Assembly: GCF_900188485.1 (NCBI RefSeq)
Contig: NZ_FZPH01000023.1
Span: forward strand, 1 to 64,000
From: Asanoa hainanensis
Lineage (GTDB): Bacteria; Actinomycetota; Actinomycetes; Mycobacteriales; Micromonosporaceae
Length of the DNA stretch: 64,000 nt
Direction of reading: 5' to 3'
Shown here: positions 1 through 64,000 of the stretch, piece after piece
Numbering within the stretch: position 1 is the first letter of the stretch
Layout of the letters: each line of letters starts with the position of its first letter
Translations under genes and position numbers: made by a program
The notes under the pieces: model-generated
What the model was told of the DNA's origin: nothing
Databases searched by the model: none
Seen by the model: the letters and a program-made list of their open reading frames with translations, nothing else

Positions 1-279
1 CGCGTCCGGATCGCCGAGGTGGCCGACCACGAGCTCACGCACGTCGTCGCGGACCCCGTCAACGTCGAACTCCGCCCGGCGCAGCAACCGCTGCATGCCG
101 TCCGGGCTCACCTCGCCGGCATGCTCGGCGATCGTCCAGCCGTTACGACGGTCCAACCCGGCAGCCAACCCGCACATATAACGCGCGGCCCGCGACCGCG
201 GCTCGACCCGACCGAACCGCGGCCCGATCCGCTCACAGAAACGATCAAGCTCCGTCAGCCACCGATCGACCACATCCAC
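1..279 (-). mobile_element. IS701-like transposase, 5' end only (runs off the window)
   Basis: The minus strand encodes about 93 residues beginning at GTG 279 (a second GTG lies at 273), continuing past base 1. The product starts VDVVDRWLTELDRFCERIGP and later has NGWTIAEHAGEVSPDGMQR and a VVGHLGDPD segment. This is the usual N-terminus of actinobacterial IS701/IS4-type DDE transposases, just ahead of the first catalytic Asp (VDDTGF region), which lies outside the window. Whether the element is intact cannot be judged. It sits head-to-head with the GH3 gene, so it may mark the left edge of the sugar-utilisation region. Confidence 0.75.
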
Positions 280-303
280 ACCAAAAACAACGCTCGACCA
301 GCG

Positions 304-331
304 GCAACGTCACTGACCAAAGTGCCGTTGC
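304..331. repeat. Inverted repeat near the transposase 5' end
   Basis: The arms GCAACGTCACT (304-314) and AGTGCCGTTGC (321-331) pair with one mismatch around a 6-base loop, 25 bases upstream of the transposase start. The position suits a subterminal repeat or a hairpin shielding the transposase from outside transcription. No target-site duplication can be established because the other end is missing. Confidence 0.4.
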
Positions 332-427
332 AGTATTAGGTGTGCGGTCGGGAACATCCATAAGACAGATTCTTTGAACCCGCGGGAATGTCGCACTGCA
401 ATCCGCGATGCGAGGAGGGCTGCTCTG

Positions 428-4307
<3,880 letters not shown>

Positions 4308-4318
<11 letters not shown>

Positions 4319-5156
4319 GCCGCCCACCTAGCCACTTGACCATTTCGGGGTCGCGGTAGTCGAAGAAGGCCGTCCGGCCGGTGTCCATAGCCGCGATGCG
4401 GGTCATCTCGTCGTCGGTGAGTGCGAAGTCGAAGACGTCGAGGTTCTCGGCCATCCGGTCGGGCCGCACGGACTTCGGGATGACGACGACGTCGCGCTGG
4501 ATGAGCCAGCGCAGGACGACCTGCGCGACCGACTTGCCGTACGCGGCGCCGATCTCGGTCAGGGTCGGGTTGGTGAACAGGTCGTTCTTGCCCTCGGCGA
4601 ACGGCCCCCAGGACTCGATCCGCACGCCATGCGCACGCATCAGGTCCTGGTCTTCGCGGCGCTGGAAGAACGGGTGCGTCTCGATCTGGTTGACCGCCGG
4701 GGTGATGTCGTTGTGGGTCATGAGGTCGACGAGGCGGTCGGGGTGGAAGTTGGACACCCCGATCGCCCTGGCCAGGCCCTCGCCGTACACCTTCTCCATC
4801 GCGTGCCAGGAGCTGTAGTAGTCACCGAGCGGTTGGTGGATGAGATACAGATCCAGGTAGTCCAGGCCGAGCCGGCGCAGCGACAGGTCGAACTCCCGCC
4901 GGGCAGTGTCCTCTCCGGTGTGCTGGATCCACATCTTGGTGGTCACGAACAGGTCGCCACGTGGGATGCCGCTGCTGGCGATCGCCCGCCCGACCGCCTC
5001 CTCGTTGCCGTAGGAGGCGGCGGTGTCGAGGGATCGGTAACCGGCCGCCAAGGCGTCGGAGACCACCTGCTCGGTCTGCTCCGCCGGGACCTGGAAGACA
5101 CCGAACCCCAGGATCGGCATCCGTACGCCATTGTTCAGAGTGATCAGTGCAGTCAC
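4308..5156 (-). CDS. Aldo/keto reductase, 2,5-diketogluconate reductase-like
   Basis: A 282-residue AKR5-type reductase. All four catalytic residues are visible: Asp and Tyr in [11 protein letters not shown], Lys in VTTKMW and His in [18 protein letters not shown] and [11 protein letters not shown] complete the cofactor site. It starts at GTG 5156 as the first gene of the leftward operon with the flavodoxin and the second reductase. It is divergent from the MmyB-type regulator at 5259 with only 102 bases between them, the usual arrangement in which such a regulator controls the reductase. Substrate unknown. Confidence 0.9.
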
Positions 5157-5258
5157 CTCTCAGAGGAAACGCCATCTTCGCCTGATCAGGCAGTGACGGC
5201 CTTCCCCGGTAATGCCAGACCCTCCCTGCGAGCGGGTCAGCGCCGTACGGTCGAAGAC

Positions 5259-6153
5259 ATGGACAACCGGGACGAGGTGCGGGACTTCCTCACCTCCCGC
5301 CGCGAACGCCTCACCCCGGAGCAGGCCGGGGTCCCGGTCTTCGGCGGCAAGCGGCGGGTCAAGGGGCTGCGCCGCGAAGAGGTCGCGATGCTCGCCGGGA
5401 TGAGCACCGACTACTACACCCGGCTGGAACGCGGCAACCTGACCGGTGTCTCCGTGCCGGTGCTCGACGGCCTGGCGCGGGCGCTGCAGCTGGACGAGGA
5501 AGAACGCACCTGTTCGACCTGGCGGACACAGCCAACGCCGCTCACGGCCCGACTCGCGAACCGCGGCGCCCGGGCAGCCGGACCGGCGTGCGTCCAGGCG
5601 TGCAGCGGATCCTCGACACGATCGGCTCCCCGGCGTACGCCCGCAACGGACGCATGGACATCCTGGCGACCAACCGCCTCGGCCGTGCCTTTTCGCTGAC
5701 GCGCACCGGGGAGCACGCGCCTTCAATCTCGCCCGGTACCTGTTCCTCGACCCTGGATCCCAAGAGTTCTACCGCGAGTGGCAGACCGTCGCGGCCGACT
5801 GCGTCGCAGCGTTGCGGACCGAGGCCGGCCGTAACCCGTACGACCGCGGTCTGAGCGACCTCGTCGGGGAGCTCAGCACCCGCAGCGACCAGTTCCGCAC
5901 CTGGTGGGCCACGCACAACGTCAAACTCCACTACACGGCCCGCAAGACGCTGCACCACGCGATCGCCGGCGACCTCGACCTCACCGGTGAAGCCCTTCAC
6001 CTCCCGGCAGACCCGGGGCTGACCATCATCACCTACACCTTCGAACCGGCCAGCCCGACCGAGCAGGCTGTCGCTTTCCTGGCGAGCTGGAGCGCTAGGG
6101 AAGCGGACGCCGCCGAGAGCCGCACGCCACCAGAGAGACGCACTGCCGGATAA
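5259..6153 (+). pseudogene. MmyB-type XRE regulator, disrupted by two frameshifts
   Basis: The start MDNRDEVRDFLTSRRERLTP opens an XRE helix-turn-helix (GLRREEVAMLAGMSTDYYTRLERG) typical of MmyB-like regulators. The protein continues only if the frame changes near 5507 (HLFDLADTANAAHGP, then VQRILDTIGSPAYARNGRMD) and again near 5700-5715 (FNLARYLFLDPGSQEFYREW), ending at 6153. Each change is equivalent to losing one base. The rejoined product of roughly 297 residues has the full family length. Either the gene is inactive, leaving the divergent reductase operon unregulated by it, or the assembly has two errors. Read uninterrupted, the first frame ends at 5699 with an unrelated tail. Confidence 0.75.
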
Positions 6154-6171
6154 CGGACCGGACCGCGACGA

Positions 6172-6200
6172 AGCCCGGCTCGTCACCGCCGAGCCGGGCT
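6172..6200. terminator. Hairpin between convergent genes
   Basis: A perfect 11-base stem, AGCCCGGCTCG (6172-6182) with CGAGCCGGGCT (6190-6200), and a 7-base loop. It sits between the end of the MmyB-type gene and the end of the GH78 gene, so it could stop transcription from both sides. Confidence 0.7.
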
Positions 6201-6231
6201 CGCGTTCATCGCCTTCGAGGAAACCTCTCCC

Positions 6232-8262
6232 CTACGGTGTCGAGCCGAACTCGAACGTGCCGGCACCCACCCGGTACACGTCGTAGCGCCCGCTACGCCG
6301 CAGGAACGTCGCGCCCGACGTAATCGCGGAACTGGTCGCCGTCGTGGCGTTGGCCAACGGCACCCAGACCTCTCCGCCGGTGCCGCTCGGCGAGACGACC
6401 TGCAGATGGAACTGACCAGTCGAGTCCTGAGCCCACCGGACGCTCAAGGATCCGCTCGGGGTGGGCACCTGGCCTTGCGCCCAGGTGACGTCGCCTGCTT
6501 GGGGCTTGACCTGCCAGGTCGTGTAGCCGGGATTCACCGCGGTCGCGCCGAGGACCGACTCGGTGAGGACCTGCGTCGGGCCGGCGCCCCACGCGTGGGC
6601 GAGGCTGTCGAAGCCGCGGCCCGGCAGGCCGTTGCTGTTGACGAACTCCCAGAACGTTCCCGTGTAGTAGCCGCTGTTCGGGTCCACCTGCAGACCCCAC
6701 AGCCGCCGCATGAGCTCGAGTCCGCCGGCGGTGTCCTCGCTGCCGAACCGGGCCATCAGCTCCCAGGTGTTGTTGAGCGGTTCGATGGTGTGGCCGTAGG
6801 GGTCGGCCATGCTGGGTGACGGCTGCGAGATGGGGCTGCCGTGCGCCTGCCAACCGTTGCGGAAGTAGGTCAGGATGCTCTGCACCCGGTCCGCCGGCGC
6901 GACGCCGAGGCGGATCGCGTTCATGTTCGCGTCCAGCGGGAACACGTTCGGCCGGGTGTTGGTGTGCTGGTAACGGCCGGCCGACGCGTTCCACAGGCGC
7001 GCGTTGATCGCGGTCCTGAGCGCCGCCGCCTTGTTTGTGTACTCGGTGACACGGGCGGCGGTGCCGACCCGGCTCTCCATCCAGATCATGTTCTGGAGCA
7101 ACTCGTAGTAGGCGAGGTTGTACTCGGTGACCTCGCCGTCCTGTCGGGTCTGCCAGTAGTCGTTGTCGTTAGTGACGACGAGGCCGTTCGCGTTGACCCG
7201 GGTGGCGTGGTAGGAGGCGGCGGACTCGAGCCTGGACCGCAAGCCGTTGATGTAGGCGGTGTCATTGCTGTAGCGGTAGTACTGGATGGCGAGGATCGCC
7301 GAGTACGCGGAGTAGGTGACCGCATAGTCGAACGCGCCGCAGCCGCGGAAGCCGACCGCGCTGGTCAGCCGCCCGTTGGACGCCTGCAGGTTGGTGATGC
7401 TGTTGATCGATCCCTTGATGTACGGGACTCCGTTGGTGCCGATCGACAGCATCATCACCGGGTTGGTGATCATGAGGTCGCCGGACCAGATGGCCCGGTC
7501 CCGCTTGGCGCCGTCGAAGATGACCGGCACGGTGAAACACGATGCGACGCCGGCGGGGACCATGTCCATCTGCGCGGTGTAGGCGCCGGCGTACCAGATC
7601 CTGTTGAGCTGGTTGTCGCTGGACATGAACCAGCCCTGGTAGCGGTCAGGTCCGGCCCGGTAGGCCCGGAAGTTGACGCCGGCGGCAGTGAGCGTGACCG
7701 AGCCGGCCGTCGTGAGCTCGATCGCCGCGAACCGGAACCCACCACGCAGGGCACCGGTGTACGTGCGTGCGCCGTTGACCGAGAAGTTGATCTGCGAGCC
7801 GTTGTCGTTGACGTACGCGCCGCTCGAGTTCGTGAGGAACGGCAGGGCCTCACTGGTCGAGATGCGCACGTTCTGCGTGGACGACGAGACGCTGGAGACG
7901 GTGATGTACGGCGTGCCGCCGACCACCTTGCCGAAGTCGAGGACCACCACGGCGGAGCGGCCCCCGGACGACGGTCGCGTCAGCACGGTGGAGCCGGTGC
8001 TCTGGCCGGTCAGCGCCGTTGCGTTGGTGACGGTTCCCGCGGTCCGGGTGATGGCGACGGCGCGCACGTTGTCGCTGGTCGGGCCCGGCACGAGGCTCTG
8101 CCAGTTGGGGTTGGCCGGCCAGGTCGGCAGTGCGGCCGCGGCGGGTGCTGCGGCGGTGATGACCGCTGCGGCGGTCGCGACGAGGGTCACGGCGCCGGTG
8201 AGGGCCGCGACGATGATTCTGCGGCGCCGTCCGCGGCTCGGTCGGACGCTGAGTTCCTGCAC
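6232..8262 (-). CDS. Secreted GH78 alpha-L-rhamnosidase
   Basis: A 676-residue enzyme of glycoside hydrolase family 78, expected to release terminal alpha-L-rhamnose. The N-terminus has an Arg-rich head, a long hydrophobic stretch and an AAPAAAALP cleavage region, so it is secreted. The six-hairpin catalytic barrel carries FDGAKRDRAIWSGD (acid region), YWQTRQDGEVTEYN and TGTFWEF (base region); a beta-sandwich closes the protein. GTG 8262 follows AGGAGG closely. The gene is monocistronic, with a perfect LacI-type palindrome about 38 bases upstream of the start. It is a compact paralogue of the 1295-residue enzyme at 30981-34868 and shares the opening LPTWP..NWQ.LVPGP. Confidence 0.9.
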   Translation of the reverse strand: MQELSVRPSRGRRRRIIVAALTGAVTLVATAAAVITAAAPAAAALPTWPANPNWQSLVPGPTSDNVRAVAITRTAGTVTNATALTGQSTGSTVLTRPSSGGRSAVVVLDFGKVVGGTPYITVSSVSSSTQNVRISTSEALPFLTNSSGAYVNDNGSQINFSVNGARTYTGALRGGFRFAAIELTTAGSVTLTAAGVNFRAYRAGPDRYQGWFMSSDNQLNRIWYAGAYTAQMDMVPAGVASCFTVPVIFDGAKRDRAIWSGDLMITNPVMMLSIGTNGVPYIKGSINSITNLQASNGRLTSAVGFRGCGAFDYAVTYSAYSAILAIQYYRYSNDTAYINGLRSRLESAASYHATRVNANGLVVTNDNDYWQTRQDGEVTEYNLAYYELLQNMIWMESRVGTAARVTEYTNKAAALRTAINARLWNASAGRYQHTNTRPNVFPLDANMNAIRLGVAPADRVQSILTYFRNGWQAHGSPISQPSPSMADPYGHTIEPLNNTWELMARFGSEDTAGGLELMRRLWGLQVDPNSGYYTGTFWEFVNSNGLPGRGFDSLAHAWGAGPTQVLTESVLGATAVNPGYTTWQVKPQAGDVTWAQGQVPTPSGSLSVRWAQDSTGQFHLQVVSPSGTGGEVWVPLANATTATSSAITSGATFLRRSGRYDVYRVGAGTFEFGSTP

Positions 8263-8299
8263 GGATCCTCCTAGGGTCCGCGTCCGCGACCCACCATCA

Positions 8300-8311
8300 T
8301 GAAACGTTTCA
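8300..8311. promoter_or_regulatory. LacI-family operator, TGAAACGTTTCA
   Basis: A perfect 12-base palindrome in the leader of the GH78 gene at 6232-8262. The central CG flanked by AA/TT is typical of LacI-family operators. The remaining bases of 8312-8525 hold no gene. A sequence similar to the upstream element described at 34989 lies at 8459-8472. Confidence 0.8.
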
Positions 8312-8525
8312 TTGACGGTGCCTACACGGACGCACAGGTGGGTGGGGTGGGGATGAGAGGCGTCCGTTCGAGCGGCAGGGAAACCGGATGGAAACGCCGG
8401 CGGAACGTCTCTGTGTTGACAGAGTCGGTTGTCGATGTTGCTTAGTCAATACCGGCGTCCGCATCAGGCCACACCGATGTGGACAGAATCGTCCTTAGTG
8501 GATCAGGGTTTGCCGAGTGGACGGT

Positions 8526-9974
8526 TCAGCGAGTCGTGCGCACGCGTAGCCGCGCGTCGGCGGAACGCGCGGCCGCCGTGTCGACCGGTTCGAAGCGGCG
8601 GAGCTCCTGAGTGGCCCGCAGCAAGGCCCGCATACCGAACAGGTCGCGGTCGACGGCGCCGAGAGCGCGGGCCTGGACCAACGCGTTGCCAAGGGCGCCC
8701 GCCTCGATCGGTCCTGCTTCGACCGGCAGTTCGCACGCGTCGGCGGTGAGCTGGCACAGCAGCGCGTTGCGGGCGCCGCCGCCGACGAGGTGGATGACGT
8801 CGACGTCGCGGCCGCTGAGCCGCACGGCGTCCCGGACGGCGCGCCGGTGCGCCAGTGCGAGGCTGTCCAGGATGCAGCGGGTGATGGCCGGCGGGTCGAC
8901 CGGCACGGGTTCGCCGGTGCGGCGGCACACGTCGGCGATGCGCGCCGGCATGTCGCCCGGCGGCAGGAACGTCGGGTCGTCGGGGTCGACGACGGAGAAG
9001 AACGCCGGCAGGCGGGCGGCATCGCGCAGCAGGTCGGTCAGCGTCACGTTCATGCCCTGCGACCGCCAGGTCCGCACTGATTCCTGGAGCATCCACAGGC
9101 CCATGACGTTGCGCAGGTAGCGCACGGTGCCGTCGACGCCGGCCTCGTTGCTGAAGTTCGCGAGCCGGCTGTCCTCGGTCAGGACGGGCTGGTCGAGCTC
9201 GACGCCCACCAGCGACCAGGTGCCGCAGGAGACGTAGGCGAACCGGTCACCGCGGGCGGGCACACCCGCCACCGCGGAGGCGGTGTCGTGGGAGCCGACC
9301 GCGGTGACGCGCACGCCGTCCGCGACACCGACGTCGGGAAGGACCGGTCCAAGGTCGTCTCCCGGGCGGCATAGCTCTGGCAGGAGTGTGGCAGGGATTC
9401 CCAACCGGCCGACCAGGTCCAGGGACCAGTCGCCGGTGCGGGCGTCCAGCAGCTGGGTGGTCGAGGCGTTCGTCACCTCGGACGCGGCGCGCCCGGTCAG
9501 CCAGTAGGCGATCAGGTCGGGAATCATCAGCAGGCGAGCGGCGGCGGCGAGCTGTGCGCTGCCGGAGGCCGCGACAAGCTGGTAGATGGTGTTGAACGGC
9601 AGGAACTGGATGCCGGTCGTCGAGTAAAGCTGCGCAGGTGTCACCTCCGCGGCGACCTTCGCCATGATCCCTTCGGTGCGGTTGTCGCGGTAGTGCACGG
9701 GGTTGCCGAGCAGGCGGCCGTCAGCGTCGAGCAGCCCGTAGTCGACGGCCCAGGAGTCGATGCCCACCGACGCGACCGGGCCGGCGGCACGCAGACCCTG
9801 GAGCACGCCGTCGTACAGGCGCAGGATGTCCCAGTGCAAGGTGCCGGCGACCCGGACCGGCACGTTCTCGAAGCGGGCAACCTCGGTCAGGTCGAGCCGG
9901 TCCCGCTCGACGCGGGCGACCATCACCCGCCCGTTGGAGGCACCGAGGTCGACCGCTGCTACCGCTGTGCTCAC
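8526..9974 (-). CDS. rhaB: Rhamnulokinase
   Basis: A 482-residue FGGY-family sugar kinase that phosphorylates L-rhamnulose to L-rhamnulose 1-phosphate. The N-terminal phosphate loop reads DLGASNGRVMVA. GIDSWAVDYGLLD, HYRDNRTEG and IQFLPFNTIYQL are characteristic of rhamnulokinases rather than other FGGY kinases, and SHDTASAVAGVP with CGTWSLVG form the catalytic region. The start is GTG 9974, with GAGGAC upstream; it overlaps the stop of the small HTH gene in a GTGA, so the two are translationally coupled. It is the last gene of the rhamnose operon. Confidence 0.95.
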   Translation of the reverse strand: MSTAVAAVDLGASNGRVMVARVERDRLDLTEVARFENVPVRVAGTLHWDILRLYDGVLQGLRAAGPVASVGIDSWAVDYGLLDADGRLLGNPVHYRDNRTEGIMAKVAAEVTPAQLYSTTGIQFLPFNTIYQLVAASGSAQLAAAARLLMIPDLIAYWLTGRAASEVTNASTTQLLDARTGDWSLDLVGRLGIPATLLPELCRPGDDLGPVLPDVGVADGVRVTAVGSHDTASAVAGVPARGDRFAYVSCGTWSLVGVELDQPVLTEDSRLANFSNEAGVDGTVRYLRNVMGLWMLQESVRTWRSQGMNVTLTDLLRDAARLPAFFSVVDPDDPTFLPPGDMPARIADVCRRTGEPVPVDPPAITRCILDSLALAHRRAVRDAVRLSGRDVDVIHLVGGGARNALLCQLTADACELPVEAGPIEAGALGNALVQARALGAVDRDLFGMRALLRATQELRRFEPVDTAAARSADARLRVRTTR

Positions 9975-10198
9975 AAAAGTCCTCGCTGTGCGGCCCACAC
10001 CGCGGCGGCGATGGGCGCGGAGACGTTGAGCCGTTGGCAGATGGCCCGGCTTCGACGCCGCACCGTGCGCCCGGAGACCCCCAGGCGCACGGCGACGGTG
10101 TCGATCGGCAGCCCCTGCGCGAGCAGCCGCAACACGGCGAGAGCGTCCTCGTCGAGGACCGGCGGATCCACCTTCGGGGTCGCGTCCACGAGAATCAT
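9971..10198 (-). CDS. Small HTH protein inside the rhamnose operon
   Basis: A 75-residue protein consisting almost only of a LuxR/sigma-4-type helix-turn-helix: ALAVLRLLAQGLPIDTVAVRLGVSGRTVRRRSRAICQRLNV, followed by APIAAAVWAAQRGLL. It has no sensor or receiver domain. It lies between the aldolase-dehydrogenase (18 bases upstream) and rhaB (GTGA overlap), so it is co-expressed with rhamnose catabolism. Such a stand-alone output domain could act as a local regulator or partner of another protein. Its function is not known; the assignment rests on the HTH pattern and tight operon spacing. Confidence 0.7.
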   Translation of the reverse strand: MILVDATPKVDPPVLDEDALAVLRLLAQGLPIDTVAVRLGVSGRTVRRRSRAICQRLNVSAPIAAAVWAAQRGLL

Positions 10199-10216
10199 TC
10201 CTTTCCCGCGTTCTGC

Positions 10217-12247
10217 CTACCGCAGGAATGCGGCGGGGACGCCGGCGTCGACGGGGATGTGCAGGCCGGTGGTGTGGGACAGGTCGCCGGCGGTCAACGC
10301 GAAGACGGCGTTGGCGACGTGTTCCGGGAGGACCTCGCGTTTGAGCAGGGTGCGTTGGGCGTAGTAGGCGCCGAGCTCCTCTTCGGGGACGCCGTAGACG
10401 GCGGCGCGCTTGGCTCCCCAGCCGCCGGCGAAGATGCCGGAGCCGCGTACGACGCCGTCGGGGTTGATGCCGTTGACCCGGATGCCGTGGCCGCCGAGCT
10501 CGGCGGCCAGGAGGCGCACCTGGTGCGCCTGGTCGGCCTTGGCCGCGCCGTAGGCGACGTTGTTCGGGCCGGCGAACACCGAGTTCTTGGAGGAGATGTA
10601 GACGACGTCGCCGCCCATGCCCTGTTCGACCAGGATGCGGGCGGCCTCGCGGGCCACCAGGAACGAGCCGCGGGCCATCACACCGTGTTGCAGGTCCCAG
10701 TCGCCGTCGGTGGTCTCCAGCAACGGCTTGGAGATCGACAGGCCGGCGTTGTTGACGACCAGGTCCACACCGCCGAACGCCAGCGACGCGCAGCGCAGCG
10801 CCGCGACGACCGCACCCGTATCGGTCACGTCCGCGGTAACCGCCACGGCAACATCCGTCGAACCGATCTCCGCTGCCACGGTTGCCGCAGCGGCAGAGTC
10901 GCGGTCGGCCACCACCACGCAGGCGCCCTCGGCGGCCAACCGGTGCGCGATGGCGCGGCCGATGCCGGAGCCGCCGCCGGTGACGAACGCGACCCGGGTC
11001 GCCAGAGGCTTCGGCTTCGGCATCCGCTGGAGCTTGGCTTCCTCCAGAGCCCAGTACTCGATGCGGAACTTCTCCGCCTCGTCGATGGGCGCGTAGCGGG
11101 AGACCGCCTCCGCGCCGCGCATCACGTTGATCGCGTTGACGTAGAACTCGCCGGCGACCCGGGCGGTCTGCTTGTTGGCGCCGAACGAGAACATCCCGAC
11201 ACCGGGCACCAGGACGACGGCCGGATCGGCGCCGCGCATCGCCGGTGAGTCGGGGCTCGCGTGCCGCTCGTAGTAGGCGCGGTAGTCCTCCCGGTACGCC
11301 GCGTGGAGTTCCTTGAGACGGGCGACGACCGCCTCCAACGGCGCGGTCGGAGGCAGGTCCAGAACCAGTGGGCGGACCTTGGTGCGCAGGAAGTGGTCCG
11401 GGCACGAGGTGCCCAGCGCGGCCAGTCGCGGATGTTCGGCACGGGCGAGGAAGTCCAGCACCACGTCCGTGTCGGTGAAGTGACCGACCATCGCACGGTC
11501 GGTGGACGCCAAACCCCGGATCACCGGGGCCAGGGCGGCCGCCCGTTCGCGCCGCTCCTGTCGTGCGGGCGGCGCGTAGCCCGCGATGGTCGGACCGAAC
11601 GGTTCTGGGCGGCCATGTTCGGCCAGGTATGCCGCTGCCGCCTCGATGATCTCCAGCGAGTTGGTCTCGCACTCGTCGCTGGTCGCGCCCCAGGCGGTGA
11701 CGCCGTGGCCGCCCAGGATCACCCCGATCGCGGCTGGGTTCGTCCGCTTGACCGCCGCGATGTCCAGACCCAGCTGGAACCCGGGCCGGCGCCACGGCAC
11801 CCACACCACCCGGTCGCCGAAGATCTCCTTGGTCAGCGCCGGCCCGTCCGCCGCGGTCGCGAGCGCGATCCCGGAGTCGGGGTGCAGGTGGTCGACGTGC
11901 GCGGCGTCGACCAGGCCGTGCATCGCGGTGTCGATCGACGGCGCCGCCCCGCCCCGCCCGTGCAGGCAGTAGTCGAACGCGGCGACCATCTCGTCCTCCC
12001 GCTCGACGCCCGGATAGACGTCGGCCAGGGCCCGCAGCCGGTCCAGCCGCAGCACGGCCAGCCCTGGCGCGGTCAGGGTGCCGAGGTCTCCGCCGGAACC
12101 CTTGACCCACAACAGCTCCACGTCGCCGCCGGTCACCGGATCGGTGTCGACGCCCTTCGCGGACGTGTTCCCACCCGCGTAGTTCGTGTTACGCGGATCG
12201 GATCCCAGCCGGTTCGACCGGTCGATCAGTTCTTCCACGATGGACAT
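10217..12247 (-). CDS. Bifunctional rhamnulose-1-phosphate aldolase / short-chain dehydrogenase
   Basis: A 676-residue fusion. The first part (about 1-400) is a class II aldolase with metal-binding His residues in HVDHLHPDSG and GGHGVTAWG; it would split rhamnulose 1-phosphate into dihydroxyacetone phosphate and L-lactaldehyde. The second part (about 415-676) is an SDR with TGGGSGIGRAIA and the catalytic YGAAK, which would oxidise lactaldehyde to lactate. Such fusions are known as RhaEW/RhaD-type proteins in Bacillus and actinomycetes. ATG 12247 is preferred because GGGGAG sits 7 bases ahead; ATG 12262 overlaps rhaI more deeply. It is tightly linked to rhaI, which ends at 12250. Confidence 0.93.
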   Translation of the reverse strand: MSIVEELIDRSNRLGSDPRNTNYAGGNTSAKGVDTDPVTGGDVELLWVKGSGGDLGTLTAPGLAVLRLDRLRALADVYPGVEREDEMVAAFDYCLHGRGGAAPSIDTAMHGLVDAAHVDHLHPDSGIALATAADGPALTKEIFGDRVVWVPWRRPGFQLGLDIAAVKRTNPAAIGVILGGHGVTAWGATSDECETNSLEIIEAAAAYLAEHGRPEPFGPTIAGYAPPARQERRERAAALAPVIRGLASTDRAMVGHFTDTDVVLDFLARAEHPRLAALGTSCPDHFLRTKVRPLVLDLPPTAPLEAVVARLKELHAAYREDYRAYYERHASPDSPAMRGADPAVVLVPGVGMFSFGANKQTARVAGEFYVNAINVMRGAEAVSRYAPIDEAEKFRIEYWALEEAKLQRMPKPKPLATRVAFVTGGGSGIGRAIAHRLAAEGACVVVADRDSAAAATVAAEIGSTDVAVAVTADVTDTGAVVAALRCASLAFGGVDLVVNNAGLSISKPLLETTDGDWDLQHGVMARGSFLVAREAARILVEQGMGGDVVYISSKNSVFAGPNNVAYGAAKADQAHQVRLLAAELGGHGIRVNGINPDGVVRGSGIFAGGWGAKRAAVYGVPEEELGAYYAQRTLLKREVLPEHVANAVFALTAGDLSHTTGLHIPVDAGVPAAFLR

Positions 12248-12249
12248 GC

Positions 12250-13431
12250 TCAGGCTCCCCATCCGGCGGCGTTGCCACCCACCCGCGAAGACGTCACCGT
12301 CTCGAGGTAGCCGGACTGTTTGTAGGCGGCGATCGGATCCGGCTCCAGACCCATCTCGCCGCGCAGGTCACGCAACAGCGGCCGGACATCGGTCTGGTAC
12401 GCGTCCATCAGCACCTCGTTGGCAGCGAGCACATCACCGTCGCGCTGGGCGGAGGCGAGCGCGGAGGCGTCGACCAACAGCGCCTTGGCGGTGGCCTCCT
12501 GCACGTTCATCACCGAGCGGATCACCGCCTGGATCTTCGGTTCGATGTTGTGGCACTGGTCGAGCATGAACGCGATCCCCGCCTCGGCCCGCAGCGCATC
12601 CGCCGACACGATCTCGCACATGATCCGGAAGAGCTGGAACGGGTCGGCCGCGCCGACCATCAGGTCGTCGTCGGCGTAGAAACGGGAGTTGAAGTCAAAC
12701 CCGCCGAGCTTGCCGGCCCGCAGCAGGACCGCGACGATGAACTCGATGTTCGTACCCGGTGCGTGGTGCCCGGTATCGATGACCACCTGGGCCTTGCCGC
12801 CCAGCGCTAGGCAGTGCGCGAACGCGGTGCCCCAGTCGGGAACATCCATTGTGTAGAACGCCGGCTCGAAAAGCTTGTACTCCAGCAGGATCCGCTGATC
12901 CTCACCCAGGCGCCGGTACACCGCCGAGAGCGCCTCCGCGAGCCGGTCCTGCCGTGCCCGAATGCTGTCCTGTCCCGGATAGTTGGTGCCGTCCGAGAAC
13001 CACAGCTTGAGGTCCCGCGACCCGGTGGCGTCCATGATGTCCACACACTCGAAAAGATGGGCCAACGCCTTGGCCCGCACCTGCGGATCCGGGTTGGTCA
13101 CCGAGCCGAGCTTGTAGTCGTCGTCCTGGAACACGTTGGCGTTGATCGCACCCAGACCAACGCCGCGCTCCTTGGCATACGCGGCCAGATCCGCGTAGTC
13201 CTCGACCTTGTCCCACGGGATATGCAACGCCACCGTCGGAGCCACCCCCGTGAACCGGTGCACGGTCGCCGCGTCGGCGATCTTCTCGTACGGGTTGCGG
13301 GGCACGCCCGCCTGAGCGAACACCTTGAACCGCGTCCCGGAGTTTCCGAACGCCCATGACGCGGTCTCGATCCGCTGATCGCGCAAGGCCGCCAGCACGC
13401 GGCTTCGGGTGGACGGGTCAATGTCGGTCAT
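12250..13431 (-). CDS. rhaI: L-rhamnose isomerase (Pseudomonas-type)
   Basis: A 393-residue TIM-barrel isomerase converting L-rhamnose to L-rhamnulose. TASWAFGNSGTRFKVF at the N-terminus and the metal/substrate regions LKLWFSDGTNYPGQD, LLEYKLFEPAFYTMD, VIDTGHHAPGTNIEF and GGFDFNSRFYADDDLMVGA are those of the P. stutzeri-type enzyme, not E. coli RhaA. The start ATG 13431 has GGAGAG five bases upstream. It is the first catabolic gene of the operon, following the transporter genes after a hairpin-containing gap of 97 bases. Confidence 0.94.
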   Translation of the reverse strand: MTDIDPSTRSRVLAALRDQRIETASWAFGNSGTRFKVFAQAGVPRNPYEKIADAATVHRFTGVAPTVALHIPWDKVEDYADLAAYAKERGVGLGAINANVFQDDDYKLGSVTNPDPQVRAKALAHLFECVDIMDATGSRDLKLWFSDGTNYPGQDSIRARQDRLAEALSAVYRRLGEDQRILLEYKLFEPAFYTMDVPDWGTAFAHCLALGGKAQVVIDTGHHAPGTNIEFIVAVLLRAGKLGGFDFNSRFYADDDLMVGAADPFQLFRIMCEIVSADALRAEAGIAFMLDQCHNIEPKIQAVIRSVMNVQEATAKALLVDASALASAQRDGDVLAANEVLMDAYQTDVRPLLRDLRGEMGLEPDPIAAYKQSGYLETVTSSRVGGNAAGWGA

Positions 13432-13465
13432 TCGTGCTCTCCAGAAATAGCGGTGACGAGGTGAT

Positions 13466-13524
13466 CAGTGGCCGGTGTGGGGTCGAGGTGGGGTCGAAAA
13501 CGTCCCCCACACCGGCGGTCACTG
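13466..13524. terminator. Intercistronic hairpin between transporter and catabolic genes
   Basis: CCGGTGTGGGG (13472-13482) pairs perfectly with CCCCACACCGG (13505-13515), with an outer CAGTG/CACTG pair (13466-13470, 13520-13524). It lies between the stop of the rhamnose-binding protein and the isomerase start. It may partially terminate transcription or protect the upstream mRNA, giving more binding protein than enzymes. Confidence 0.6.
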
Positions 13525-13528
13525 CGGC

Positions 13529-14599
13529 TTAGCCGAAATTGAACTGGTCGACGTTGGCCGCGTCGAAGGTGAACGGGTCGCCGAGCACGACCTCGCCGTT
13601 GGCGCCAACGGTGTATTCGCCGAGCTTGCCGGCCTTGAACTTGTCGCCTTCCTTGCCGGTGATGATCCCGGAAGCGAGCGCACCGGCCGCGTACGCGGCC
13701 AGGTAGCCCAGGTCGGCCGGGTTCCACAGGGCGAACGCCTTGCAGGTGCCGTCCTTCACGAACGCGCGCATCTGGTTCGGCGTGCCCAGACCGGTCAGCG
13801 CCACCTTGCCCTTGTACGAGGACCCGGACAGGTACCGGGCCGTGGCGGCGACACCGACCGTCGTGGGCGAGATGATGCCCTTGAGATTGGGGTGCTTGGC
13901 CAGCAGGCCCTGCGCCTCCTGGAACGACTTCTCGTCCTTGTCGTCGCCGTAGACGGTGTCGACCAGCTTGAGCTTGCTGTACTCCGGCTTGGCGAGCTCG
14001 GTCTTCATCAGCTCGATCCAGGCGTTCTGGTTGGTCGCGTTCGCCGAGGCCGACAGGATCGCGATCTCGCCGCCGTCGGGGCCGACCGCGTCGGAGATCA
14101 GCTTGATCTGGTTCTTGGCGATGCCGTCGCCGGTTGCCTGGTTGACGAAGATGTCGCGGCATTCGGGTCGGGTGTCGGAGTCGTAGGTGACGACCTTCGC
14201 ACCCGCGGTCTTGGCTTCGGTGAGGGCGCCGCAGACGGCGTCCTTGTCGTTGGCCGAGATCACGATCACGTCGGTCTGCTGCTGCGACAGGGTGTTGATG
14301 TAGGAGACCTGCGCCGACGGGCTGCCCTCGGACGGACCGGTCTGCGCGAACGTCCCCTTGAACTCCTCGACCGCGACCTTGCCGCCCTTGTTGTCGGAGA
14401 TGTCGAAGTACGGGTTGTTGACCTGCTTGGGCAGGAAGGTGATCTTCAGGCCTTCCTTGATGGTGCCGGTCGCGTTCCCACTGCCGCCGCTGGGTGATGC
14501 GGCATCGGGCTCGGTGCTGTCGCTGCTGCAGGCGGTCAGGCCGAGCGCCAACGCGGCCGCTACCGCCGTCGCGAGCAGACGGGTGGATCCAATTCTCAT
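13529..14599 (-). CDS. rhaS: Rhamnose ABC transporter, substrate-binding lipoprotein
   Basis: A 356-residue periplasmic-binding-protein-like sugar receptor. A signal with lipobox LGLTAC gives lipid-anchored Cys24. The ribose-binding-type fold follows (ITFLPKQVNNPYFDISD, VIVISANDKDAVCGAL, LKGIISPTTVGVAA, ALTGLGTPNQM), close to RhaS of rhizobia and Streptomyces. ATG 14599 overlaps the upstream permease stop in an ATGA. It captures L-rhamnose outside the cell for the RhaPQT transporter. Confidence 0.93.
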   Translation of the reverse strand: MRIGSTRLLATAVAAALALGLTACSSDSTEPDAASPSGGSGNATGTIKEGLKITFLPKQVNNPYFDISDNKGGKVAVEEFKGTFAQTGPSEGSPSAQVSYINTLSQQQTDVIVISANDKDAVCGALTEAKTAGAKVVTYDSDTRPECRDIFVNQATGDGIAKNQIKLISDAVGPDGGEIAILSASANATNQNAWIELMKTELAKPEYSKLKLVDTVYGDDKDEKSFQEAQGLLAKHPNLKGIISPTTVGVAATARYLSGSSYKGKVALTGLGTPNQMRAFVKDGTCKAFALWNPADLGYLAAYAAGALASGIITGKEGDKFKAGKLGEYTVGANGEVVLGDPFTFDAANVDQFNFG

Positions 14600-15651
14600 C
14601 TCTGGGTCCTTTCCATCGGGGGTGTCGGTTGCCGTCTGCGGAGCCGCTCGCGCACGGTTCGTACGAGGTTGGGCCCGACGACGGAGAGAATGAGCAGCGT
14701 TCCGGTGACGATCGTCAACGCGTTGGCCGGGACGTCGGCCAGTTGCAGCGCGTTGCGCAGGGTGCCGAGGAGCGCGACCGCGGCGATCACACCGAGCAGC
14801 GCACCGCGACCGCCGAAGATGGAGACACCGCCCAGCAGAACCGCCGCCACCACTGACAGCTCGAGGCCGTCCGCGTTGTCGGCCCGGGCGGACGCGAACC
14901 GGAACGTCCAGAAGACACCGGCCAACGCGGAGACCGCGCCGGTGGCCACGAACAACCAGAACTTGGTGCGCAACACCGCGATACCGGAGTACGCGGCGGC
15001 CTCCGCGTTGTTGCCGATGGCGTACAACGCGCGGCCGATCGGGGTGGCGTGCAGGAGCACGCCGAACAGCAGCGCGAGGACGGCGACGACCAGCACGAAC
15101 CAGGGCACCACGGTGCCCGGGATCGGCGCGATCATGTTCGTCGTCCAGGACACTGGGTAGTCGGCGACCGCCTTGTCGCCCAGGACGACGAAGGCCAGCC
15201 CCCGGTAGAGGGCGAGGGTGCCGATGGTGACGGCCAGCGACGGCAGCCCGAAGACGGTCACGAACACCCCGTTGACCGCACCGAGGACGGCGCCGAGGAC
15301 CAGGCTGACGAGGATGAGCAGCGGCAGCGACGTGACACCGGCCTGCCACAGTGCGCCCATGGCGCTGCAGGTCAGGCCGACGGTGCTGGCCACGCTCAGA
15401 TCGATCTCGCCGGTGATCACGATCAGTGTCATCGGCAGGGCGATCAGCGCGATCGGGATCGCCTCGAGGATCACGAACCGGTAGAAGCGCGGGTCGCCGA
15501 CGCCGTCGATGGTCGCGCTGCCGATCAGGATGACCAGGACCAGCGCGAGGACGACGGTGGTCTCCCACGAGGCGAACGTGCGCAGCCACGGCGGCCGTTG
15601 CCGCGACGTCCGGGGCTGGGCTGCCAGGTCGATGACTGTCTCAGGCGCCAC
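14596..15651 (-). CDS. rhaQ: Rhamnose ABC transporter permease (second)
   Basis: A 351-residue CUT2-family permease with about ten hydrophobic segments. GEIDLSVASTVGL and ATPIGRALYAIGNNAEAAAYSGI are the conserved segments of ribose/rhamnose-type permeases, the latter contacting the ATPase. The start is GTG 15651 with GAGGAGG eight bases ahead. It overlaps the first permease by 11 bases and the binding-protein start by 4 bases. P/Q naming is by order and is provisional. Confidence 0.9.
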   Translation of the reverse strand: MAPETVIDLAAQPRTSRQRPPWLRTFASWETTVVLALVLVILIGSATIDGVGDPRFYRFVILEAIPIALIALPMTLIVITGEIDLSVASTVGLTCSAMGALWQAGVTSLPLLILVSLVLGAVLGAVNGVFVTVFGLPSLAVTIGTLALYRGLAFVVLGDKAVADYPVSWTTNMIAPIPGTVVPWFVLVVAVLALLFGVLLHATPIGRALYAIGNNAEAAAYSGIAVLRTKFWLFVATGAVSALAGVFWTFRFASARADNADGLELSVVAAVLLGGVSIFGGRGALLGVIAAVALLGTLRNALQLADVPANALTIVTGTLLILSVVGPNLVRTVRERLRRRQPTPPMERTQR

Positions 15652-16672
15652 GAGCGCTGCCTCCTCGAAGCCGGCGGGCCATCCGCACGGCCAGCGAACG
15701 GTCCAGGCCGATGGCGGCCAGGATCAGCACGCCGACCGCCGCCCGCTGCCAGAACGGGTTGATGCCCAGCACGGGCAGCGCGCTGCCGATCGTCGTGAGC
15801 AGCACCGCGCCGAGCGCGGCGCCGTAGACCGAGCCGCTGCCGCCGAAGATCGCCACGCCACCGACGACGACCGCCGCGACGACGTTGAGCTCGCTGCCCA
15901 GCCCGGCGTTGGCGTCGATCGTGCCGAACCGGGCCGCGTGCAGGACTCCGGCGAGGCCGGCCAGTGCACCGCTGGCGACGAAGGCCCAGAACACCCGCCG
16001 ACCCACTGGGATGCCGTACAGGCGTGCGGCGTCCGGGTCCGAGCCGATGGCGTACAGCTCACGACCGCTGCGATACGAGCGCAGGAAGATCCCGGCGCCG
16101 GCGAGCACGACGACGGCGAACAGCGCCAGCACCGGCACGCCCAGCACCGTGGTGGTGCCCATGTGCAGGAAGCTCGCGGGCATGTCGGCCGCGTTGATCT
16201 GCCGACCCGTCGCCCAGGTGTAGTCGACGCCGCGGAACACGTAGAGCGTGCCGAGCGTGACCACCAGCGCCGGCACCCGCGCGGCGGCGATCAGTCCGCC
16301 GTTGACCGCTCCGCACAGGGCGCCCAGGGCCATCCCGATTATGATCGCGACCGGAATCGGCAGGTTCGGCGAGCTCTGGAACATGGCGCCGGTCGCGAAC
16401 GCGGCCAGACCCAGGATCGAACCGACCGACAGGTCGACGTTGCGGGTGATGATCACAATCGCCTGGCCGACCGCGAGGATCGCCAGGATCGACGAACCCA
16501 GCAGCAGGTCCTTGACGTTCTGCGCGTTCAGGAACCGGGTGTTGACCGCGAATGTCACGCCGATCAGCAACACCAGCGCCAGCGCGATGCCCAGCTCGCG
16601 CACCACGAACAGGCGGTGGGCGATGCTGGCCCCGTTGGTGCGCGGCGCGACCGGCGTCGCGGTGGCCGTCAT
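15641..16672 (-). CDS. rhaP: Rhamnose ABC transporter permease (first)
   Basis: A 343-residue CUT2-family permease with [15 protein letters not shown] and [21 protein letters not shown]. The two permeases should form a heterodimer. ATG 16672 overlaps the ATPase stop (ATGA), so the genes are translationally coupled. The N-terminal cytoplasmic stretch of about 25 residues is less conserved. Confidence 0.9.
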
Positions 16673-18165
16673 GCTTCCTCCTTCTGGCCGGTCGCCGCGA
16701 ACATGACCGACTCTTCGTCCGCTTCGGCCCGCGCGATGTCCGCGACCAGCCGGCCCTCGTGCATCACGAGCACGCGGTCGGCCATGCCGAGCACCTCGGG
16801 CAGCTCGCTGGAGACCATCAGCACGGCCACTCCGTTGGCCGCCAGCTCCGAGAGCAGGCGGTGCACCTCGGCCTTCGTGCCAACGTCGATGCCTCGGGTG
16901 GGCTCGTCGACGATCAACACCCGCGGCTGCGTGGAGAGCCACTTGGCCAGGACGACCTTCTGCTGGTTGCCGCCCGAGAGGGTGCTGACCGGGTCGGTCG
17001 GGTGGCCCGCCTTCACCTGCAGCCGCTCGGCCCAGGTCGCGGCGGAGCGGCGCTCGGCACCGCCGACCAGCAGGCCCGCCTTCGCCAGCGCCCAGCGCCG
17101 GGGCAACGTCGCGTTGCGCTCGACGGACAGCTCCATCACCAGGCCCTGCTGACGCCGGTCCTCCGGCACCAGCGCCAGACCGGCGGCGATCGCCGCGGGC
17201 GTGTCACCGAGCGGGAGCCGCCGACCCTCGACCCGCACCTCACCCGCGTCCGGCCGGTCGATGCCGAAGACGGCGCGGACGACCTCGCTGCGCCCGGCGC
17301 CGACCAGGCCGGCCAATGCGACGATCTCGCCGCCCCGTACGTCGAAGGTGACGTCGTCGAAGTAGCCCCACCGGGTCAGGCCGCGAACCTCGAGTCGGGT
17401 GTCGCCCGGCTCGGCGGCGACCTTCGGGTAAAGGGTGGACAGCTCGCGCCCAACCATCGTGCGGATGACTGTGTCAACGGTGACGTCCGCCGCGTCGTCC
17501 GTGCTGATCCAGCGACCATCGCGCATGACCGTGATGCGTTGGCAGAGGTCGAACACCTCGTCGAAGCGGTGCGAGATGAACAGCACCGCGGCGCCCTCGT
17601 CGCGCAGCGACCGTGCCACCGCGAACAGCCGCTCGACCTCGACGCCGGACAACGCCGCGGTCGGCTCGTCCATGACCAGCACGCGGGCGTTCGCCGACAG
17701 AGCCTTGGCGATCTCTACCAGTTGCTGGTCGGCGATGGACAACCCGCGAGCGGGACGGTCGGGATCGATGCGCACACCGAGCCTGGTGAAGAGCTCCGCG
17801 GCGCGCGTCCGCGTCGCCGCGCTGTCGATCCGCCGGCCGCGACGAAGCGGCTGCCGGCCCATGAAGATGTTCTCCGCCACCGACAGGTCCGGGAACAGCG
17901 TCGGCTCCTGGTAGATGACCGCGATGCCGGCGGCGCGGGCCTCGGCCGGCCCCCCGAAGGTCACCGCAGCACCATCGAGCAGGACCTTGCCGCTGTCCGG
18001 CGCGTGCACCCCGGCGAGGATCTTGACCAACGTGGACTTGCCCGCGCCGTTCTCTCCTACCAGGGCGTGCGCCTCCCCGGCTCGCAGCTCCAGGCGCACG
18101 TCACGCAGCGCCGCGACGGCGCCGAACGACTTGCTCACGCCTTCTAATGCCAGTACCGGTGGCAC
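16669..18165 (-). CDS. rhaT: Rhamnose ABC transporter, duplicated ATP-binding protein
   Basis: A 498-residue ATPase with two ABC domains. The first has GENGAGKST, a signature-like [15 protein letters not shown] and VMDEPTAAL. The second lacks a canonical Walker A ([11 protein letters not shown]) but has [15 protein letters not shown] and [10 protein letters not shown]; this asymmetry is normal for the RbsA/RhaT family. GTG 18165 is chosen because GGAGGGGG lies just upstream; longer readings run into the operator. It is the first gene of the rhamnose operon rhaT-P-Q-S-I-(aldolase/SDR)-(HTH)-B. Confidence 0.93.
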
Positions 18166-18209
18166 ACCAGCCCCCTCCGCGCACCCGGTCTTCGATGAAC
18201 ACGGGCTTG

Positions 18210-18265
18210 TGAAACGTTTTAATTCGATGCGAAGAACTCTATTCATCGGAACCGAGACTGGTCAA
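18210..18265 (-). promoter_or_regulatory. Promoter and LacI operator of the rhamnose operon
   Basis: On the minus strand TTGACC (18260-18265) and TAGAGT (18236-18241) are spaced 18 bases, a reasonable sigma-70-type promoter. The near-palindrome TGAAACGTTTTA (18210-18221) lies 14 bases past the -10, over the expected transcription start, where a LacI repressor would block initiation. The rest of 18166-18468 holds the regulator's own upstream region and the inverted repeat ATCGAGG-N5-CCTCGAT (18334-18352). Confidence 0.75.
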
Positions 18266-18377
18266 GGGTTTCCGGCTCGTTACCGTTTCGCGACGGACCA
18301 TCAGCGGCGGTCTGCGGGTGCAGGTCACCCTCCATCGAGGACGAACCTCGATAGCCTGCCAGCAAACGATGTTGACC

Positions 18378-18425
18378 GGACCAGGTCAAACGTCTTCCAC
18401 CTGGTCCGCTATTTGGTACGTTTCA
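18378..18425. promoter_or_regulatory. Inverted repeat and LacI-type site before the rhamnose regulator
   Basis: GGACCAGGT (18378-18386) and ACCTGGTCC (18399-18407) form a perfect 9-base inverted repeat with a 12-base spacer. TGGTACGTTTCA (18414-18425), a weaker match to the regulon palindrome, follows. Both lie within 91 bases of the LacI start and are candidates for autoregulation. Confidence 0.5.
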
Positions 18426-18468
18426 AGAGAACGGGCAGCATCCCTCCCCTGAGGACGGTTGGAAAACG

Positions 18469-19486
18469 ATGACGGCGAGTATCAAAGACGTAGCCCACCT
18501 GGCCGGCGTGTTCATCGGGACCGTCAGCAACGTGCTCAACCGTCCAGAGACCGTCATGCCCAGAACTCGTCGCAAGGTGCTCGACGCGATCACCGAGCTC
18601 GGGTACGTGCGCAACGACTCCGCGCGCCAGCTCCGCGCCGGCCGCAGCCGCACGATCGCGATCGTCGTGCTCGACGTCTCCAACCCCTTCTTCACCGACG
18701 TCGTGCGCGCCGCGGAGGTGGTGATCGAGGACGCCGGCCAGATGCTCGTCGTCTGCAACAGCGGTGAGGAACCGGAACGGGAGCTGCGGCACCTGGACTC
18801 GCTCGAGGAACAACGGGTCCAGGGAGTACTGGTCACGCCGATCTCCGACGGACCGAGCCCGCGCATCGACACCCTGGTCGCCCGCGGCATCCCGGTAGTT
18901 CTGGTCGACCGAACCTCCGCCCACCCGAGCCGCTGCTCGGTGGCCGTCGACGACGTGGCCGGCGGGCGCCTCGCGGCCGACCACCTGGTCGAGCGAGGGC
19001 ATCGGCACATCGCCTTCGTCGGCGGGCCGTTCGGGATGAGCCAGGTCAAGGACCGGCACGCGGGCGCGGCCACGCTCGTCAACGAGCACGGCGGAAAGGT
19101 GCGGCTGTCCGTCCACCGCACGGGAACCCTGTCGGTGGTGGCGGGCAGGCAGGCCGCCGACGACCTCGTCGCGCTGCCGGCGGCGCAGCGGCCGTCGGCG
19201 GCGTTCTGCGGCAACGACCTGGTCGCGCTCGGTCTGTTGCAGGGACTGGCCGCCCACGGTGTCCGGGTGCCCGAAGACAATGGCCATCGTCGGTTACGAC
19301 GACATCGACTTCGCCGCGGCGGCGACCGTGCCACTCAGCTCGGTGCGTCAGCCGCGCGCGCTGCTCGGGCGCACAGCCGCGCAGCTGCTGCTGGAGGAGT
19401 CCCTCAACAGCCGTAACCACCAACATCGTCACGTCCTGTTCCAGCCGGATCTGGTTGTACGAGAGTCGAGCGGCGGTTGCCGGTGA
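18469..19486 (+). pseudogene. LacI-family regulator of the rhamnose operon, single frameshift
   Basis: MTASIKDVAHLAGVFIGTVSNVLNRPE is a LacI DNA-binding head; the residue after GV in the recognition region is Phe, where Ser is usual. The body is the normal periplasmic-binding-like sensor (RSRTIAIVVLDVSNPFF, RGIPVVLVDRTS, AAFCGNDLVALGLLQG). At 19279-19280 an extra A turns the expected VPEDMAIVGYDDIDF into VPEDNGHRR. The correct C-terminus (MAIVGYDDIDFAAAATVPLSS ... VVRESSGGCR) continues one frame over to 19486. It is divergent from the rhamnose operon and presumably its repressor. Either an inactivating mutation or an assembly error is possible; without the shift the length, about 338 residues, is normal. 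Confidence 0.8.
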
Positions 19487-19521
19487 GGTCCCGCCCATCA
19501 GCGACCTCACCGGCAACCGCC
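19472..19521. terminator. Perfect 19-base hairpin between regulator and GH78 gene
   Basis: Bases 19472-19490 pair perfectly with 19503-19521 around a 12-base loop. The TGA stop of the LacI reading frame (19484-19486) lies inside the left arm. It separates two convergent genes and should terminate in both directions. Confidence 0.8.
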
Positions 19522-19540
19522 TGTCTATGCCGTCAGAGCC

Positions 19541-22500
19541 CTACGCGGCCCTGAAGGTGAACTGTCCGGAAGGGACGGTGAAGACGGTGTAGCCGTCCTC
19601 GACCCGCTCGAACGTGGCTCGATCCGGCGTCCGGACGGACTGCCCGTCGCCGGTTGGCACCCAGACCTCTGCCGTCGTGTTCGTCGGTACCGTGATCTTC
19701 AGCTCGAAGCGCCGCTCGGACCTGGTCCAGGCGCTACGTGCCTCACCCTTCGGTGTCTTGTAGCTGCCCTTGGCGTAGGTGAGGTCCCCGACCGCCTTTG
19801 GCTGGATCACCAGCTTGTCGTACGCGACCGAGTCCGCGGCCGACCGGATGCCGACCACACCGCTCTGGAACCATTCCTCGATCTGCGCCAGGATCATGTG
19901 GTTCTTGGAACTGCCGCGCGTCCACCGCTCGCCAATGGTCGTGAAACCACCGGGGTTCTCGGACGTGGACGCCATGAAGTAGCCGTAACTCGGGTAGTCG
20001 TCCTCTTGGAGCAGGTCCCAGAGCACGTCGTCGCGACCCGCCGCCGCGAGGCTGCGCACGGTCGGCGACATTCCGATGGTGCCGCCGCTGAAGTGCGGGC
20101 CGTCACCTTCGGGGTGGAACGCGTAGACGTTGGAGACCAGGTAGTCGATGACGCCCTGCCGCTTGTCCTCCGGAACGAGCCCGGTGTCGAGCGCGAGCGC
20201 CTGGGCCGACTGGGTCGCCCCGGCGGTGCCGGCGTTGCCGGCGGCGGTGTAGTAGCCGAGCGTGTCGTTGAAGAACGCGCGGTTGAACGCCGCCTTGATC
20301 TCTTCGGCCAGCGCCGTGTACTCCGCCGCGTCGGCGATGTGCCCGGTCAGCCCGGCCATCATCGCCATCTTGGTGATCATGACGTAGTAGCCCCACGTCC
20401 CCGTGATCCGGCCCGAGGTGTCCTCCGCCGACACCCAGTCGGTCAGGGCGGCATCGACGATGTGTGCGTTGTCGCCGGTGCCGACCTTCTGTCGCTGGAT
20501 GTAGTCGACGAACTTGCTCATCTGGTCGTAGTACGTCGCCATCGTCTGGGTGTCGCCGTACAGCTCGTACAGCATCGCCGGCACGAGGATGATCGCGTTA
20601 CCCCAGTTGATCTCGTCGCCGAACCGGCCGGTGTAGCCCCAGTCGTACACGGGGGTCTTCAGCGCCACGTTGCCGGCCATCGGGCTGTCGGCGACCGACT
20701 GTCCCTCGACGAGGTGGTGCATCGAGGTGCGCATGAAGGCGCCGAGCTCGTAGTTGCGGTGGATGGAGCCCATCGGCATGGTGTAGTCCGCCGGGTAGGA
20801 CAGCTTCTCGCGGCCCGGGCAGTCGGTGAAGACCGACATCATGTTGCCGGCGAACGAGTAGCGGGCCATCTTGTGGATCCGGTTGATCCGCGCGTTCGAG
20901 GTCGTGAACTCGCTCGCGACGGGCGTGTCGGCCTGGAGCCGTACGCCGGTGACCAGGTCCCGCGTCGGCACGAAGCCCTCGGGCAGTCCGGTGACCTGGA
21001 CCCACTGCATGCCGAAATAGTTGAACTGCGGATGCCACGACTCGCTCTTGCGAGCGCCGTAGGCGGTGTAGGTGTTGAACAGGTCAGCGCCGCGGCCGCC
21101 AGGGCCGAGCGAGCTCTGGTTGACCGTGCCGTCCGGGTTCAACGACTCGGCCGGTGCCACCTTGATGGTGGTGCCTGCCGGCAGGTCACGCAGATGGAGC
21201 TCGGGCCAGCCGACGATGTTCTGACCGAAGTCGAACACCCAGGTGCCGGGCACCGGATTGGTGACCGAGACCGGCTTGAACCGCTCCTGTTCCACGACCG
21301 GCTCCGCGGCGCGGGCGACCAGCCGCGTGGCCAGGTTCGGCGGCGGGGCGATGCCGGCGCTGACCCACTCGGTGGGTGTGCCGTCGCGGCGCTTGGCGGT
21401 CGCGCCGAGGTTCGACCCGGCCTCGTTCCAGCCCGGCTGCTCGCGCCGGGCGTCGTAATCGGCGCCGGAGTACCAGGCGTCGGTCACCAGCGGACCGAAC
21501 GCCGCACGCCACGACCGGTCGGTGACGATCTCCGAACGGCTGCCGTCGCGGTACGTGACCTCCAGACGGCCGATGAACCGCGGTGTGACGGCCGCACCAG
21601 CGGAGGCGTCGCTGGCGGCGATGTTGTTGCCCGAGCCGGTCACCTTGGCGCCGGCGGCGTGCGCGGCGGACAACGCGGGGGTGAACGCGATGCCGGTGCC
21701 GTCAACGCCGGCGGTCCCGATCGCGGTGATGGTCCGCGACTCGAGGCGGTCGCCGCCACCGCCGGTGTCGACGTTGACGGTGCCGCCGACGTGGTAGCCC
21801 GTGACGCTGTCGACCTTGACCGTGGTCGCGCCGGCGGCCGCGTCGGCGGCGAGCAGTCCGTTGCCCTTGAGCTGGCTCTGCCACCACGAGTAGGGCGAGG
21901 TCCGGCCCACCGCGGGGTTGGTGACGCTGCGCCGCACGTACGCGGTGCCGTTACCGAGCTCGACCCCGATGGTGTTGGCGCCGTCGCGCAGCGCCTTGGT
22001 GACGTCATAGGTGCGGTACTCGCTGGAGAGCTGGTAGTTGGAGTTGCCGGGGGCCAGGACCTCGTCGGTCACCGCGCGACCGTTGACGGTCGCGTGGTGC
22101 AGCCCGACACCGGAGAGGTAGAGCCGCGCGTCGGCGACCTTCTTGCCGCGCGGCACGGCGAACTGGCGGGCGAAGATCGGCAGCGGCTGGTTCTCGGCAC
22201 GGTCGGGGTAGTCGATCCACCGGGCGTCGCCCCAGTCGCTCTGTTGGAGCAGGCCGGCCGACCAGGTGGCCGGCTGCGACCAGTCCGAGGGCCTCTTGAG
22301 CGCGTCCCAGACCCGCACGCGCCAGGCCACCGTGTCGCGCGAGCGCAGGGTCTTGGTGAAGACCGCGCGCTGGTCCGCGCTGGCGACCTTGCCGGAAGAC
22401 CAGATCAGCTTGCCGGCCTTGAGCTTGGCCTGGTCGGCCGCGGCCTGGATCTCGTAGGCGGTCTGCCGGTCGCCGGGGCAGGCGATCTTCGCGTGGGGGC

Positions 22501-22738
22501 GGTAACACGGATGCGACGCCGCGCGGCGGGTCTCGGAAATCTGCCAGCTCAACGTGGGTCGCTGATTGTCCAGACCCTGCGGGGAGTCGTAACGGCCGTC
22601 AACGGCGAGGTTGACGGCCTCGACGTCACCGCCGGAGTTCGCGTGCGCGGATGCCCCCGTCGTGAACGGGGGTGCCACAAGAGTCAATGCCAGGAACCCG
22701 CCTATCATCGCGGTCGCCGTGCGTCTTTTGGTTGGCAC
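19541..22738 (-). CDS. Secreted GH78 alpha-L-rhamnosidase with inserted repeat
   Basis: 1065 residues. The signal-like start is VPTKRRTATAMIGGFLALTLVAPP. N-terminal beta domains (NLAVDGRYDSPQGLDNQRPTLSW, YLSGVGLHHATVNG) precede the six-hairpin barrel with the acid motif TDCPGREKLSYPADY and the base region FTTIGERWTRGSSKNHM. Between the beta domains (about residues 295-380) is an insert (GATTVKVDSVTGYHVGGTVN, TGIAFTPALSAAHAAGAKV) of the same repeat type that fills the protein at 30981-34868. GTG 22738 follows GGGAGA. The gene ends the leftward operon after the GH1 gene, 20 bases away. It is likely to act outside the cell on rhamnogalacturonan, glycosides or similar rhamnosides. Confidence 0.88.
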   Translation of the reverse strand: MPTKRRTATAMIGGFLALTLVAPPFTTGASAHANSGGDVEAVNLAVDGRYDSPQGLDNQRPTLSWQISETRRAASHPCYRPHAKIACPGDRQTAYEIQAAADQAKLKAGKLIWSSGKVASADQRAVFTKTLRSRDTVAWRVRVWDALKRPSDWSQPATWSAGLLQQSDWGDARWIDYPDRAENQPLPIFARQFAVPRGKKVADARLYLSGVGLHHATVNGRAVTDEVLAPGNSNYQLSSEYRTYDVTKALRDGANTIGVELGNGTAYVRRSVTNPAVGRTSPYSWWQSQLKGNGLLAADAAAGATTVKVDSVTGYHVGGTVNVDTGGGGDRLESRTITAIGTAGVDGTGIAFTPALSAAHAAGAKVTGSGNNIAASDASAGAAVTPRFIGRLEVTYRDGSRSEIVTDRSWRAAFGPLVTDAWYSGADYDARREQPGWNEAGSNLGATAKRRDGTPTEWVSAGIAPPPNLATRLVARAAEPVVEQERFKPVSVTNPVPGTWVFDFGQNIVGWPELHLRDLPAGTTIKVAPAESLNPDGTVNQSSLGPGGRGADLFNTYTAYGARKSESWHPQFNYFGMQWVQVTGLPEGFVPTRDLVTGVRLQADTPVASEFTTSNARINRIHKMARYSFAGNMMSVFTDCPGREKLSYPADYTMPMGSIHRNYELGAFMRTSMHHLVEGQSVADSPMAGNVALKTPVYDWGYTGRFGDEINWGNAIILVPAMLYELYGDTQTMATYYDQMSKFVDYIQRQKVGTGDNAHIVDAALTDWVSAEDTSGRITGTWGYYVMITKMAMMAGLTGHIADAAEYTALAEEIKAAFNRAFFNDTLGYYTAAGNAGTAGATQSAQALALDTGLVPEDKRQGVIDYLVSNVYAFHPEGDGPHFSGGTIGMSPTVRSLAAAGRDDVLWDLLQEDDYPSYGYFMASTSENPGGFTTIGERWTRGSSKNHMILAQIEEWFQSGVVGIRSAADSVAYDKLVIQPKAVGDLTYAKGSYKTPKGEARSAWTRSERRFELKITVPTNTTAEVWVPTGDGQSVRTPDRATFERVEDGYTVFTVPSGQFTFRAA

Positions 22739-22758
22739 CCGTTCTCCCTTCCTCGCAG

Positions 22759-23967
22759 TCAGGTGGTGCTCGGCTCGCGCAGGGCGGCGAGCCGTCCAGA
22801 GGCGGCGACCCGGGCGAACGCGTACGCGCTGGGCCTGGGTACGCGTGCGAAGTCGCGCGTCCGATCGACGGCGACCAGGCCGAACGTCGGTCGGTATCCC
22901 TCGCTCCACTCGAAGTTGTCGAACGCCGACCAGTGCAGGTAGCCGCGCACGTCCACGCCCTCGGCGCGGGCCGCGGCGACCGCGGCGAGGTGACCGTCGA
23001 GGTAGTCGACGCGTTCGCGGTCGTCGGTGGTGGCGATGCCGTTCTCGGTGACGTACAGCGGCAGCCCGGTCCGTTTGGCGGCGTGGTGCAGCACCTGCCG
23101 CAGCCCATCGGGATGGACCGCCCACCCCATTTGCGTGAGCGGGAAGTCCGGCGGCGGCGCGGCGAAGAACGTCGGGGAGGCCGGGTCGACCCATTGCTTG
23201 CGGTAGTACTGCACGCCCAGCCAGTCGCCGGTGATCCCGTCGAGGTAGCGGTCGACGATCTCGTGTTGCATCAGCGCGAGCAGGGCTTGGCAGGCGGGAT
23301 CGTCGCGGATCGGTGCCAGCAAGGGCAATTGGACGCACAGCCCGGTGCTGGACGCGGGCGAGGTGTCGCGGATCGCACGGACCGCTTCGTGATGTGCGTC
23401 GAGCAGGACGCCGCCGACCCGCTTCCACAGCACGGGGTTGGTGAGCCCCGGCGGGTGGTAGCCCTCGAGATAGCCGTGCAGGGCGACCATCTGCGGCTCG
23501 TTGATCGTGCACACGAACGGCATCAGGTCGCCCAGCGCCGCACCGACCTGACGGCAGTAGGTGCCGAACAGGTCGACGGCGTCCGGGGCCAGCCACCCGC
23601 CACGTGCGGCGAACCAGCGCGGCAGGGTGAAGTGGTGAAGCGTGACGAAGGGTGTCAGGCCCGCATCCACGAGTGCGGTGAGCACCCGGCGGTAGTGGGC
23701 GAGAGCGGCGACGCTGAACTCCCCCGCCGCCGGCTCGATCCGCGACCACTCCACCGACAACCGGTGGGTGTTGTGGCCGAGCGAGCGCAGCAGGGCGAAG
23801 TCCTGCGCGTACCGGTGGTAGTGGTCGATCGCGTCCCCGGACGATTCGATGGCCGCCGACCCGGGGTCGTGCTCGAAGTCCCACCAGTCGCTGTTGACGT
23901 TGCCGCCCTCCACCTGGTGCGCCGCGGTCGCGGCGCCCCAGATGAAGTCGGGTGGAAAGTCGGTCAC
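22759..23967 (-). CDS. GH1 family beta-glucosidase
   Basis: 402 residues. FPPDFIWGAATAAHQVEGG and SVEWSRIEP open the GH1 barrel. The acid/base is Glu157 in CTINEPQ and the nucleophile Glu308 in YVTENGIATTDD, with GYLHWSAFDNFEWSEGY near the end. There is no signal peptide. GTG 23967 overlaps the binding-protein stop (GTGA). Placed between a sugar importer and rhamnosidases, it may cleave the beta-linked sugar left after rhamnose is removed, as in rutinose- or neohesperidose-like disaccharides; this is inference. It is somewhat shorter than typical GH1 enzymes (about 450), with no catalytic motif lost. Confidence 0.92.
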   Translation of the reverse strand: MTDFPPDFIWGAATAAHQVEGGNVNSDWWDFEHDPGSAAIESSGDAIDHYHRYAQDFALLRSLGHNTHRLSVEWSRIEPAAGEFSVAALAHYRRVLTALVDAGLTPFVTLHHFTLPRWFAARGGWLAPDAVDLFGTYCRQVGAALGDLMPFVCTINEPQMVALHGYLEGYHPPGLTNPVLWKRVGGVLLDAHHEAVRAIRDTSPASSTGLCVQLPLLAPIRDDPACQALLALMQHEIVDRYLDGITGDWLGVQYYRKQWVDPASPTFFAAPPPDFPLTQMGWAVHPDGLRQVLHHAAKRTGLPLYVTENGIATTDDRERVDYLDGHLAAVAAARAEGVDVRGYLHWSAFDNFEWSEGYRPTFGLVAVDRTRDFARVPRPSAYAFARVAASGRLAALREPSTT

Positions 23968-25232
23968 CCGCCGGCCTTGTAGTCGGTGTCCATCGCGGCC
24001 AGCACCTTGTCCGGTGTGGACTGCTTGCTGAAGATCTCCTGCAGGCCGCTGAGCATCGTCTGCTGGACCTTGGCGTTGGGCCAGAGCTGGTCCATGAACG
24101 GCACCGTGCGGTTCTGGTTGATGTAGTCGGCGAGCTCGGTCAGCGACGGGTCCAGGTCGAAGCCGGTGTCGGCCAGGGCCGGCACGCCGCCCTGCTGCTT
24201 GACGTAGAGGTTCATGCCGTCCGGCGACATGACGAAGTTGACGAACTTGAGCGCCAGCTCCTTGTTCTTGGCCTTGGCGTTGACGCCGTATCCGGCGCCG
24301 GCGGCGGCCGGCATCACGAAGCTGGCCGGGTTGTCGGTGGCGGGCAACGGCTTGATGGTGAACTTGCCGGTCGGGTTCTGCTTCTTGAGCAGCGCGATCA
24401 CCCAGTTGCCCTGCACCAGGCCCAGCGTCTTGCCGGTGGCGGCGAGCTGCTGGCTGGCCTCGTAGCTGGTGCCGAGCGGGTTCTTCTGGAAGCAGCCGGC
24501 CTTGTCCATGTCCTGGTACTTGGCCATCGCGGTGGTCCACGGCGAGTTGGCGAAGGTCGCCCGGCCGGCCTGCATCTTGGTGTCGAACCCACGGTCGTCC
24601 GCGTACACCGTGGTGGCGACGAGGGCGTACAGGACCAGCTGGGTGACCCAGTTGTCCTGGATGCCGAGCGCGAACGCCGGCGTCCCCTTGCCCGCGGCGG
24701 CCTTGCAGAAGTCGATCATCTGCGTCCAGGTCTCGGGCGCGGTGAGCCCGGCCTTGGCCAACGCGTCCTCGTTGTAGACCGCGCCGATGCCGTTGAGGCC
24801 GAAGATCGCGTTGTAGGTCTTGCCGTCGTACTGCGCGACGCTCTTGACGGCCTCGGGGTATTTCGCCGCCCAGGCCTGGTCGGACAGGTCGAGCAGGTAG
24901 CCGGGCTTGGCCAGCACGTAGGTGGCGCCGGGGTTGCCGTTGCCCGGCCACACCGACATGACGTCCGGCGCGGTGCCGGAGGCGAGCTGGGTGCGGATCT
25001 GCTGCTGGTACTGGTCGGCACCGCTGGTCGTGAAGTTGACCTTCACGCCGGGGTTCTTGGCCTCGAAGGCCTTGACGACCTCTTCGACGGAGCCCTGGTC
25101 GACCGATGCGAGGGTCAGGGTGTTGTCCTGGGCCTTGTCGCCTGAGGCCGCGTTGGTGCCACCGCTACAAGCGGCCGCCAGCGTGACGGAGACCGTCGCC
25201 GCGATCAGAGCCGCCAATTTCGCTTTCTTCAT
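23964..25232 (-). CDS. Sugar ABC transporter, substrate-binding lipoprotein
   Basis: 422 residues of the CUT1 (MalE/UgpB-like) receptor class. Lipobox LAAACSGG gives Cys22. FEAKNPGVKVNFTTSGAD and LASGTAPDVMSVWPGNG are the usual family segments. ATG 25232 has GGGAGA just upstream. With the two permeases at 27928-29633 it forms an oligosaccharide importer whose own ATPase is absent here; actinomycetes commonly use a shared MsiK ATPase for CUT1 systems. The ligand is probably a rhamnose-containing oligosaccharide, inferred from the flanking GH78 genes. Confidence 0.92.
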   Translation of the reverse strand: MKKAKLAALIAATVSVTLAAACSGGTNAASGDKAQDNTLTLASVDQGSVEEVVKAFEAKNPGVKVNFTTSGADQYQQQIRTQLASGTAPDVMSVWPGNGNPGATYVLAKPGYLLDLSDQAWAAKYPEAVKSVAQYDGKTYNAIFGLNGIGAVYNEDALAKAGLTAPETWTQMIDFCKAAAGKGTPAFALGIQDNWVTQLVLYALVATTVYADDRGFDTKMQAGRATFANSPWTTAMAKYQDMDKAGCFQKNPLGTSYEASQQLAATGKTLGLVQGNWVIALLKKQNPTGKFTIKPLPATDNPASFVMPAAAGAGYGVNAKAKNKELALKFVNFVMSPDGMNLYVKQQGGVPALADTGFDLDPSLTELADYINQNRTVPFMDQLWPNAKVQQTMLSGLQEIFSKQSTPDKVLAAMDTDYKAGG

Positions 25233-25258
25233 CTGCTCTCCCACGAAGTTTTGAGGGA

Positions 25259-27931
25259 CTACGCGCCCTGATACGCGGCGCTGAAGGTGTAGCGCCCCGA
25301 CGACAGCGCGACGGTTGCTCCCGCGGCTGACGGCTGGACTGTGCGCACGCCCGGCTGGTCGGCGGCCGGCTGGCCGCCTTCGGTGATGCTGGCCGGGTGA
25401 GAGGTGGGAATTTCGAGAGTTGCGGTACTGCCGGGCGGGACCGTGGCAGTCACGGTGATCCGCCCGTTCTTGATCGACCAACCGCACGCGACGGTGCCGC
25501 GCACGGTCTCCTGCTGGGCACGGGCCCAGCTGAGCCGGCCGCCGGGAACGGGCCGCAGCAGCAGCTCGCGGTAGCCGACGGACGTGGTGGTCTGGTCGAT
25601 CCCGGCGACGCGGCCGTAGAGCCAGTCGCCGACGCTGCCGAGGCTGTAGTGGTTGAAGGAGTTCATCGCCGGCGACTGGAACCCGCCGTGCTCGGTCCAG
25701 CCGTCCCAGCGCTCCCAGATCGTCGTGGCGCCGTGCCGGATGGAGTAGCCCCAGCTCGGGAACTCCTCCTGGTGCAGCAGCGCGTAGGCCAGGTCCGCGC
25801 GGCCGTGCTCGGTCAGCACCGGACACAGCAGGGCGACGCCCAGAAATCCGGTGGTCAGCCGGATGTCGCGTTTCTCGATGTCGGCCGCCAGGTGGTCCAC
25901 CGCGGCGCGCACCAGGCTGGGCGGCAGCAGCCCGAAGGCGAGAGCGAGCAGGTACCCCGTCTGGGTGCCGCCCTCGACCGTCCCGTTGTCGCCGACGTAC
26001 GAGTCGATGAACGCGGCCCGGATCGCGCCGTGCAGTCCCCGGTACTCGATCGCGACATCGTGGTGCCCGAGCACCTCGGCCGCGTCCGCGACGATCTCGG
26101 CGCTGCGGGCGAAGTAGGCCGTCGACAGCACGTCGCGCGGCGTGACGGCGTCGACCTGCAACCAGTCGCCGTAGGAGTTCCCGGTGCGGTGGCGCCAGCG
26201 CAGATCCGGGTTGTGCCGGCGGATGCGGTCGACCCAGGCCACCATCGATGGGAAGGAGCGTTCCAGCGCCACGCGGTCGCCGTACGTCCGCCACAGGTGC
26301 CACGGGATGATCACTCCGGCGTCGCCCCACGCGGGTGCGGCCTCTCGGTCGATCCAGACTGCCGGTGCGACATCGCGGAAGGCGCCGTCCGCGTCCTGCC
26401 CGTCGATCACATCGCGCAGCCACCGGGCCAGGAACGCCGACACGTCGGCGTTGCGGCTGGCGGTGGGTGTGAAGATCTGCGCGTCGGCGAGCCAGCCGAG
26501 CCGTTCGTCGCGTTGCGGGCAGTCGGTCGGGACGGCGACGAAGTTGCCTCGCTGACCCCAGGCGATGTTGGACTGGAGCTGGTTGACCATCGGGTCGGAG
26601 CACTCGAACGTCCCGTCGAACGGGGTGTCGTTGTGCAGCACCCGGGCGACGATCTCCAGCTCGCCGACGTGGTTGTCGACCTCGGCGTAGCGGAAACCGT
26701 GAATCGTGAACCGGGGTTCGAAGACCTCGGTTCCTGTGCCCGCCGCTACGTACGTGTCGGTCGCGTCGGCCCGGCGCAGGTTGTCCAGGTACAGCTCGCC
26801 GTTGTCGAGCACCTCGGCGTGCCGGACGGTGATCCGCTGGCCCGCTGCCGCCCCGCGCAGGGTGAGGCGTACCCGGCCGACCAGGTTCTGCCCGAAGTCG
26901 ACGATGGTGCGCCCTGCCGCCCGGGGATAAAGGGCGACCGGCGCGATGTCGCGGACGACACGGATCGGCTGGTCGGGTTCGGCGACCAGTGGGCCGGGGC
27001 TCGGGTCGTCGACGGCCACCGGGGTGAAGCCGGCGTCCGAACCGTGCGGCGCGTCCCAGTCCGGTACCGCGAGGCGGGCGTCGACGTACTCGCCCATCAG
27101 CAGGTCCGCGGAGCGGACGGCGCCGGGTCGCTCGGTCCAGTCGGCGTCCGTGGCGACCACCTGACGGGAACCGTCCGAGAAGTCGACGACGAGCTGCGCC
27201 AGGAAGCTCGGGTGGTCACCGTAGTGCTGGGCGGGGCGGCGCGGGTCGAACCCCAGGTACCCGGACCACCAGCCGTCAGCCACGACCGCACCGAGCACGT
27301 TCCGGCCGTCGCGCAACAGGTCGGTGACGTCGTAGGTCTGGTACTGGATCCGGTGGCGGTACTCGGTCCAACCGGGCGAGAGCTCGAGGTCTCCGACACG
27401 CTGCCCGTTGAGCCGGGGCTCGTAGACGCCGCGGGCGGTGGCGTACAGCCGGCCGCGGACGGGAACGCGGTCCAGGTCGAACGCGCGGCGCAGCTGCAGC
27501 GCCGGTCGGCTGGGCTCGTCGTCATCGGTCGGGGGGTCGACCAGTGGCAGACCGGCGGGATCGCGGGTGATCCACACCGCCGACCAGTCGCTGCGGTGCA
27601 GCAGGCCTGTCTCGAACCAGCTCTGTCCCGCCGACGGGCCGTCACCGCGCTCGTCCCAGACCTCGACCCGCCAGTGGTAGCGGGTCGCCGACTGGAGCGC
27701 TGGACCGTCCCAGGTGGCCTCGAGGTCGCCTGCGGTGCGGCGTCCGGTGTCCCAGAGCAGGCGGCGTGGGTCGTCGAGGTCCGCCGGGTTGGCGGCGACG
27801 GTGAGCCGGTAGGCGCCCTGGGCGGCGCCGCGCCGGTCGGCGCGCAGGCGCCAGGACAGGCGCGGCCAGGTGGCGTCCAGTCCGAGCGGTTCGACTCGCT
27901 GCTCGGTCCGCAGACCGTACGGATGCGTCAT
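25259..27931 (-). CDS. Cytoplasmic GH78 alpha-L-rhamnosidase
   Basis: 890 residues without a signal peptide, so it acts inside the cell. The classical GH78 layout is complete: N-terminal fibronectin-like domain (LRTEQRVEPLGLDATWPRLSW), rhamnosidase N domain (GVYEPRLNGQRVGDLELSPGW), concanavalin-like domain (TIVDFGQNLVGRVRL) and six-hairpin barrel with TDCPQRDERLGWLADAQ (acid region) and GATTIWERWDGW (base Glu). A C-terminal beta-sandwich follows. ATG 27931 overlaps the permease stop (ATGA). It should remove rhamnose from oligosaccharides brought in by the neighbouring importer, linking it to the RhaI/RhaB pathway. Confidence 0.94.
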   Translation of the reverse strand: MTHPYGLRTEQRVEPLGLDATWPRLSWRLRADRRGAAQGAYRLTVAANPADLDDPRRLLWDTGRRTAGDLEATWDGPALQSATRYHWRVEVWDERGDGPSAGQSWFETGLLHRSDWSAVWITRDPAGLPLVDPPTDDDEPSRPALQLRRAFDLDRVPVRGRLYATARGVYEPRLNGQRVGDLELSPGWTEYRHRIQYQTYDVTDLLRDGRNVLGAVVADGWWSGYLGFDPRRPAQHYGDHPSFLAQLVVDFSDGSRQVVATDADWTERPGAVRSADLLMGEYVDARLAVPDWDAPHGSDAGFTPVAVDDPSPGPLVAEPDQPIRVVRDIAPVALYPRAAGRTIVDFGQNLVGRVRLTLRGAAAGQRITVRHAEVLDNGELYLDNLRRADATDTYVAAGTGTEVFEPRFTIHGFRYAEVDNHVGELEIVARVLHNDTPFDGTFECSDPMVNQLQSNIAWGQRGNFVAVPTDCPQRDERLGWLADAQIFTPTASRNADVSAFLARWLRDVIDGQDADGAFRDVAPAVWIDREAAPAWGDAGVIIPWHLWRTYGDRVALERSFPSMVAWVDRIRRHNPDLRWRHRTGNSYGDWLQVDAVTPRDVLSTAYFARSAEIVADAAEVLGHHDVAIEYRGLHGAIRAAFIDSYVGDNGTVEGGTQTGYLLALAFGLLPPSLVRAAVDHLAADIEKRDIRLTTGFLGVALLCPVLTEHGRADLAYALLHQEEFPSWGYSIRHGATTIWERWDGWTEHGGFQSPAMNSFNHYSLGSVGDWLYGRVAGIDQTTTSVGYRELLLRPVPGGRLSWARAQQETVRGTVACGWSIKNGRITVTATVPPGSTATLEIPTSHPASITEGGQPAADQPGVRTVQPSAAGATVALSSGRYTFSAAYQGA

Positions 27932-28749
27932 CCCTTGAGCCCTCCGGCGAAGCCGTTGATGATGCTGCGCTGCAGCGCGAAATAGACGACCAGGATCGGG
28001 ATCATGCTGATCAACAGCGCGGCGAAGATCAGGTTCCAGTCGGAGACGTACTGGCCGACGAAACCGGAGATGGCCACCGGCACGGTCTGCTGGGTGCTGC
28101 CGGACAGGTACAGCAGCGGGGTGAAGAAGTCGTTCCAGATGCTCACCGCGTTGAGCACGATCGCCGTGACGGTGATGGGTTTGAGCATCGGGAACACGAC
28201 GTGCCGGAAGGCCTCCCACGAGGTGCAACCGTCGATGAACGCCGCGTCCTCGAAGTCGCGGGGTAGCGCGCGCAGGAACCCGATGTAGAGGAACGTCGTG
28301 AACGGCACCTGCAGGCCGGAGTAGAACAGGATCAGCGCCCACGCGCTGCCGAGCAGGTGCAGGTCGCGCATCGTCTGGTAGAGGGGCAACGCGGCGAGCT
28401 GGAACGGCAGCATCAGCCCAAGCATGATCAGCAGGAAGATGCCGCGGGACCACCGGGCGGTGACACGCGCCAGCGGGTACGCGGCCAGCGCCGAGATCGC
28501 GATGACGATGAGCACGCTGACGACGGTGACCAGGGCGCTGTTGGCGAGGGCGCCCCCGAGCGCGCCCTGTTGCCAGGCCTGGGTGAAGTTGTCCAACGTC
28601 GGCGCCAGGGTCGGCCGCAGCGGGGACGAGGTGTCCGACGGCGGCCGCACAGCGAGGTTGACCAGGACGTACAGCGGGAAGGCGACGACCAGCGCGATGG
28701 CGACCATCAGCAGTTCGAGGCTGAACGTACGGCGCGTGTAGCGGTTCAT
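27928..28749 (-). CDS. Sugar ABC transporter permease (MalG type)
   Basis: 273 residues and six hydrophobic segments. The ATPase-contact loop reads RDFEDAAFIDGCTSWEAFRHVVFP, the EAA motif of CUT1 permeases. It is translationally coupled on both sides: ATGA with the upstream permease (28746-28749) and ATGA with the downstream GH78 gene. Confidence 0.93.
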   Translation of the reverse strand: MNRYTRRTFSLELLMVAIALVVAFPLYVLVNLAVRPPSDTSSPLRPTLAPTLDNFTQAWQQGALGGALANSALVTVVSVLIVIAISALAAYPLARVTARWSRGIFLLIMLGLMLPFQLAALPLYQTMRDLHLLGSAWALILFYSGLQVPFTTFLYIGFLRALPRDFEDAAFIDGCTSWEAFRHVVFPMLKPITVTAIVLNAVSIWNDFFTPLLYLSGSTQQTVPVAISGFVGQYVSDWNLIFAALLISMIPILVVYFALQRSIINGFAGGLKG

Positions 28750-29633
28750 GACGCCGCCCTTTCGTTGCGCGCCAGCACCAGGTACTGGCCGGTGGAGGCG
28801 ACCGCGACGATGACGGTGAGGATGACGGCCAGGGCGATGCTGTAGCCGAACTCGCCGAGCGTGAACGCGTCCTTGTAGATCAGGGTGGACAGGGTGTCGG
28901 TGGCGTGTCCGGGTCCACCGCCGGTGAGGGCGTACACCTGGTCGAACAGCTTGATGCCGCCGATGATCGAGAGCATCAGGTTGATCGTGAACGCCGGCGC
29001 CAGCAGCGGCCGGGTGACCGACCAGAAGCGGCGCACCGGCCCGGTGCCGTCGATCGCCGCGGCGTCGTAGATCTCCTTCGGGATCGACTGCATGCCGGCC
29101 AGGAAGATGACCATGGAGTAGCCGCCGAACTGCCAGACGATCACGCCGACGATCGACCAGAGGGCCAGGTCAGGATCTCCGAGCCAGTTCTGCTGCCAGG
29201 AGTCCAGCCCGACGGCCCCCAACAAGCTGTTGACCGCGCCGTCCGTGGAGAGCAGGTTGCGCCACAGGTAGGCGGTGACGATCGGCGTGATCACCGCGGG
29301 CGCGAACAGGAACACCCGCAGCACGTTCCGCGACTTGATCATGGTGTTGACGCCGAGGGCGAGCGCGAGCCCGAACCCGTTCTGGATGACCGTGATCGAG
29401 ACCGCGATCAGCAGCGTGTGCCAGATCGCCTGCTTCGCGTCCGGGTCCCGGAACATCTCGACGAAGTTGTCCAGGCCGACGAACGAGAAGCTCGGGTCGA
29501 GGCCGTCCCAGTCGGTGAACGCGTAGTAGACCCCGCGGACGCTGGGGACCAGCACGACGAAGGCGAAGAGCGCCATCGCCGGTACGACGAACCACCACGG
29601 CGGGCCGGTACGACCCAGATTGAAACGTTTCAT
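28746..29633 (-). CDS. Sugar ABC transporter permease (MalF type)
   Basis: 295 residues and about six hydrophobic segments, with the EAA loop IPKEIYDAAAIDGTGPVRRFWSVTRP. It is the first gene of the operon permease-permease-GH78-binding protein-GH1-GH78. The start ATGAAACGTTTCAA codes for MKRF and contains a perfect LacI-type palindrome. No strong ribosome-binding site sits at the usual distance: GAGGGATGG is about 13 bases away. Confidence 0.9.
   Translation of the reverse strand: MKRFNLGRTGPPWWFVVPAMALFAFVVLVPSVRGVYYAFTDWDGLDPSFSFVGLDNFVEMFRDPDAKQAIWHTLLIAVSITVIQNGFGLALALGVNTMIKSRNVLRVFLFAPAVITPIVTAYLWRNLLSTDGAVNSLLGAVGLDSWQQNWLGDPDLALWSIVGVIVWQFGGYSMVIFLAGMQSIPKEIYDAAAIDGTGPVRRFWSVTRPLLAPAFTINLMLSIIGGIKLFDQVYALTGGGPGHATDTLSTLIYKDAFTLGEFGYSIALAVILTVIVAVASTGQYLVLARNERAAS
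29621..29632. promoter_or_regulatory. LacI-family operator inside the first codons of the importer gene
   Basis: The perfect palindrome TGAAACGTTTCA covers codons 1-4 of the MalF-type permease. It is about 130 bases downstream of the predicted -10, so a bound repressor would act as a roadblock or would pair with the upstream site at 29735. Confidence 0.75.
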
Positions 29634-29734
29634 ACGACGTGCCAGCCATCCCTCGGTTCACAACCTGGAGACCCCCCGCTGTCGCTGCCTGTCGGCGGCT
29701 CCGGCCTGGGGCGTAAGGATCAACCACTGTCGTG

Positions 29735-29790
29735 GGTAACGTTGCCCAAATGTTTCGCCCGACCCTAGAAGTTCACCGGAACGACGTCAA
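29735..29790 (-). promoter_or_regulatory. Promoter and second operator of the sugar-import operon
   Basis: On the minus strand TTGACG (29785-29790) and TAGGGT (29762-29767) are 17 bases apart. GGTAACGTTGCC (29735-29746), a palindrome sharing the AACGTT core, begins 15 bases after the -10. The position matches the operators of the rhamnose operon and the cutinase gene. The untranslated leader is about 120 bases. Confidence 0.65.
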
Positions 29791-29857
29791 GGGTCTTGTC
29801 GAGCAAGGTCTTGGTACGTAGCCTCACGCGGATAGCCGGCGACCCGTCTCGCCCTCG

Positions 29858-29869
29858 GCAAACGTTTTC
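29858..29869. promoter_or_regulatory. Degenerate LacI-type site before the intact LacI gene
   Basis: GCAAACGTTTTC shares the AAACGTTT centre of the regulon palindrome and lies 24 bases before the LacI start codon, suggesting autoregulation. Confidence 0.5.
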
Positions 29870-29892
29870 CACAAGGGTGCGGAGGTGGGGTC

Positions 29893-30933
29893 ATGGCACG
29901 CCCGGTGCAACAGCGACGGGTCACGATCGTCGACGTCGCGCGGCACGCCCAGGTCTCGACCACCGCCGTCTCCAAGGTGCTGCGCAACGCCTACGGCACC
30001 AGCCCGGCGATGCAGCAGAAGGTCCACCAGGCGATCGCCGACCTCGGCTACCGGCCGTCGGCCGCCGCGCGGGGGTTACGCGGGCAGACGTACACGCTGG
30101 GCGTGATGGTCCCGGACATCGCCAACCCGTTCTTTCCCGAGATTCTCAACGGAGTGACCGCGTCGCTGCGCGACAGCTCCTACCAGGTGCTGCTGGCGCC
30201 TGGGTGCGCCGGCGAGCAGGCCGAGGCCAGGACGATCGAGTCGATGATCGACCGCAGCATGGACGGGATCATCCTCATCGCGCCGATCTCGCCGCGGGCC
30301 CACTTAGAGCACGTCGCCGGCATCATTCCCACGGTCATCGTCGGCCGGCACGCCCGCAGTGCCATCTACGACACCGTCGCCGACGACGACATCGCCGGCG
30401 CCGCTCTGGTCGTCGACCATCTGGTCGAGCTCGGCCACCGCCGGATCGCGCACGTCGAACACCTCGAGACCGAGCCGTCGTGCATCGAGGAGATGCCGAA
30501 CATGATCCGCGCGGAGGGCTACCGGCGCGCGATGCGTCGGCACGGCCTCGACGCCGAGATCGACGTCGTGTCGCGGACCTACACCCGCGAGGGCGGCTAC
30601 ACGGGCGCGCGCGAGCTGCTCGAGCGGCCGAACCGGCCGACGGCCATCTTCGCCGGAGCGGACATCGCCGCGATGGGTGTGCTCGACGCGGTCGCTGAGG
30701 CCGGGCTGTCCGTGCCGGGCGACATCTCCGTCGCGGGCTACGACAACACCACGTTCGCCTCGTTCAGCCAGGTCTCGCTGACCAGCGTCGACCAGGCGGG
30801 CTGGCAGATCGGCGCCGACGCCGCCCGGCTGCTGCTGGAACGCATCGCCGACCGCTCGCGCCGCTCGGCCCAGGTCAAGCTCTCCCCCACCTTGGTGGTC
30901 CGCACCACGACGGCGCCACCGCCGACACCGTAG
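29893..30933 (+). CDS. LacI-family transcriptional regulator (intact)
   Basis: 346 residues. The HTH VTIVDVARHAQVSTTAVSKVLRNAYG and hinge YRPSAAARGLRGQ are followed by a complete sensor domain (TLGVMVPDIANPFFPEIL, IFAGADIAAMGVLDAV, ISVAGYDNTTFASFSQVSLTS). Its C-terminal segment is the part displaced by frameshift in the 18469 paralogue. ATG 29893 follows GGAGG by 7 bases. It is divergent from the importer operon and is the best candidate for the repressor that reads TGAAACGTTTCA across this region. The inducer is presumably rhamnose or a rhamnosyl disaccharide; that is inference. Confidence 0.92.
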   Translation: MARPVQQRRVTIVDVARHAQVSTTAVSKVLRNAYGTSPAMQQKVHQAIADLGYRPSAAARGLRGQTYTLGVMVPDIANPFFPEILNGVTASLRDSSYQVLLAPGCAGEQAEARTIESMIDRSMDGIILIAPISPRAHLEHVAGIIPTVIVGRHARSAIYDTVADDDIAGAALVVDHLVELGHRRIAHVEHLETEPSCIEEMPNMIRAEGYRRAMRRHGLDAEIDVVSRTYTREGGYTGARELLERPNRPTAIFAGADIAAMGVLDAVAEAGLSVPGDISVAGYDNTTFASFSQVSLTSVDQAGWQIGADAARLLLERIADRSRRSAQVKLSPTLVVRTTTAPPPTP

Positions 30934-30965
30934 CCGGCCCCGGGCGTCGAGCACCCGGGGCCGGC
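30933..30965. terminator. Bidirectional terminator hairpin
   Basis: GCCGGCCCCGGG (30933-30944) pairs perfectly with CCCGGGGCCGGC (30954-30965) across a 9-base loop, starting at the last base of the LacI stop codon. It separates convergent LacI and GH78 genes. Confidence 0.82.
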
Positions 30966-30980
30966 GTTCACCTCCCGCTG

Positions 30981-33900
30981 CTACCGCAACGCGTTGGCCA
31001 GTGTTCGCAGCACCGCCGCGTTCTCCGTCGTCAGCGCTCTGCCCTGCTGCGCGTCGACCAGGGCGACGAAACCGTCCAGGGCCTTGCCGCGGGCCTGCGG
31101 GGTGTGCGCCCGCTGCGCCGACTCCAGGTTGTCGGTCAAGCTCCTGGTCACCTTGCGATCGGTGCTGAAATCGGCCACCAGCTCCTTGACGGCGTCGAAC
31201 GTGACCGGCGCCGAACCGAACTCGAACGTGCCGCTCCCGACGCGGTAGACGTCGTAGCCGCCCTCCCGGCGCAGGAACGTGGCACCCTCGGTCAACGCCG
31301 CGCTGGCGCTGCCGGTCGCGGACGCCAGCGGCACCCAGACCTCACCTGCGGTCCCGGACGGTGACACGACCTGCATGTGGAACTCGCCGTCCTTGGTGTC
31401 CTGCGCCCACTTCACGGTCAGGCCACCGTGCGCGGTCGGCACCGTGCCCTGGGCCCACTTGAGGTCGGTGGGTTGGGGCTTGACGGTCCAGGTGGCGTAG
31501 CCCGGGTCGACCGAGGTCGCACCGAGCACCGCCTCGGTCAGGATCTGGGTCGGGCCGGCACCCCATGCGTGCGCGAGGCTGTCGAACCCGCGGTCCGGTA
31601 GGCCGTCGCTCATGACGAACTCCCAGAACGTGCCCGTGTAGAAGCCGCTGTCCGGGTCGACCTGCAGACCCCAGAGCCGCCGCAGCAGCTCGAGCGCGCC
31701 CGCCGCGTCACCGCTGCGGATGCGGGCCATCATCTCCCACGTGTTGTTGAGGGGTTCGATGGTGTGGCCGTACGGGTCGGTCATGCTCGGCGCCGGCTGC
31801 GAGATCTCGCTGCCGTGCGGCTGCCACCGCTCCTTGAAGTAGGACAGGATGTGCTCCACCTGGTCCTGCGGCGCGACCCCCAGCCGGACCGCGTTCATGT
31901 TCGCGTCCAGCGGGAACACGCCCGGGCGGGTGTCGGTGTGCTGATAGAGCCCGGCGTCGGCGTTGAACAACCGTGCGTTGATCGCGGTCTTGAGCGCCGC
32001 CGCCTTGTCGGTGTACTCGGCGACCTTCTCCGGGGTGCCGACGTGGCTCTCCAGCCAGATCATGTCCTGGAGGAGCTCGTAGTACGCGAGGCTGTACTCG
32101 GTGACCTCGCCGTTCTGCCGGGTCTGCCAGTAGTCGTTGTCGTTGGTGACGACCAGGCCGTTCGCGTCGAGCCGGGTCGCGTGGAAGGCGGTCGCGGCTT
32201 CCAGCTTGGGCAGGATCCCCTTGGTGTACGCCTCGTCGCCCGAGTAGCGGTAGTACTGCACCGCGATGATCGCCGAGTACGCGGAGTAGGTGACCGCGTA
32301 GTCGAAGGCGCCACAACCGCGGAAGCCGACCGCACTGGTGAGCCGACCGGTAGGCGCCTGCAGGTTCAGGATGCTGTCGATCGAGCCCCGCACGTACGGG
32401 TGGCTGTTGGAGCCGATCGACATCATCGCGACGGGGTCGGTGACCATGAGATCGCCGGACCAGATCGCCCGATCGCGTTTCGCGCCGTCGAAGAAGACCG
32501 GCACGGTGAAGCACGACGCGACGCCGACCGGCACCATGTCCATCTGGGCGGTGTAGGCGCCGGCGTACCACATCTTGTTGAGCTGGTCGTCGCTGGACAG
32601 GAACCAGCCCTCGTACTTGTCGGGGCCGGCGCGGTAGGCCTTGAAGTTCAGGCCGGCCCGGCTGAGCCGCACCGTGCCGGGTGTGCGCAGTTCGATGGCC
32701 TCGAAGCGGTAGCCGCCGCGCAGCCCGCCGGTGTAGGTCTGCGGGTCGGTGACGGTCAGGTTGATCTGGGCGCCGTTGTCGTTGGCGTAGGTGCCCAACC
32801 CCGCCGCGGTCGTCCCGGACGGGTGGTCGGCGGACAGTGCGGTACTGAACGTGATGCCCGAGCCCGCGCTGCCGACGGTCGCACCGCCGGCGTGCGCCGC
32901 GGTCAGAGCGGGCGTGAACGTGATCCCGCTGCCCGCGCCGCGGATCGCGGTGCCCGCCGCGACGTCCGCGTCCAGAGCCGGCGTGAACGTCACCCCGGTG
33001 CCCGGCGATGCGACGTTGGCCAGGGCGTCGTGCGCCGCCGTCACCGCGGGCGTGAACGTGATGCCGGTGCCCGGCTGGGAAAGGTTGAGCACCGGGTCGC
33101 CGCTGCTGTGCACGATCGACAGCGGAGTGCTCAGGGTGAGGCCGGATCCGGTCGCGCCGGCGGTGCCGACGCTCGCGATGGTGCGGGTCTCCCGGCCCGC
33201 GCCGGTGCCGACCGCGATCGTGTCCCCGGCGGTGAAGCCGGCGACGCTGGCCACCCGCAGGGTCGTCGGGCTCGCGGGCTCGGCGATGTTGGTGTTCCAC
33301 GGTGCGATGCCGTACGCGCCGGCGACGTTCGCCGCGGCCCACGACGCGTCGTCGAAGCTCGCGGTGTTCCAGCCGGCGGGTGGGGCCGCCGGGATGCCCG
33401 GCAGCGCCTTCCAGCTTCCGTCGCTGACGATCCGGGTGGAGTCGAGCTGCGCCGCGGCGAGCACCCCGCCGCCGCTGCCGGCGTTGGTGGCGGCCGTGGC
33501 GATGACGTTGGTGCCGGCCACGAGCAGGGACTTGATGTCGGTGATCTGCGAGGTCTGCCAGGCGTTGTTGGCCCCCGTCGAGGTGGAGACCTGGGTGCCG
33601 TTGACGTAGGTGACGTGGCTGTCGTCAGCGTTGACCCGCAGGACGGCGCTGGCGAGCGAGGCCGGGTCGGTGACCTCGAACGTCTTGCGCAGGTAGATCG
33701 TGCCGGCCGGGGTGGCGGTGCCGGCACCGGCGACGTTCCAGATCCAGTTCGCGCCGGTGAGGGCGGGGACAGCGGTGCCGGAGGTGGCGTTGGCCGCGGC
33801 GACGGTGCTGTTCATGCCGGCGGTTCCCACCGAGGCGATGGTCACGTGCTCCTGGCCGGGACCGGGGTCGATGTCGACCTCGGCGCCGGCGGTCAGGCCG

Positions 33901-34868
33901 GCCACACTGGTGAGGGTCGCGCTGGTGGCACCGGCCGCGACCGGGCCGAACAGCCTGGTGGTGGTGGCCGCGGTGCCGACGCCGGTCACGGTGCGCACCG
34001 CGGTGGTGGCGCCCGAGCCGAGGACGACCCGCTCACCTGTCGCGAAGCCCGCGGTGCTGGCCGTTTTGACAATCGTGGCGCCGGCCGCGGCCGGGTACAC
34101 GATGGTCGTCGGCGCGCCAGCGGCGGTACCGACGCCGCTGATGGTCACGGTTTCGGCACCCGCGCCGGTGTCGACGGTCAGCGGTGCTCCTACGGCATAT
34201 CCGTTGACGCTGGCCACCGAGACGTTTCGGTCGCCGGCACCGGCGGGCAGGACCAGGGAGGTGTTGGTAGCCGCACCCGAGCCCACCGCGGTGACGTTTC
34301 GGGTCTCGGCGCCCTCGCCGGTGCCGATCGTGATCGACGTGCCGGTGTAGAACGGGGCGTTCGAGGCCACCCGGACGTTGGTGTCACCGGCCTTGGCGGG
34401 GCCGGTCAGCGCGGTCGTGGCGTTGGTGTTGAGGAAGCGCAGCGCCTCGCTGGTGGAGATGCGCAGCGTGTTGGACGTCGCTGGGCTCGTCGCGGTCGAC
34501 CCGGCGACGTCGACGTACGGCGTGCCGCCGACCTCCTGGCCGTAGTCGAGGACGACGACCGCCGGTGGGCCGCCGGGCTCGACGGTCAGGACGGTTTCGC
34601 CGCCCTTGCCCAGCAGCGCGTCCGCGTTGCTGACGCCGCCGTGGGTGCGGGTGATCGCCACCGGCTGGACGTCGTCGCTGTCCGGGCCGGGAACGAGATC
34701 CTGCCAGTTGGCCTTCTTCGGCCACGTCGGCAGGCCGCTGGCCGGATCCGGGCGGCATGCGGCCGCGCTCATCGCCATGGCGACGGTCAGCAGGACACCG
34801 ACCGCCCTTCTTGCCTTCCGGCGACGCGCGGCGCGCGCCGACAGGTTGTAGGCACCACCAGGGTGCAT
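30981..34868 (-). CDS. Giant secreted GH78 rhamnosidase with repeat insertion and FIMAH-like tail
   Basis: 1295 residues. Export signal with lipobox-like MSAAACRPD (Cys38). The start (LPTWPKKANWQDLVPGPDSD) and catalytic barrel (FFDGAKRDRAIWSGDLMV, YWQTRQNGEVTEYS, YTGTFWEFV) match the 676-residue paralogue at 6232-8262. At the point where that enzyme reads RISTSEALPFL straight into its next domain, this one has roughly 540 extra residues: repeated modules of about 45 residues (VRVAS...VTAVG pattern), a jelly-roll-like stretch (GTIYLRKTFEVTD) and five tandem short repeats. The last 75 residues (AVKELVADFSTDRKVTRSLT) resemble a FIMAH domain. ATG 34868 has AGGAGG five bases ahead. The repeats may bind carbohydrate or extend the enzyme from the cell surface. 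Confidence 0.87.
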   Translation of the reverse strand: MHPGGAYNLSARAARRRKARRAVGVLLTVAMAMSAAACRPDPASGLPTWPKKANWQDLVPGPDSDDVQPVAITRTHGGVSNADALLGKGGETVLTVEPGGPPAVVVLDYGQEVGGTPYVDVAGSTATSPATSNTLRISTSEALRFLNTNATTALTGPAKAGDTNVRVASNAPFYTGTSITIGTGEGAETRNVTAVGSGAATNTSLVLPAGAGDRNVSVASVNGYAVGAPLTVDTGAGAETVTISGVGTAAGAPTTIVYPAAAGATIVKTASTAGFATGERVVLGSGATTAVRTVTGVGTAATTTRLFGPVAAGATSATLTSVAGLTAGAEVDIDPGPGQEHVTIASVGTAGMNSTVAAANATSGTAVPALTGANWIWNVAGAGTATPAGTIYLRKTFEVTDPASLASAVLRVNADDSHVTYVNGTQVSTSTGANNAWQTSQITDIKSLLVAGTNVIATAATNAGSGGGVLAAAQLDSTRIVSDGSWKALPGIPAAPPAGWNTASFDDASWAAANVAGAYGIAPWNTNIAEPASPTTLRVASVAGFTAGDTIAVGTGAGRETRTIASVGTAGATGSGLTLSTPLSIVHSSGDPVLNLSQPGTGITFTPAVTAAHDALANVASPGTGVTFTPALDADVAAGTAIRGAGSGITFTPALTAAHAGGATVGSAGSGITFSTALSADHPSGTTAAGLGTYANDNGAQINLTVTDPQTYTGGLRGGYRFEAIELRTPGTVRLSRAGLNFKAYRAGPDKYEGWFLSSDDQLNKMWYAGAYTAQMDMVPVGVASCFTVPVFFDGAKRDRAIWSGDLMVTDPVAMMSIGSNSHPYVRGSIDSILNLQAPTGRLTSAVGFRGCGAFDYAVTYSAYSAIIAVQYYRYSGDEAYTKGILPKLEAATAFHATRLDANGLVVTNDNDYWQTRQNGEVTEYSLAYYELLQDMIWLESHVGTPEKVAEYTDKAAALKTAINARLFNADAGLYQHTDTRPGVFPLDANMNAVRLGVAPQDQVEHILSYFKERWQPHGSEISQPAPSMTDPYGHTIEPLNNTWEMMARIRSGDAAGALELLRRLWGLQVDPDSGFYTGTFWEFVMSDGLPDRGFDSLAHAWGAGPTQILTEAVLGATSVDPGYATWTVKPQPTDLKWAQGTVPTAHGGLTVKWAQDTKDGEFHMQVVSPSGTAGEVWVPLASATGSASAALTEGATFLRREGGYDVYRVGSGTFEFGSAPVTFDAVKELVADFSTDRKVTRSLTDNLESAQRAHTPQARGKALDGFVALVDAQQGRALTTENAAVLRTLANALR
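32801..33150 (-). repeat. Five tandem repeats of about 23 residues within the GH78 enzyme
   Basis: The encoded units follow the pattern G[TS]G[IVL]TF[TS]PA[LV]xAxHxxGxxV. Examples are GTGITFTPAVTAAHDALANV, GTGVTFTPALDADVAAGTAI and GSGITFTPALTAAHAGGATV. One copy of the same unit is present in the enzyme at 19541-22738. Larger related modules occupy about 33760-34400. Confidence 0.8.
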
Positions 34869-34898
34869 GTGCTCCTCCTCATTCGAGGATGGTTCGAA

Positions 34899-34957
34899 TG
34901 GAACGTTTCAACAGGCCTGTACTTTTGAATTCTGTGTGAGAGCTGGAAGTCGGTCAA
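34899..34957 (-). promoter_or_regulatory. Promoter and LacI operator of the giant GH78 gene
   Basis: On the minus strand TTGACC (34952-34957) is followed after 18 bases by AGAATT (34928-34933). TGGAACGTTTCA (34899-34910), one base off the palindrome, lies 17 bases further on and 30 bases before the start codon. Confidence 0.6.
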
Positions 34958-34988
34958 GAGTTACGGCGGCATTACCGAATGGTTTCCA

Positions 34989-35009
34989 GAATTGGCCGGA
35001 TCAGGCCAC
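34989..35009. promoter_or_regulatory. Shared upstream element, copy 1
   Basis: A 21-base sequence containing TTGGCCGGATCAGGCCAC, repeated exactly at 36161-36181. It holds the short inverted repeat TGGCC-N6-GGCCA. It lies 31 bases upstream of the -35 of the giant GH78 gene, an activator-like position. A related sequence, GTGTCCACATTAGGCCAAGG (35051-35070), lies in the opposite orientation before the cutinase promoter. Confidence 0.5.
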
Positions 35010-35096
35010 CCACAAGGCATGACAGCCGCGAGCGTCAACATCGGAGCGTCGTGTCCACATTAGGCCAAGGTCGATTCGGGAATTGATGTCTACCTA

Positions 35097-35154
35097 TTGA
35101 CGCTGAATCGCGGATTGCCTTAGCGTCAGAAAAGGGCCCTTGTGAAACGTTTTA
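35097..35154 (+). promoter_or_regulatory. Promoter and LacI operator of the cutinase-like gene
   Basis: TTGACG (35097-35102) and TAGCGT (35121-35126) are 18 bases apart. The operator TGAAACGTTTTA (35143-35154) lies 16 bases beyond the -10, and the start codon is 34 bases further. The geometry is nearly the same as in the rhamnose operon. The whole gap 34869-35188 is therefore two divergent promoters with their sites. Confidence 0.7.
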
Positions 35155-35188
35155 CACGTTTATCCGTCCAAACAAAGGACCAACTCCC

Positions 35189-36079
35189 ATGACGCGACAC
35201 CAACAACCGACTCTCGCCCGCCCGCCGCGCCTGCGCGCGGCCTTGCTCGGCATCGCGACGATGCTGGGCGTCCTGGCGCCTGCCGCCTTGTCCGGCCCCG
35301 CTCTCGCGGCCAGCCCCTACGAGCGCGGCCCGAACCCGACAGCGGCCAGCGTCTCGGCCACCACGGGACCCTTCGCGATCGCGTCGGTCTCGGTGGCCCG
35401 TGGCAACGGCTTCGGCGGCGGCGTCATCTACTACCCGACCGCCACCAACCAGGGGACCTTCGGCGGGATCGCCATCTCCCCCGGCCTCAACGGCACCTGG
35501 GCCGGCATCGCTTGGCTCGGTCCGCGGTTGGCCTCGCAAGGCTTCGTCGTGTTCGGGATCGAGACCAACAACCTCAACGACAGCCCGACCAGCCGCGGCA
35601 CACAACTGCTGGCCGCACTTGACTACCTGACCCAACGCAGCACCGTCCGCACCCGCGTCGACGCGGGCCGGCTGGCGGTGATGGGCCACTCGATGGGCGG
35701 CGGCGGCGCCCTCGACGCCGCGCTGCGCCGGCCCTCCCTGCAGGCCGCGATCGGCAATGCGCCGCACCTGCCGTCCGGAACTCTGTCGAACGACCGCGTT
35801 CCGACCATGATCTACGCGATGCAGAACGACACGCTCGTGCCGCCGTCCCGGCTGACCACGCTCTACAACAGCATCCCGGCCACGACCGAACGCGGCTACA
35901 TCCTGGTGACCGGCGCCGGCCACAACTACATCGGCCAGCCCAGCACGACGCTGGCCCGCACCATGATCCCGTGGTTCAAGATCTTCATCGACGACGACAC
36001 CCGCTACAGCCAGTTCCTGTGCCCGATGAGCAACCAGTCCGGCATCTCCCAGTACCGCAACAGCTGCCCGCTCAGCTAA
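35189..36079 (+). CDS. Secreted polyester hydrolase/cutinase-like alpha/beta hydrolase (PETase fold)
   Basis: 296 residues with a signal peptide ending near ALA-AS (about residue 40). The mature part SPYERGPNPTAASVSATTGP and the disulfide Cys278-Cys293 near the C-terminus match actinomycete cutinases such as the Thermobifida enzymes. The triad is Ser168 (GHSMGGGG), Asp214 (QNDTLVPP) and His245 (GAGHNY). Two substrate-cleft positions differ from typical PET-active members: the oxyanion/clamp Tyr in SPGYTG is Leu100 (SPGLNG), and the Trp-containing segment usual after AAIP is replaced by AAIGNAPHL. It probably hydrolyses an ester, such as cutin or acyl groups on plant glycans. LacI-box control with rhamnosidases supports a role in glycan breakdown. 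Confidence 0.88.
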   Translation: MTRHQQPTLARPPRLRAALLGIATMLGVLAPAALSGPALAASPYERGPNPTAASVSATTGPFAIASVSVARGNGFGGGVIYYPTATNQGTFGGIAISPGLNGTWAGIAWLGPRLASQGFVVFGIETNNLNDSPTSRGTQLLAALDYLTQRSTVRTRVDAGRLAVMGHSMGGGGALDAALRRPSLQAAIGNAPHLPSGTLSNDRVPTMIYAMQNDTLVPPSRLTTLYNSIPATTERGYILVTGAGHNYIGQPSTTLARTMIPWFKIFIDDDTRYSQFLCPMSNQSGISQYRNSCPLS

Positions 36080-36096
36080 CCCCGAAGGGTGTCCGT

Positions 36097-36124
36097 CAGG
36101 GATCCGGTCGGCGCCGGATCCCTG
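36097..36124 (+). terminator. Terminator after the cutinase-like gene
   Basis: CAGGGATCCGG (36097-36107) pairs perfectly with CCGGATCCCTG (36114-36124) across six bases; a short T run follows near 36137. Confidence 0.8.
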
Positions 36125-36160
36125 GCGGTGGGTGCTGTTTTCCTTTTCGGAAGTGTTTCG

Positions 36161-36233
36161 GAATTGGCCGGATCAGGCCACTCGCTATTCGCCAACCACC
36201 ACTCTGGACAGATTGGTGCCCGCAAATTAGTAT
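36161..36233 (+). promoter_or_regulatory. Promoter of the sugar dehydrogenase gene with shared upstream element, copy 2
   Basis: TGGACA (36205-36210), a 17-base spacer and TAGTAT (36228-36233) make a good sigma-70-type promoter. The 21-base element identical to 34989-35009 occupies 36161-36181, 23 bases before the -35. The leader to ATG 36352 is about 110 bases. Confidence 0.6.
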
Positions 36234-36351
36234 GCAGTTTCAAGCACTGGCGATCGGCTGGGTCGGCGACCACCCATCACCTGTTGCGAATGCGTTCGAG
36301 CGCGCAACATTTCCTCCTCTCTCGCGTAACCCTTTGAAGGGTCGTGTCGCC

Positions 36352-39213
36352 ATGCCCAAGATTCAACAACCCTCGTCTTTGAAACGTTTCGTTCGCGGCG
36401 GGGCTGCCGCCGTACTGCTCGTGAGCCTCACCGCGGCCGTGTTGAACACGGCAGGCCCGGCGGCGGCGGTTCCTCCCGCCGACTATCAGCAGGTCACCCT
36501 GGCCCGCGGGGTCGCCGAGGTCGGTGAGCCGATGTCGCTGACCGTCCTGCCCGACCGCTCAGTGCTACACACCGCGCGAAACGGTGTGGTGCGCCGCACC
36601 GACGTCAACGGAAACACCGCGGTCATCGGCACGATCCCGGTGTACTCCCATGACGAGGAAGGCCTGCAAGGCATCGCCGCCTCACCGAACTTCGCCACCA
36701 ACCGGCAGATCTTCCTCTACTACGCACCACCGCTTTCGACACCATCGGGTGACGCGCCCAATACCGGCACGGCGAGCACGTGGTCGACCTGGGCCGGGGT
36801 GAACCGACTGTCCCGGTTCACCTTGAACACCGACTTCACCATCAACCTGGCCAGCGAGGTCATCACGTTGACGGTGGCCACGAGCCGCGGTCTGTGCTGT
36901 CACGTCGGCGGTGACATCGACTTCGACGCCGCCGGCAACCTCTTCCTGTCCACCGGCGACGACACCAACCCGAACGCGTCGAGCGGTTACGCGCCGCTCG
37001 ACGAGCGCAGCGACCGCAACCCCGCCTATGACGCGCAGCGCAGCTCCGGCAACACGAACGACCTGCGCGGCAAGATCCTGCGCATCACTCCGACCGCGGC
37101 CGGCGGCTACACGATCCCGTCCGGCAACCTGTTCGCTCCTGGCACGGCGAACACACGGCCGGAAATCTACGCGATGGGGTTCCGCAACCCGTTCCGGATG
37201 AGCGTCGACCGGCCCACCGGCGTCGTGTACGTCGGCGACTACGGCCCCGACGCCGGCACGACGAGCTCGACCCGCGGCCCGAGCGGCCAGGTCGAGTTCA
37301 ACCGCGTCACCTCGCCCGGCAACTACGGCTGGCCGTACTGCACCGGGACCAACACCACCACCGAGACCTACAACGACTACAACTTCGCCACGAGCACCAG
37401 CGGCGCCAAGTACGCCTGCGCGGCCGGCGCCACGAACAACAGCCCGAACAACACCGGCCTGACGACCCTGCCCGCAGCACGGCCGGCCTGGATCCGGTAC
37501 GCCGGCGACGCCGGCAGCCCGAGCGAGTTCGGCTCCGGATCCGAGTCGCCCATGGCCGGACCGGTCTACCGCTACAACGCGGCGAACCCGTTGACGACCA
37601 AGTTCCCGCAGTCGCTGGACGGCCAGTTCTTCGCCGGCGAGTTCGGCCGGCGCTGGATCAAACCGATCGCGGTCAACGCCGACGGCTCCCGGGGCGCGAT
37701 CGACACCTTCCCGTGGTCCGGCACCCAGATCATGGACATGGCCTTCGGCGCCGACGGGTCCCTCTACGTCCTCGACTACGGGCTCGGCTGGTTCGGCGGC
37801 GACGCCAACTCGGCCGTCTACCGCATCGACTACGTCGGCACCGGAGGCAACCGGGCCCCGATCGCCGTCGCGACCGGCTCACCGACCTCCGGGTCGGCAC
37901 CGCTGCCCGTGACCTTCTCCTCCGCGGGAAGCAGCGACCCCGACGGCAGCGCGATCACCTACTCGTGGGCGTTCGGGGACGGAACCACGTCGACGGCGGC
38001 CAACCCGTCCAAGACGTACACCGCGAACGGCACCTACACCGCGACGCTGACCGTGCGGGATCCGCAGGGCGCCACGGGCACCGCCAACGTCATCGTCCGG
38101 GTCGGCAACACCGCGCCCACGCTGACGTTCACCACACCGACCAACGGTCGGCTGTTCTCGTTCGGCGACTCCGTGCCGTACACCGTGACCGTCACCGACC
38201 CGGAGGACGGCACGATCGACTGCGGCCGCGTCACGGTGAACTACGTCCTCGGACACGACACCCACGGCCACCCGATCACCTCGCGGACCGGCTGCTCCGG
38301 CACCATGGTCACGCCGATCGACGGCGAGCACGACACCTCGGAGAACCTGTTCGGCCTGCTCGCCGCGACCTACACCGACAACGGCGGGCTCACCGGCACC
38401 GCCCAGGTGACACTGCAGCCCCGCGCCCGTCAGGCCGAGCATTTCTCCTCGATGTCCGGCGTCACGATCGTCAACCAGACTCAGGCCCAGGGCGGCCAGA
38501 GCGTCGGCAGCGTCAACAACGGCGACTGGATCGCGTTCACCCCGTACGCGCTCTCGACCGCCACCTCGATCACCGCGCGGGTCGCCCGGTCCGCCACGGG
38601 TGGCACCGCCCGCACGATCCAGGTCCGGGCCGGTTCGGCGACCGGCACCCTGCTGGGAACGCTGACGGTGCCGAGCACGGGCAGCGCCACGACCTACACG
38701 GACGTGACCACGAACCTCACCAACCTTCCCTCCGCCCCGACAACCCTCTACCTCGTCTTCACGGGTCCGTCCGGCACCAACAACCTCTTCTCCGTCGACT
38801 CGTTCACGTTCCCGACCGGAACAAGCGGCGGCGGCAACGTCACCATCCAGGGTGAGGCGTTCAGCTCACAGAGCGGCGTCCAGGTCGCCAACCACACGGC
38901 GGCCGTCGGCGGCCAGACAGCCGGCTACATCGTCGCCGGCGACTGGGCCGCCTACAACAACGTGAACGTCGGCGGAGCCACCTCGCTCACCACCAGGTAC
39001 TCGGGCACCGCCAACGGCACGTTCCAGGTCCGAACCGGCTCGACCACCGGACCGGTCATCGGCTCGGTTTCTCTACCCAGCACCGGCAGCTACGACAGCT
39101 TCAGCACGGTGACCACCACCCTGACCGGGGTGCCGGCCGGCACGGCGAACGTCTACCTGACCTTCACCAGTGCCGGGTTCGACCTCGACCAGATCACCTT
39201 CGTGAAGCCCTGA
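36352..39213 (+). CDS. Secreted PQQ-type glucose/sorbosone dehydrogenase with PKD and two CBM6-like domains
   Basis: 953 residues. The signal peptide runs to about residue 42 (AGPAAAVPP). A six-bladed propeller of the soluble aldose dehydrogenase family follows to about 490 (HDEEGLQGIAASPNF, CCHVGGDIDFDAAGNLFLSTGDD, GFRNPFRMSVD). Then come a PKD domain (about 500-585, YSWAFGDGTTSTAANPSKTY), an Ig-like stretch, a CBM6-like domain from about 692 and a second from about 828 (GEAFSSQSGVQ, GDWAAYNNVNVGG). It likely binds glycans and oxidises a sugar outside the cell. ATG 36352 is assumed; TTG 36379 is an alternative. A LacI-type site lies within the first codons. Confidence 0.88.
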   Translation: MPKIQQPSSLKRFVRGGAAAVLLVSLTAAVLNTAGPAAAVPPADYQQVTLARGVAEVGEPMSLTVLPDRSVLHTARNGVVRRTDVNGNTAVIGTIPVYSHDEEGLQGIAASPNFATNRQIFLYYAPPLSTPSGDAPNTGTASTWSTWAGVNRLSRFTLNTDFTINLASEVITLTVATSRGLCCHVGGDIDFDAAGNLFLSTGDDTNPNASSGYAPLDERSDRNPAYDAQRSSGNTNDLRGKILRITPTAAGGYTIPSGNLFAPGTANTRPEIYAMGFRNPFRMSVDRPTGVVYVGDYGPDAGTTSSTRGPSGQVEFNRVTSPGNYGWPYCTGTNTTTETYNDYNFATSTSGAKYACAAGATNNSPNNTGLTTLPAARPAWIRYAGDAGSPSEFGSGSESPMAGPVYRYNAANPLTTKFPQSLDGQFFAGEFGRRWIKPIAVNADGSRGAIDTFPWSGTQIMDMAFGADGSLYVLDYGLGWFGGDANSAVYRIDYVGTGGNRAPIAVATGSPTSGSAPLPVTFSSAGSSDPDGSAITYSWAFGDGTTSTAANPSKTYTANGTYTATLTVRDPQGATGTANVIVRVGNTAPTLTFTTPTNGRLFSFGDSVPYTVTVTDPEDGTIDCGRVTVNYVLGHDTHGHPITSRTGCSGTMVTPIDGEHDTSENLFGLLAATYTDNGGLTGTAQVTLQPRARQAEHFSSMSGVTIVNQTQAQGGQSVGSVNNGDWIAFTPYALSTATSITARVARSATGGTARTIQVRAGSATGTLLGTLTVPSTGSATTYTDVTTNLTNLPSAPTTLYLVFTGPSGTNNLFSVDSFTFPTGTSGGGNVTIQGEAFSSQSGVQVANHTAAVGGQTAGYIVAGDWAAYNNVNVGGATSLTTRYSGTANGTFQVRTGSTTGPVIGSVSLPSTGSYDSFSTVTTTLTGVPAGTANVYLTFTSAGFDLDQITFVKP
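36380..36391. promoter_or_regulatory. LacI-type operator within the dehydrogenase signal-peptide codons
   Basis: TGAAACGTTTCG, one base off the perfect palindrome, lies in codons 10-14 (L-K-R-F-V). As in the importer operon, the site overlaps coding sequence for K-R-F, about 150 bases past the predicted -10. Confidence 0.65.
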
Positions 39214-39220
39214 CAGACCC

Positions 39221-39251
39221 ACTCCGGCCCGGATCGGCGCCGGGCCGGAGT
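39221..39251 (+). terminator. Rho-independent terminator
   Basis: ACTCCGGCCC (39221-39230) pairs with GGGCCGGAGT (39242-39251), followed by TTT. It begins 7 bases after the dehydrogenase stop. Confidence 0.85.
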
Positions 39252-39291
39252 TTTCAGCCGACTCAGTGTTTCAGCCGACTTTGGAGCCCAG

Positions 39292-40479
39292 ATGCGCAAA
39301 CTCGCCCTGGCAGCGGCGTTGTCCCTCCTCGCCGCTCTCTCCTTCACCGCCGTCTCCGCGCAGGCGGCCGACACCCCGTACGACGTGCTGGTGTTCTCCC
39401 GGACCGCCGGGTTCCGGCACGACTCGATCGCGGTCGGGATCTCGACCATCCAGACGTTGGGCGCCGCCAACAGCTTCACCGTCACCGCGACCGAGAACGC
39501 GACGGCGTTCACGACCGCGAACCTGGCCCAGTACGAGACGGTGGTCTTCCTCAACACGACCGGCGACGTCCTCAACACCGCACAGCAGAACGCTTTCCAG
39601 TCCTACATCGCCGCGGGCGGCGGCTACGTGGGCGTGCACGCCGCCGCCGACACGGAGTACTCCTGGCCGTTCTACGGCAACCTCGTCGGCGCGTGGTTCC
39701 AGTCGCATCCGGCGCAGCAGAACGCCACTGTGATCTTCGAGGACCGCACCCACCCGGCGACGGCCGGTCTTCCCTCCAGCGTCGTGCGATTCGACGAGTG
39801 GTACAACTACCGCACCAACCCCCGCTCGAGCGCACGCGTCCTTGCCTCGCTCAACGAGTCCTCGTACAGCGGCGGCACCATGAACGGCGACCACCCGATC
39901 ACCTGGTGCAAGGAATACGCCGGCGGCCGGTCGTTCTACACCGGCATGGGCCACACCCAGGCGTCCTATTCGGAGGCCAACTTCCGGGCTGTGCTCCTGG
40001 GCGGAATCCGTTACACCGCGCGGCGCGTGGACGCGAACTGCGCGCCGGGCCCGAACACTCCGCCGACGACACCGCCGCCCACCGGTGGGACGAACGTGAC
40101 CGTCCAGGCCGAGGCGTTCAGCTCCCAGAGCGGCGTGCAGGCCGTCGCGAACTCCGGCGCGGTCGGTGGGCAGCGGCTCGGCTACATCGCGGCCGGCGAC
40201 TGGGCCGCGTACAACAACGTCAACGTGGGCGGCAGCCGTTCGCTGCAGGCACGGGTGTCCTCCGGCGGCAACGGCGGCACCCTGCAGATCCGTACTGGCT
40301 CGCAGTCCGGCCCCGTCCTCGGTTCTGTCGCGATATCCAACACCGGCGGATGGAACAACTACGCCACCGTCACAGCCAACCTGAGCGGTGTGCCGACCGG
40401 CAGCGCAAACGTGTATCTGACCTTCACCGGCACCGGCAGCCTGTTCGACCTCGACCAGTTCGTCTTCGTCAAATCCTAG
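39292..40479 (+). CDS. Secreted ThuA-like protein with CBM6 domain
   Basis: 395 residues: signal peptide to about 26 (SAQAAD), a ThuA/glutamine-amidotransferase-like domain (about 29-240: DVLVFSRTAGFRHDSI, GGGYVGVHAAADTEYSWPFY, WCKEYAGGRSFYTGMGHT), a Pro/Thr linker and a CBM6 domain (about 263-395). ThuA-like domains are common in sugar utilisation but their reaction is not settled. The CBM6 is nearly the same as the last CBM6 of the preceding gene (EAFSSQSGVQ, GDWAAYNNVNVGG). The start is 78 bases after the dehydrogenase stop, behind a terminator, so it may have its own promoter. Confidence 0.88.
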   Translation: MRKLALAAALSLLAALSFTAVSAQAADTPYDVLVFSRTAGFRHDSIAVGISTIQTLGAANSFTVTATENATAFTTANLAQYETVVFLNTTGDVLNTAQQNAFQSYIAAGGGYVGVHAAADTEYSWPFYGNLVGAWFQSHPAQQNATVIFEDRTHPATAGLPSSVVRFDEWYNYRTNPRSSARVLASLNESSYSGGTMNGDHPITWCKEYAGGRSFYTGMGHTQASYSEANFRAVLLGGIRYTARRVDANCAPGPNTPPTTPPPTGGTNVTVQAEAFSSQSGVQAVANSGAVGGQRLGYIAAGDWAAYNNVNVGGSRSLQARVSSGGNGGTLQIRTGSQSGPVLGSVAISNTGGWNNYATVTANLSGVPTGSANVYLTFTGTGSLFDLDQFVFVKS

Positions 40480-40612
40480 CTGGCATTGACCGGCGTGTTT
40501 TGCCGGTGAGTTGCCTGTCCGTTGCCTGTTGGGGCAGCGCGGCCGTTCCTACAGTGACTTGCGCCGGCGTGTTCCGTTCACTCGTGCATATTCCTGGAGA
40601 GGGTTGACCTCT

Positions 40613-40819
40613 ATGCATCGAATCGCCTCGCTCGGCGACCGCCTGCTCAGTTCCCTGGTGCCGAAGGCCAAGGCCTCGGCAGCCTGTCCGCCGTCGTTCT
40701 ACCAGTACCGCTGCTACCGCAACGGGGTCAGCGGTCTGTACCAGCGACGCTCCTGCATCTACATCGCGGGCTGTCTGGTCTCCTGCGGCAGCTGGGTGAC
40801 GATCGGCTACTGCGTCTAA
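40613..40819 (+). CDS. Precursor of a small six-cysteine exported peptide
   Basis: A 68-residue product. Residues 1-23 (MHRIASLGDRLLSSLVPKAK then ASA) form an amphipathic basic leader with no proper hydrophobic core, ending in A21-S22-A23, an AxA signal-peptidase-I site. The predicted mature peptide (24-68, 45 residues) begins ACPPSFYQYRCYRNG and has six Cys (25, 34, 48, 54, 58, 67), six Tyr and one Trp, consistent with three disulfides. GGAGAGG lies about 10 bases upstream of ATG 40613. Directly downstream are a thioredoxin-like protein, an ABC exporter, an S26 peptidase and a MauE-like protein. I do not recognise the peptide; an antimicrobial or signalling role is inference. Confidence 0.78.
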   Translation: MHRIASLGDRLLSSLVPKAKASAACPPSFYQYRCYRNGVSGLYQRRSCIYIAGCLVSCGSWVTIGYCV

Positions 40820-40840
40820 CTGGTGCCCGGTCAGCGTTAC

Positions 40841-40882
40841 GTGCGGGACCGGCGGGTGTTCGGCGGCCCTCCGGTCCCGCAC
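40841..40882 (+). terminator. Strong hairpin between peptide gene and maturation genes
   Basis: GTGCGGGACCGG (40841-40852) pairs perfectly with CCGGTCCCGCAC (40871-40882). The stem begins 22 bases after the peptide stop and ends 21 bases before the thioredoxin start. There is no T tract, so it is more likely an attenuator or mRNA-stabilising element giving excess precursor. Confidence 0.65.
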
Positions 40883-40903
40883 CGACTCACGAAGGAGCTC
40901 AAG

Positions 40904-41434
40904 TTGGCGTACTTGTCCGCAGCGGTGGCGCTGGTCGGCGCACTGTGCCTGTTCGATCTGGTGCTCAGCCTCGGCGTCATCCGGCGGCTGCGCGAGCAGA
41001 CCCACCTCATCAACCAGCTGGCAGCCTCCACCACCGGCACCACGGCGCCAGTGGGCGCCACCGTCGAGGAATTCGCGGCTACCACGACCTCCGGTCGCGT
41101 CGTGTCCCGTGCGTCGACCGAGGAGCGGACGCTCGTCGGGTTCGTCTCGCCGAGCTGCGCGCCGTGCCAGGAGCTGCTTCCCGCCTTCGAGGGGTACGCC
41201 CGCGGCTTCGCGGGTGCGGTGGTCTCGGTCGTGGTGGGCGAGCCGGACGAGGCGAGCGAGTACGCTCGGCGCCTCGGCCAGCTCGGCGAGGTCGTGGTCG
41301 AGCCTTCGGGCGGCCCGATGGCAACCGCGTTCGGCGTCGGCGGCCTGCCGGCGTTGTGTGTCGTCGACGCGCGGGGACGGGTGGTGGCCAGCAGCGCGAC
41401 GGTCGAGACGCTGCCCACGCCGGTCCCCGCATGA
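40904..41434 (+). CDS. Membrane-anchored thioredoxin-like protein (MauD/TlpA type)
   Basis: About 176 residues from TTG 40904, which has GAAGGAG six bases upstream; GTG 40823 in the same frame would add 27 residues that overlap the hairpin. One N-terminal membrane helix (LAYLSAAVALVGALCLFDLV) is followed by a linker and a thioredoxin-like domain with GFVSPSCAPCQELLPAF; the redox pair is Cys85/Cys88. VGGLPALCVVDARGRVV is the usual cis-Pro region. It should form, reduce or shuffle disulfides outside the membrane, most likely those of the adjacent six-Cys peptide. It overlaps the ABC gene by four bases (ATGA). Confidence 0.85.
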   Translation: MAYLSAAVALVGALCLFDLVLSLGVIRRLREQTHLINQLAASTTGTTAPVGATVEEFAATTTSGRVVSRASTEERTLVGFVSPSCAPCQELLPAFEGYARGFAGAVVSVVVGEPDEASEYARRLGQLGEVVVEPSGGPMATAFGVGGLPALCVVDARGRVVASSATVETLPTPVPA

Positions 41435-43281
41435 TCGAGCGCCTGTCGCCACGCCAGGTCGGGACGAACCTGGTCGCCGCCCTGCGGCTGACCCTTACGG
41501 CGGCGCCAGGTGCCACCATCGCCTACGCCCTCAACTCCGCAGTGTCCGGGCTGATGCCGGTGGCGGCGGCATGGCTGACCAAGCTGCTGCTGGACCGGCT
41601 CGGCGCGCCGGGCGCCTGGCCCGCGCTGCTCGGCCCCGTGTCGGGTCTGGTCGTGCTGGGTGTCCTCATGGGGGTCTCTCCGGCCGTCGGCCAGTACCTG
41701 CACGGACGACTCAACCGCGCGGTGGCGATCCTCTCGATGGACCGGCTCTACCACTCGGTCGGCCAGCTCAACGGCATGGGGCACATCGAGGATCCCCAGT
41801 TCCGCGACCAGCTCGTGGTGGCGCAGCAGGCCGGTCGCGGCGGTCCGGGCCGGCTGGTGGAGCACGCGTTCGGCATCGCCCGCGGCATGCTGACCCTCAG
41901 CGGCTTCGTGGTCGCGCTGTTCCTTCTGGACCCGTGGCTCGCGCTGGTGGTGCTGCTGGCGGGCGCTCCAGCGCTGGCGGCTCAGTTGCGCCTGAGCCGC
42001 GAACGCGCCACGCTGCTCGGCCGGCTCGCCCCGCTGGAACGCCGGGAGCTGCACTATGCCGACCTGCTGGTCAGCCTGCCGGCGGCCAAGGAGCTGCGGC
42101 TGCTCGGGTTGGGGCCGTTGTTCCGCGAACGCATGGTCCGCGAGATGCGTGCGGCCGGCGGCGAGCAGGAACAACAGGACCGCCGCGAGGCCGGGGCGGA
42201 GACCGCTCTGGCCGTGCTCGCGTCGGTGGTCACCGGCGCGAGCCTGCTGTGGGCGGTGTGGCTGGCCGCGAACGGCCACCTCACCGTCGGCGACGTGGCG
42301 ATGCTGATCGCCGCCGTAGCGGGAGTGCAGGCCAGCGTGCAGGCGATCGTGGCGCTGGTCGCCGGTGCACACGAAGCGTTGCTGCTGTTCCACCAGTTCC
42401 GTGCCGTGACCGACATCGGACCGGATCTGTCCGTGCCGGAGATACCCGCGCCCACCCCTGTGCTGGCCGAGGGCATCACGTTCACCGACGTGTGGTTCCG
42501 TTACGGCCCCGACCAACCGTGGGTCCTACGTGGGCTGCACCTGACCATCCGGCAAGGCGAGGCAACGGCGCTGGTCGGGCTCAACGGCGCGGGCAAGAGC
42601 ACGCTGATCAAGCTGCTGTGCCGGTTCTACGATCCGACCCGGGGCGCGATCCGTTGGGACGGCACGGACCTGCGCGAGATGGATCCGGTGGCGTTCAGGT
42701 CCCGCATCGGTGCGCTCTTCCAAGACTTCATGGAGTACGACCTCGCGGTCGCCGAGAACATCGGCGTGGGTGATGTCGAGGCGCTGGCGGACCGTGCACG
42801 CATCACCGCGGCCGCGGAACGCGCCGACGCCCACGACCTGGTAGGACGGCTCCCCTCCGGCTACGACACTCTGCTGTCCAGGATCTTCATGGACGACGCC
42901 GGTCCCGACGGTGGGCGAACCGGCACTCTGCTGTCCGGCGGGCAGTGGCAGCGCATCGCCCTCGCCAGGGCCTTCATGCGGGACCGGCGTGACCTGATGA
43001 TCCTCGACGAGCCGACCTCGGGGCTCGATCCCGAAGCCGAGTACGAGATCCACCGGCGGCTCCGCCAGCACCGGTCCGGGACGACCAGCGTGCTGGTCTC
43101 CCATCGGCTCTCCGCGGTCCGCGACGCGGACACGATCGTGGTGCTCTGCGACGGCAGGGTCTCCGAACGCGGCACCCACAACCAACTGATGGACAACCGG
43201 GGACCGTACGCACGCCTTTACCGCCTGCAGGCCGACGGGTACGCGGACGGCCAGACAACGCTGGCTGCGCAGGCCTCGTGA
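41431..43281 (+). CDS. ABC exporter, fused permease-ATPase
   Basis: 616 residues. An N-terminal membrane domain of about six helices (to about 330) is joined to an ATPase with Walker A LNGAGKST (near residue 385), Q loop LFQDFMEYDL, signature LLSGGQWQRIALARAF and Walker B LMILDEPTSGLD. The family is the peptide/lipid exporters (MsbA/LagD-like). No C39 protease domain is present, in keeping with a separate S26 protease immediately downstream. It presumably exports the cysteine-rich peptide. ATG 41431 overlaps the thioredoxin stop, and its stop overlaps the S26 start. Confidence 0.9.
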   Translation: MIERLSPRQVGTNLVAALRLTLTAAPGATIAYALNSAVSGLMPVAAAWLTKLLLDRLGAPGAWPALLGPVSGLVVLGVLMGVSPAVGQYLHGRLNRAVAILSMDRLYHSVGQLNGMGHIEDPQFRDQLVVAQQAGRGGPGRLVEHAFGIARGMLTLSGFVVALFLLDPWLALVVLLAGAPALAAQLRLSRERATLLGRLAPLERRELHYADLLVSLPAAKELRLLGLGPLFRERMVREMRAAGGEQEQQDRREAGAETALAVLASVVTGASLLWAVWLAANGHLTVGDVAMLIAAVAGVQASVQAIVALVAGAHEALLLFHQFRAVTDIGPDLSVPEIPAPTPVLAEGITFTDVWFRYGPDQPWVLRGLHLTIRQGEATALVGLNGAGKSTLIKLLCRFYDPTRGAIRWDGTDLREMDPVAFRSRIGALFQDFMEYDLAVAENIGVGDVEALADRARITAAAERADAHDLVGRLPSGYDTLLSRIFMDDAGPDGGRTGTLLSGGQWQRIALARAFMRDRRDLMILDEPTSGLDPEAEYEIHRRLRQHRSGTTSVLVSHRLSAVRDADTIVVLCDGRVSERGTHNQLMDNRGPYARLYRLQADGYADGQTTLAAQAS

Positions 43282-43721
43282 TGGTGGTCGCCACGGTAGT
43301 TGTCGCCTCGTCGCTGGTCGCGGCGTGGTGGGCGATGCGCCGATGGCTGCTCGTGGTGACGGTCGACGGGTCCAGCATGTGGCCGACGTATCGCGAGGGC
43401 GACCGGCTGCTGGTCCGGCGCGTCGGGCTGGACCGGGTCCGCGAAGGTCGTGTGGTCGTGGTGGCGCTGCCTCCGGTGCCCAGGATCGATACTGCCCCGG
43501 ACTGGGGCCGACGGGTGCTGATGGTCAAGCGGGTCACCGCCGTGCCGGGAGACGCCGTGCCCCCCGCCGTGCCGGTGCCCGACACGCGCGTGCCCCCTGG
43601 GTCCTTTGTGGTCATGGGGGACAACCCGAATGGCAGCTACGACTCACGAACCGTGGGTTTCGTCCCCGCCAGCGCGCTGGTCGGCATGGTGGTGCGGCTG
43701 ATGGCAACGGGAGAGGGCTGA
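43281..43721 (+). CDS. S26-family signal peptidase
   Basis: 146 residues, one N-terminal membrane helix. Catalytic Ser32 is in VDGSSMWPTYREGD and Lys83 in LMVKRVTAVPGD; MGDNPNGSYDSR is the third conserved box. It is much shorter than a housekeeping LepB, as in peptidases dedicated to one substrate. Signal peptidase I enzymes cut after AxA, which is exactly how the leader of the peptide at 40613 ends. The start ATG 43281 uses the last base of the ABC stop (TGATG); GTG 43278 is possible. Confidence 0.9.
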   Translation: MVVATVVVASSLVAAWWAMRRWLLVVTVDGSSMWPTYREGDRLLVRRVGLDRVREGRVVVVALPPVPRIDTAPDWGRRVLMVKRVTAVPGDAVPPAVPVPDTRVPPGSFVVMGDNPNGSYDSRTVGFVPASALVGMVVRLMATGEG

Positions 43722-43724
43722 GAC

Positions 43725-44252
43725 ATGGAGTACGTCGTGGTGGCCACTCGTGTCGTAATGGCCGTCGTGTTCGTTGCTGCTCTGGCGTCCAAGGTGCGTG
43801 GTCGACCGTCCTTCAAGGCCTTCGTCAGGTCGGTCCGGCCATGGGTGTCCGCGCGCCGCGCGCCTGCGGTGGCCCTGTTCGTGGTGGCCGCCGAAAGCTT
43901 GTGCGTGGTGCTCCTGGTGCTTCCCGGTGCGGGCGGCGCCGGCCTGGCCGCCGCCGCTGCCGTCCTCGTGGGGTTCACTGCGGCGATCGGTCGGGCGATC
44001 TCCACGCGACGGGCGGCGACGTGCCGGTGCTTCGGGTCGAGCGAGCGTCCGCTGACCATGATCCATGTGGTGCGCAATGGGCTGCTGCTGACTCTGGCAC
44101 TCTGCGGCCTCGCCGCGAACGCGAACGGCTCCCCCGCCGTGAGCCACGACGCCGGGCTGCTGATCGCGGCGTCCACCGGCGTGGCGACGGCACTGATTCT
44201 CATGCGTTTGGACGATGTGGTGGACCTGTTGCGCCCGGGTCGCGCCTGGTAG
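43725..44252 (+). CDS. MauE/DoxX-like redox membrane protein
   Basis: 175 residues and about four to five membrane helices. The cytoplasmic or juxtamembrane motif TCRCFGSSERPLTMIHVVRNGLL, with Cys100 and Cys102, marks the MauE family. In methylamine utilisation MauE and MauD are both needed for the disulfide-rich light chain of methylamine dehydrogenase. Here a MauE-like and a MauD-like protein sit with a six-Cys peptide, so a role in supplying or recycling redox equivalents for its disulfides is likely. It starts 3 bases after the peptidase stop. Confidence 0.87.
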   Translation: MEYVVVATRVVMAVVFVAALASKVRGRPSFKAFVRSVRPWVSARRAPAVALFVVAAESLCVVLLVLPGAGGAGLAAAAAVLVGFTAAIGRAISTRRAATCRCFGSSERPLTMIHVVRNGLLLTLALCGLAANANGSPAVSHDAGLLIAASTGVATALILMRLDDVVDLLRPGRAW

Positions 44253-44255
44253 CCG

Positions 44256-44310
44256 TTGACACACCCGCAACTTGCCGGAAGGATAAATTACACGCAAATG
44301 TAACGTTTCA
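44256..44310 (+). promoter_or_regulatory. Possible promoter and LacI-like site before the XRE gene
   Basis: TTGACA (44256-44261) is followed by AT-rich GGATAAATT (44281-44289); the -10 spacing is imprecise. TGTAACGTTTCA (44299-44310) differs from the regulon palindrome at one base. It may be a real operator linking this unit to the sugar regulon, or a chance match. Confidence 0.45.
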
Positions 44311-44334
44311 TTCCGACACGTTCCGGGGGCGCCG

Positions 44335-44610
44335 ATGCACAGCCATGACGATGCCTCGGCATCGGTCGACTTTGGACAATGGGTGAAGTCACGGCGACTA
44401 GCGGAACTGCTCACCCAGGAACAGCTGGCCGAGCGGGCCGGCCTGAGCGTGCGCACCGTGCGCAACCTGGAAGCCGGCCGGAGTAAGGCCCGCCTGCCCA
44501 CCAGGCGCCTGGTCATCGTGGCCCTCGGTGGTTCCCGGCTCATCGACGCCGCGGCGATGCACCTCGATTCCGGCCCTCCGCGTCCCGCGCCCCCTGACCC
44601 GAACCGTTAG
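44335..44610 (+). CDS. Small XRE-family HTH regulator
   Basis: 91 residues. DFGQWVKSRRLAELLTQEQLAERAGLSVRTVRNLEAGRSKARLPTRR is a complete XRE helix-turn-helix; the short C-terminal tail is Pro-rich and has no recognisable ligand domain. It lies 14 bases before the ABC permease gene, so it may be the first gene of an XRE-ABC operon and regulate it. Start ATG 44335, with GGGGGCG upstream. Confidence 0.82.
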   Translation: MHSHDDASASVDFGQWVKSRRLAELLTQEQLAERAGLSVRTVRNLEAGRSKARLPTRRLVIVALGGSRLIDAAAMHLDSGPPRPAPPDPNR

Positions 44611-44624
44611 GGAGCAGAAGCAAC

Positions 44625-47432
44625 GTGTTCGGCTACATCTTCGCGCACGTGCGCCGCAGACCCGCACGGTCACTGGCGTTGATCCTGGGCGTCCTGGTCG
44701 CGACGACCGGCTTCGTCGTGCTCACCGCCAGCACCACGACCTCGCGGCTCGCGATGGTCGGCACCGTCGCGGAAGGCAGCCGCGCCCCGTACCAGATCCT
44801 GGTCCGCCCACCCGGTGCTCGCACCGACCTCGAGCGTGACAGAGGCCTGATCCAGCCGAACTTCCAAGCCGGCACCCATGGCGGCATCACACCCGCACAG
44901 TGGCAGCAGATCCAGGACGTACCCGGCGTCGACGTCGCGGCACCGGTCGCCATGCTCGGCTACACCCTCGCGTCGGTGACCGTGGACGTGGACCTCACTG
45001 ACCGGATCGACCCGCGGCTGACCCGGCAGGTGCTGCGCGTGCGCCCGGTCTGGAGCGCCGACCGTGCACTGACCTCCGCACCCGACGACGTCGAGGCGTT
45101 CGTGTACGTCACCCGCCGCCCGGTGCTGTGGCCACCGGCCCCGACGCCGGACGACACCGAGCTCCCGCCCGCGTTTCCGGGGGCCGCCGCCTGCGGCTCG
45201 GGGACGCCCGCGCCGCACGAGGTCGCCGAGGACGGCACCCGGGTGCCGCTGTGCGTCGGCTATCAGGCGCTGCGCCAGACCAGCACCAACCGCCGCGTCT
45301 TCGACATGGTCGTGCAGGTCCTGCCCGACGGCCGCTACACCTCCTGGAACTCCACACCGAGCGACCGGATCACGCTCACCGTGCTGGCCCCGATGGCCCT
45401 GCTCGTCGCGGCCGTCGATCCCCAGGCCGAGTCGGCGATGGTCGGCCTCGACCGCGCCGTCATCGCCGGACGCTACCTGTCCGCCTCCGACCGACTCACC
45501 CGGACACAGGTCCAGGGATTCCCGGTCACGACCGCACCTGCGCTGCTCACCGCCCACGCCAACGTCGACGAGTCCATCGCCGCCACGGTCGATCGCGTCA
45601 CCTCCGTCGCCGAGGACAGCGCGCCGAAGGACCTGTCGACCAAGGCGCTGCGACAGCAGAGCGTCGCCCGGCTGCCGGACGTACCCGCCGTTCCCATCGA
45701 GCACGCCTACCAGCGGATCATCCGCGACGACGCCGGCGGCTATCGCGACGGAGCACCCGTTGGCGGCCAGATCACCGAGGTGGTCCGGATCGGCACACCG
45801 CGGTACACCGTCGCCGCGGACGGCACCCTCATCCCGCGACCGCAGCCGCCCGCCGAGAACGGCCGCCCACCGGACGAACAGAGCGGCGCCTGGGCCGTGC
45901 CCAGCCCATGGTTGGGTCACGACACGGGCTTCCGCTCGTCGACCTGGCTGACACTGCACAACGACGACCTTCAGCCGTGGGTGTTCGCCGCCCAGGTCGG
46001 CGTCTTCGACCAGGCGAAGGTCGCCTCGGCCGACCCGCGCACCTCCGTACCGCTGGAGACCTACACGCCCACCCAGGCCATTGGTGCCGACCCGGCCACG
46101 CGAGACCTGCTCGGCCAGCGCCCGCTGCTGCCCAGCGACAACCTCGGCGGCTACCTGGCGACCGCACCCAGCGTGCTCATCTCCCTGAACACGCTGCGGG
46201 AACTCATCGCCCAGACGCCGCGACCGGTCGACGACGCTATCAGCGTCATCCGGGTCCGTGTCGTCGGCGTCAGTGGCTACGACGACCTGTCACGGGAACG
46301 CGTACGCCTGGTGGCGCAGGACATCGCCGTGCGCACCGGGCTCGACGTCGACATCGTCCTCGGGTCCTCACCGGCTCCGCAGACCGTGTCGCTGACCGCG
46401 GGCACCTTCGGCCGCCCCGCCCTGACCGTGGCCGAGCCCTGGTCCAAGCTCAACGTCGCCACCACGCTGGTCACGGCGATCGACCGCAAGAGCGCACTGC
46501 TCTTCGGCCTGATTCTGATCGTCTGCGGGCTGTTCCTGGCCAACGCGGTCACCGCCGCCGTCCACGACCGCCAACGCGAGCTCGCCATCCTGACCTGCCT
46601 CGGTTGGGCACGGTGGCGGGTCTTCACCGCGATCCTCGGCGAGCTCGTGCTACTGGGCCTGGTCGCCGGTGTACTGGCGGCCACGCTGGCCTGGCCCGCC
46701 GGCCATGCGGCCGGCACGCCCGTGCCGATCGGCCAGGCCGCGTTAGCCGTACCGGCGGCGATCGGACTGACGATCCTGGCCGGGCTGTTGCCGGCCGTCC
46801 GCGGCAGCCGCAGGCATCCGGTAGCGGCTCTCTCCCGGACCGTATCCCGACCGCACCGGCGCGCTGGGCGCCGCTCCCGGTCAATCGCAGCTCTCGCGCT
46901 CACCAACGTGTGGCGCACGCCCGGCCGCGCGCTCGTGGGCAGCGTCGCGCTCGCGGTCAGCGTGTGCGCGCTCGCACTGCTGCTCGTCCTGCAGCGGACC
47001 TTCCACGGGGCCGCGACCGGCACCGTCCTCGGCGACGCGGTCGCCCTCTCGGTGCGCGGGGTGGATCAGACCGCGGTCGTCATCACCGTGGCGCTCGGAG
47101 TCCTTGCCGTCGTCGACGTCCTGTACCTCAACCTGCGCGACCGCGCCTCCGAACTGGCCACCCTGCAGGCGATCGGCTGGTCGGGTGGCGCGCTGGGACG
47201 CCTGGTCGCGTACGAGGGCGTGGTCCTCGCCCTCGTCGGCGCGCTGCTCGGCGCCGCGGCGGCGGCGGGTCTGGCTCTCGGCTTCTCCGGCGGCGCCCAG
47301 ATGGCGAGCGTCATCCTCACCACGGGGGCCGCGGCCGCCGCGGGCGTCGTCGTCACCGTCCTGGCCGCCACCGTTACGGCGCTGTGGCTGCGTCAGGCCG
47401 TCCCCACCGCCGCGTTGTTGGCCGAGGAGTAG
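44625..47432 (+). CDS. Large ABC transporter permease (FtsX/MacB type)
   Basis: 935 residues. An N-terminal helix (SLALILGVLVATTGFVVLTA), an extracytoplasmic region of about 550 residues, then two FtsX blocks: DRKSALLFGLILIVCGLFLANAVTA with DRQRELAILTCLGWARWRVF, and VITVALGVLAVVDVLYLNLRDR with ASELATLQAIGWSGGALG. Both blocks are in one chain, so a single copy can act as a dimer equivalent. Such proteins use the ATPase cycle to move or expel peptides and lipids at the membrane surface rather than import solutes. It forms a pair with the ATPase 4 bases downstream. Start GTG 44625. Confidence 0.88.
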   Translation: MFGYIFAHVRRRPARSLALILGVLVATTGFVVLTASTTTSRLAMVGTVAEGSRAPYQILVRPPGARTDLERDRGLIQPNFQAGTHGGITPAQWQQIQDVPGVDVAAPVAMLGYTLASVTVDVDLTDRIDPRLTRQVLRVRPVWSADRALTSAPDDVEAFVYVTRRPVLWPPAPTPDDTELPPAFPGAAACGSGTPAPHEVAEDGTRVPLCVGYQALRQTSTNRRVFDMVVQVLPDGRYTSWNSTPSDRITLTVLAPMALLVAAVDPQAESAMVGLDRAVIAGRYLSASDRLTRTQVQGFPVTTAPALLTAHANVDESIAATVDRVTSVAEDSAPKDLSTKALRQQSVARLPDVPAVPIEHAYQRIIRDDAGGYRDGAPVGGQITEVVRIGTPRYTVAADGTLIPRPQPPAENGRPPDEQSGAWAVPSPWLGHDTGFRSSTWLTLHNDDLQPWVFAAQVGVFDQAKVASADPRTSVPLETYTPTQAIGADPATRDLLGQRPLLPSDNLGGYLATAPSVLISLNTLRELIAQTPRPVDDAISVIRVRVVGVSGYDDLSRERVRLVAQDIAVRTGLDVDIVLGSSPAPQTVSLTAGTFGRPALTVAEPWSKLNVATTLVTAIDRKSALLFGLILIVCGLFLANAVTAAVHDRQRELAILTCLGWARWRVFTAILGELVLLGLVAGVLAATLAWPAGHAAGTPVPIGQAALAVPAAIGLTILAGLLPAVRGSRRHPVAALSRTVSRPHRRAGRRSRSIAALALTNVWRTPGRALVGSVALAVSVCALALLLVLQRTFHGAATGTVLGDAVALSVRGVDQTAVVITVALGVLAVVDVLYLNLRDRASELATLQAIGWSGGALGRLVAYEGVVLALVGALLGAAAAAGLALGFSGGAQMASVILTTGAAAAAGVVVTVLAATVTALWLRQAVPTAALLAEE

Positions 47433-47436
47433 AGGG

Positions 47437-48183
47437 TTGACCGACCACCACGAGACGGCCGCGATCGAGTGCGTCGACGTCGTCAAGCGTTTCCGGGCCG
47501 GAGACGGCTGGCTGACGGCCGTCGATGGCGTGTCGCTGCGGATCGACGCCGGCGGGATGACGGCGCTGACCGGACCGTCCGGGTCAGGCAAGTCGACGTT
47601 GCTGCATCTGATCGGAGCGATCGAGAAGGCCGACTCGGGCTCGATCCTGGTCAATGACGCGGAGGTCACCACGCTCGGCCGCACGGGTCTGACCGCGTAC
47701 CGCCGCAGCATCGGTTTCGTGTTCCAGCGCTACCATCTGATCGCCGCGCTGACCGCCCTGGACAACGTGATCGCACCAGTGCTTCCGTACCGGACCGCCT
47801 ACAACAAGACGGCTCGGGCCCGCGAGCTGCTCGCCACCGTCGGGCTGGCAGGGCGGGAGGAAGCCCTGCCCGCTCGACTGTCCGGCGGCGAGCAACAACG
47901 GGTCGCCATCGCCCGCGCCCTGATGGGATCACCGCGGGTTCTCCTGGCGGACGAGCCGACCGGCAACCTGGACTCGCAGTCAGGCGACGCCGTCCTCGAC
48001 CTCCTCGATGACCTGCGCCGCGACCACCGGATGACGGTTCTGATCGCCACTCACGAACGACAGGTGGTCGAGCGCTGCGACCGGGTCATTCGCCTCCGCG
48101 ACGGAGCCTTGGCGGAGGCCTCGGCCGGACAGGACCGGCCCGCTAGCCAGGCGCACAGCGTTGTGCCCTGGCAGGCGCCGTGA
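47437..48183 (+). CDS. ABC transporter ATP-binding protein (MacB/LolD type)
   Basis: 248 residues. Walker [34 protein letters not shown], signature [16 protein letters not shown] and Walker [13 protein letters not shown] are typical of the LolD/MacB/BceA class. TTG 47437 is the start, with GAGGAG 6 bases upstream at the end of the permease gene. Together with the permease it may protect the cell from a peptide, possibly the one encoded upstream, but this is inference from proximity only. Confidence 0.9.
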
Positions 48184-48294
48184 GCGATGCTGAGCAGCAC
48201 CCCGGCCCGGGGCGGGCCCGGATATGTGCACCTGTTCGACCTCAGCGGGTCGTCGGCAGCGTTGGCCATCGGCACGACTAGGGCGGGATCGCAG

Positions 48295-49341
48295 CTACCT
48301 CAGGCGTACCGGCGCGGCGCCGACTGGGATCCGGACGATCTGGTACGGCGGGATGCGGTCGTCGACATCGTGGTTGAAGAGCGGGGTGCGTGGCAGTTGG
48401 TTGAGGCTGACGTACAGGTTGCCGTCCGCTCCCACCGCGAGCGTGTCCGGCCACAGCGCGCCAGGCGTGTTCAGTACCGTGGACCAGGTGCCGTCGGTGG
48501 CGAGCTTGAACACGGCGCTGTGCTCGTACGCGGTGACGTAGACATTCCCGGAGGCGTCCGTCTCGAGACCGTCGGAGGCACCCTTGTCGCCGTGGTCGAC
48601 GATCTGCTCGGCGACCTTGTCGTCGTCGAGGTCCCGATCGAGCAAGGCCGCCGTCGGGACGCTGTAGAGTCTGCGGCTCGCCAGCGGGCAGTAGTAGAGC
48701 CGATCGCCCGTGGCGCTGATCGCGATGCCGTCGGCGCCTCCGTTGTACAGCTCTCCTTCGCGTACGACGCCCTGCACGATGGCGCGGAAGCCGTCCTCGG
48801 CGTGCGTGCTGGGATGCCCGCGGAGTTTGGCCCAGGTGTCACCGGTGGCCAGGTCGATGACGACCAGGGCGCCTTCGGCCTGCGAGTCGGTGAGGTACGC
48901 GTATCCGCCGCCGCCTTTCGACAGATCGAAGCGGACGTCGTTGAGGTAGCTGGTCGCGGTCAGCGCTTCGGCCGCGGGCCGGATGACGCGCACGACAGAG
49001 TCGGTGTCCAGGTCGATCTCGACCAGCTTGGGGCCGCCCTCGATCCACGGGGCGAACGCGAGGCTGCCGGTGTCGAGTGCCCAGAGGTGCCCGTCGGGGC
49101 CGATCACGACACTCTGCACCGAGACCAGGAGCTCGTCGTTGACCTGCCGGCTCGGATAAGGGACCGGCTTGCCGTCGACGATCTCCGCGACCGTGTACGG
49201 CACCGGGTCGCCCCAGCGCGGCACCGAGATGAAGACCCGGCCCGAGTCGGCGGCGGTGACGCCGGTCGCCATCAGGTCATCCAGGTCGGCGACGAGCTCG
49301 AAGTCGGCGGCGACCCATGCTCCTAGCGGTTCCGCGGTCAT
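48295..49341 (-). CDS. Major-royal-jelly/Yellow-like beta-propeller protein
   Basis: 348 residues with no signal peptide. GRVFISVPRWGDPVPYTVAEI, LNDVRFDL, AYLTDSQAEGALVVIDLATG, DGIAISATGDRLYYCPLASRRLY and LWPDTLAVGADGNLYVSLNQL are characteristic of the MRJP/Yellow family (SMP-30-like six-bladed propeller). Bacterial members are of unknown function; some bind small molecules or act as lactonases. ATG 49341 has AAGGAG six bases ahead and overlaps the end of a short upstream reading frame. The convergent ABC gene ends 111 bases away; I see nothing definite in 48184-48294. Confidence 0.85.
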   Translation of the reverse strand: MTAEPLGAWVAADFELVADLDDLMATGVTAADSGRVFISVPRWGDPVPYTVAEIVDGKPVPYPSRQVNDELLVSVQSVVIGPDGHLWALDTGSLAFAPWIEGGPKLVEIDLDTDSVVRVIRPAAEALTATSYLNDVRFDLSKGGGGYAYLTDSQAEGALVVIDLATGDTWAKLRGHPSTHAEDGFRAIVQGVVREGELYNGGADGIAISATGDRLYYCPLASRRLYSVPTAALLDRDLDDDKVAEQIVDHGDKGASDGLETDASGNVYVTAYEHSAVFKLATDGTWSTVLNTPGALWPDTLAVGADGNLYVSLNQLPRTPLFNHDVDDRIPPYQIVRIPVGAAPVRLR

Positions 49342-49484
49342 TGGTTGTGCTCCTTGTTGAACCCGAGGAAGGCCGGTGTGGCCTCCTTGTCGATGCCGAG
49401 CGTCTCGACATCGAGGGCGTGTACGCCGATGAAGTAGTTGTGCCGGCCGCTGCCCAGTGCCAGAACCCGCTGCCGTTTCTCCAC
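49338..49484 (-). pseudogene. Short reading frame upstream of the propeller gene, possible gene remnant
   Basis: 48 residues from GTG 49484 (RVLALGSGRHNYFIGVHALD ... FLGFNKEHNQ). It ends in an ATGA overlap with the propeller gene, and an in-frame stop lies 11 codons upstream of the GTG. The tight coupling and protein-like composition suggest the C-terminal remnant of a gene or a genuine small protein. I cannot name a family. Confidence 0.35.
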
Positions 49485-49672
49485 GCTAGCTCGGCCCGAA
49501 TTGGACTCGTCGCCTCGTTACCGCTGATGGTTTCGAGGAATATGTGCATCGGGAGGCTTCCCGAACGGCTTCGGTGGCGGCCCGCACTCGCTAGGGTCAT
49601 TTCTTTGGGAAATTGACCGAGAGGCGTCGCGGACATGCTTACGGTCAGCATGGACCACCACGGAGGCGACGG

Positions 49673-51166
49673 TCAGTGGACCAGCAGGGGTGTCGCGTCG
49701 CCGGCTGGACCGTCGTTGGGTTCGTCCGCTGTGCCGGTGCCGTCTGGTTGGGGTACGCGTACCAGAGTGATGGCGAGGAACGCGGCGACGACCAGGAAGC
49801 CGACCGCCCACCAGACTGCGGTGGCGTACCCGTGCACGATCGCCTGGTTGGCGGTTCCGGCGTGTTCGAGGAGCCACGTCGCCGTGGCGCCGGCCGCGAC
49901 CGTGTTGAGCAGCGCGGTGCCGATGGAGGCACCGACCTGTTGCGACGTGTTGATGATCGCGGAGGCGATGCCGGCTTCGTGCCTGCGCAGCCCGTGGGTC
50001 GCCAGGCTCATCGCGGGCAGGAACGCCGTGCCGGTACCGAGGCCGAGCAGGACCTGGCTGGGCAGGATCAGCGCCAGGTAGGAACTATCCACCGTCATCT
50101 GGGTCAGCAACAGCAGGCCGATCGCCGCGGTCAGAAAGCTCCCAGCGAGGAGGACTCCGGGCCGGACGCGGTGGCTGAGCCGGGCGCCGATCAGGGTCGG
50201 GCCGAGGATCATCGCGATGATGAGCGGAAGGAAACCGAGCCCGGTGCGGACCGGTGACCAGGCCTGGACGACCTGCAGGTAGTAGGTCAGGAAGAGGAAC
50301 AGGCCGAACATGCCGACCATGGAAAGCCCGATCGAAGCGTAGACGCCGCCTCGGGTGCGTTCGGTCACCACCCGCAGCGGCAGCAGCGGATTGGGCACTC
50401 TCGCCTCGACCAGCACGAAAGCGAGCAGCAGGACGGCGGACGCGAGGAACGAGCCCAGCGTCCAGCCGGCGGTCCAGCCGTCCGACTCGGCCCGGGTGAA
50501 GCCGTAGACGAGCGCGACGAGACCGGCGGTGGCGAGCATGACACCGGGGACGTCCAGGCGCTCGCGTCGGCGCACCCCGGTCGTGTCGTGGATCGTGGGA
50601 ATGGCACCGATCGTCGCGACGAGAGCGAACGGGACGTTGATGAACAGCGCCCAGCGCCAGTCCAGGTACTCGGTGAGGACACCGCCGAGGATAAGGCCGA
50701 CGCCACCACCGGCAGCGGCTATCGCTCCGAAGACGGCGTACGCCCGGGCACGCTCCTTCGCTTCGGTGAAGGTCACCGAGAGCAGCGCCAGCGCGGCCGG
50801 GGCGAGGAGCGCGGCGAAGGCGCCCTGCAGGGCGCGCGCGGTCAGCAGCGTCCCGGTGTCGGCCGCGACGCCACCGACGGCCGAGGCGACGGCGAAGCCG
50901 AGCAGCCCGACCAGGAAGATCCGTTTGCGGCCGGCGATGTCCGCCAGCCGGCCGCCGAAGAGCAGGAGGCCACCGAACGCGAGGGTGTAGCCGGTGATCA
51001 CCCATTGCCGGTTGCCGTCGGAGAAGCCGAGATCGTGCTGGGCCGAGGGCAGCGCGATGTTCACCACCGTCGCGTCCAGGGCGACCATCAGCTGAGCCAG
51101 GGATATGAAGATCAACGCCAACCAACGGCGGGGATTGGCGGGCACGGGATCGGACGAGAGTCGCAT
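49673..51166 (-). CDS. MFS drug efflux transporter, DHA2 (14-helix) family
   Basis: 497 residues with 14 predicted helices. LDATVVNIALPSAQHDLGFS (motif in helix 1), GGRLADIAGRKRIF (motif A) and LLAPAALALLSVTF place it in the EmrB/QacA group of proton-driven exporters. It is the last gene of a three-gene operon with the membrane protein and the PPOX protein, 28 bases downstream of the latter. A divergent TetR regulator sits at the head of the operon. The exported compound is unknown. Confidence 0.9.
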   Translation of the reverse strand: MRLSSDPVPANPRRWLALIFISLAQLMVALDATVVNIALPSAQHDLGFSDGNRQWVITGYTLAFGGLLLFGGRLADIAGRKRIFLVGLLGFAVASAVGGVAADTGTLLTARALQGAFAALLAPAALALLSVTFTEAKERARAYAVFGAIAAAGGGVGLILGGVLTEYLDWRWALFINVPFALVATIGAIPTIHDTTGVRRRERLDVPGVMLATAGLVALVYGFTRAESDGWTAGWTLGSFLASAVLLLAFVLVEARVPNPLLPLRVVTERTRGGVYASIGLSMVGMFGLFLFLTYYLQVVQAWSPVRTGLGFLPLIIAMILGPTLIGARLSHRVRPGVLLAGSFLTAAIGLLLLTQMTVDSSYLALILPSQVLLGLGTGTAFLPAMSLATHGLRRHEAGIASAIINTSQQVGASIGTALLNTVAAGATATWLLEHAGTANQAIVHGYATAVWWAVGFLVVAAFLAITLVRVPQPDGTGTADEPNDGPAGDATPLLVH

Positions 51167-51194
51167 GTGGACCTGTTCTGTTCGGGGGTTGGCG

Positions 51195-51572
51195 TCAGAG
51201 GCTGATGGCGATGCCGATGCGGCGGTCGCGTCGGCGCAGGAGCAGGTCGGCGGCGAACACCAACCGGGAGATCGGGAAGCGGCGGGACATCAGGCGGCGT
51301 ACGCGGGCCGTCCCTTCGCGGTCCAGCAGCCGGGCCTGGCCGCGCACCATCGGTGCGTCCGCGGCGACCCGTCCGCTCATGTCGCATGGTGTGACGGTCA
51401 CCGTGGCGTTGTAACGGATTCTCTTGACCTTCCCGCTGGTGCGCTCGGTGAGCACGAACAGCTCGCCGGCGTCCGCGACGACGCCGACCGGAGTGGGGAC
51501 CGGTCGGCCGTCCCGGCGGTAGGTGGTCACGCTGGCGTAGCGGGCGCGGGCGATCGGGGCGGGCACGCTCAT
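51195..51572 (-). CDS. PPOX-class (probably F420-dependent) split-barrel protein
   Basis: 125 residues. ARYASVTTYRRDGRPVPTPVGVVADAGELFVLTE and GKVKRIRYNATVTVTPCDMSG are typical of actinobacterial PPOX-class F420-dependent oxidoreductases, small flavin- or deazaflavin-binding split barrels. ATG 51572 overlaps the upstream gene stop (ATGA). In this operon it may modify the compound handled by the efflux pump. Confidence 0.83.
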   Translation of the reverse strand: MSVPAPIARARYASVTTYRRDGRPVPTPVGVVADAGELFVLTERTSGKVKRIRYNATVTVTPCDMSGRVAADAPMVRGQARLLDREGTARVRRLMSRRFPISRLVFAADLLLRRRDRRIGIAISL

Positions 51573-51988
51573 GCCGGCCTCGCGGCGTTTCGCCGGTCCA
51601 GCCAGAGGGCGCCCGCGACAGCCGCGGCACCGAGTGCCTCCCAGCCCGCGGCATGGAGGAACGCCCTCGGTGCGCGACCGGTGACCGCGAGCCCAGCGAG
51701 GCCACCCGCCATCAGCGCCCGGCGGGCGATCACGAAGGTGGGAAAGCCGGGCCAGCCCCGCGCTGCTCCGAGCAGGTAGGCCCCGCCCTCACCGATCGCG
51801 GCGAAGGAACTGCTGCCCAGGACGGCGGCGGTGTGGTCACCCGGCCCTCGCTCGGGTGGGTTCTCGAAACCGGACAAACGCTCAGGGCTGACCACGCCAA
51901 GCATCCCGAGGGCCCCGCCGATTGTGCCCAGGGCGGCCAGCGTCCAGAAGGCGGCGTCCCGCGGCCTCGCGTAAAACGGTAGTGGCAT
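51569..51988 (-). CDS. Small membrane protein, unknown function
   Basis: 139 residues and about four hydrophobic segments (AAFWTLAALGTIGGALGMLGV, ALMAGGLAGLAVTG, GALWLDRRN). I do not recognise a family. ATG 51988 is preferred over GTG 51991; both lie inside the inverted repeats of the TetR region, so the mRNA may be nearly leaderless. It is the first gene of the TetR-controlled operon. Confidence 0.7.
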   Translation of the reverse strand: MPLPFYARPRDAAFWTLAALGTIGGALGMLGVVSPERLSGFENPPERGPGDHTAAVLGSSSFAAIGEGGAYLLGAARGWPGFPTFVIARRALMAGGLAGLAVTGRAPRAFLHAAGWEALGAAAVAGALWLDRRNAARPA

Positions 51989-52021
51989 CACCGTTTTGAC
52001 GATAGCGCTAAAGTGGTGATG
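51973..52021. promoter_or_regulatory. Nested inverted repeats, likely TetR operator
   Basis: AAAACGGT (51973-51980) pairs with ACCGTTTT (51990-51997), and CATCACC (51986-51992) pairs with GGTGATG (52015-52021). The repeats cover the start of the leftward operon and end 29 bases before the TetR start, as expected for a divergent TetR control region. Confidence 0.65.
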
Positions 52022-52050
52022 TCGCCACCACTTCGATCGGAGGTCCGACG

Positions 52051-52602
52051 ATGCGGGCTCCCCGCCGGGACCAGCTCCGCAACCGCCAACGGTTGGTCAC
52101 GGCCGCCCGCGAGGCCTTCACCGAGCAGGGCCCGGACATCGCCCTCGACGAGATCGCGCGCCGGGCTGGCGTGGGCACCACCACCCTTTACCGGCACTTT
52201 CCCGAGAAGGAGGGGCTGATCGAGGCGGTCCTCGACGACCTCGCTGCGGCGGTGAAGGACAACGCCGACCGCGCCATGGAAGGCGCTGACCCGGTCAGCG
52301 CCTTCCGGGCGGTGTTCACCCAGAGCTGCGACATGTCGGAGCGGGAAACGGCGACCTTCGCCCAACTGGCCGGTGCGGGCGAGCGGGCCGACCACCACGC
52401 CCAGCGTCTGATCACCTCCGTGGTCGGCCCGGCCACGGATCGGCTGCGAACCGCCGGCCGGCTACGGGCTGGCATCACCGCCGAGGACATCGCCTCCTTC
52501 GTCCGCATGACCCTCACCGCGGACAGCGACGACGCCCGCGCGAAGGCCATCCACGTCATGCTCGACGGCCTCGTCACCCCGGAGCCCGCCGCGGTGCCCT
52601 GA
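52051..52602 (+). CDS. TetR-family repressor
   Basis: 183 residues. The HTH is REAFTEQGPDIALDEIARRAGVGTTTLYRHFPEKEGLIEAVL; the C-terminal ligand domain is variable. ATG 52051 follows GGAGG by 7 bases. It is divergent from the membrane protein/PPOX/MFS operon, with likely operators between them. It presumably senses the MFS substrate. The 132 bases after it (52603-52734) hold no gene I can support. Confidence 0.9.
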   Translation: MRAPRRDQLRNRQRLVTAAREAFTEQGPDIALDEIARRAGVGTTTLYRHFPEKEGLIEAVLDDLAAAVKDNADRAMEGADPVSAFRAVFTQSCDMSERETATFAQLAGAGERADHHAQRLITSVVGPATDRLRTAGRLRAGITAEDIASFVRMTLTADSDDARAKAIHVMLDGLVTPEPAAVP

Positions 52603-52734
52603 TCCGTTCAGACCGGTGCGTGCACGGCGGCGAGGTAGGCGAGCGCCTCGGCACTGCGGCTGTGCGGCGGAAGAGCTGCCTAGCCTCATCGGCCTGACTA
52701 CGTGCAGCCCCACAAGGGGTGAAGCCCAGCCCGT

Positions 52735-53295
52735 TCAGCTCATGATGTCGGCGTAGTCGACGGCGCTGAGCGGGCCTTCCGACAGGGATCCGTCACCGCG
52801 CGGGACACCGCGTATCTGCCCCTCCCGGGTGAACACCACCCCGCTGACGTCGGACCGGCCCGCGAGCGTGCAGACGACCTGGCCGTAGGCGACGGCCTCG
52901 TCGCTGCGGCCCGCGCCGATTCCGGCCGCCGGCACCTCGACAGCCACCGCGGTTCCGCTGGGCGCAGGGGACACCGTCGGGGTTCCGGTCAGTGCGGTCG
53001 TCAGGGTCTGGTCGCGTTCGGCGTTGGTCGGCCCGGCCAACAGGTGTGCGAACTGCTCGGCGAGAGTCGGCGCCGTCGACAACCGGCGGGTGACGGCCAC
53101 CAGCCGGCCGTCGCGGACGAAACAGAGGCGCTCGGCGACGTGGTTGTCCCCCGGCGGTGCCGCGGTGGCCGGCGTGAAGACCGGGAAGGGACCGCGGGGC
53201 GCCTCGATCTCGCGCGGGACCTTCTCCGTGGTGATGCCACACCCGCCCAGCAGGAGGGCGGCGACCGCGAGCGTAGCGGCGAAACGGCGGGTCAC
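52735..53295 (-). CDS. GerMN-domain-like lipoprotein of a two-component operon
   Basis: 186 residues with lipobox ALLLGGCG. After the anchor, FVRDGRLVAVTRRLSTAPTLAEQFAHLLAGPTNAE resembles the GerMN domain found in LpqB and related lipoproteins. GTG 53295 overlaps the histidine-kinase stop (GTGA). An RR-HK-lipoprotein order also occurs in the MtrAB-LpqB locus, where the lipoprotein modulates the kinase; the same role is plausible here. Confidence 0.8.
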   Translation of the reverse strand: MTRRFAATLAVAALLLGGCGITTEKVPREIEAPRGPFPVFTPATAAPPGDNHVAERLCFVRDGRLVAVTRRLSTAPTLAEQFAHLLAGPTNAERDQTLTTALTGTPTVSPAPSGTAVAVEVPAAGIGAGRSDEAVAYGQVVCTLAGRSDVSGVVFTREGQIRGVPRGDGSLSEGPLSAVDYADIMS

Positions 53296-54650
53296 GGCGC
53301 GCACCCCAGCAGGTCGACGCGGAACCGGGCGCCGCCGCCGGGCCGGTCCAGGATGACGGCGCCGCCCTGATGCGCCGCGGCATGTTGGGCCACCAGGGCC
53401 AGCCCCAGACCGGTGCCCGCGCTGTCGCCGCGGGCGGTCGCGGCCCGTCCACGAACGAAGCGGCCGAACACCGTGTCGCGATCGGCTGGCGGCACGCCCG
53501 GTCCTTCGTCGTCGACCTCCAGGTAGCACCGGTCCCCCTCCGCGCCGAGCCGGACAGCGACCGGTCCGCCCCCGTGCTGGACGGCGTTGTCCAGCAGGTT
53601 GCCCAGCATCTGGCGGAACCGCTTGCGGTCGACGTGCCACCGCTGCGGGGTGCCGTCGACGAGGATCACCAGATCCTCCGGCAAGCGGCGGGATCGGCAG
53701 ACGTGCCGCGCGAGCTCCGCGACCGCGACCGGCTCCCGCTGCGCGGGTTGATCGCTGCGGGCCAGCTCGAGCAGGTCGTTGACCAACACCTGAAAGCGTT
53801 GGATCTCAACGGAGACGAGGCTGGCCGCTGCGGCCGACCGCTCGTCGAGGGTGTCCCGTCGCCGGGTGAGCACGCTGGCCGAGGCCGCGAGCGTCTGCAG
53901 CGGAGATCGCAACTCGTGCGCCACGTCGGCGGCGAACCGGCGGTCACGTTCCAGTCGTCCGGAGAGCTCGTCGACCATGCCGTTGAACGACCGGGTCAAG
54001 CTGCTCAGGTCGGGATCCGATGCCGCGTCCAACCGGGCGGTCAGGTCGCCGCCGGCGATGTCCCGCGCCGCACGGGTGACCTCGCCCAACGGCCGCAGCA
54101 CCCGCCGGGTGGCATACCAGCCGACCCCGCCGCCCGCCGCCGTGGTCATCAGGGCGACCGCCAGGAGCACGGCGCCGACGGTACGAACGGTTCCGTCCAG
54201 TTCGGCCAAGGAGTCGACCTGGTAAAACGCGGTGCCGCCGGTCAGGGGAACTCCCACGACCACCGCCGGGCCGGAGGCCGAGCCGATGCGTTGGACCGCC
54301 GGCCGACCGCCCTCGACGATCTTCCGCAGCGGCGCCGGGATGGCGTCGGTCACCGCGCTGTCGGCACCCCGGGCGTACCAGCGACCATCGAGGCGCAGCA
54401 CGGGTTGGCGGGCGCTTCCGGTGTCGAGGGAACGCAGCACCTCCAGCACGTCGGGTTGGTCTCCGCTGATGCCACTGTGGACGATCGTCGCGTTGAAGTA
54501 CGCGGCCCGGACGGCCGTGCGCTCGCGCTCGTCGAGCAACGTCGTGCGGATCAGCTGGTACGAGGCCAGCGCCAGGCACGCCGACAGCACGAGCGCGCCG
54601 GCGGCGTACCCCGCGGTGATCCTGGCCCGAAGACCCCTTGGCCGTCTCAC
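53292..54650 (-). CDS. Sensor histidine kinase
   Basis: 452 residues: two membrane helices (about 15-35 and 165-190) with a 130-residue extracytoplasmic sensor, HAMP (RRVLRPLGEVTRAARDIAGGD), H-box VAHELRSPLQTLAASASVL and ATPase boxes (MLGNLLDNAVQHGGG, DEGPGVPPADRDTVF, GTGLGLALVAQHAAAHQG). GTG 54650 overlaps the response-regulator stop (GTGA). The signal is unknown. Confidence 0.92.
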   Translation of the reverse strand: MRRPRGLRARITAGYAAGALVLSACLALASYQLIRTTLLDERERTAVRAAYFNATIVHSGISGDQPDVLEVLRSLDTGSARQPVLRLDGRWYARGADSAVTDAIPAPLRKIVEGGRPAVQRIGSASGPAVVVGVPLTGGTAFYQVDSLAELDGTVRTVGAVLLAVALMTTAAGGGVGWYATRRVLRPLGEVTRAARDIAGGDLTARLDAASDPDLSSLTRSFNGMVDELSGRLERDRRFAADVAHELRSPLQTLAASASVLTRRRDTLDERSAAAASLVSVEIQRFQVLVNDLLELARSDQPAQREPVAVAELARHVCRSRRLPEDLVILVDGTPQRWHVDRKRFRQMLGNLLDNAVQHGGGPVAVRLGAEGDRCYLEVDDEGPGVPPADRDTVFGRFVRGRAATARGDSAGTGLGLALVAQHAAAHQGGAVILDRPGGGARFRVDLLGCAP

Positions 54651-55342
54651 CGTTGCAGCTTGTAGCCCAGCCCCCGCACCGTCACGAGGTGCCTGGGCGC
54701 GCCGGAGTCGTCTTCGATCTTGTTGCGCAGTCGACCGACGTGCACGTCGACGAGGCGTTCGTCGCCGACGTCGTAGCCCCACACCCGGGAGAGCAACTGC
54801 GCACGGGAGAGCACCCGACCGGCATGCTCGGCGAGCTCGCAGAGCAGGCGGAACTCGGTGCGGGTCACCGCCACCTGCGAGCCGCGGAACCGCACCTCGC
54901 CGGCCTCGGGACGGACCTCCAGATCACCGAACACCAGGGCCGGAACGTCGTCGGTGGGTGCGGAAGTCCGCAGGCGGCGTTGCAGGGCGCGTAGCCGAGC
55001 GGTCAGCTCCTCGATGGCCACGGGCTTGACCACGTAGTCGTCGGCGCCGGCTTCCAGGGCGGCGACGATGTCCGCTTTGTCGTCGCGCGCGCTGACTACG
55101 ACGATCGGAACGTCGTCGTCACGCTCGCGCAGTTGCCGGATGCACTCGAAGCCGTCGATGCCGGGCAGCATCAGGTCGACGATCGCCACGTCGGCCGCGT
55201 TTCTGCCCTGCAACAGCAGGCCCTCCTCCGCGGTGCCGACCCCCACCACCGTGTATCCCTCGTCCTCGAGGGCGAGCACCAACGACAGGCGAATACGGTT
55301 GTCATCCTCGATCACCAGCACGGCTGTCACCTTTCGCATCAT
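54647..55342 (-). CDS. OmpR-family response regulator
   Basis: 231 residues. The receiver has EDDNRIRLSLVLALEDEGY, the phosphorylation site Asp in VAIVDLMLPGIDGFE, Ser in VVVSARD and Lys in YVVKPVAIEEL. The winged-helix output domain ends VDVHVGRLRNKIEDDSG and VRGLGYKLQR. ATG 55342 is chosen with GAGGA ahead; ATG 55339 follows directly. It is the first gene of the RR-HK-lipoprotein operon. Confidence 0.93.
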   Translation of the reverse strand: MMRKVTAVLVIEDDNRIRLSLVLALEDEGYTVVGVGTAEEGLLLQGRNAADVAIVDLMLPGIDGFECIRQLRERDDDVPIVVVSARDDKADIVAALEAGADDYVVKPVAIEELTARLRALQRRLRTSAPTDDVPALVFGDLEVRPEAGEVRFRGSQVAVTRTEFRLLCELAEHAGRVLSRAQLLSRVWGYDVGDERLVDVHVGRLRNKIEDDSGAPRHLVTVRGLGYKLQR

Positions 55343-55478
55343 GCCCGTCCTCGGAGACGTCCGCATCGGCAGGCGGTCGGGTGCGCCGTTGTCATCGAAC
55401 TGACATACCGCCGCGCGGCCTTCGCCACACCGGATGCCCATCCTGGCAGGAGACGACGGCGGCAAGGGGAGCGGGCGG

Positions 55479-55820
55479 GTGAACACGACGACCCGACGGG
55501 CGATCTGCACGGTGCCGCTGATCCATGTCGCGGTCACCGAAAGCCTGTCGACCGCGACGGCTCCCGCTCTCGAGGCCACGCTCCGTGAGATCCTCCCCCT
55601 GCGGCCTCGGCTCGTGGTCGTGGACCTGGCGGCGTGCGAGCTCATTGACGCCGCCGCCATCGAGGTGCTGTTGGACCTGCACCGAGCCCTGTGGCGGCAG
55701 GACGGCCGGCTCACACTGCGGTCGGTGAGCCCGCGCCTGAACCGCCTGCTGACGCTGGCCCGTGCGGCGCAGGTGCTCGACATCAGCACTCACGAGGGCG
55801 ATGTGACGCTGTCGTCATGA
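55479..55820 (+). CDS. STAS-domain protein (anti-sigma-factor-antagonist type)
   Basis: 113 residues from GTG 55479, which has AAGGGGAG 7 bases ahead; ATG 55434 is an unlikelier alternative. LRPRLVVVDLAACELIDAAAIEVLLDLHRALWRQDGRL is the STAS core; the residue normally phosphorylated (Ser) corresponds to the AA stretch after LID, so phospho-control may be absent. It is divergent from the response regulator. Its partner is not in the window. Confidence 0.78.
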   Translation: MNTTTRRAICTVPLIHVAVTESLSTATAPALEATLREILPLRPRLVVVDLAACELIDAAAIEVLLDLHRALWRQDGRLTLRSVSPRLNRLLTLARAAQVLDISTHEGDVTLSS

Positions 55821-56037
55821 GACCGTCATGACGTCGCGCGAATACCGCCATGTGCGGCCCCGAGACTGGGGCCATCCGGTTGGCGGTGCGATGACCGGCC
55901 GCGGCGACGTGGTCGATGCGGTGCACGGCCCTGGATGTGCGGGACTGTCCTGCCCGGCGTGCCAGCGGTTCGCGGCGCCGGGCGGGGCGGCTCCCGCGAC
56001 GATGCGCACGGCTCCGACCCCGAAGGGCGTCCGCACC

Positions 56038-56313
56038 ATGTATGACACGAGCTTCCCGGACGACGGCCCGGTGGGTCGACCGCCCCGGGCCGACCGCCAT
56101 GCGGCGGATCTGGAGCTGGCGACGGCGGTGGTGGGCCGGCTGTCCGCCGATCCTGAGCTCGCGGAAGCCGAGATCCAGGTCGCGGTGCAGAACAGGGTGG
56201 TGCTTCTAGGCGGTTATGCGCCGAATCGCACGACCCGCACCCACGCCGGCGACTCCGCGTGGCGCGTCGTCGGCGTGTTCGATGTCTGCAACCTCATCCA
56301 GGTGCCGGCCTGA
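56038..56313 (+). CDS. BON-domain protein
   Basis: 91 residues. ATAVVGRLSADPELAEAEIQVAVQNRVVLLGGYAPNRTTRTHAGDSAWRVVGVFDVCNLIQV is a single BON domain, the module that often binds phospholipid or other macromolecules. No signal peptide is seen. ATG 56038 is preferred, with AAGGG upstream; an in-frame ATG at 55828 would add about 70 low-complexity residues. Confidence 0.72.
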   Translation: MYDTSFPDDGPVGRPPRADRHAADLELATAVVGRLSADPELAEAEIQVAVQNRVVLLGGYAPNRTTRTHAGDSAWRVVGVFDVCNLIQVPA

Positions 56314-56463
56314 CCGACCCCGTTGGCCTAAACCGGCCACAATTCCTGAAGCCCTGTCCGTCTAGGGCTTTCGCGCCCTCACTCGATCGTGGGGCCACAA
56401 TGGACAGCCGTCTCGAACGGCGTGTTCGCGGATGCTGCGCTAATTTGACAGCGATATATTTCC

Positions 56464-57243
56464 GTGGATTCGTGGTTGACCCGGGTCGGGGGCGGGATGA
56501 CTGGCGAGAGATTCGACGAAGTCCAGAATTGGCACCACCTGACGGATGAAGCGATCGGCGGAGCCGACAGGCGGACCGGCGCGGGGACGTCTCCTGCGGT
56601 CGAGGTCATTGCCGGAGGCGACCTGGTGAGACGCGTCAGCGGCGCACTGGCCGGATGCCGCGAGGCGATGGTGATGGCGGCCGGGACTGTCCTCTCCGCG
56701 CTGATGCCGATGATGGAAGTGCCCGACGCGCCGGAGCGTCGGCCGGTCGTGCGTGTTCTCGCGGAAGCGCGCCCCGACGCGGTGAGCACCCGCGAGCCGA
56801 TCGACAGCTCTTTGAACTTGCTGCCGGGCCCCGTGCGGGTGGTGACGTCAGTGCCGTTGTCGGTCGTGGTCGCCGACAATCGCGTCGCCGTGCTCGGTGG
56901 GCCCGCGGCGGGAGCGCCCGGGTTGGTCGTCTCCGCTCCCGATCAGGTGCGTGCGGTGGCGGAGTTGTTCGAGTGGATATGGGAGCTGGCGCCGGTCAGC
57001 GCGGAGCCGAGCGCACAGGACGTGCGCGCGATCGGCCAGCGCCGTGCGGCCGTGCTGGCCGGGCTCGCGGACGGCCTGACAGACGCCGCCGTCGCCGCCC
57101 GCCTCGACCTGGCGGAACGGACGGTCCGCCGCGATGTCAGGAAGCTGATGGAGGTGGCGGGCGTGGTGAGCCGGTTCCAGCTCGGGGTGAGAGCCCGCGC
57201 GTTGGGCTGGTTGCCAGAGCCTGGCCGGCCGCCAGTGCCGTGA
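56464..57243 (+). CDS. Stand-alone HTH regulator (LuxR-like C-terminus)
   Basis: 259 residues from GTG 56464 (ATG 56497 is an alternative start). The middle resembles the TrmB/PLD-like domain of orphan actinobacterial LuxR proteins (GDLVRRVSGALAGCREAMVMAAG, VVVADNRVAVLGGP). The C-terminus has an HTH (RRAAVLAGLADGLTDAAVAARLDLAERTVRRDVRKLMEVAGV). No receiver domain. Convergent with gntR. Its target is unknown. Confidence 0.78.
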   Translation: MDSWLTRVGGGMTGERFDEVQNWHHLTDEAIGGADRRTGAGTSPAVEVIAGGDLVRRVSGALAGCREAMVMAAGTVLSALMPMMEVPDAPERRPVVRVLAEARPDAVSTREPIDSSLNLLPGPVRVVTSVPLSVVVADNRVAVLGGPAAGAPGLVVSAPDQVRAVAELFEWIWELAPVSAEPSAQDVRAIGQRRAAVLAGLADGLTDAAVAARLDLAERTVRRDVRKLMEVAGVVSRFQLGVRARALGWLPEPGRPPVP

Positions 57244-57264
57244 CGACGATCGTCGTCGGCGGCG

Positions 57265-57657
57265 TCATGCCGGGTGCGCTGGTTCGACGGCGTCGAAAAG
57301 CCCTCGCCAGCGCCTGAGGATCTCGCCACGCGAGACCCCCAGCGCCAAGGCCTCCGCGATCAGGGTCGTGCAGCGTGCGTCCCACTCCGCCAGCCACTCG
57401 TCGGGTGGGCCCAACGGATCTGGTCGACGGACGAGCACACGACCGCGTGGCGCCATCTCCACGACCCCCCGGACGCGCAGCAGGTCGTATGCCTTGTGGA
57501 CAGTGTGGTAGTTGACCGACAGGTCCCGGGCGAGCTGCCGGGTCGAGGGCAACGCACCGCCGACCGGCATGGCGTCCGTCACGATCGCATGCATGATCTG
57601 CCGATGGATCTGCACGTAGATCGGCTCGCGGCTGGCGTGGTCCAGCACCACGATCAT
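57265..57657 (-). CDS. GntR-family repressor, YtrA subfamily
   Basis: 130 residues. The winged HTH ALPSTRQLARDLSVNYHTVHKAYDLLRVRGVVEM, preceded by PIYVQIHRQIMHAIV, and a C-terminus too short for the usual ligand domain define YtrA-type regulators. ATG 57657 has GGGAG ahead. A perfect inverted repeat lies 20 bases upstream, and an identical one before the SdpI-like gene at 60312. It therefore very likely represses itself and the immunity side of the Sdp cluster. In Bacillus the equivalent role is played by the ArsR-type SdpR. Confidence 0.9.
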   Translation of the reverse strand: MIVVLDHASREPIYVQIHRQIMHAIVTDAMPVGGALPSTRQLARDLSVNYHTVHKAYDLLRVRGVVEMAPRGRVLVRRPDPLGPPDEWLAEWDARCTTLIAEALALGVSRGEILRRWRGLFDAVEPAHPA

Positions 57658-57676
57658 GTCGGCTCCCGGGCTCGTC

Positions 57677-57697
57677 TGTTCTACTCAGCATAGAACA
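57677..57697. promoter_or_regulatory. GntR operator 1, TGTTCTA-N7-TAGAACA
   Basis: A perfect 7-base inverted repeat with 7-base spacer, between the sdpB stop (57717) and the gntR start (57657). The same arms and spacing recur at 60263-60283. Confidence 0.85.
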
Positions 57698-57716
57698 AAA
57701 TCGGCTGCCCCAGGTG

Positions 57717-58700
57717 CTAGCCGGTCGTTTCCGGCAACAGATTCCGGCTCTTTTCCCCAATTGCCGATGAATGCTGCGCGCGAAGCCAGGTGACGAGCCG
57801 AGCGGGCCAGGACTCGTCGAGCTCCTGCCCGACCGGAGTCAGATAAAGAATTAGCGCCGCCGCCATGGAGCAGAAGAAGCTGACCAGTCCCATCGTGGCC
57901 ATGATGGAGGCGTGCAGGCCGAGTCCGGCCACGAGCAGCACCCGTCGCGGGAAGGGCCGCATGAACAACGCGGCCCCCAGGAGGAACTCGAGAGCGATGG
58001 CCCCCCAGGTGAGCAGCGTGACGGCGGCCGGCGCCATGATCAGCCGATCGGTGAGCGGGCTCAGCCAACCCGCGGCGCCGAACTGCGGGTTGCGCAGCCA
58101 GTACCAGAGGGCGGTGCCGTCGGCCCATTCGGCGACGCCGAGCTTGGCGATGGCGGAGTGCAGGTAGATCGCGGCGACCTGCACCAGCAACAGGACCCGT
58201 GCCATTCGGGCGACGAGCCACGGCCAGCCAGGCAATGCGCTCTCCGCCAGCGCGGGGCCACGCGACCAGTGCCATCGGCGGGGGTCGGTCAGCGTGACGG
58301 GCAGCAGCAGCAGGGTGATGACGGCCGCCACCTGGTCGCCGCCGTCCTGGAGGGTGACCGCCGTGGTGAAGCTCCAGACCACCCACCAGTGCGGCAGACC
58401 GGTGAACCGCGGTCGCCATCCCGCGATCACCACGACCAGGACCGCGACCGAGACGAAGACAGCCAGCCATCGCTGGTCGTCCGGCACGAGACACCAGAGG
58501 CCGGCGCGTGCGGCGCCCGTGCACACCGGCGGGACGGTGCCGTCGGCCAGCGGCGACAGCAGCACGCGCTGGTCGGTGGCGAGCAGGGTGAGCAACGTCC
58601 CGGCTGCCAGCACAGTGCGGGCGAGCCCGACCATCGAGGTCCAGGGACACATCCGGGCCCAGGTCGAGACCTTCTCCGCCACATCGTTCACGGCGTTCAA
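57717..58700 (-). CDS. sdpB: SdpB-like integral membrane protein
   Basis: 327 residues with about eight hydrophobic segments, of the HTTM/SdpB family (VQVAAIYLHSAIAKLGVAEWADGTALWYWLRNPQFG, GLGLHASIMATMGLVSFFCSM). In Bacillus subtilis SdpA and SdpB are required to turn pro-SdpC into the active SDP toxin. TTG 58700 is chosen because GGAGG lies 7 bases ahead and the start overlaps the sdpA stop (TTGA). It is the last gene of the toxin operon. Assignment rests on family features plus the sdpA and sdpC neighbours. Confidence 0.88.
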   Translation of the reverse strand: MNAVNDVAEKVSTWARMCPWTSMVGLARTVLAAGTLLTLLATDQRVLLSPLADGTVPPVCTGAARAGLWCLVPDDQRWLAVFVSVAVLVVVIAGWRPRFTGLPHWWVVWSFTTAVTLQDGGDQVAAVITLLLLPVTLTDPRRWHWSRGPALAESALPGWPWLVARMARVLLLVQVAAIYLHSAIAKLGVAEWADGTALWYWLRNPQFGAAGWLSPLTDRLIMAPAAVTLLTWGAIALEFLLGAALFMRPFPRRVLLVAGLGLHASIMATMGLVSFFCSMAAALILYLTPVGQELDESWPARLVTWLRAQHSSAIGEKSRNLLPETTG

Positions 58701-59302
58701 CAGCGCACCTCCAGGCGGACGACGGAAGACGGCATCACGGTGCGGTCGGCCGATCCGCGCCAGGCCCACGGCAACGGCTCCTGCCGGACGAAGCCGACCG
58801 GACCGCACAAGCTGGGCCGCGTTGCCTCGTTGGTCACGGTGCCGAGCACCGGCGTGGCCGCCAGGCAGTCGGCGGGGGTCCCGGCGCACTGACGCCATTC
58901 CTCGGCGTGTACGCCGCGCAGCAGGATGGCCATTTCGGTGCCCTGCGCACGCCGGATGCGGTTGGCACCGAATCCGTCGGCGGGCACCGCGAGGTGACCG
59001 GCGTCCGCCGGGCGCCACCGGCCGTCCGCGTCGGGCCGCATCGGCGAGAGCTGCGGCAACCGCGGGCTGATGGTGAAGAACGCCCACCCTTCGGGGACGA
59101 AGAGCCGCACCCGAAGTTGCCGCTCGGGCGGCGGGCTGAGTGGGTTCGGTGGAAGCGAGGCGTGTAGCACGTAGCCGGCCAGCAGCATTGCCAGGACCGC
59201 CAGCATGAGCACCCGCGACAACAGCTGACGTGCCAGCGCACGCGGCTCGACGACCTCGCCGCCCGGCGGTGCGGCGTCCGCGATCGCCTGGTCGACTGCC
59301 AT
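58697..59302 (-). CDS. sdpA: SdpA-like protein
   Basis: 201 residues with one N-terminal membrane helix (VLMLAVLAMLLAGYVLHA). VRLFVPEGWAFFTISPRLPQL matches the conserved PxGWxFFTxxPR segment of the SdpA family of antimicrobial-peptide systems. It has Cys residues in RQCAGTPADC and a terminal RC. SdpA acts with SdpB in SdpC maturation. ATG 59302 has AAAGG upstream. It is separated from sdpC by 67 bases that hold a strong hairpin. Confidence 0.88.
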   Translation of the reverse strand: MAVDQAIADAAPPGGEVVEPRALARQLLSRVLMLAVLAMLLAGYVLHASLPPNPLSPPPERQLRVRLFVPEGWAFFTISPRLPQLSPMRPDADGRWRPADAGHLAVPADGFGANRIRRAQGTEMAILLRGVHAEEWRQCAGTPADCLAATPVLGTVTNEATRPSLCGPVGFVRQEPLPWAWRGSADRTVMPSSVVRLEVRC

Positions 59303-59322
59303 GTGACTCGACCTTTCTCGCG

Positions 59323-59353
59323 GGCGTGCCGCCCGAGAGACGGGCGGCACGCC
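59323..59353 (-). terminator. Hairpin between sdpC and sdpA
   Basis: GGCGTGCCGCCCG (59323-59335) pairs perfectly over 13 bases with CGGGCGGCACGCC (59341-59353), loop of 5. On the minus strand it follows the sdpC stop by 16 bases. It may stop most transcripts so that toxin precursor exceeds SdpA/SdpB. Confidence 0.7.
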
Positions 59354-59369
59354 GACGGGGCTGATCCGA

Positions 59370-60041
59370 TCAGGTGGTGGCCAGGTTCGTGGCCACCCGG
59401 TCCACGAAGGCTTCGATCGACAGCCGGGCACCGGCGCCGGTCCCGGGGCCTGTCACCTGTTGCGGCGACAGGAATGCCGCGATGATGACGACGATCAGCG
59501 CGGCGATCTCGATCGCCAGGTCCACCGCCACATAGTTGATCTCGTAGTTGATGTTGATCTGGTAGTTCGCCGTGTAGGGGTCGGCAGCGGTGACGCTCTC
59601 GCCCAACGCGCGCACGGTGCTGTCGAGCGCCCGGTCGACAGCCTTGGCACCCACCTGTGCGTCGAGCACCCCGCGATAGAGGACGCCCAGGTCCCGCAGC
59701 GCCTGTTCGACCTTGACGCGGTCGCCGCTCTGGACGCGCGTGGCGAAGCTCGCCTCCCATGCGCCGTCCCGCGCGACCGCGGCGTCGACCGCCCGCTCCA
59801 GGCCTCGCTGGGCCGGGGTCAGCGTGGCACCAGTTTCCTTGCCGAGCAGCAGTCTGGCGGCGACGCCGTCGCGGAACAGAATGCCATCGGCCAGCTGCGC
59901 GGCGGTCAACCGCGGCGCGAGTTTCTGTTGCGCCACCGCCCGGCCCGAGCTCGACATGATCGTGTAGACCACCAGTGCCACAGCCACCAACAGTCCGACG
60001 CCGACATAACCGGCGCGCCGGCCGGAAATGGCTATTCTCAT
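59370..60041 (-). CDS. sdpC: SdpC-like toxin precursor
   Basis: 223 residues. An N-terminal signal/anchor (GYVGVGLLVAVALVVYTIM) precedes a helical pro-region and, at 155-195, the segment PYTANYQININYEINYVAVD followed by a hydrophobic helix (171-191, ending IIAAFLSPQQ). This is the layout of SdpC, from which a short hydrophobic SDP peptide is cut. Unlike Bacillus SDP, which has a disulfide, this protein has no Cys at all. ATG 60041 follows AGGAGG. It is the first gene of the leftward operon sdpC-sdpA-sdpB and is divergent from the SdpI-like gene. The mature boundaries cannot be read from sequence. Confidence 0.85.
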   Translation of the reverse strand: MRIAISGRRAGYVGVGLLVAVALVVYTIMSSSGRAVAQQKLAPRLTAAQLADGILFRDGVAARLLLGKETGATLTPAQRGLERAVDAAVARDGAWEASFATRVQSGDRVKVEQALRDLGVLYRGVLDAQVGAKAVDRALDSTVRALGESVTAADPYTANYQININYEINYVAVDLAIEIAALIVVIIAAFLSPQQVTGPGTGAGARLSIEAFVDRVATNLATT

Positions 60042-60262
60042 CCTTCCTCCTGCGTGTCAGTGAAAAGGAAGCACATTGACTGGAATCGCACGACCACCGG
60101 TGATCCGACAACGCTTTCGAACTGCCCCGGGAAATCGCCGTCGTGCAGCTGACGCTACGCGTACACGGACCCACGATCCATAGCGCAGGGGCGACCGCCG
60201 GCGGCCGTTATAGGACAGTCGGCGACCGGCGGAATTCGTTGCTGTGGAAACCCTACAGCCCA

Positions 60263-60283
60263 TGTTCTATGGTGAATAGAACA
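60263..60283. promoter_or_regulatory. GntR operator 2, TGTTCTA-N7-TAGAACA
   Basis: Arms and spacing are identical to 57677-57697. It lies 28 bases before the SdpI-like start and 221 bases from sdpC, so it most directly controls the SdpI-like gene. The remaining gap 60042-60262 presumably holds the sdpC promoter; I see no other clear element. Confidence 0.85.
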
Positions 60284-60311
60284 GTCCGCGAGGCCGAGGG
60301 AAGGCAACGAC

Positions 60312-61400
60312 ATGGACAGCGGCGCGGCGATCCAGCTGATCGTCATGATCACATTGGTGGCGGTCGGCCTGGTCCTTCCGGTCCCCACATCGGCCTCCAC
60401 CCCGTTCGGAGTGCGGGTGCCTCCCGACCGGGTGACCGCGCCGGTCGTCGTGCTCTGGCGCCGCACCTACTGGGTCGGTGTGCTGGCGTTCGGGGCCATC
60501 ACCACTCTGGCGTCCGTCGCGGCGGCGGCCGACCACGTCACCGCGATCGCCATCGCGACCCCGGTTGTCCTGGTCGCCTCGTTCCTCGTGCTCTACCTGC
60601 TGGCGCACCGCGCGGTCCTCGCCGCGAAGTCCACCGAGGACTGGTTCGCCGATTCGCAGCCGGCCACCGCGGCCGACACCGACCTGCGCACCGCACCCGA
60701 ACGCTACCCGTGGACCTGGCTGGCGCCGGCGCTGCTGGTCATAGCCATCACAGCTGTTTATGGCGCGGTCCGCTACGGCGACCTGCCGTCGCGTCTGGCC
60801 GTGCACCACGGCGCCGACGGGCAGCCCGACCGGTTTCTCCACACGAGTGCGGCGACCGCTTTCCTGCCGGTCTACGCACAACTGGGCCTGACCGTCCTTA
60901 TCGCCCTGCTGGCCCGGCTGGCCCTGCGCGCGCCCACGACACTCGATCCGGCCGACCCACAGCGGGCGGCACGCCTGTTCCGCACCGCCGGCGCGGCTCT
61001 GGCCCGGGCCCTGCTGTTCCTCGCGGCGGCGGTCTGCCTTGGGCTGTTCTTCCTCGCCCAGCACCTGTGGCGGCAGAGCGGCACCGACACGGCGCCGGTC
61101 CTGCTGGCCGCCCTCACGACAGCCGCGGGAATCGTGGCGGTCATGGCGACGGCCGCGCGGGTGGGTCGTGCGGCCCGGCTTGGTGCCCAGGAAACCCCCC
61201 GCGCGCCACGGTTCAGGGATGACGACGCCAACTGGCGCGGCGGACTCATCTACGTGAACCGCGACGATCCCGCGCTGCTGGTGCCCAAGCGCTTCGGGGT
61301 CGGCTGGACACTCAACTTCGGGCGTCCGGCAGCCTGGCTGGCGCTGGGCGTCATATTGGCCATTCCCGTCATCACCGCCCTGCTCGCGACGTTCGTCTGA
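60312..61400 (+). CDS. SdpI-like DUF1648/DUF5808 membrane protein, probable Sdp immunity/sensor
   Basis: 362 residues with about seven to eight membrane helices. RYGDLPSRLAVHHGADGQPDRF is a DUF1648-type segment, as found in SdpI of Bacillus; LIYVNRDDPALLVPKRFGVGWTLNFGRP near the C-terminus is a DUF5808 segment. SdpI gives immunity to SDP and, on binding it, sequesters the SdpR repressor. Here a YtrA-type GntR protein and its operator replace SdpR. ATG 60312 has GAGGGAAGG 8 bases upstream. The immunity role is inferred from domain and context. Confidence 0.82.
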   Translation: MDSGAAIQLIVMITLVAVGLVLPVPTSASTPFGVRVPPDRVTAPVVVLWRRTYWVGVLAFGAITTLASVAAAADHVTAIAIATPVVLVASFLVLYLLAHRAVLAAKSTEDWFADSQPATAADTDLRTAPERYPWTWLAPALLVIAITAVYGAVRYGDLPSRLAVHHGADGQPDRFLHTSAATAFLPVYAQLGLTVLIALLARLALRAPTTLDPADPQRAARLFRTAGAALARALLFLAAAVCLGLFFLAQHLWRQSGTDTAPVLLAALTTAAGIVAVMATAARVGRAARLGAQETPRAPRFRDDDANWRGGLIYVNRDDPALLVPKRFGVGWTLNFGRPAAWLALGVILAIPVITALLATFV

Positions 61401-61545
61401 GGCTTGCCGCCGTCGGGCCACCGGGGGCGCCTCCCCCATTCTGCATTGATGGTGCATCTTCTCGTCCGCAGCGCGCCGCTCACCAGCCCCGACGGCTCGG
61501 TCTTGGCAGAGTACGGTTATCGCGCTGTGGAGACGGGGTGACGCG

Positions 61546-63444
61546 GTGACCACGCTGCAGGCCGGGTTCTGGATCCTGGCCGCCATCGCCATCGCGTCGG
61601 ACCTGCGCCCGGTCGCGGAATGGGACCGGCGACACCCGGGCAGCGCGGTCTTCCTGTCGATCTGCTTCAGCTTCGGGATCCTGCTCATCTGGGGTCTGGC
61701 CCCCGCCGTCGTGGTGCAGGCGACGGCGAACGTGTTGGGCTGTGCCCGTTCGCGAGTGCCGGTGCGCGACGCGACGTTGGTGGTGGTGCGCAACTGCGGC
61801 GGGCTCGCGGCGGCCGCGGGCGTCCTGCGGCTGACCGGCGTCGGGCCCCTGCGTCGGGCGGAGGGGGTCGACGGGTCGACGGTCGGTCAAGTGGTGCTGG
61901 CCGTGGCCGCCGCGCTGGTGGTCAGCTACGGAATTCTGATCGTGGCGGACCGGATCACGACCGGCCGGCCTTGGCGGACCACCTTCAACCGGGGCCTCGG
62001 CCTCAACGTCTTGGCCAGCACGTCGCTGCTGTTCCTCGGCCCGGTCATCGTCGCCGAGCCGCGTGGATGGACGTTCGCTCTCCTGCTGCTGCCGATCGGG
62101 GCGCTCAACGAGCTCGTCCACCTGGTCGACCGGCAGACCCGCGCGTTGCGGCAGGACGCGCTCACCGGCGTGCTGAGCCAGCGGGGTCTGGAGGGTGTGG
62201 TCGCCCGGCTACTCGGGCGCGACGAAGAGCGCTCGCGGCCGACGGAGTTCGCGTTCCTGTTGTTCCACGGATCCCGGCTCCGGACGATCAGCGAGTCGTA
62301 CGGTCGCCGCATCAGCGACCGGATCCTGGTGGAGGTATCCAACCGGCTGAGGGAGACGCTCGGCCCCGGTGACGAGATCGGTCGGCTGGAAGGCAACGAG
62401 TTCGGCATCGTGCTGGCCGGTCACCGCGAGCCGGATGCCGCGGTGGCGGCGGCCCGGCGCATGGTCGGGGCACTGGACCGGCCGGCCCTGGTCGACGGGG
62501 TGCCGTTCGACATCCGCGGCGCCGCCGGCGTGGTCCTCGCACCCGCGCACGGAGAGGACCTCGCCACCATCGTCAGGCACGCCGACGCGGCGGCCCACCG
62601 GGCCGCCGGTTCCGGCGTCGGGGTGCTTGCCTACGCGCCCACACCGGTGAGCGACCCGGCCCGCCGACTGGCACTGCTGCGTGACCTCAACGCCGCACTG
62701 GCGAACCAGCCCGAAGGCGGGACGATCAGATTTGTCTACCAGCCGCAGGTCGACGTGGCCACCGGCGACCTGGCCAGCGTCGAGGCGCTGCTGCGTTGGC
62801 AGCACCCCGTGCGGGGCACGATGGACACCGGCGCCCTGGTGGAGGTGGCGGAGCCGACCGCTTTGATGGCCCAGATCACCGAGCGGGCGGTGGCCGACGT
62901 GACGGCCCAGGTGCGGCGCTGGCGCGACGAGGGCAGGTCCGTGACCGCCGCGGTCAACATCAGCATGCGCGACCTGCACACCACCGCGTTCGTCGACCAC
63001 CTCGTGCGCACGGTCGGCGACGCCGGCATCGGTCCAGGGCAGCTCACCGTCGAGGTGACCGAAGGCGAGCTGATTCTAGACGAGGCTTCCGTCGAACAGG
63101 CCGTCGCGCGCATCAGGGACGCGGGAATCGGGCTTTCCCTCGACGACTTCGGGACCGGATTCTCGTCGCTGCAACACCTGCGTCGCCTTCCCCTGACCGA
63201 GGTGAAGATTGACCGGAGCCTGGTCCGCGGGATCGTCCGGCGCGGCGACGACCGAGCGCTGGTCCGATCCGTCATCGAGATGGGCCGGGCGCTCGGGTTG
63301 CGGGTCGTCGCCGAAGGCGTCGAGGACGACCAGACCCACCAGGTGCTCGCCGACCTCGGCTGCCCCGTGGCCCAGGGATGGCTTTACGGCAGGCCGATGC
63401 CCGCGGCCGAGATCAGTGAGCGGGTGCGGGCGAGAAATAGTTGA
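61546..63444 (+). CDS. Membrane GGDEF/EAL protein, probable c-di-GMP phosphodiesterase
   Basis: 632 residues. An N-terminal membrane region of about five to six helices (MASE-like, to about 190) is followed by a GGDEF domain in which the signature is RLEGNEF instead of GGDEF, so cyclase activity is doubtful. The EAL domain is intact: SVEALLRWQHP, NISMRDL, VEVTEGELILDE, SLDDFGTGFSSL, VKIDRSLV, VAEGVEDD and QGWLYGRPM. It probably hydrolyses c-di-GMP, with the GGDEF part perhaps binding GTP. Start GTG 61546. The gap 61401-61545 has a TGCAT-N6-TGCAT direct repeat near 61441-61456 and no gene. Confidence 0.88.
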   Translation: MTTLQAGFWILAAIAIASDLRPVAEWDRRHPGSAVFLSICFSFGILLIWGLAPAVVVQATANVLGCARSRVPVRDATLVVVRNCGGLAAAAGVLRLTGVGPLRRAEGVDGSTVGQVVLAVAAALVVSYGILIVADRITTGRPWRTTFNRGLGLNVLASTSLLFLGPVIVAEPRGWTFALLLLPIGALNELVHLVDRQTRALRQDALTGVLSQRGLEGVVARLLGRDEERSRPTEFAFLLFHGSRLRTISESYGRRISDRILVEVSNRLRETLGPGDEIGRLEGNEFGIVLAGHREPDAAVAAARRMVGALDRPALVDGVPFDIRGAAGVVLAPAHGEDLATIVRHADAAAHRAAGSGVGVLAYAPTPVSDPARRLALLRDLNAALANQPEGGTIRFVYQPQVDVATGDLASVEALLRWQHPVRGTMDTGALVEVAEPTALMAQITERAVADVTAQVRRWRDEGRSVTAAVNISMRDLHTTAFVDHLVRTVGDAGIGPGQLTVEVTEGELILDEASVEQAVARIRDAGIGLSLDDFGTGFSSLQHLRRLPLTEVKIDRSLVRGIVRRGDDRALVRSVIEMGRALGLRVVAEGVEDDQTHQVLADLGCPVAQGWLYGRPMPAAEISERVRARNS

Positions 63445-63470
63445 GAAGGCGTGGTCAGTCACTCGCCTGG

Positions 63471-63486
63471 ATTGCATGCATGCAAT
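63471..63486. repeat. 16-base perfect palindrome upstream of the CBS gene
   Basis: ATTGCATGCATGCAAT is followed by GGTTGCATTGG; a related TGCATCCATGCAATG lies near 63612-63626. The TGCAT unit recurs several times in 63471-63626, unlike the surrounding GC-rich DNA. It may be an operator cluster. No gene is seen in 63445-63669. Confidence 0.55.
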
Positions 63487-63669
63487 GGTTGCATTGGCTG
63501 CTCTCGGCGCGGTCCGGGCGGGTCGGGGCCGCGCGCTCCGCGCCATTCGGCCATCCGGGGACACGCTCGATCGTGGAGGCGGCGGGCTCCCGACGGGCTG
63601 TCGGTCGGCCCTGCATCCATGCAATGATCGACTGCGAGTATCGACGGCCCTAGAGAAGGAGCGTCTTCG

Positions 63670-64000
63670 ATGCGCGCACGCGACCTCGCGGCGGCCTTTC
63701 CCACCGTCGGCCTGGACACGCCGGCGATCGAGGCGGCCCGGCTGCTGGCCGGGCAGGATCTGCCGGGTCTGATCGTCGTCGACGAACGCGGCTTTCCGTC
63801 CACGGTGCTGGCCGGCACGCAGGTGCTGCGCATGGCGATACCGCAGTACTGCCAGGACGACCCGACGCTGGCCCGGGTCGTCGACGAGGCCGCGGCCGAC
63901 CTGTTCCTCCGCGAGCTCGGTGACCGCACGGTCGCCGCGGCCCTGCCGCGACGCGCTCCGGATCTGGCCGTGGTCGCGCCTGACGCCACCGCTCTCGAGA
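63670..64000 (+). CDS. CBS-domain protein, 5' part (runs off the window)
   Basis: At least 110 residues: MRARDLAAAFPTVGLDTPAIEAARLLAGQDLPGLIVVDERG is the first half of a CBS domain, continuing FPSTVLAGTQVLRMAIPQY. CBS pairs bind adenosine nucleotides and regulate attached or neighbouring proteins. ATG 63670 follows AAGGAG by 8 bases. The C-terminus and downstream neighbour are outside the window. Confidence 0.8.
   Translation, partial: MRARDLAAAFPTVGLDTPAIEAARLLAGQDLPGLIVVDERGFPSTVLAGTQVLRMAIPQYCQDDPTLARVVDEAAADLFLRELGDRTVAAALPRRAPDLAVVAPDATALE

What the first reader, a model, noticed from the sequence alone, without database searches (positions are those of the whole stretch)
40613..44252. 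Self-contained export, cleavage and disulfide system for a six-Cys peptide
Seen directly: a 68-residue peptide with a basic 23-residue leader ending ASA and a 45-residue Cys/Tyr-rich core is followed by a membrane thioredoxin (CAPC), an ABC exporter without a protease domain, a short S26 peptidase (Ser32/Lys83) and a MauE-like protein (CRCF). All genes after the peptide overlap or nearly touch. Known: signal peptidase I cuts after AxA, and MauD with MauE supports the disulfide-rich methylamine dehydrogenase light chain. Inference: this is a dedicated pathway for a secreted disulfide-knotted peptide, with an S26 protease replacing the usual C39 or signal-peptide route. I know of no named family for the peptide.
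Basis: partly seen in the sequence, partly recalled or inferred. Interest (0 to 1): 0.9.

Follow-up and report, generated by a model that had tools for sequence, protein, structure and literature searches.

The report
Shared pathway for cysteine-rich secreted peptides
A small gene set in soil actinobacteria appears to trim, disulfide-bond and export a family of tiny cysteine-rich peptides, and in some species a single scattered set seems to serve dozens of different peptides, which would make it an unstudied bacterial peptide arsenal.

Summary
In detail: window 40613-44252 encodes a 68-aa peptide (23-aa leader ending ASA, six-Cys core), a membrane thioredoxin, an ABC exporter without C39 domain, a short S26 peptidase and a MauE protein. 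The linkage is real: 17 of the 18 best named exporter relatives have the peptide within 10 kb, 0 of the other 62; peptide and thioredoxin co-occur in 32 of 101 related genomes (35 and 37 positives). No Pfam or NCBIfam family was found. Cores vary, but 121 of 130 precursors have an even Cys number. Beyond the finding: some genomes look many-to-one. G012 has 58 peptide matches but one exporter, one MauE, two thioredoxins and at least two S26 genes. Charge patterns put the thioredoxin, S26 and MauE active sites on the cytoplasmic face, against the assumed outside cleavage; this is inference. Prior art: decRiPPter (PMC7794033) listed Streptomyces candidate RiPP families with mauE/mauD, probably including this one, without experiments on them in the parts read. 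No activity, cleavage or disulfide has been shown.

The parts
40613..40819 (+). precursor peptide, 68 aa: leader 1-23 (cut inferred after ASA), core 24-68 with Cys at 25, 34, 48, 54, 58, 67
   Evidence: member of the leader-conserved family in alignments A1, A7, A8
40904..41434 (+). membrane-anchored MauD-like thioredoxin, CAPC; likely start TTG 40904 (frame open from 40823)
   Evidence: AhpC-TSA just over cut-off; MauD model 37.5 bits, below its cut-off of 188.6; start from relatives
41431..43281 (+). ABC exporter, membrane part fused to ATPase, no C39 peptidase domain in the Pfam listing
43278..43721 (+). short S26 peptidase, Ser32/Lys83 dyad, one N-terminal hydrophobic segment followed by an Arg pair (start GTG 43278 or ATG 43281)
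43725..44252 (+). MauE-family membrane protein, CRCF motif at residues 100-103
   Evidence: (PF07291, 82.4 bits, cut-off 27)

Best explanation
This is a maturation and export cassette for a family of small Cys-rich peptides. Steps: the precursor is made with a short amphipathic leader (roughly DRxLxxLVPxxxAxA) that is not a Sec signal (seen in the sequence). The S26 peptidase removes the leader after AxA (inferred from the conserved motif, the conserved dyad and the linkage). The thioredoxin and MauE form a redox pair that turns the Cys residues into disulfides, MauE passing electrons to the membrane, probably to a quinone (inferred). The ABC exporter carries the product out (inferred). My preferred order, at about even odds, is trimming and oxidation at the inner face, then export, because positive charges place all three active sites inside. 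The cassette occurs as a self-contained unit (as here) and, in some genomes, as a scattered set that probably acts in trans on dozens of precursors. The products are most likely secreted competition peptides, but no activity evidence exists.
For: Linkage: 17 of the 18 best named exporter loci (L145-L162) hold a peptide gene, 0 of the other 62; 12 of those 18 have all five genes called in the locus. Sets on S. clavuligerus, S. atratus and Streptomyces sp. plasmids, whose small ORFs match the profile at 37.6-40.4 bits. Co-occurrence in 101 genomes: 32 with both, 3 peptide-only, 5 thioredoxin-only, 61 neither (Fisher p 1e-17, not corrected for kinship). Even Cys number in 121 of 130 precursors. 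Pooled dN/dS of six putative ortholog pairs about 0.55 for leader and 0.64 for core. In trans: G012 has 58 peptide matches, 56 of them over 10 kb from any cassette gene found, and one exporter; G030 35 peptides and two exporters; G009 20 and one. Same machinery: the complete cassette lies between pheT and argC in G052 (and after pheT in G040, with further genes before argC), and the G012/G030 thioredoxin with a SARP-like gene lies at that same junction. Topology: K+R after exceeds K+R before the anchor in 42 of 43 thioredoxins and 29 of 32 S26 proteins; the MauE CxC loop is K/R-rich.
Against: No expression, mass, cleavage or disulfide data. The AxA count (128 of 130) is partly built in, because the search profile rewards those alanines. 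Six of the 18 loci lack genes in my calls: L147 and L157 no MauE; L156 and L158 no S26; L154 no peptide and no S26; L162 peptide only; the NBC_00376 plasmid has no annotated MauE. Single dN/dS pairs range widely, some near or above 1 (for example L091/L244 core dN 0.36, dS 0.34). Nine of 130 precursors have odd Cys numbers. Positive-inside is a rule of thumb, one thioredoxin and three S26 proteins run against it, disulfides are unusual in a reducing cytoplasm, and MauD is usually thought periplasmic (recalled). That one exporter serves dozens of peptides is inferred from copy number and common leader. No tree-based control for co-occurrence was run.
Confidence: 0.75

Rival explanations
1. Outside order: the ABC exporter carries the whole precursor, then S26 cuts and thioredoxin/MauE oxidise at the outer face.
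For: Signal peptidase I and DsbE/ResA-like thioredoxins normally act outside (established knowledge); AxA with an upstream Pro resembles a signal peptidase site. The thioredoxin profile matches ResA-type thioredoxins.
Against: Charges flanking the anchors point the other way in 42 of 43 thioredoxins and 29 of 32 S26 proteins; of three other S26 genes of the window's genome that could be read, two show the normal pattern (3 and 2 K/R before, 0 after) and one is neutral (0 and 0). The MauE CxC loop is K/R-rich.
Confidence: 0.35
2. Signalling or developmental peptides rather than weapons: the same maturation route, but products act as messages or cell-surface structures of the producer.
For: No shared candidate immunity gene was noticed, by eye, beside the dispersed G012 peptides (not tested systematically); SARP-like regulators flank several cassettes (one annotated as a BTAD-domain regulator).
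Against: Cores differ greatly between paralogs of one genome while the leader stays, which fits diversification more than messaging.
Confidence: 0.25
3. The peptide is a redox, metal-binding or maturation partner of the membrane proteins (for example a small metallochaperone), not a secreted product.
For: Even numbers of Cys would also fit metal binding.
Against: Conserved removable-looking leader, S26 and exporter linkage, and variable Cys spacing across paralogs.
Confidence: 0.08
4. Dispersed copies are decaying gene relics and chance ORFs; only cassette copies matter.
For: Some copies are broken: the same-genus copy L031 lacks most of the core and a few matches hold stops. Some ortholog pairs show dN/dS near or above 1 in the core.
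Against: 50 of 51 recovered G012 copies have even Cys numbers, G030 counterparts keep most Cys, pooled dN/dS is below 1, and 61 of 64 genomes without the thioredoxin have no match.
Confidence: 0.07

Closest known systems
decRiPPter candidate RiPP families with mauE (three) and additionally mauD (one), Streptomyces (PMC7794033)
   Same: MauE, in one case with MauD, in candidate clusters selected for a small precursor, transporter, peptidase and regulator; S. viridosporus T7A is named there, and I find the cassette in S. viridosporus NRRL 2414 (L148)
   Different: The paper states at least 8 Cys in these precursors (L148 has 6); in the parts read there is no leader family, no dispersed copies and no experiment on these families. 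Its S2 table was not readable here, so identity with this family is likely but unverified (section 7 read in full; other passages)
Actifensins, defensin-like bacteriocins of Actinomyces (PMC6989792)
   Same: 69-aa precursor, leader of 32 and core of 37 with six Cys, 6-Da mass loss fitting three disulfides, and one genome with homologs over two contigs
   Different: Propeptide has a G-x-E motif before the core; the locus described has other ABC genes and a subtilisin-like protease, and the passages seen name no MauE or S26 (passages)
Prochlorosins / SyncM system of picocyanobacteria (PMC9872173, PMC10783134)
   Same: One shared enzyme for many precursors, up to 79 SyncA substrates
   Different: Chemistry there is lanthionine formation; here thioredoxin/MauE and S26 (abstracts in search listing only)
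Methylamine dehydrogenase maturation (MauD, MauE)
   Same: MauE family (PF07291 over cut-off) and MauD-like thioredoxin side by side
   Different: No MADH structural gene noticed in the window (not searched genome-wide); MauD model far below cut-off
Nickel superoxide dismutase maturation protease (TIGR02754)
   Same: Short S26 peptidase thought to trim a non-Sec leader (recalled)
   Different: 48.0 bits against a cut-off of 63.25

Membership tests
Class II bacteriocin with C39-type exporter | ABC exporter with N-terminal C39 peptidase domain and double-glycine leader | tested here: not met
   No C39 match among the Pfam families listed for the ABC; leader ends AxA in alignments
Sec-secreted peptide | signal peptide with a hydrophobic core | tested here: not met
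   Leader maximum 10-residue hydropathy 0.94 for the window peptide (median 1.05, 90th percentile 1.71 over the family) against 2.5-3.0 in three signal-peptide-like controls; no dedicated signal-peptide predictor was available
decRiPPter mauE/mauD candidate families | precursor with at least 8 Cys beside mauE (and mauD) | tested here: inconclusive
   Gene content agrees; the window precursor has 6 Cys; the paper's precursor table was not readable
Actifensin (AfnA) | G-x-E before the mature peptide and afnB-I gene set | tested here: not met
   AxA here, different genes
Methylamine dehydrogenase maturation | MADH subunit genes in the same cluster | not tested
   No MADH gene noticed in the cassette's surroundings, but no search for one was made
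Signal peptidase S26 | Ser/Lys dyad and S26 profile | tested here: met
   PF10502 80.8 bits (cut-off 22.9), TIGR02227 77.9 (cut-off 47), dyad conserved
MauE | PF07291 profile | tested here: met
   82.4 bits, cut-off 27
MauD | TIGR02661 over cut-off | tested here: not met
   37.5 bits, cut-off 188.6: MauD-like, not MauD
RiPP | ribosomal precursor with removed leader and post-translational modification of the core | not testable with these tools
   Precursor and leader architecture present; cleavage and disulfides need mass spectrometry

The most novel reading that the evidence does not exclude
A new class of bacterial peptide product with an inside-out disulfide factory: S26, a thioredoxin and MauE all work on the cytoplasmic face, trimming and oxidising leader-bearing peptides before an ABC exporter releases them, and in some actinobacteria one scattered set of these genes acts in trans on about 20-58 diverse Cys-rich peptides, a many-to-one arsenal.
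Probability: 0.35. Interest if true: 0.92.

Novelty: new variant of a known kind. Interest (0 to 1): 0.8.

Why it matters
It defines a recognisable leader and gene set, so precursors annotated only as hypothetical proteins can be found. It offers a bacterial parallel to defensin or venom-peptide arsenals, and a testable case of one maturation pathway tolerating dozens of different Cys-rich cores, which would be useful for making such peptides. If the topology inference is right, it would also be a case of disulfide formation on the cytoplasmic side in actinobacteria. A cassette in Streptomyces clavuligerus (L271) makes it testable in a laboratory organism.

Tried and rejected
Rejected: Sec export and C39 export (membership test). 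The search for related loci with the peptide alone found nothing among named genomes (125 pattern matches, none confirmed); the exporter alignment worked. PDB sequence searches with the peptide gave two weak unrelated hits (E 0.16 and 0.29) and with profile A7 none; the MauE profile also found none. Pfam gave two weak sub-cut-off hits for the window peptide (Med13_C E 0.04, PABC_AtC3H46 E 0.36), taken as chance. AlphaFold models were poor, so no fold search was run. An upstream motif found post hoc in G012, GTCCACNNTGGAC with at most one mismatch, occurs in 12 of 51 peptide upstreams, 5 of 126 other genes of the same loci and 0.2% of shuffles: a lead only. Plasmid search with the window peptide found none, with the thioredoxin 29 records, all Streptomyces, Embleya or Nonomuraea. 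Literature searches aimed at this family gave only PMC7794033 as relevant for MauE-linked RiPP candidates; several lists were capped (20 of 32, 12 of 23, 12 of 54, 15 of 98 and 15 of 23 papers shown), subscription papers are mostly missing, so absence from print is not established. PMC13192320 was a false hit on an author name.

Counts and dropped rows: an earlier count of 133 precursors (124 even, 131 with AxA) contained the same gene under two start sites; recounted by the last 30 residues it is 130 (121 even, 128 with AxA). Seven of the 58 G012 matches are not among the 51 recovered ORFs: six were not in the fetched regions and one (L110, a stop inside) gave no ORF; one further weak ORF (L092, E 0.03) was dropped. 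The six pairs are six of the seven best-scoring reciprocal pairs (L103/L243 left out), and their orthology was not checked by synteny one by one. In one search at most 61 candidates per genome were scored, 15 and 11, so copy numbers and distribution are lower bounds (27 of 394 genomes of the class; thioredoxin profile in 2 of 296 of the phylum; both include the window's own). S26 was not searched across all of G012; two were seen. Gene calls come from a simple codon-position script of mine, so missing genes may be call errors. The 23 MauE proteins were filtered for C.CF and length. The three plasmid S26 proteins are not in the topology count; as annotated, the S. atratus one has no clear anchor, though a longer start is possible. 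Weak peptide hits in G032, G094 and G096 (E 0.003-0.01) were counted as positives.
Full report
What is there. The window carries, on the + strand, a 68-aa peptide gene (40613-40819) followed by a membrane thioredoxin, an ABC exporter, an S26 peptidase and a MauE protein. One correction: the relatives aligned to the thioredoxin begin where the window has TTG 40904 with AAGGAG before it, so the thioredoxin probably starts 84 nt after the peptide gene, while thioredoxin, ABC, S26 and MauE are tightly coupled (two 4-nt overlaps and a 3-nt gap). At E up to 0.01 neither Pfam nor NCBIfam has a family for the window peptide or any of the 46 members of A7, and the PDB gave no meaningful match.

A real family with a conserved leader. 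Searching 101 related genomes (the window's own included) with the peptide found 19 with a match at E up to 0.01; a 28-member profile found 35. The alignments show a conserved leader, roughly DRxLxxLVPxxxAxA, and a very variable core. Among 130 distinct precursors the Cys number is even in 121 and odd in 9; 6 (60 precursors) and 8 (43) are commonest, range 4 to 10. The profile does not select for parity. AxA was found at the expected place in 128 of 130 (shuffled leaders gave 44 on average for the earlier 133-member list), but this count is partly built in by the profile. The leader is not Sec-like: its highest hydropathy is 0.94 in the window peptide and 1.05 at the family median, against 2.5-3.0 in three signal-peptide-like controls.

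It belongs with the four genes. The thioredoxin profile matched 37 of the 101 genomes at E up to 1e-10; 32 have both thioredoxin and peptide, 3 peptide only (weak, E 0.003-0.01), 5 thioredoxin only and 61 neither (Fisher p 1e-17, not corrected for kinship). Hosts of the 17 include Nonomuraea, Streptomyces, Rhizocola, Micromonospora, Embleya, Nocardiopsis, Actinomadura, Thermomonospora and Lentzea. All five genes were called in 12 of the 18; the exceptions are L147 and L157 (no MauE), L156 and L158 (no S26), L154 (neither peptide nor S26) and L162 (peptide only). Plasmids of S. clavuligerus and S. atratus carry the full set, and one of Streptomyces sp. NBC_00376 carries it without an annotated MauE; their small ORFs are annotated only as hypothetical proteins and match the profile at 37.6-40.4 bits. 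One relative's contig has the same length, 128,009, as a Rhizocola hellebori contig with the same peptide, so the window's genome, of the same family, is probably in the Micromonosporaceae; this is inferred.

Many peptides, one machine. G012 has 58 peptide matches at E up to 0.05 (55 at 0.01), G030 35, G009 20 and G044 9. Exporters of this kind at E below 1e-140: G012 one, G030 two, G009 one, G044 three. G012 has two thioredoxins, one MauE and at least two S26 genes. In G012 these lie on three contigs, the exporter and one S26 side by side; 56 of the 58 peptide matches are more than 10 kb from any of them by the coordinates. I recovered 51 G012 peptides as ORFs and 34 from G030. Six putative ortholog pairs gave pooled dN/dS near 0.55 (leader) and 0.64 (core), with single pairs ranging from well below 1 to about 1 or above: on the whole constrained genes. 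The link between scattered and compact forms is visible: in G052 the complete cassette and a SARP-like gene sit between pheT and argC, in G040 the same follows pheT with further genes before argC, and in G012 a lone thioredoxin and in G030 a thioredoxin with one peptide sit, with a SARP-like gene, at that same pheT-argC junction. By eye, the exporter with S26 and the lone MauE also keep the same neighbours in G012 and G030. In these genomes the parts look like remnants or relocations of one cassette. That the single exporter serves the dispersed peptides is inference from copy number and common leader.

Which side of the membrane. In 42 of 43 thioredoxins and 29 of 32 S26 proteins, more Lys and Arg follow than precede the anchor segment (means 0.07 before and 3.49 after; 0.47 before and 2.31 after); one thioredoxin and three S26 proteins show the reverse. 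Of four other S26 loci in the window's genome, three could be read: two have the normal pattern (3 and 2 before, 0 after) and one is neutral (0 and 0). In MauE the loop with CxC is rich in Lys and Arg, as is the loop two helices before it, while the loops between are not. By the positive-inside rule all three active sites would face the cytoplasm, where the precursor is made. This favours trimming and oxidation before export, against the assumed outside cleavage. It is a rule-of-thumb inference; I put the inner-face order at about even odds.

Relation to what is known. [quoted passage not shown] S. viridosporus is named there and another strain carries the cassette here (L148). So the general idea is in print as a candidate list. 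The leader family, the S26 and AxA logic, the distribution, the dispersed many-to-one form and the topology inference were not seen in the searches made (several lists capped). Actifensin is similar in size and Cys number but has another leader and gene set (passages). Prochlorosin-type systems are the precedent for one machine with up to 79 substrates (abstract in listing).

Verdict. The pathway assignment is strong by comparative evidence; the chemistry and the biological role are untested. The most surprising result is the many-to-one organisation. I rate it a new variant of a known kind (ribosomal peptide with leader, dedicated protease and exporter), because decRiPPter's candidates probably overlap and nothing is shown in the laboratory.

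Noticed in passing
L127 9763-12701; L133 12030-14573: Peptide plus thioredoxin (and S26 in L127) stand beside an adenylation-enzyme-like gene of about 490 aa and a carrier-like gene of about 350 aa (judged by eye from the sequence), possibly adding an acyl or aminoacyl group.
   Followed up: no
L085-L124 upstream regions (G012): Palindrome GTCCACNNTGGAC with at most one mismatch upstream of 12 of 51 peptide genes, against 5 of 126 other genes: perhaps a shared regulator; found post hoc.
   Followed up: partly
L125 10018-10764, L138 4576-7626, L139 12221-14926, L272 2231-5041: SARP/BTAD-like regulators stand beside cassette genes (by similarity for L125 relatives, by annotation for L272, otherwise by eye); the window has a small HTH gene instead.
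   Followed up: partly
window 44335-44610 and 44625-48183: HTH gene (HTH_3 over cut-off), then an FtsX-like permease and a further reading frame just downstream of the cassette; could be regulation or self-protection. Conservation was not tested.
   Followed up: no
L031 5993-6178: Same-genus relative G002 has a copy with an intact leader but a broken core and no usual start codon in frame, besides a full cassette elsewhere (L139): probably a decaying copy.
   Followed up: no
L246 8067-8573 (window genome, contig 31): A second MauE-like gene of the window's genome stands without thioredoxin, exporter, S26 or peptide hits in the 17 kb fetched.
   Followed up: no
window 35971-40479: Two neighbouring secreted-looking proteins share similar C-terminal stretches of about 120 aa, probably carbohydrate-binding modules (judged by eye).
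   Followed up: no
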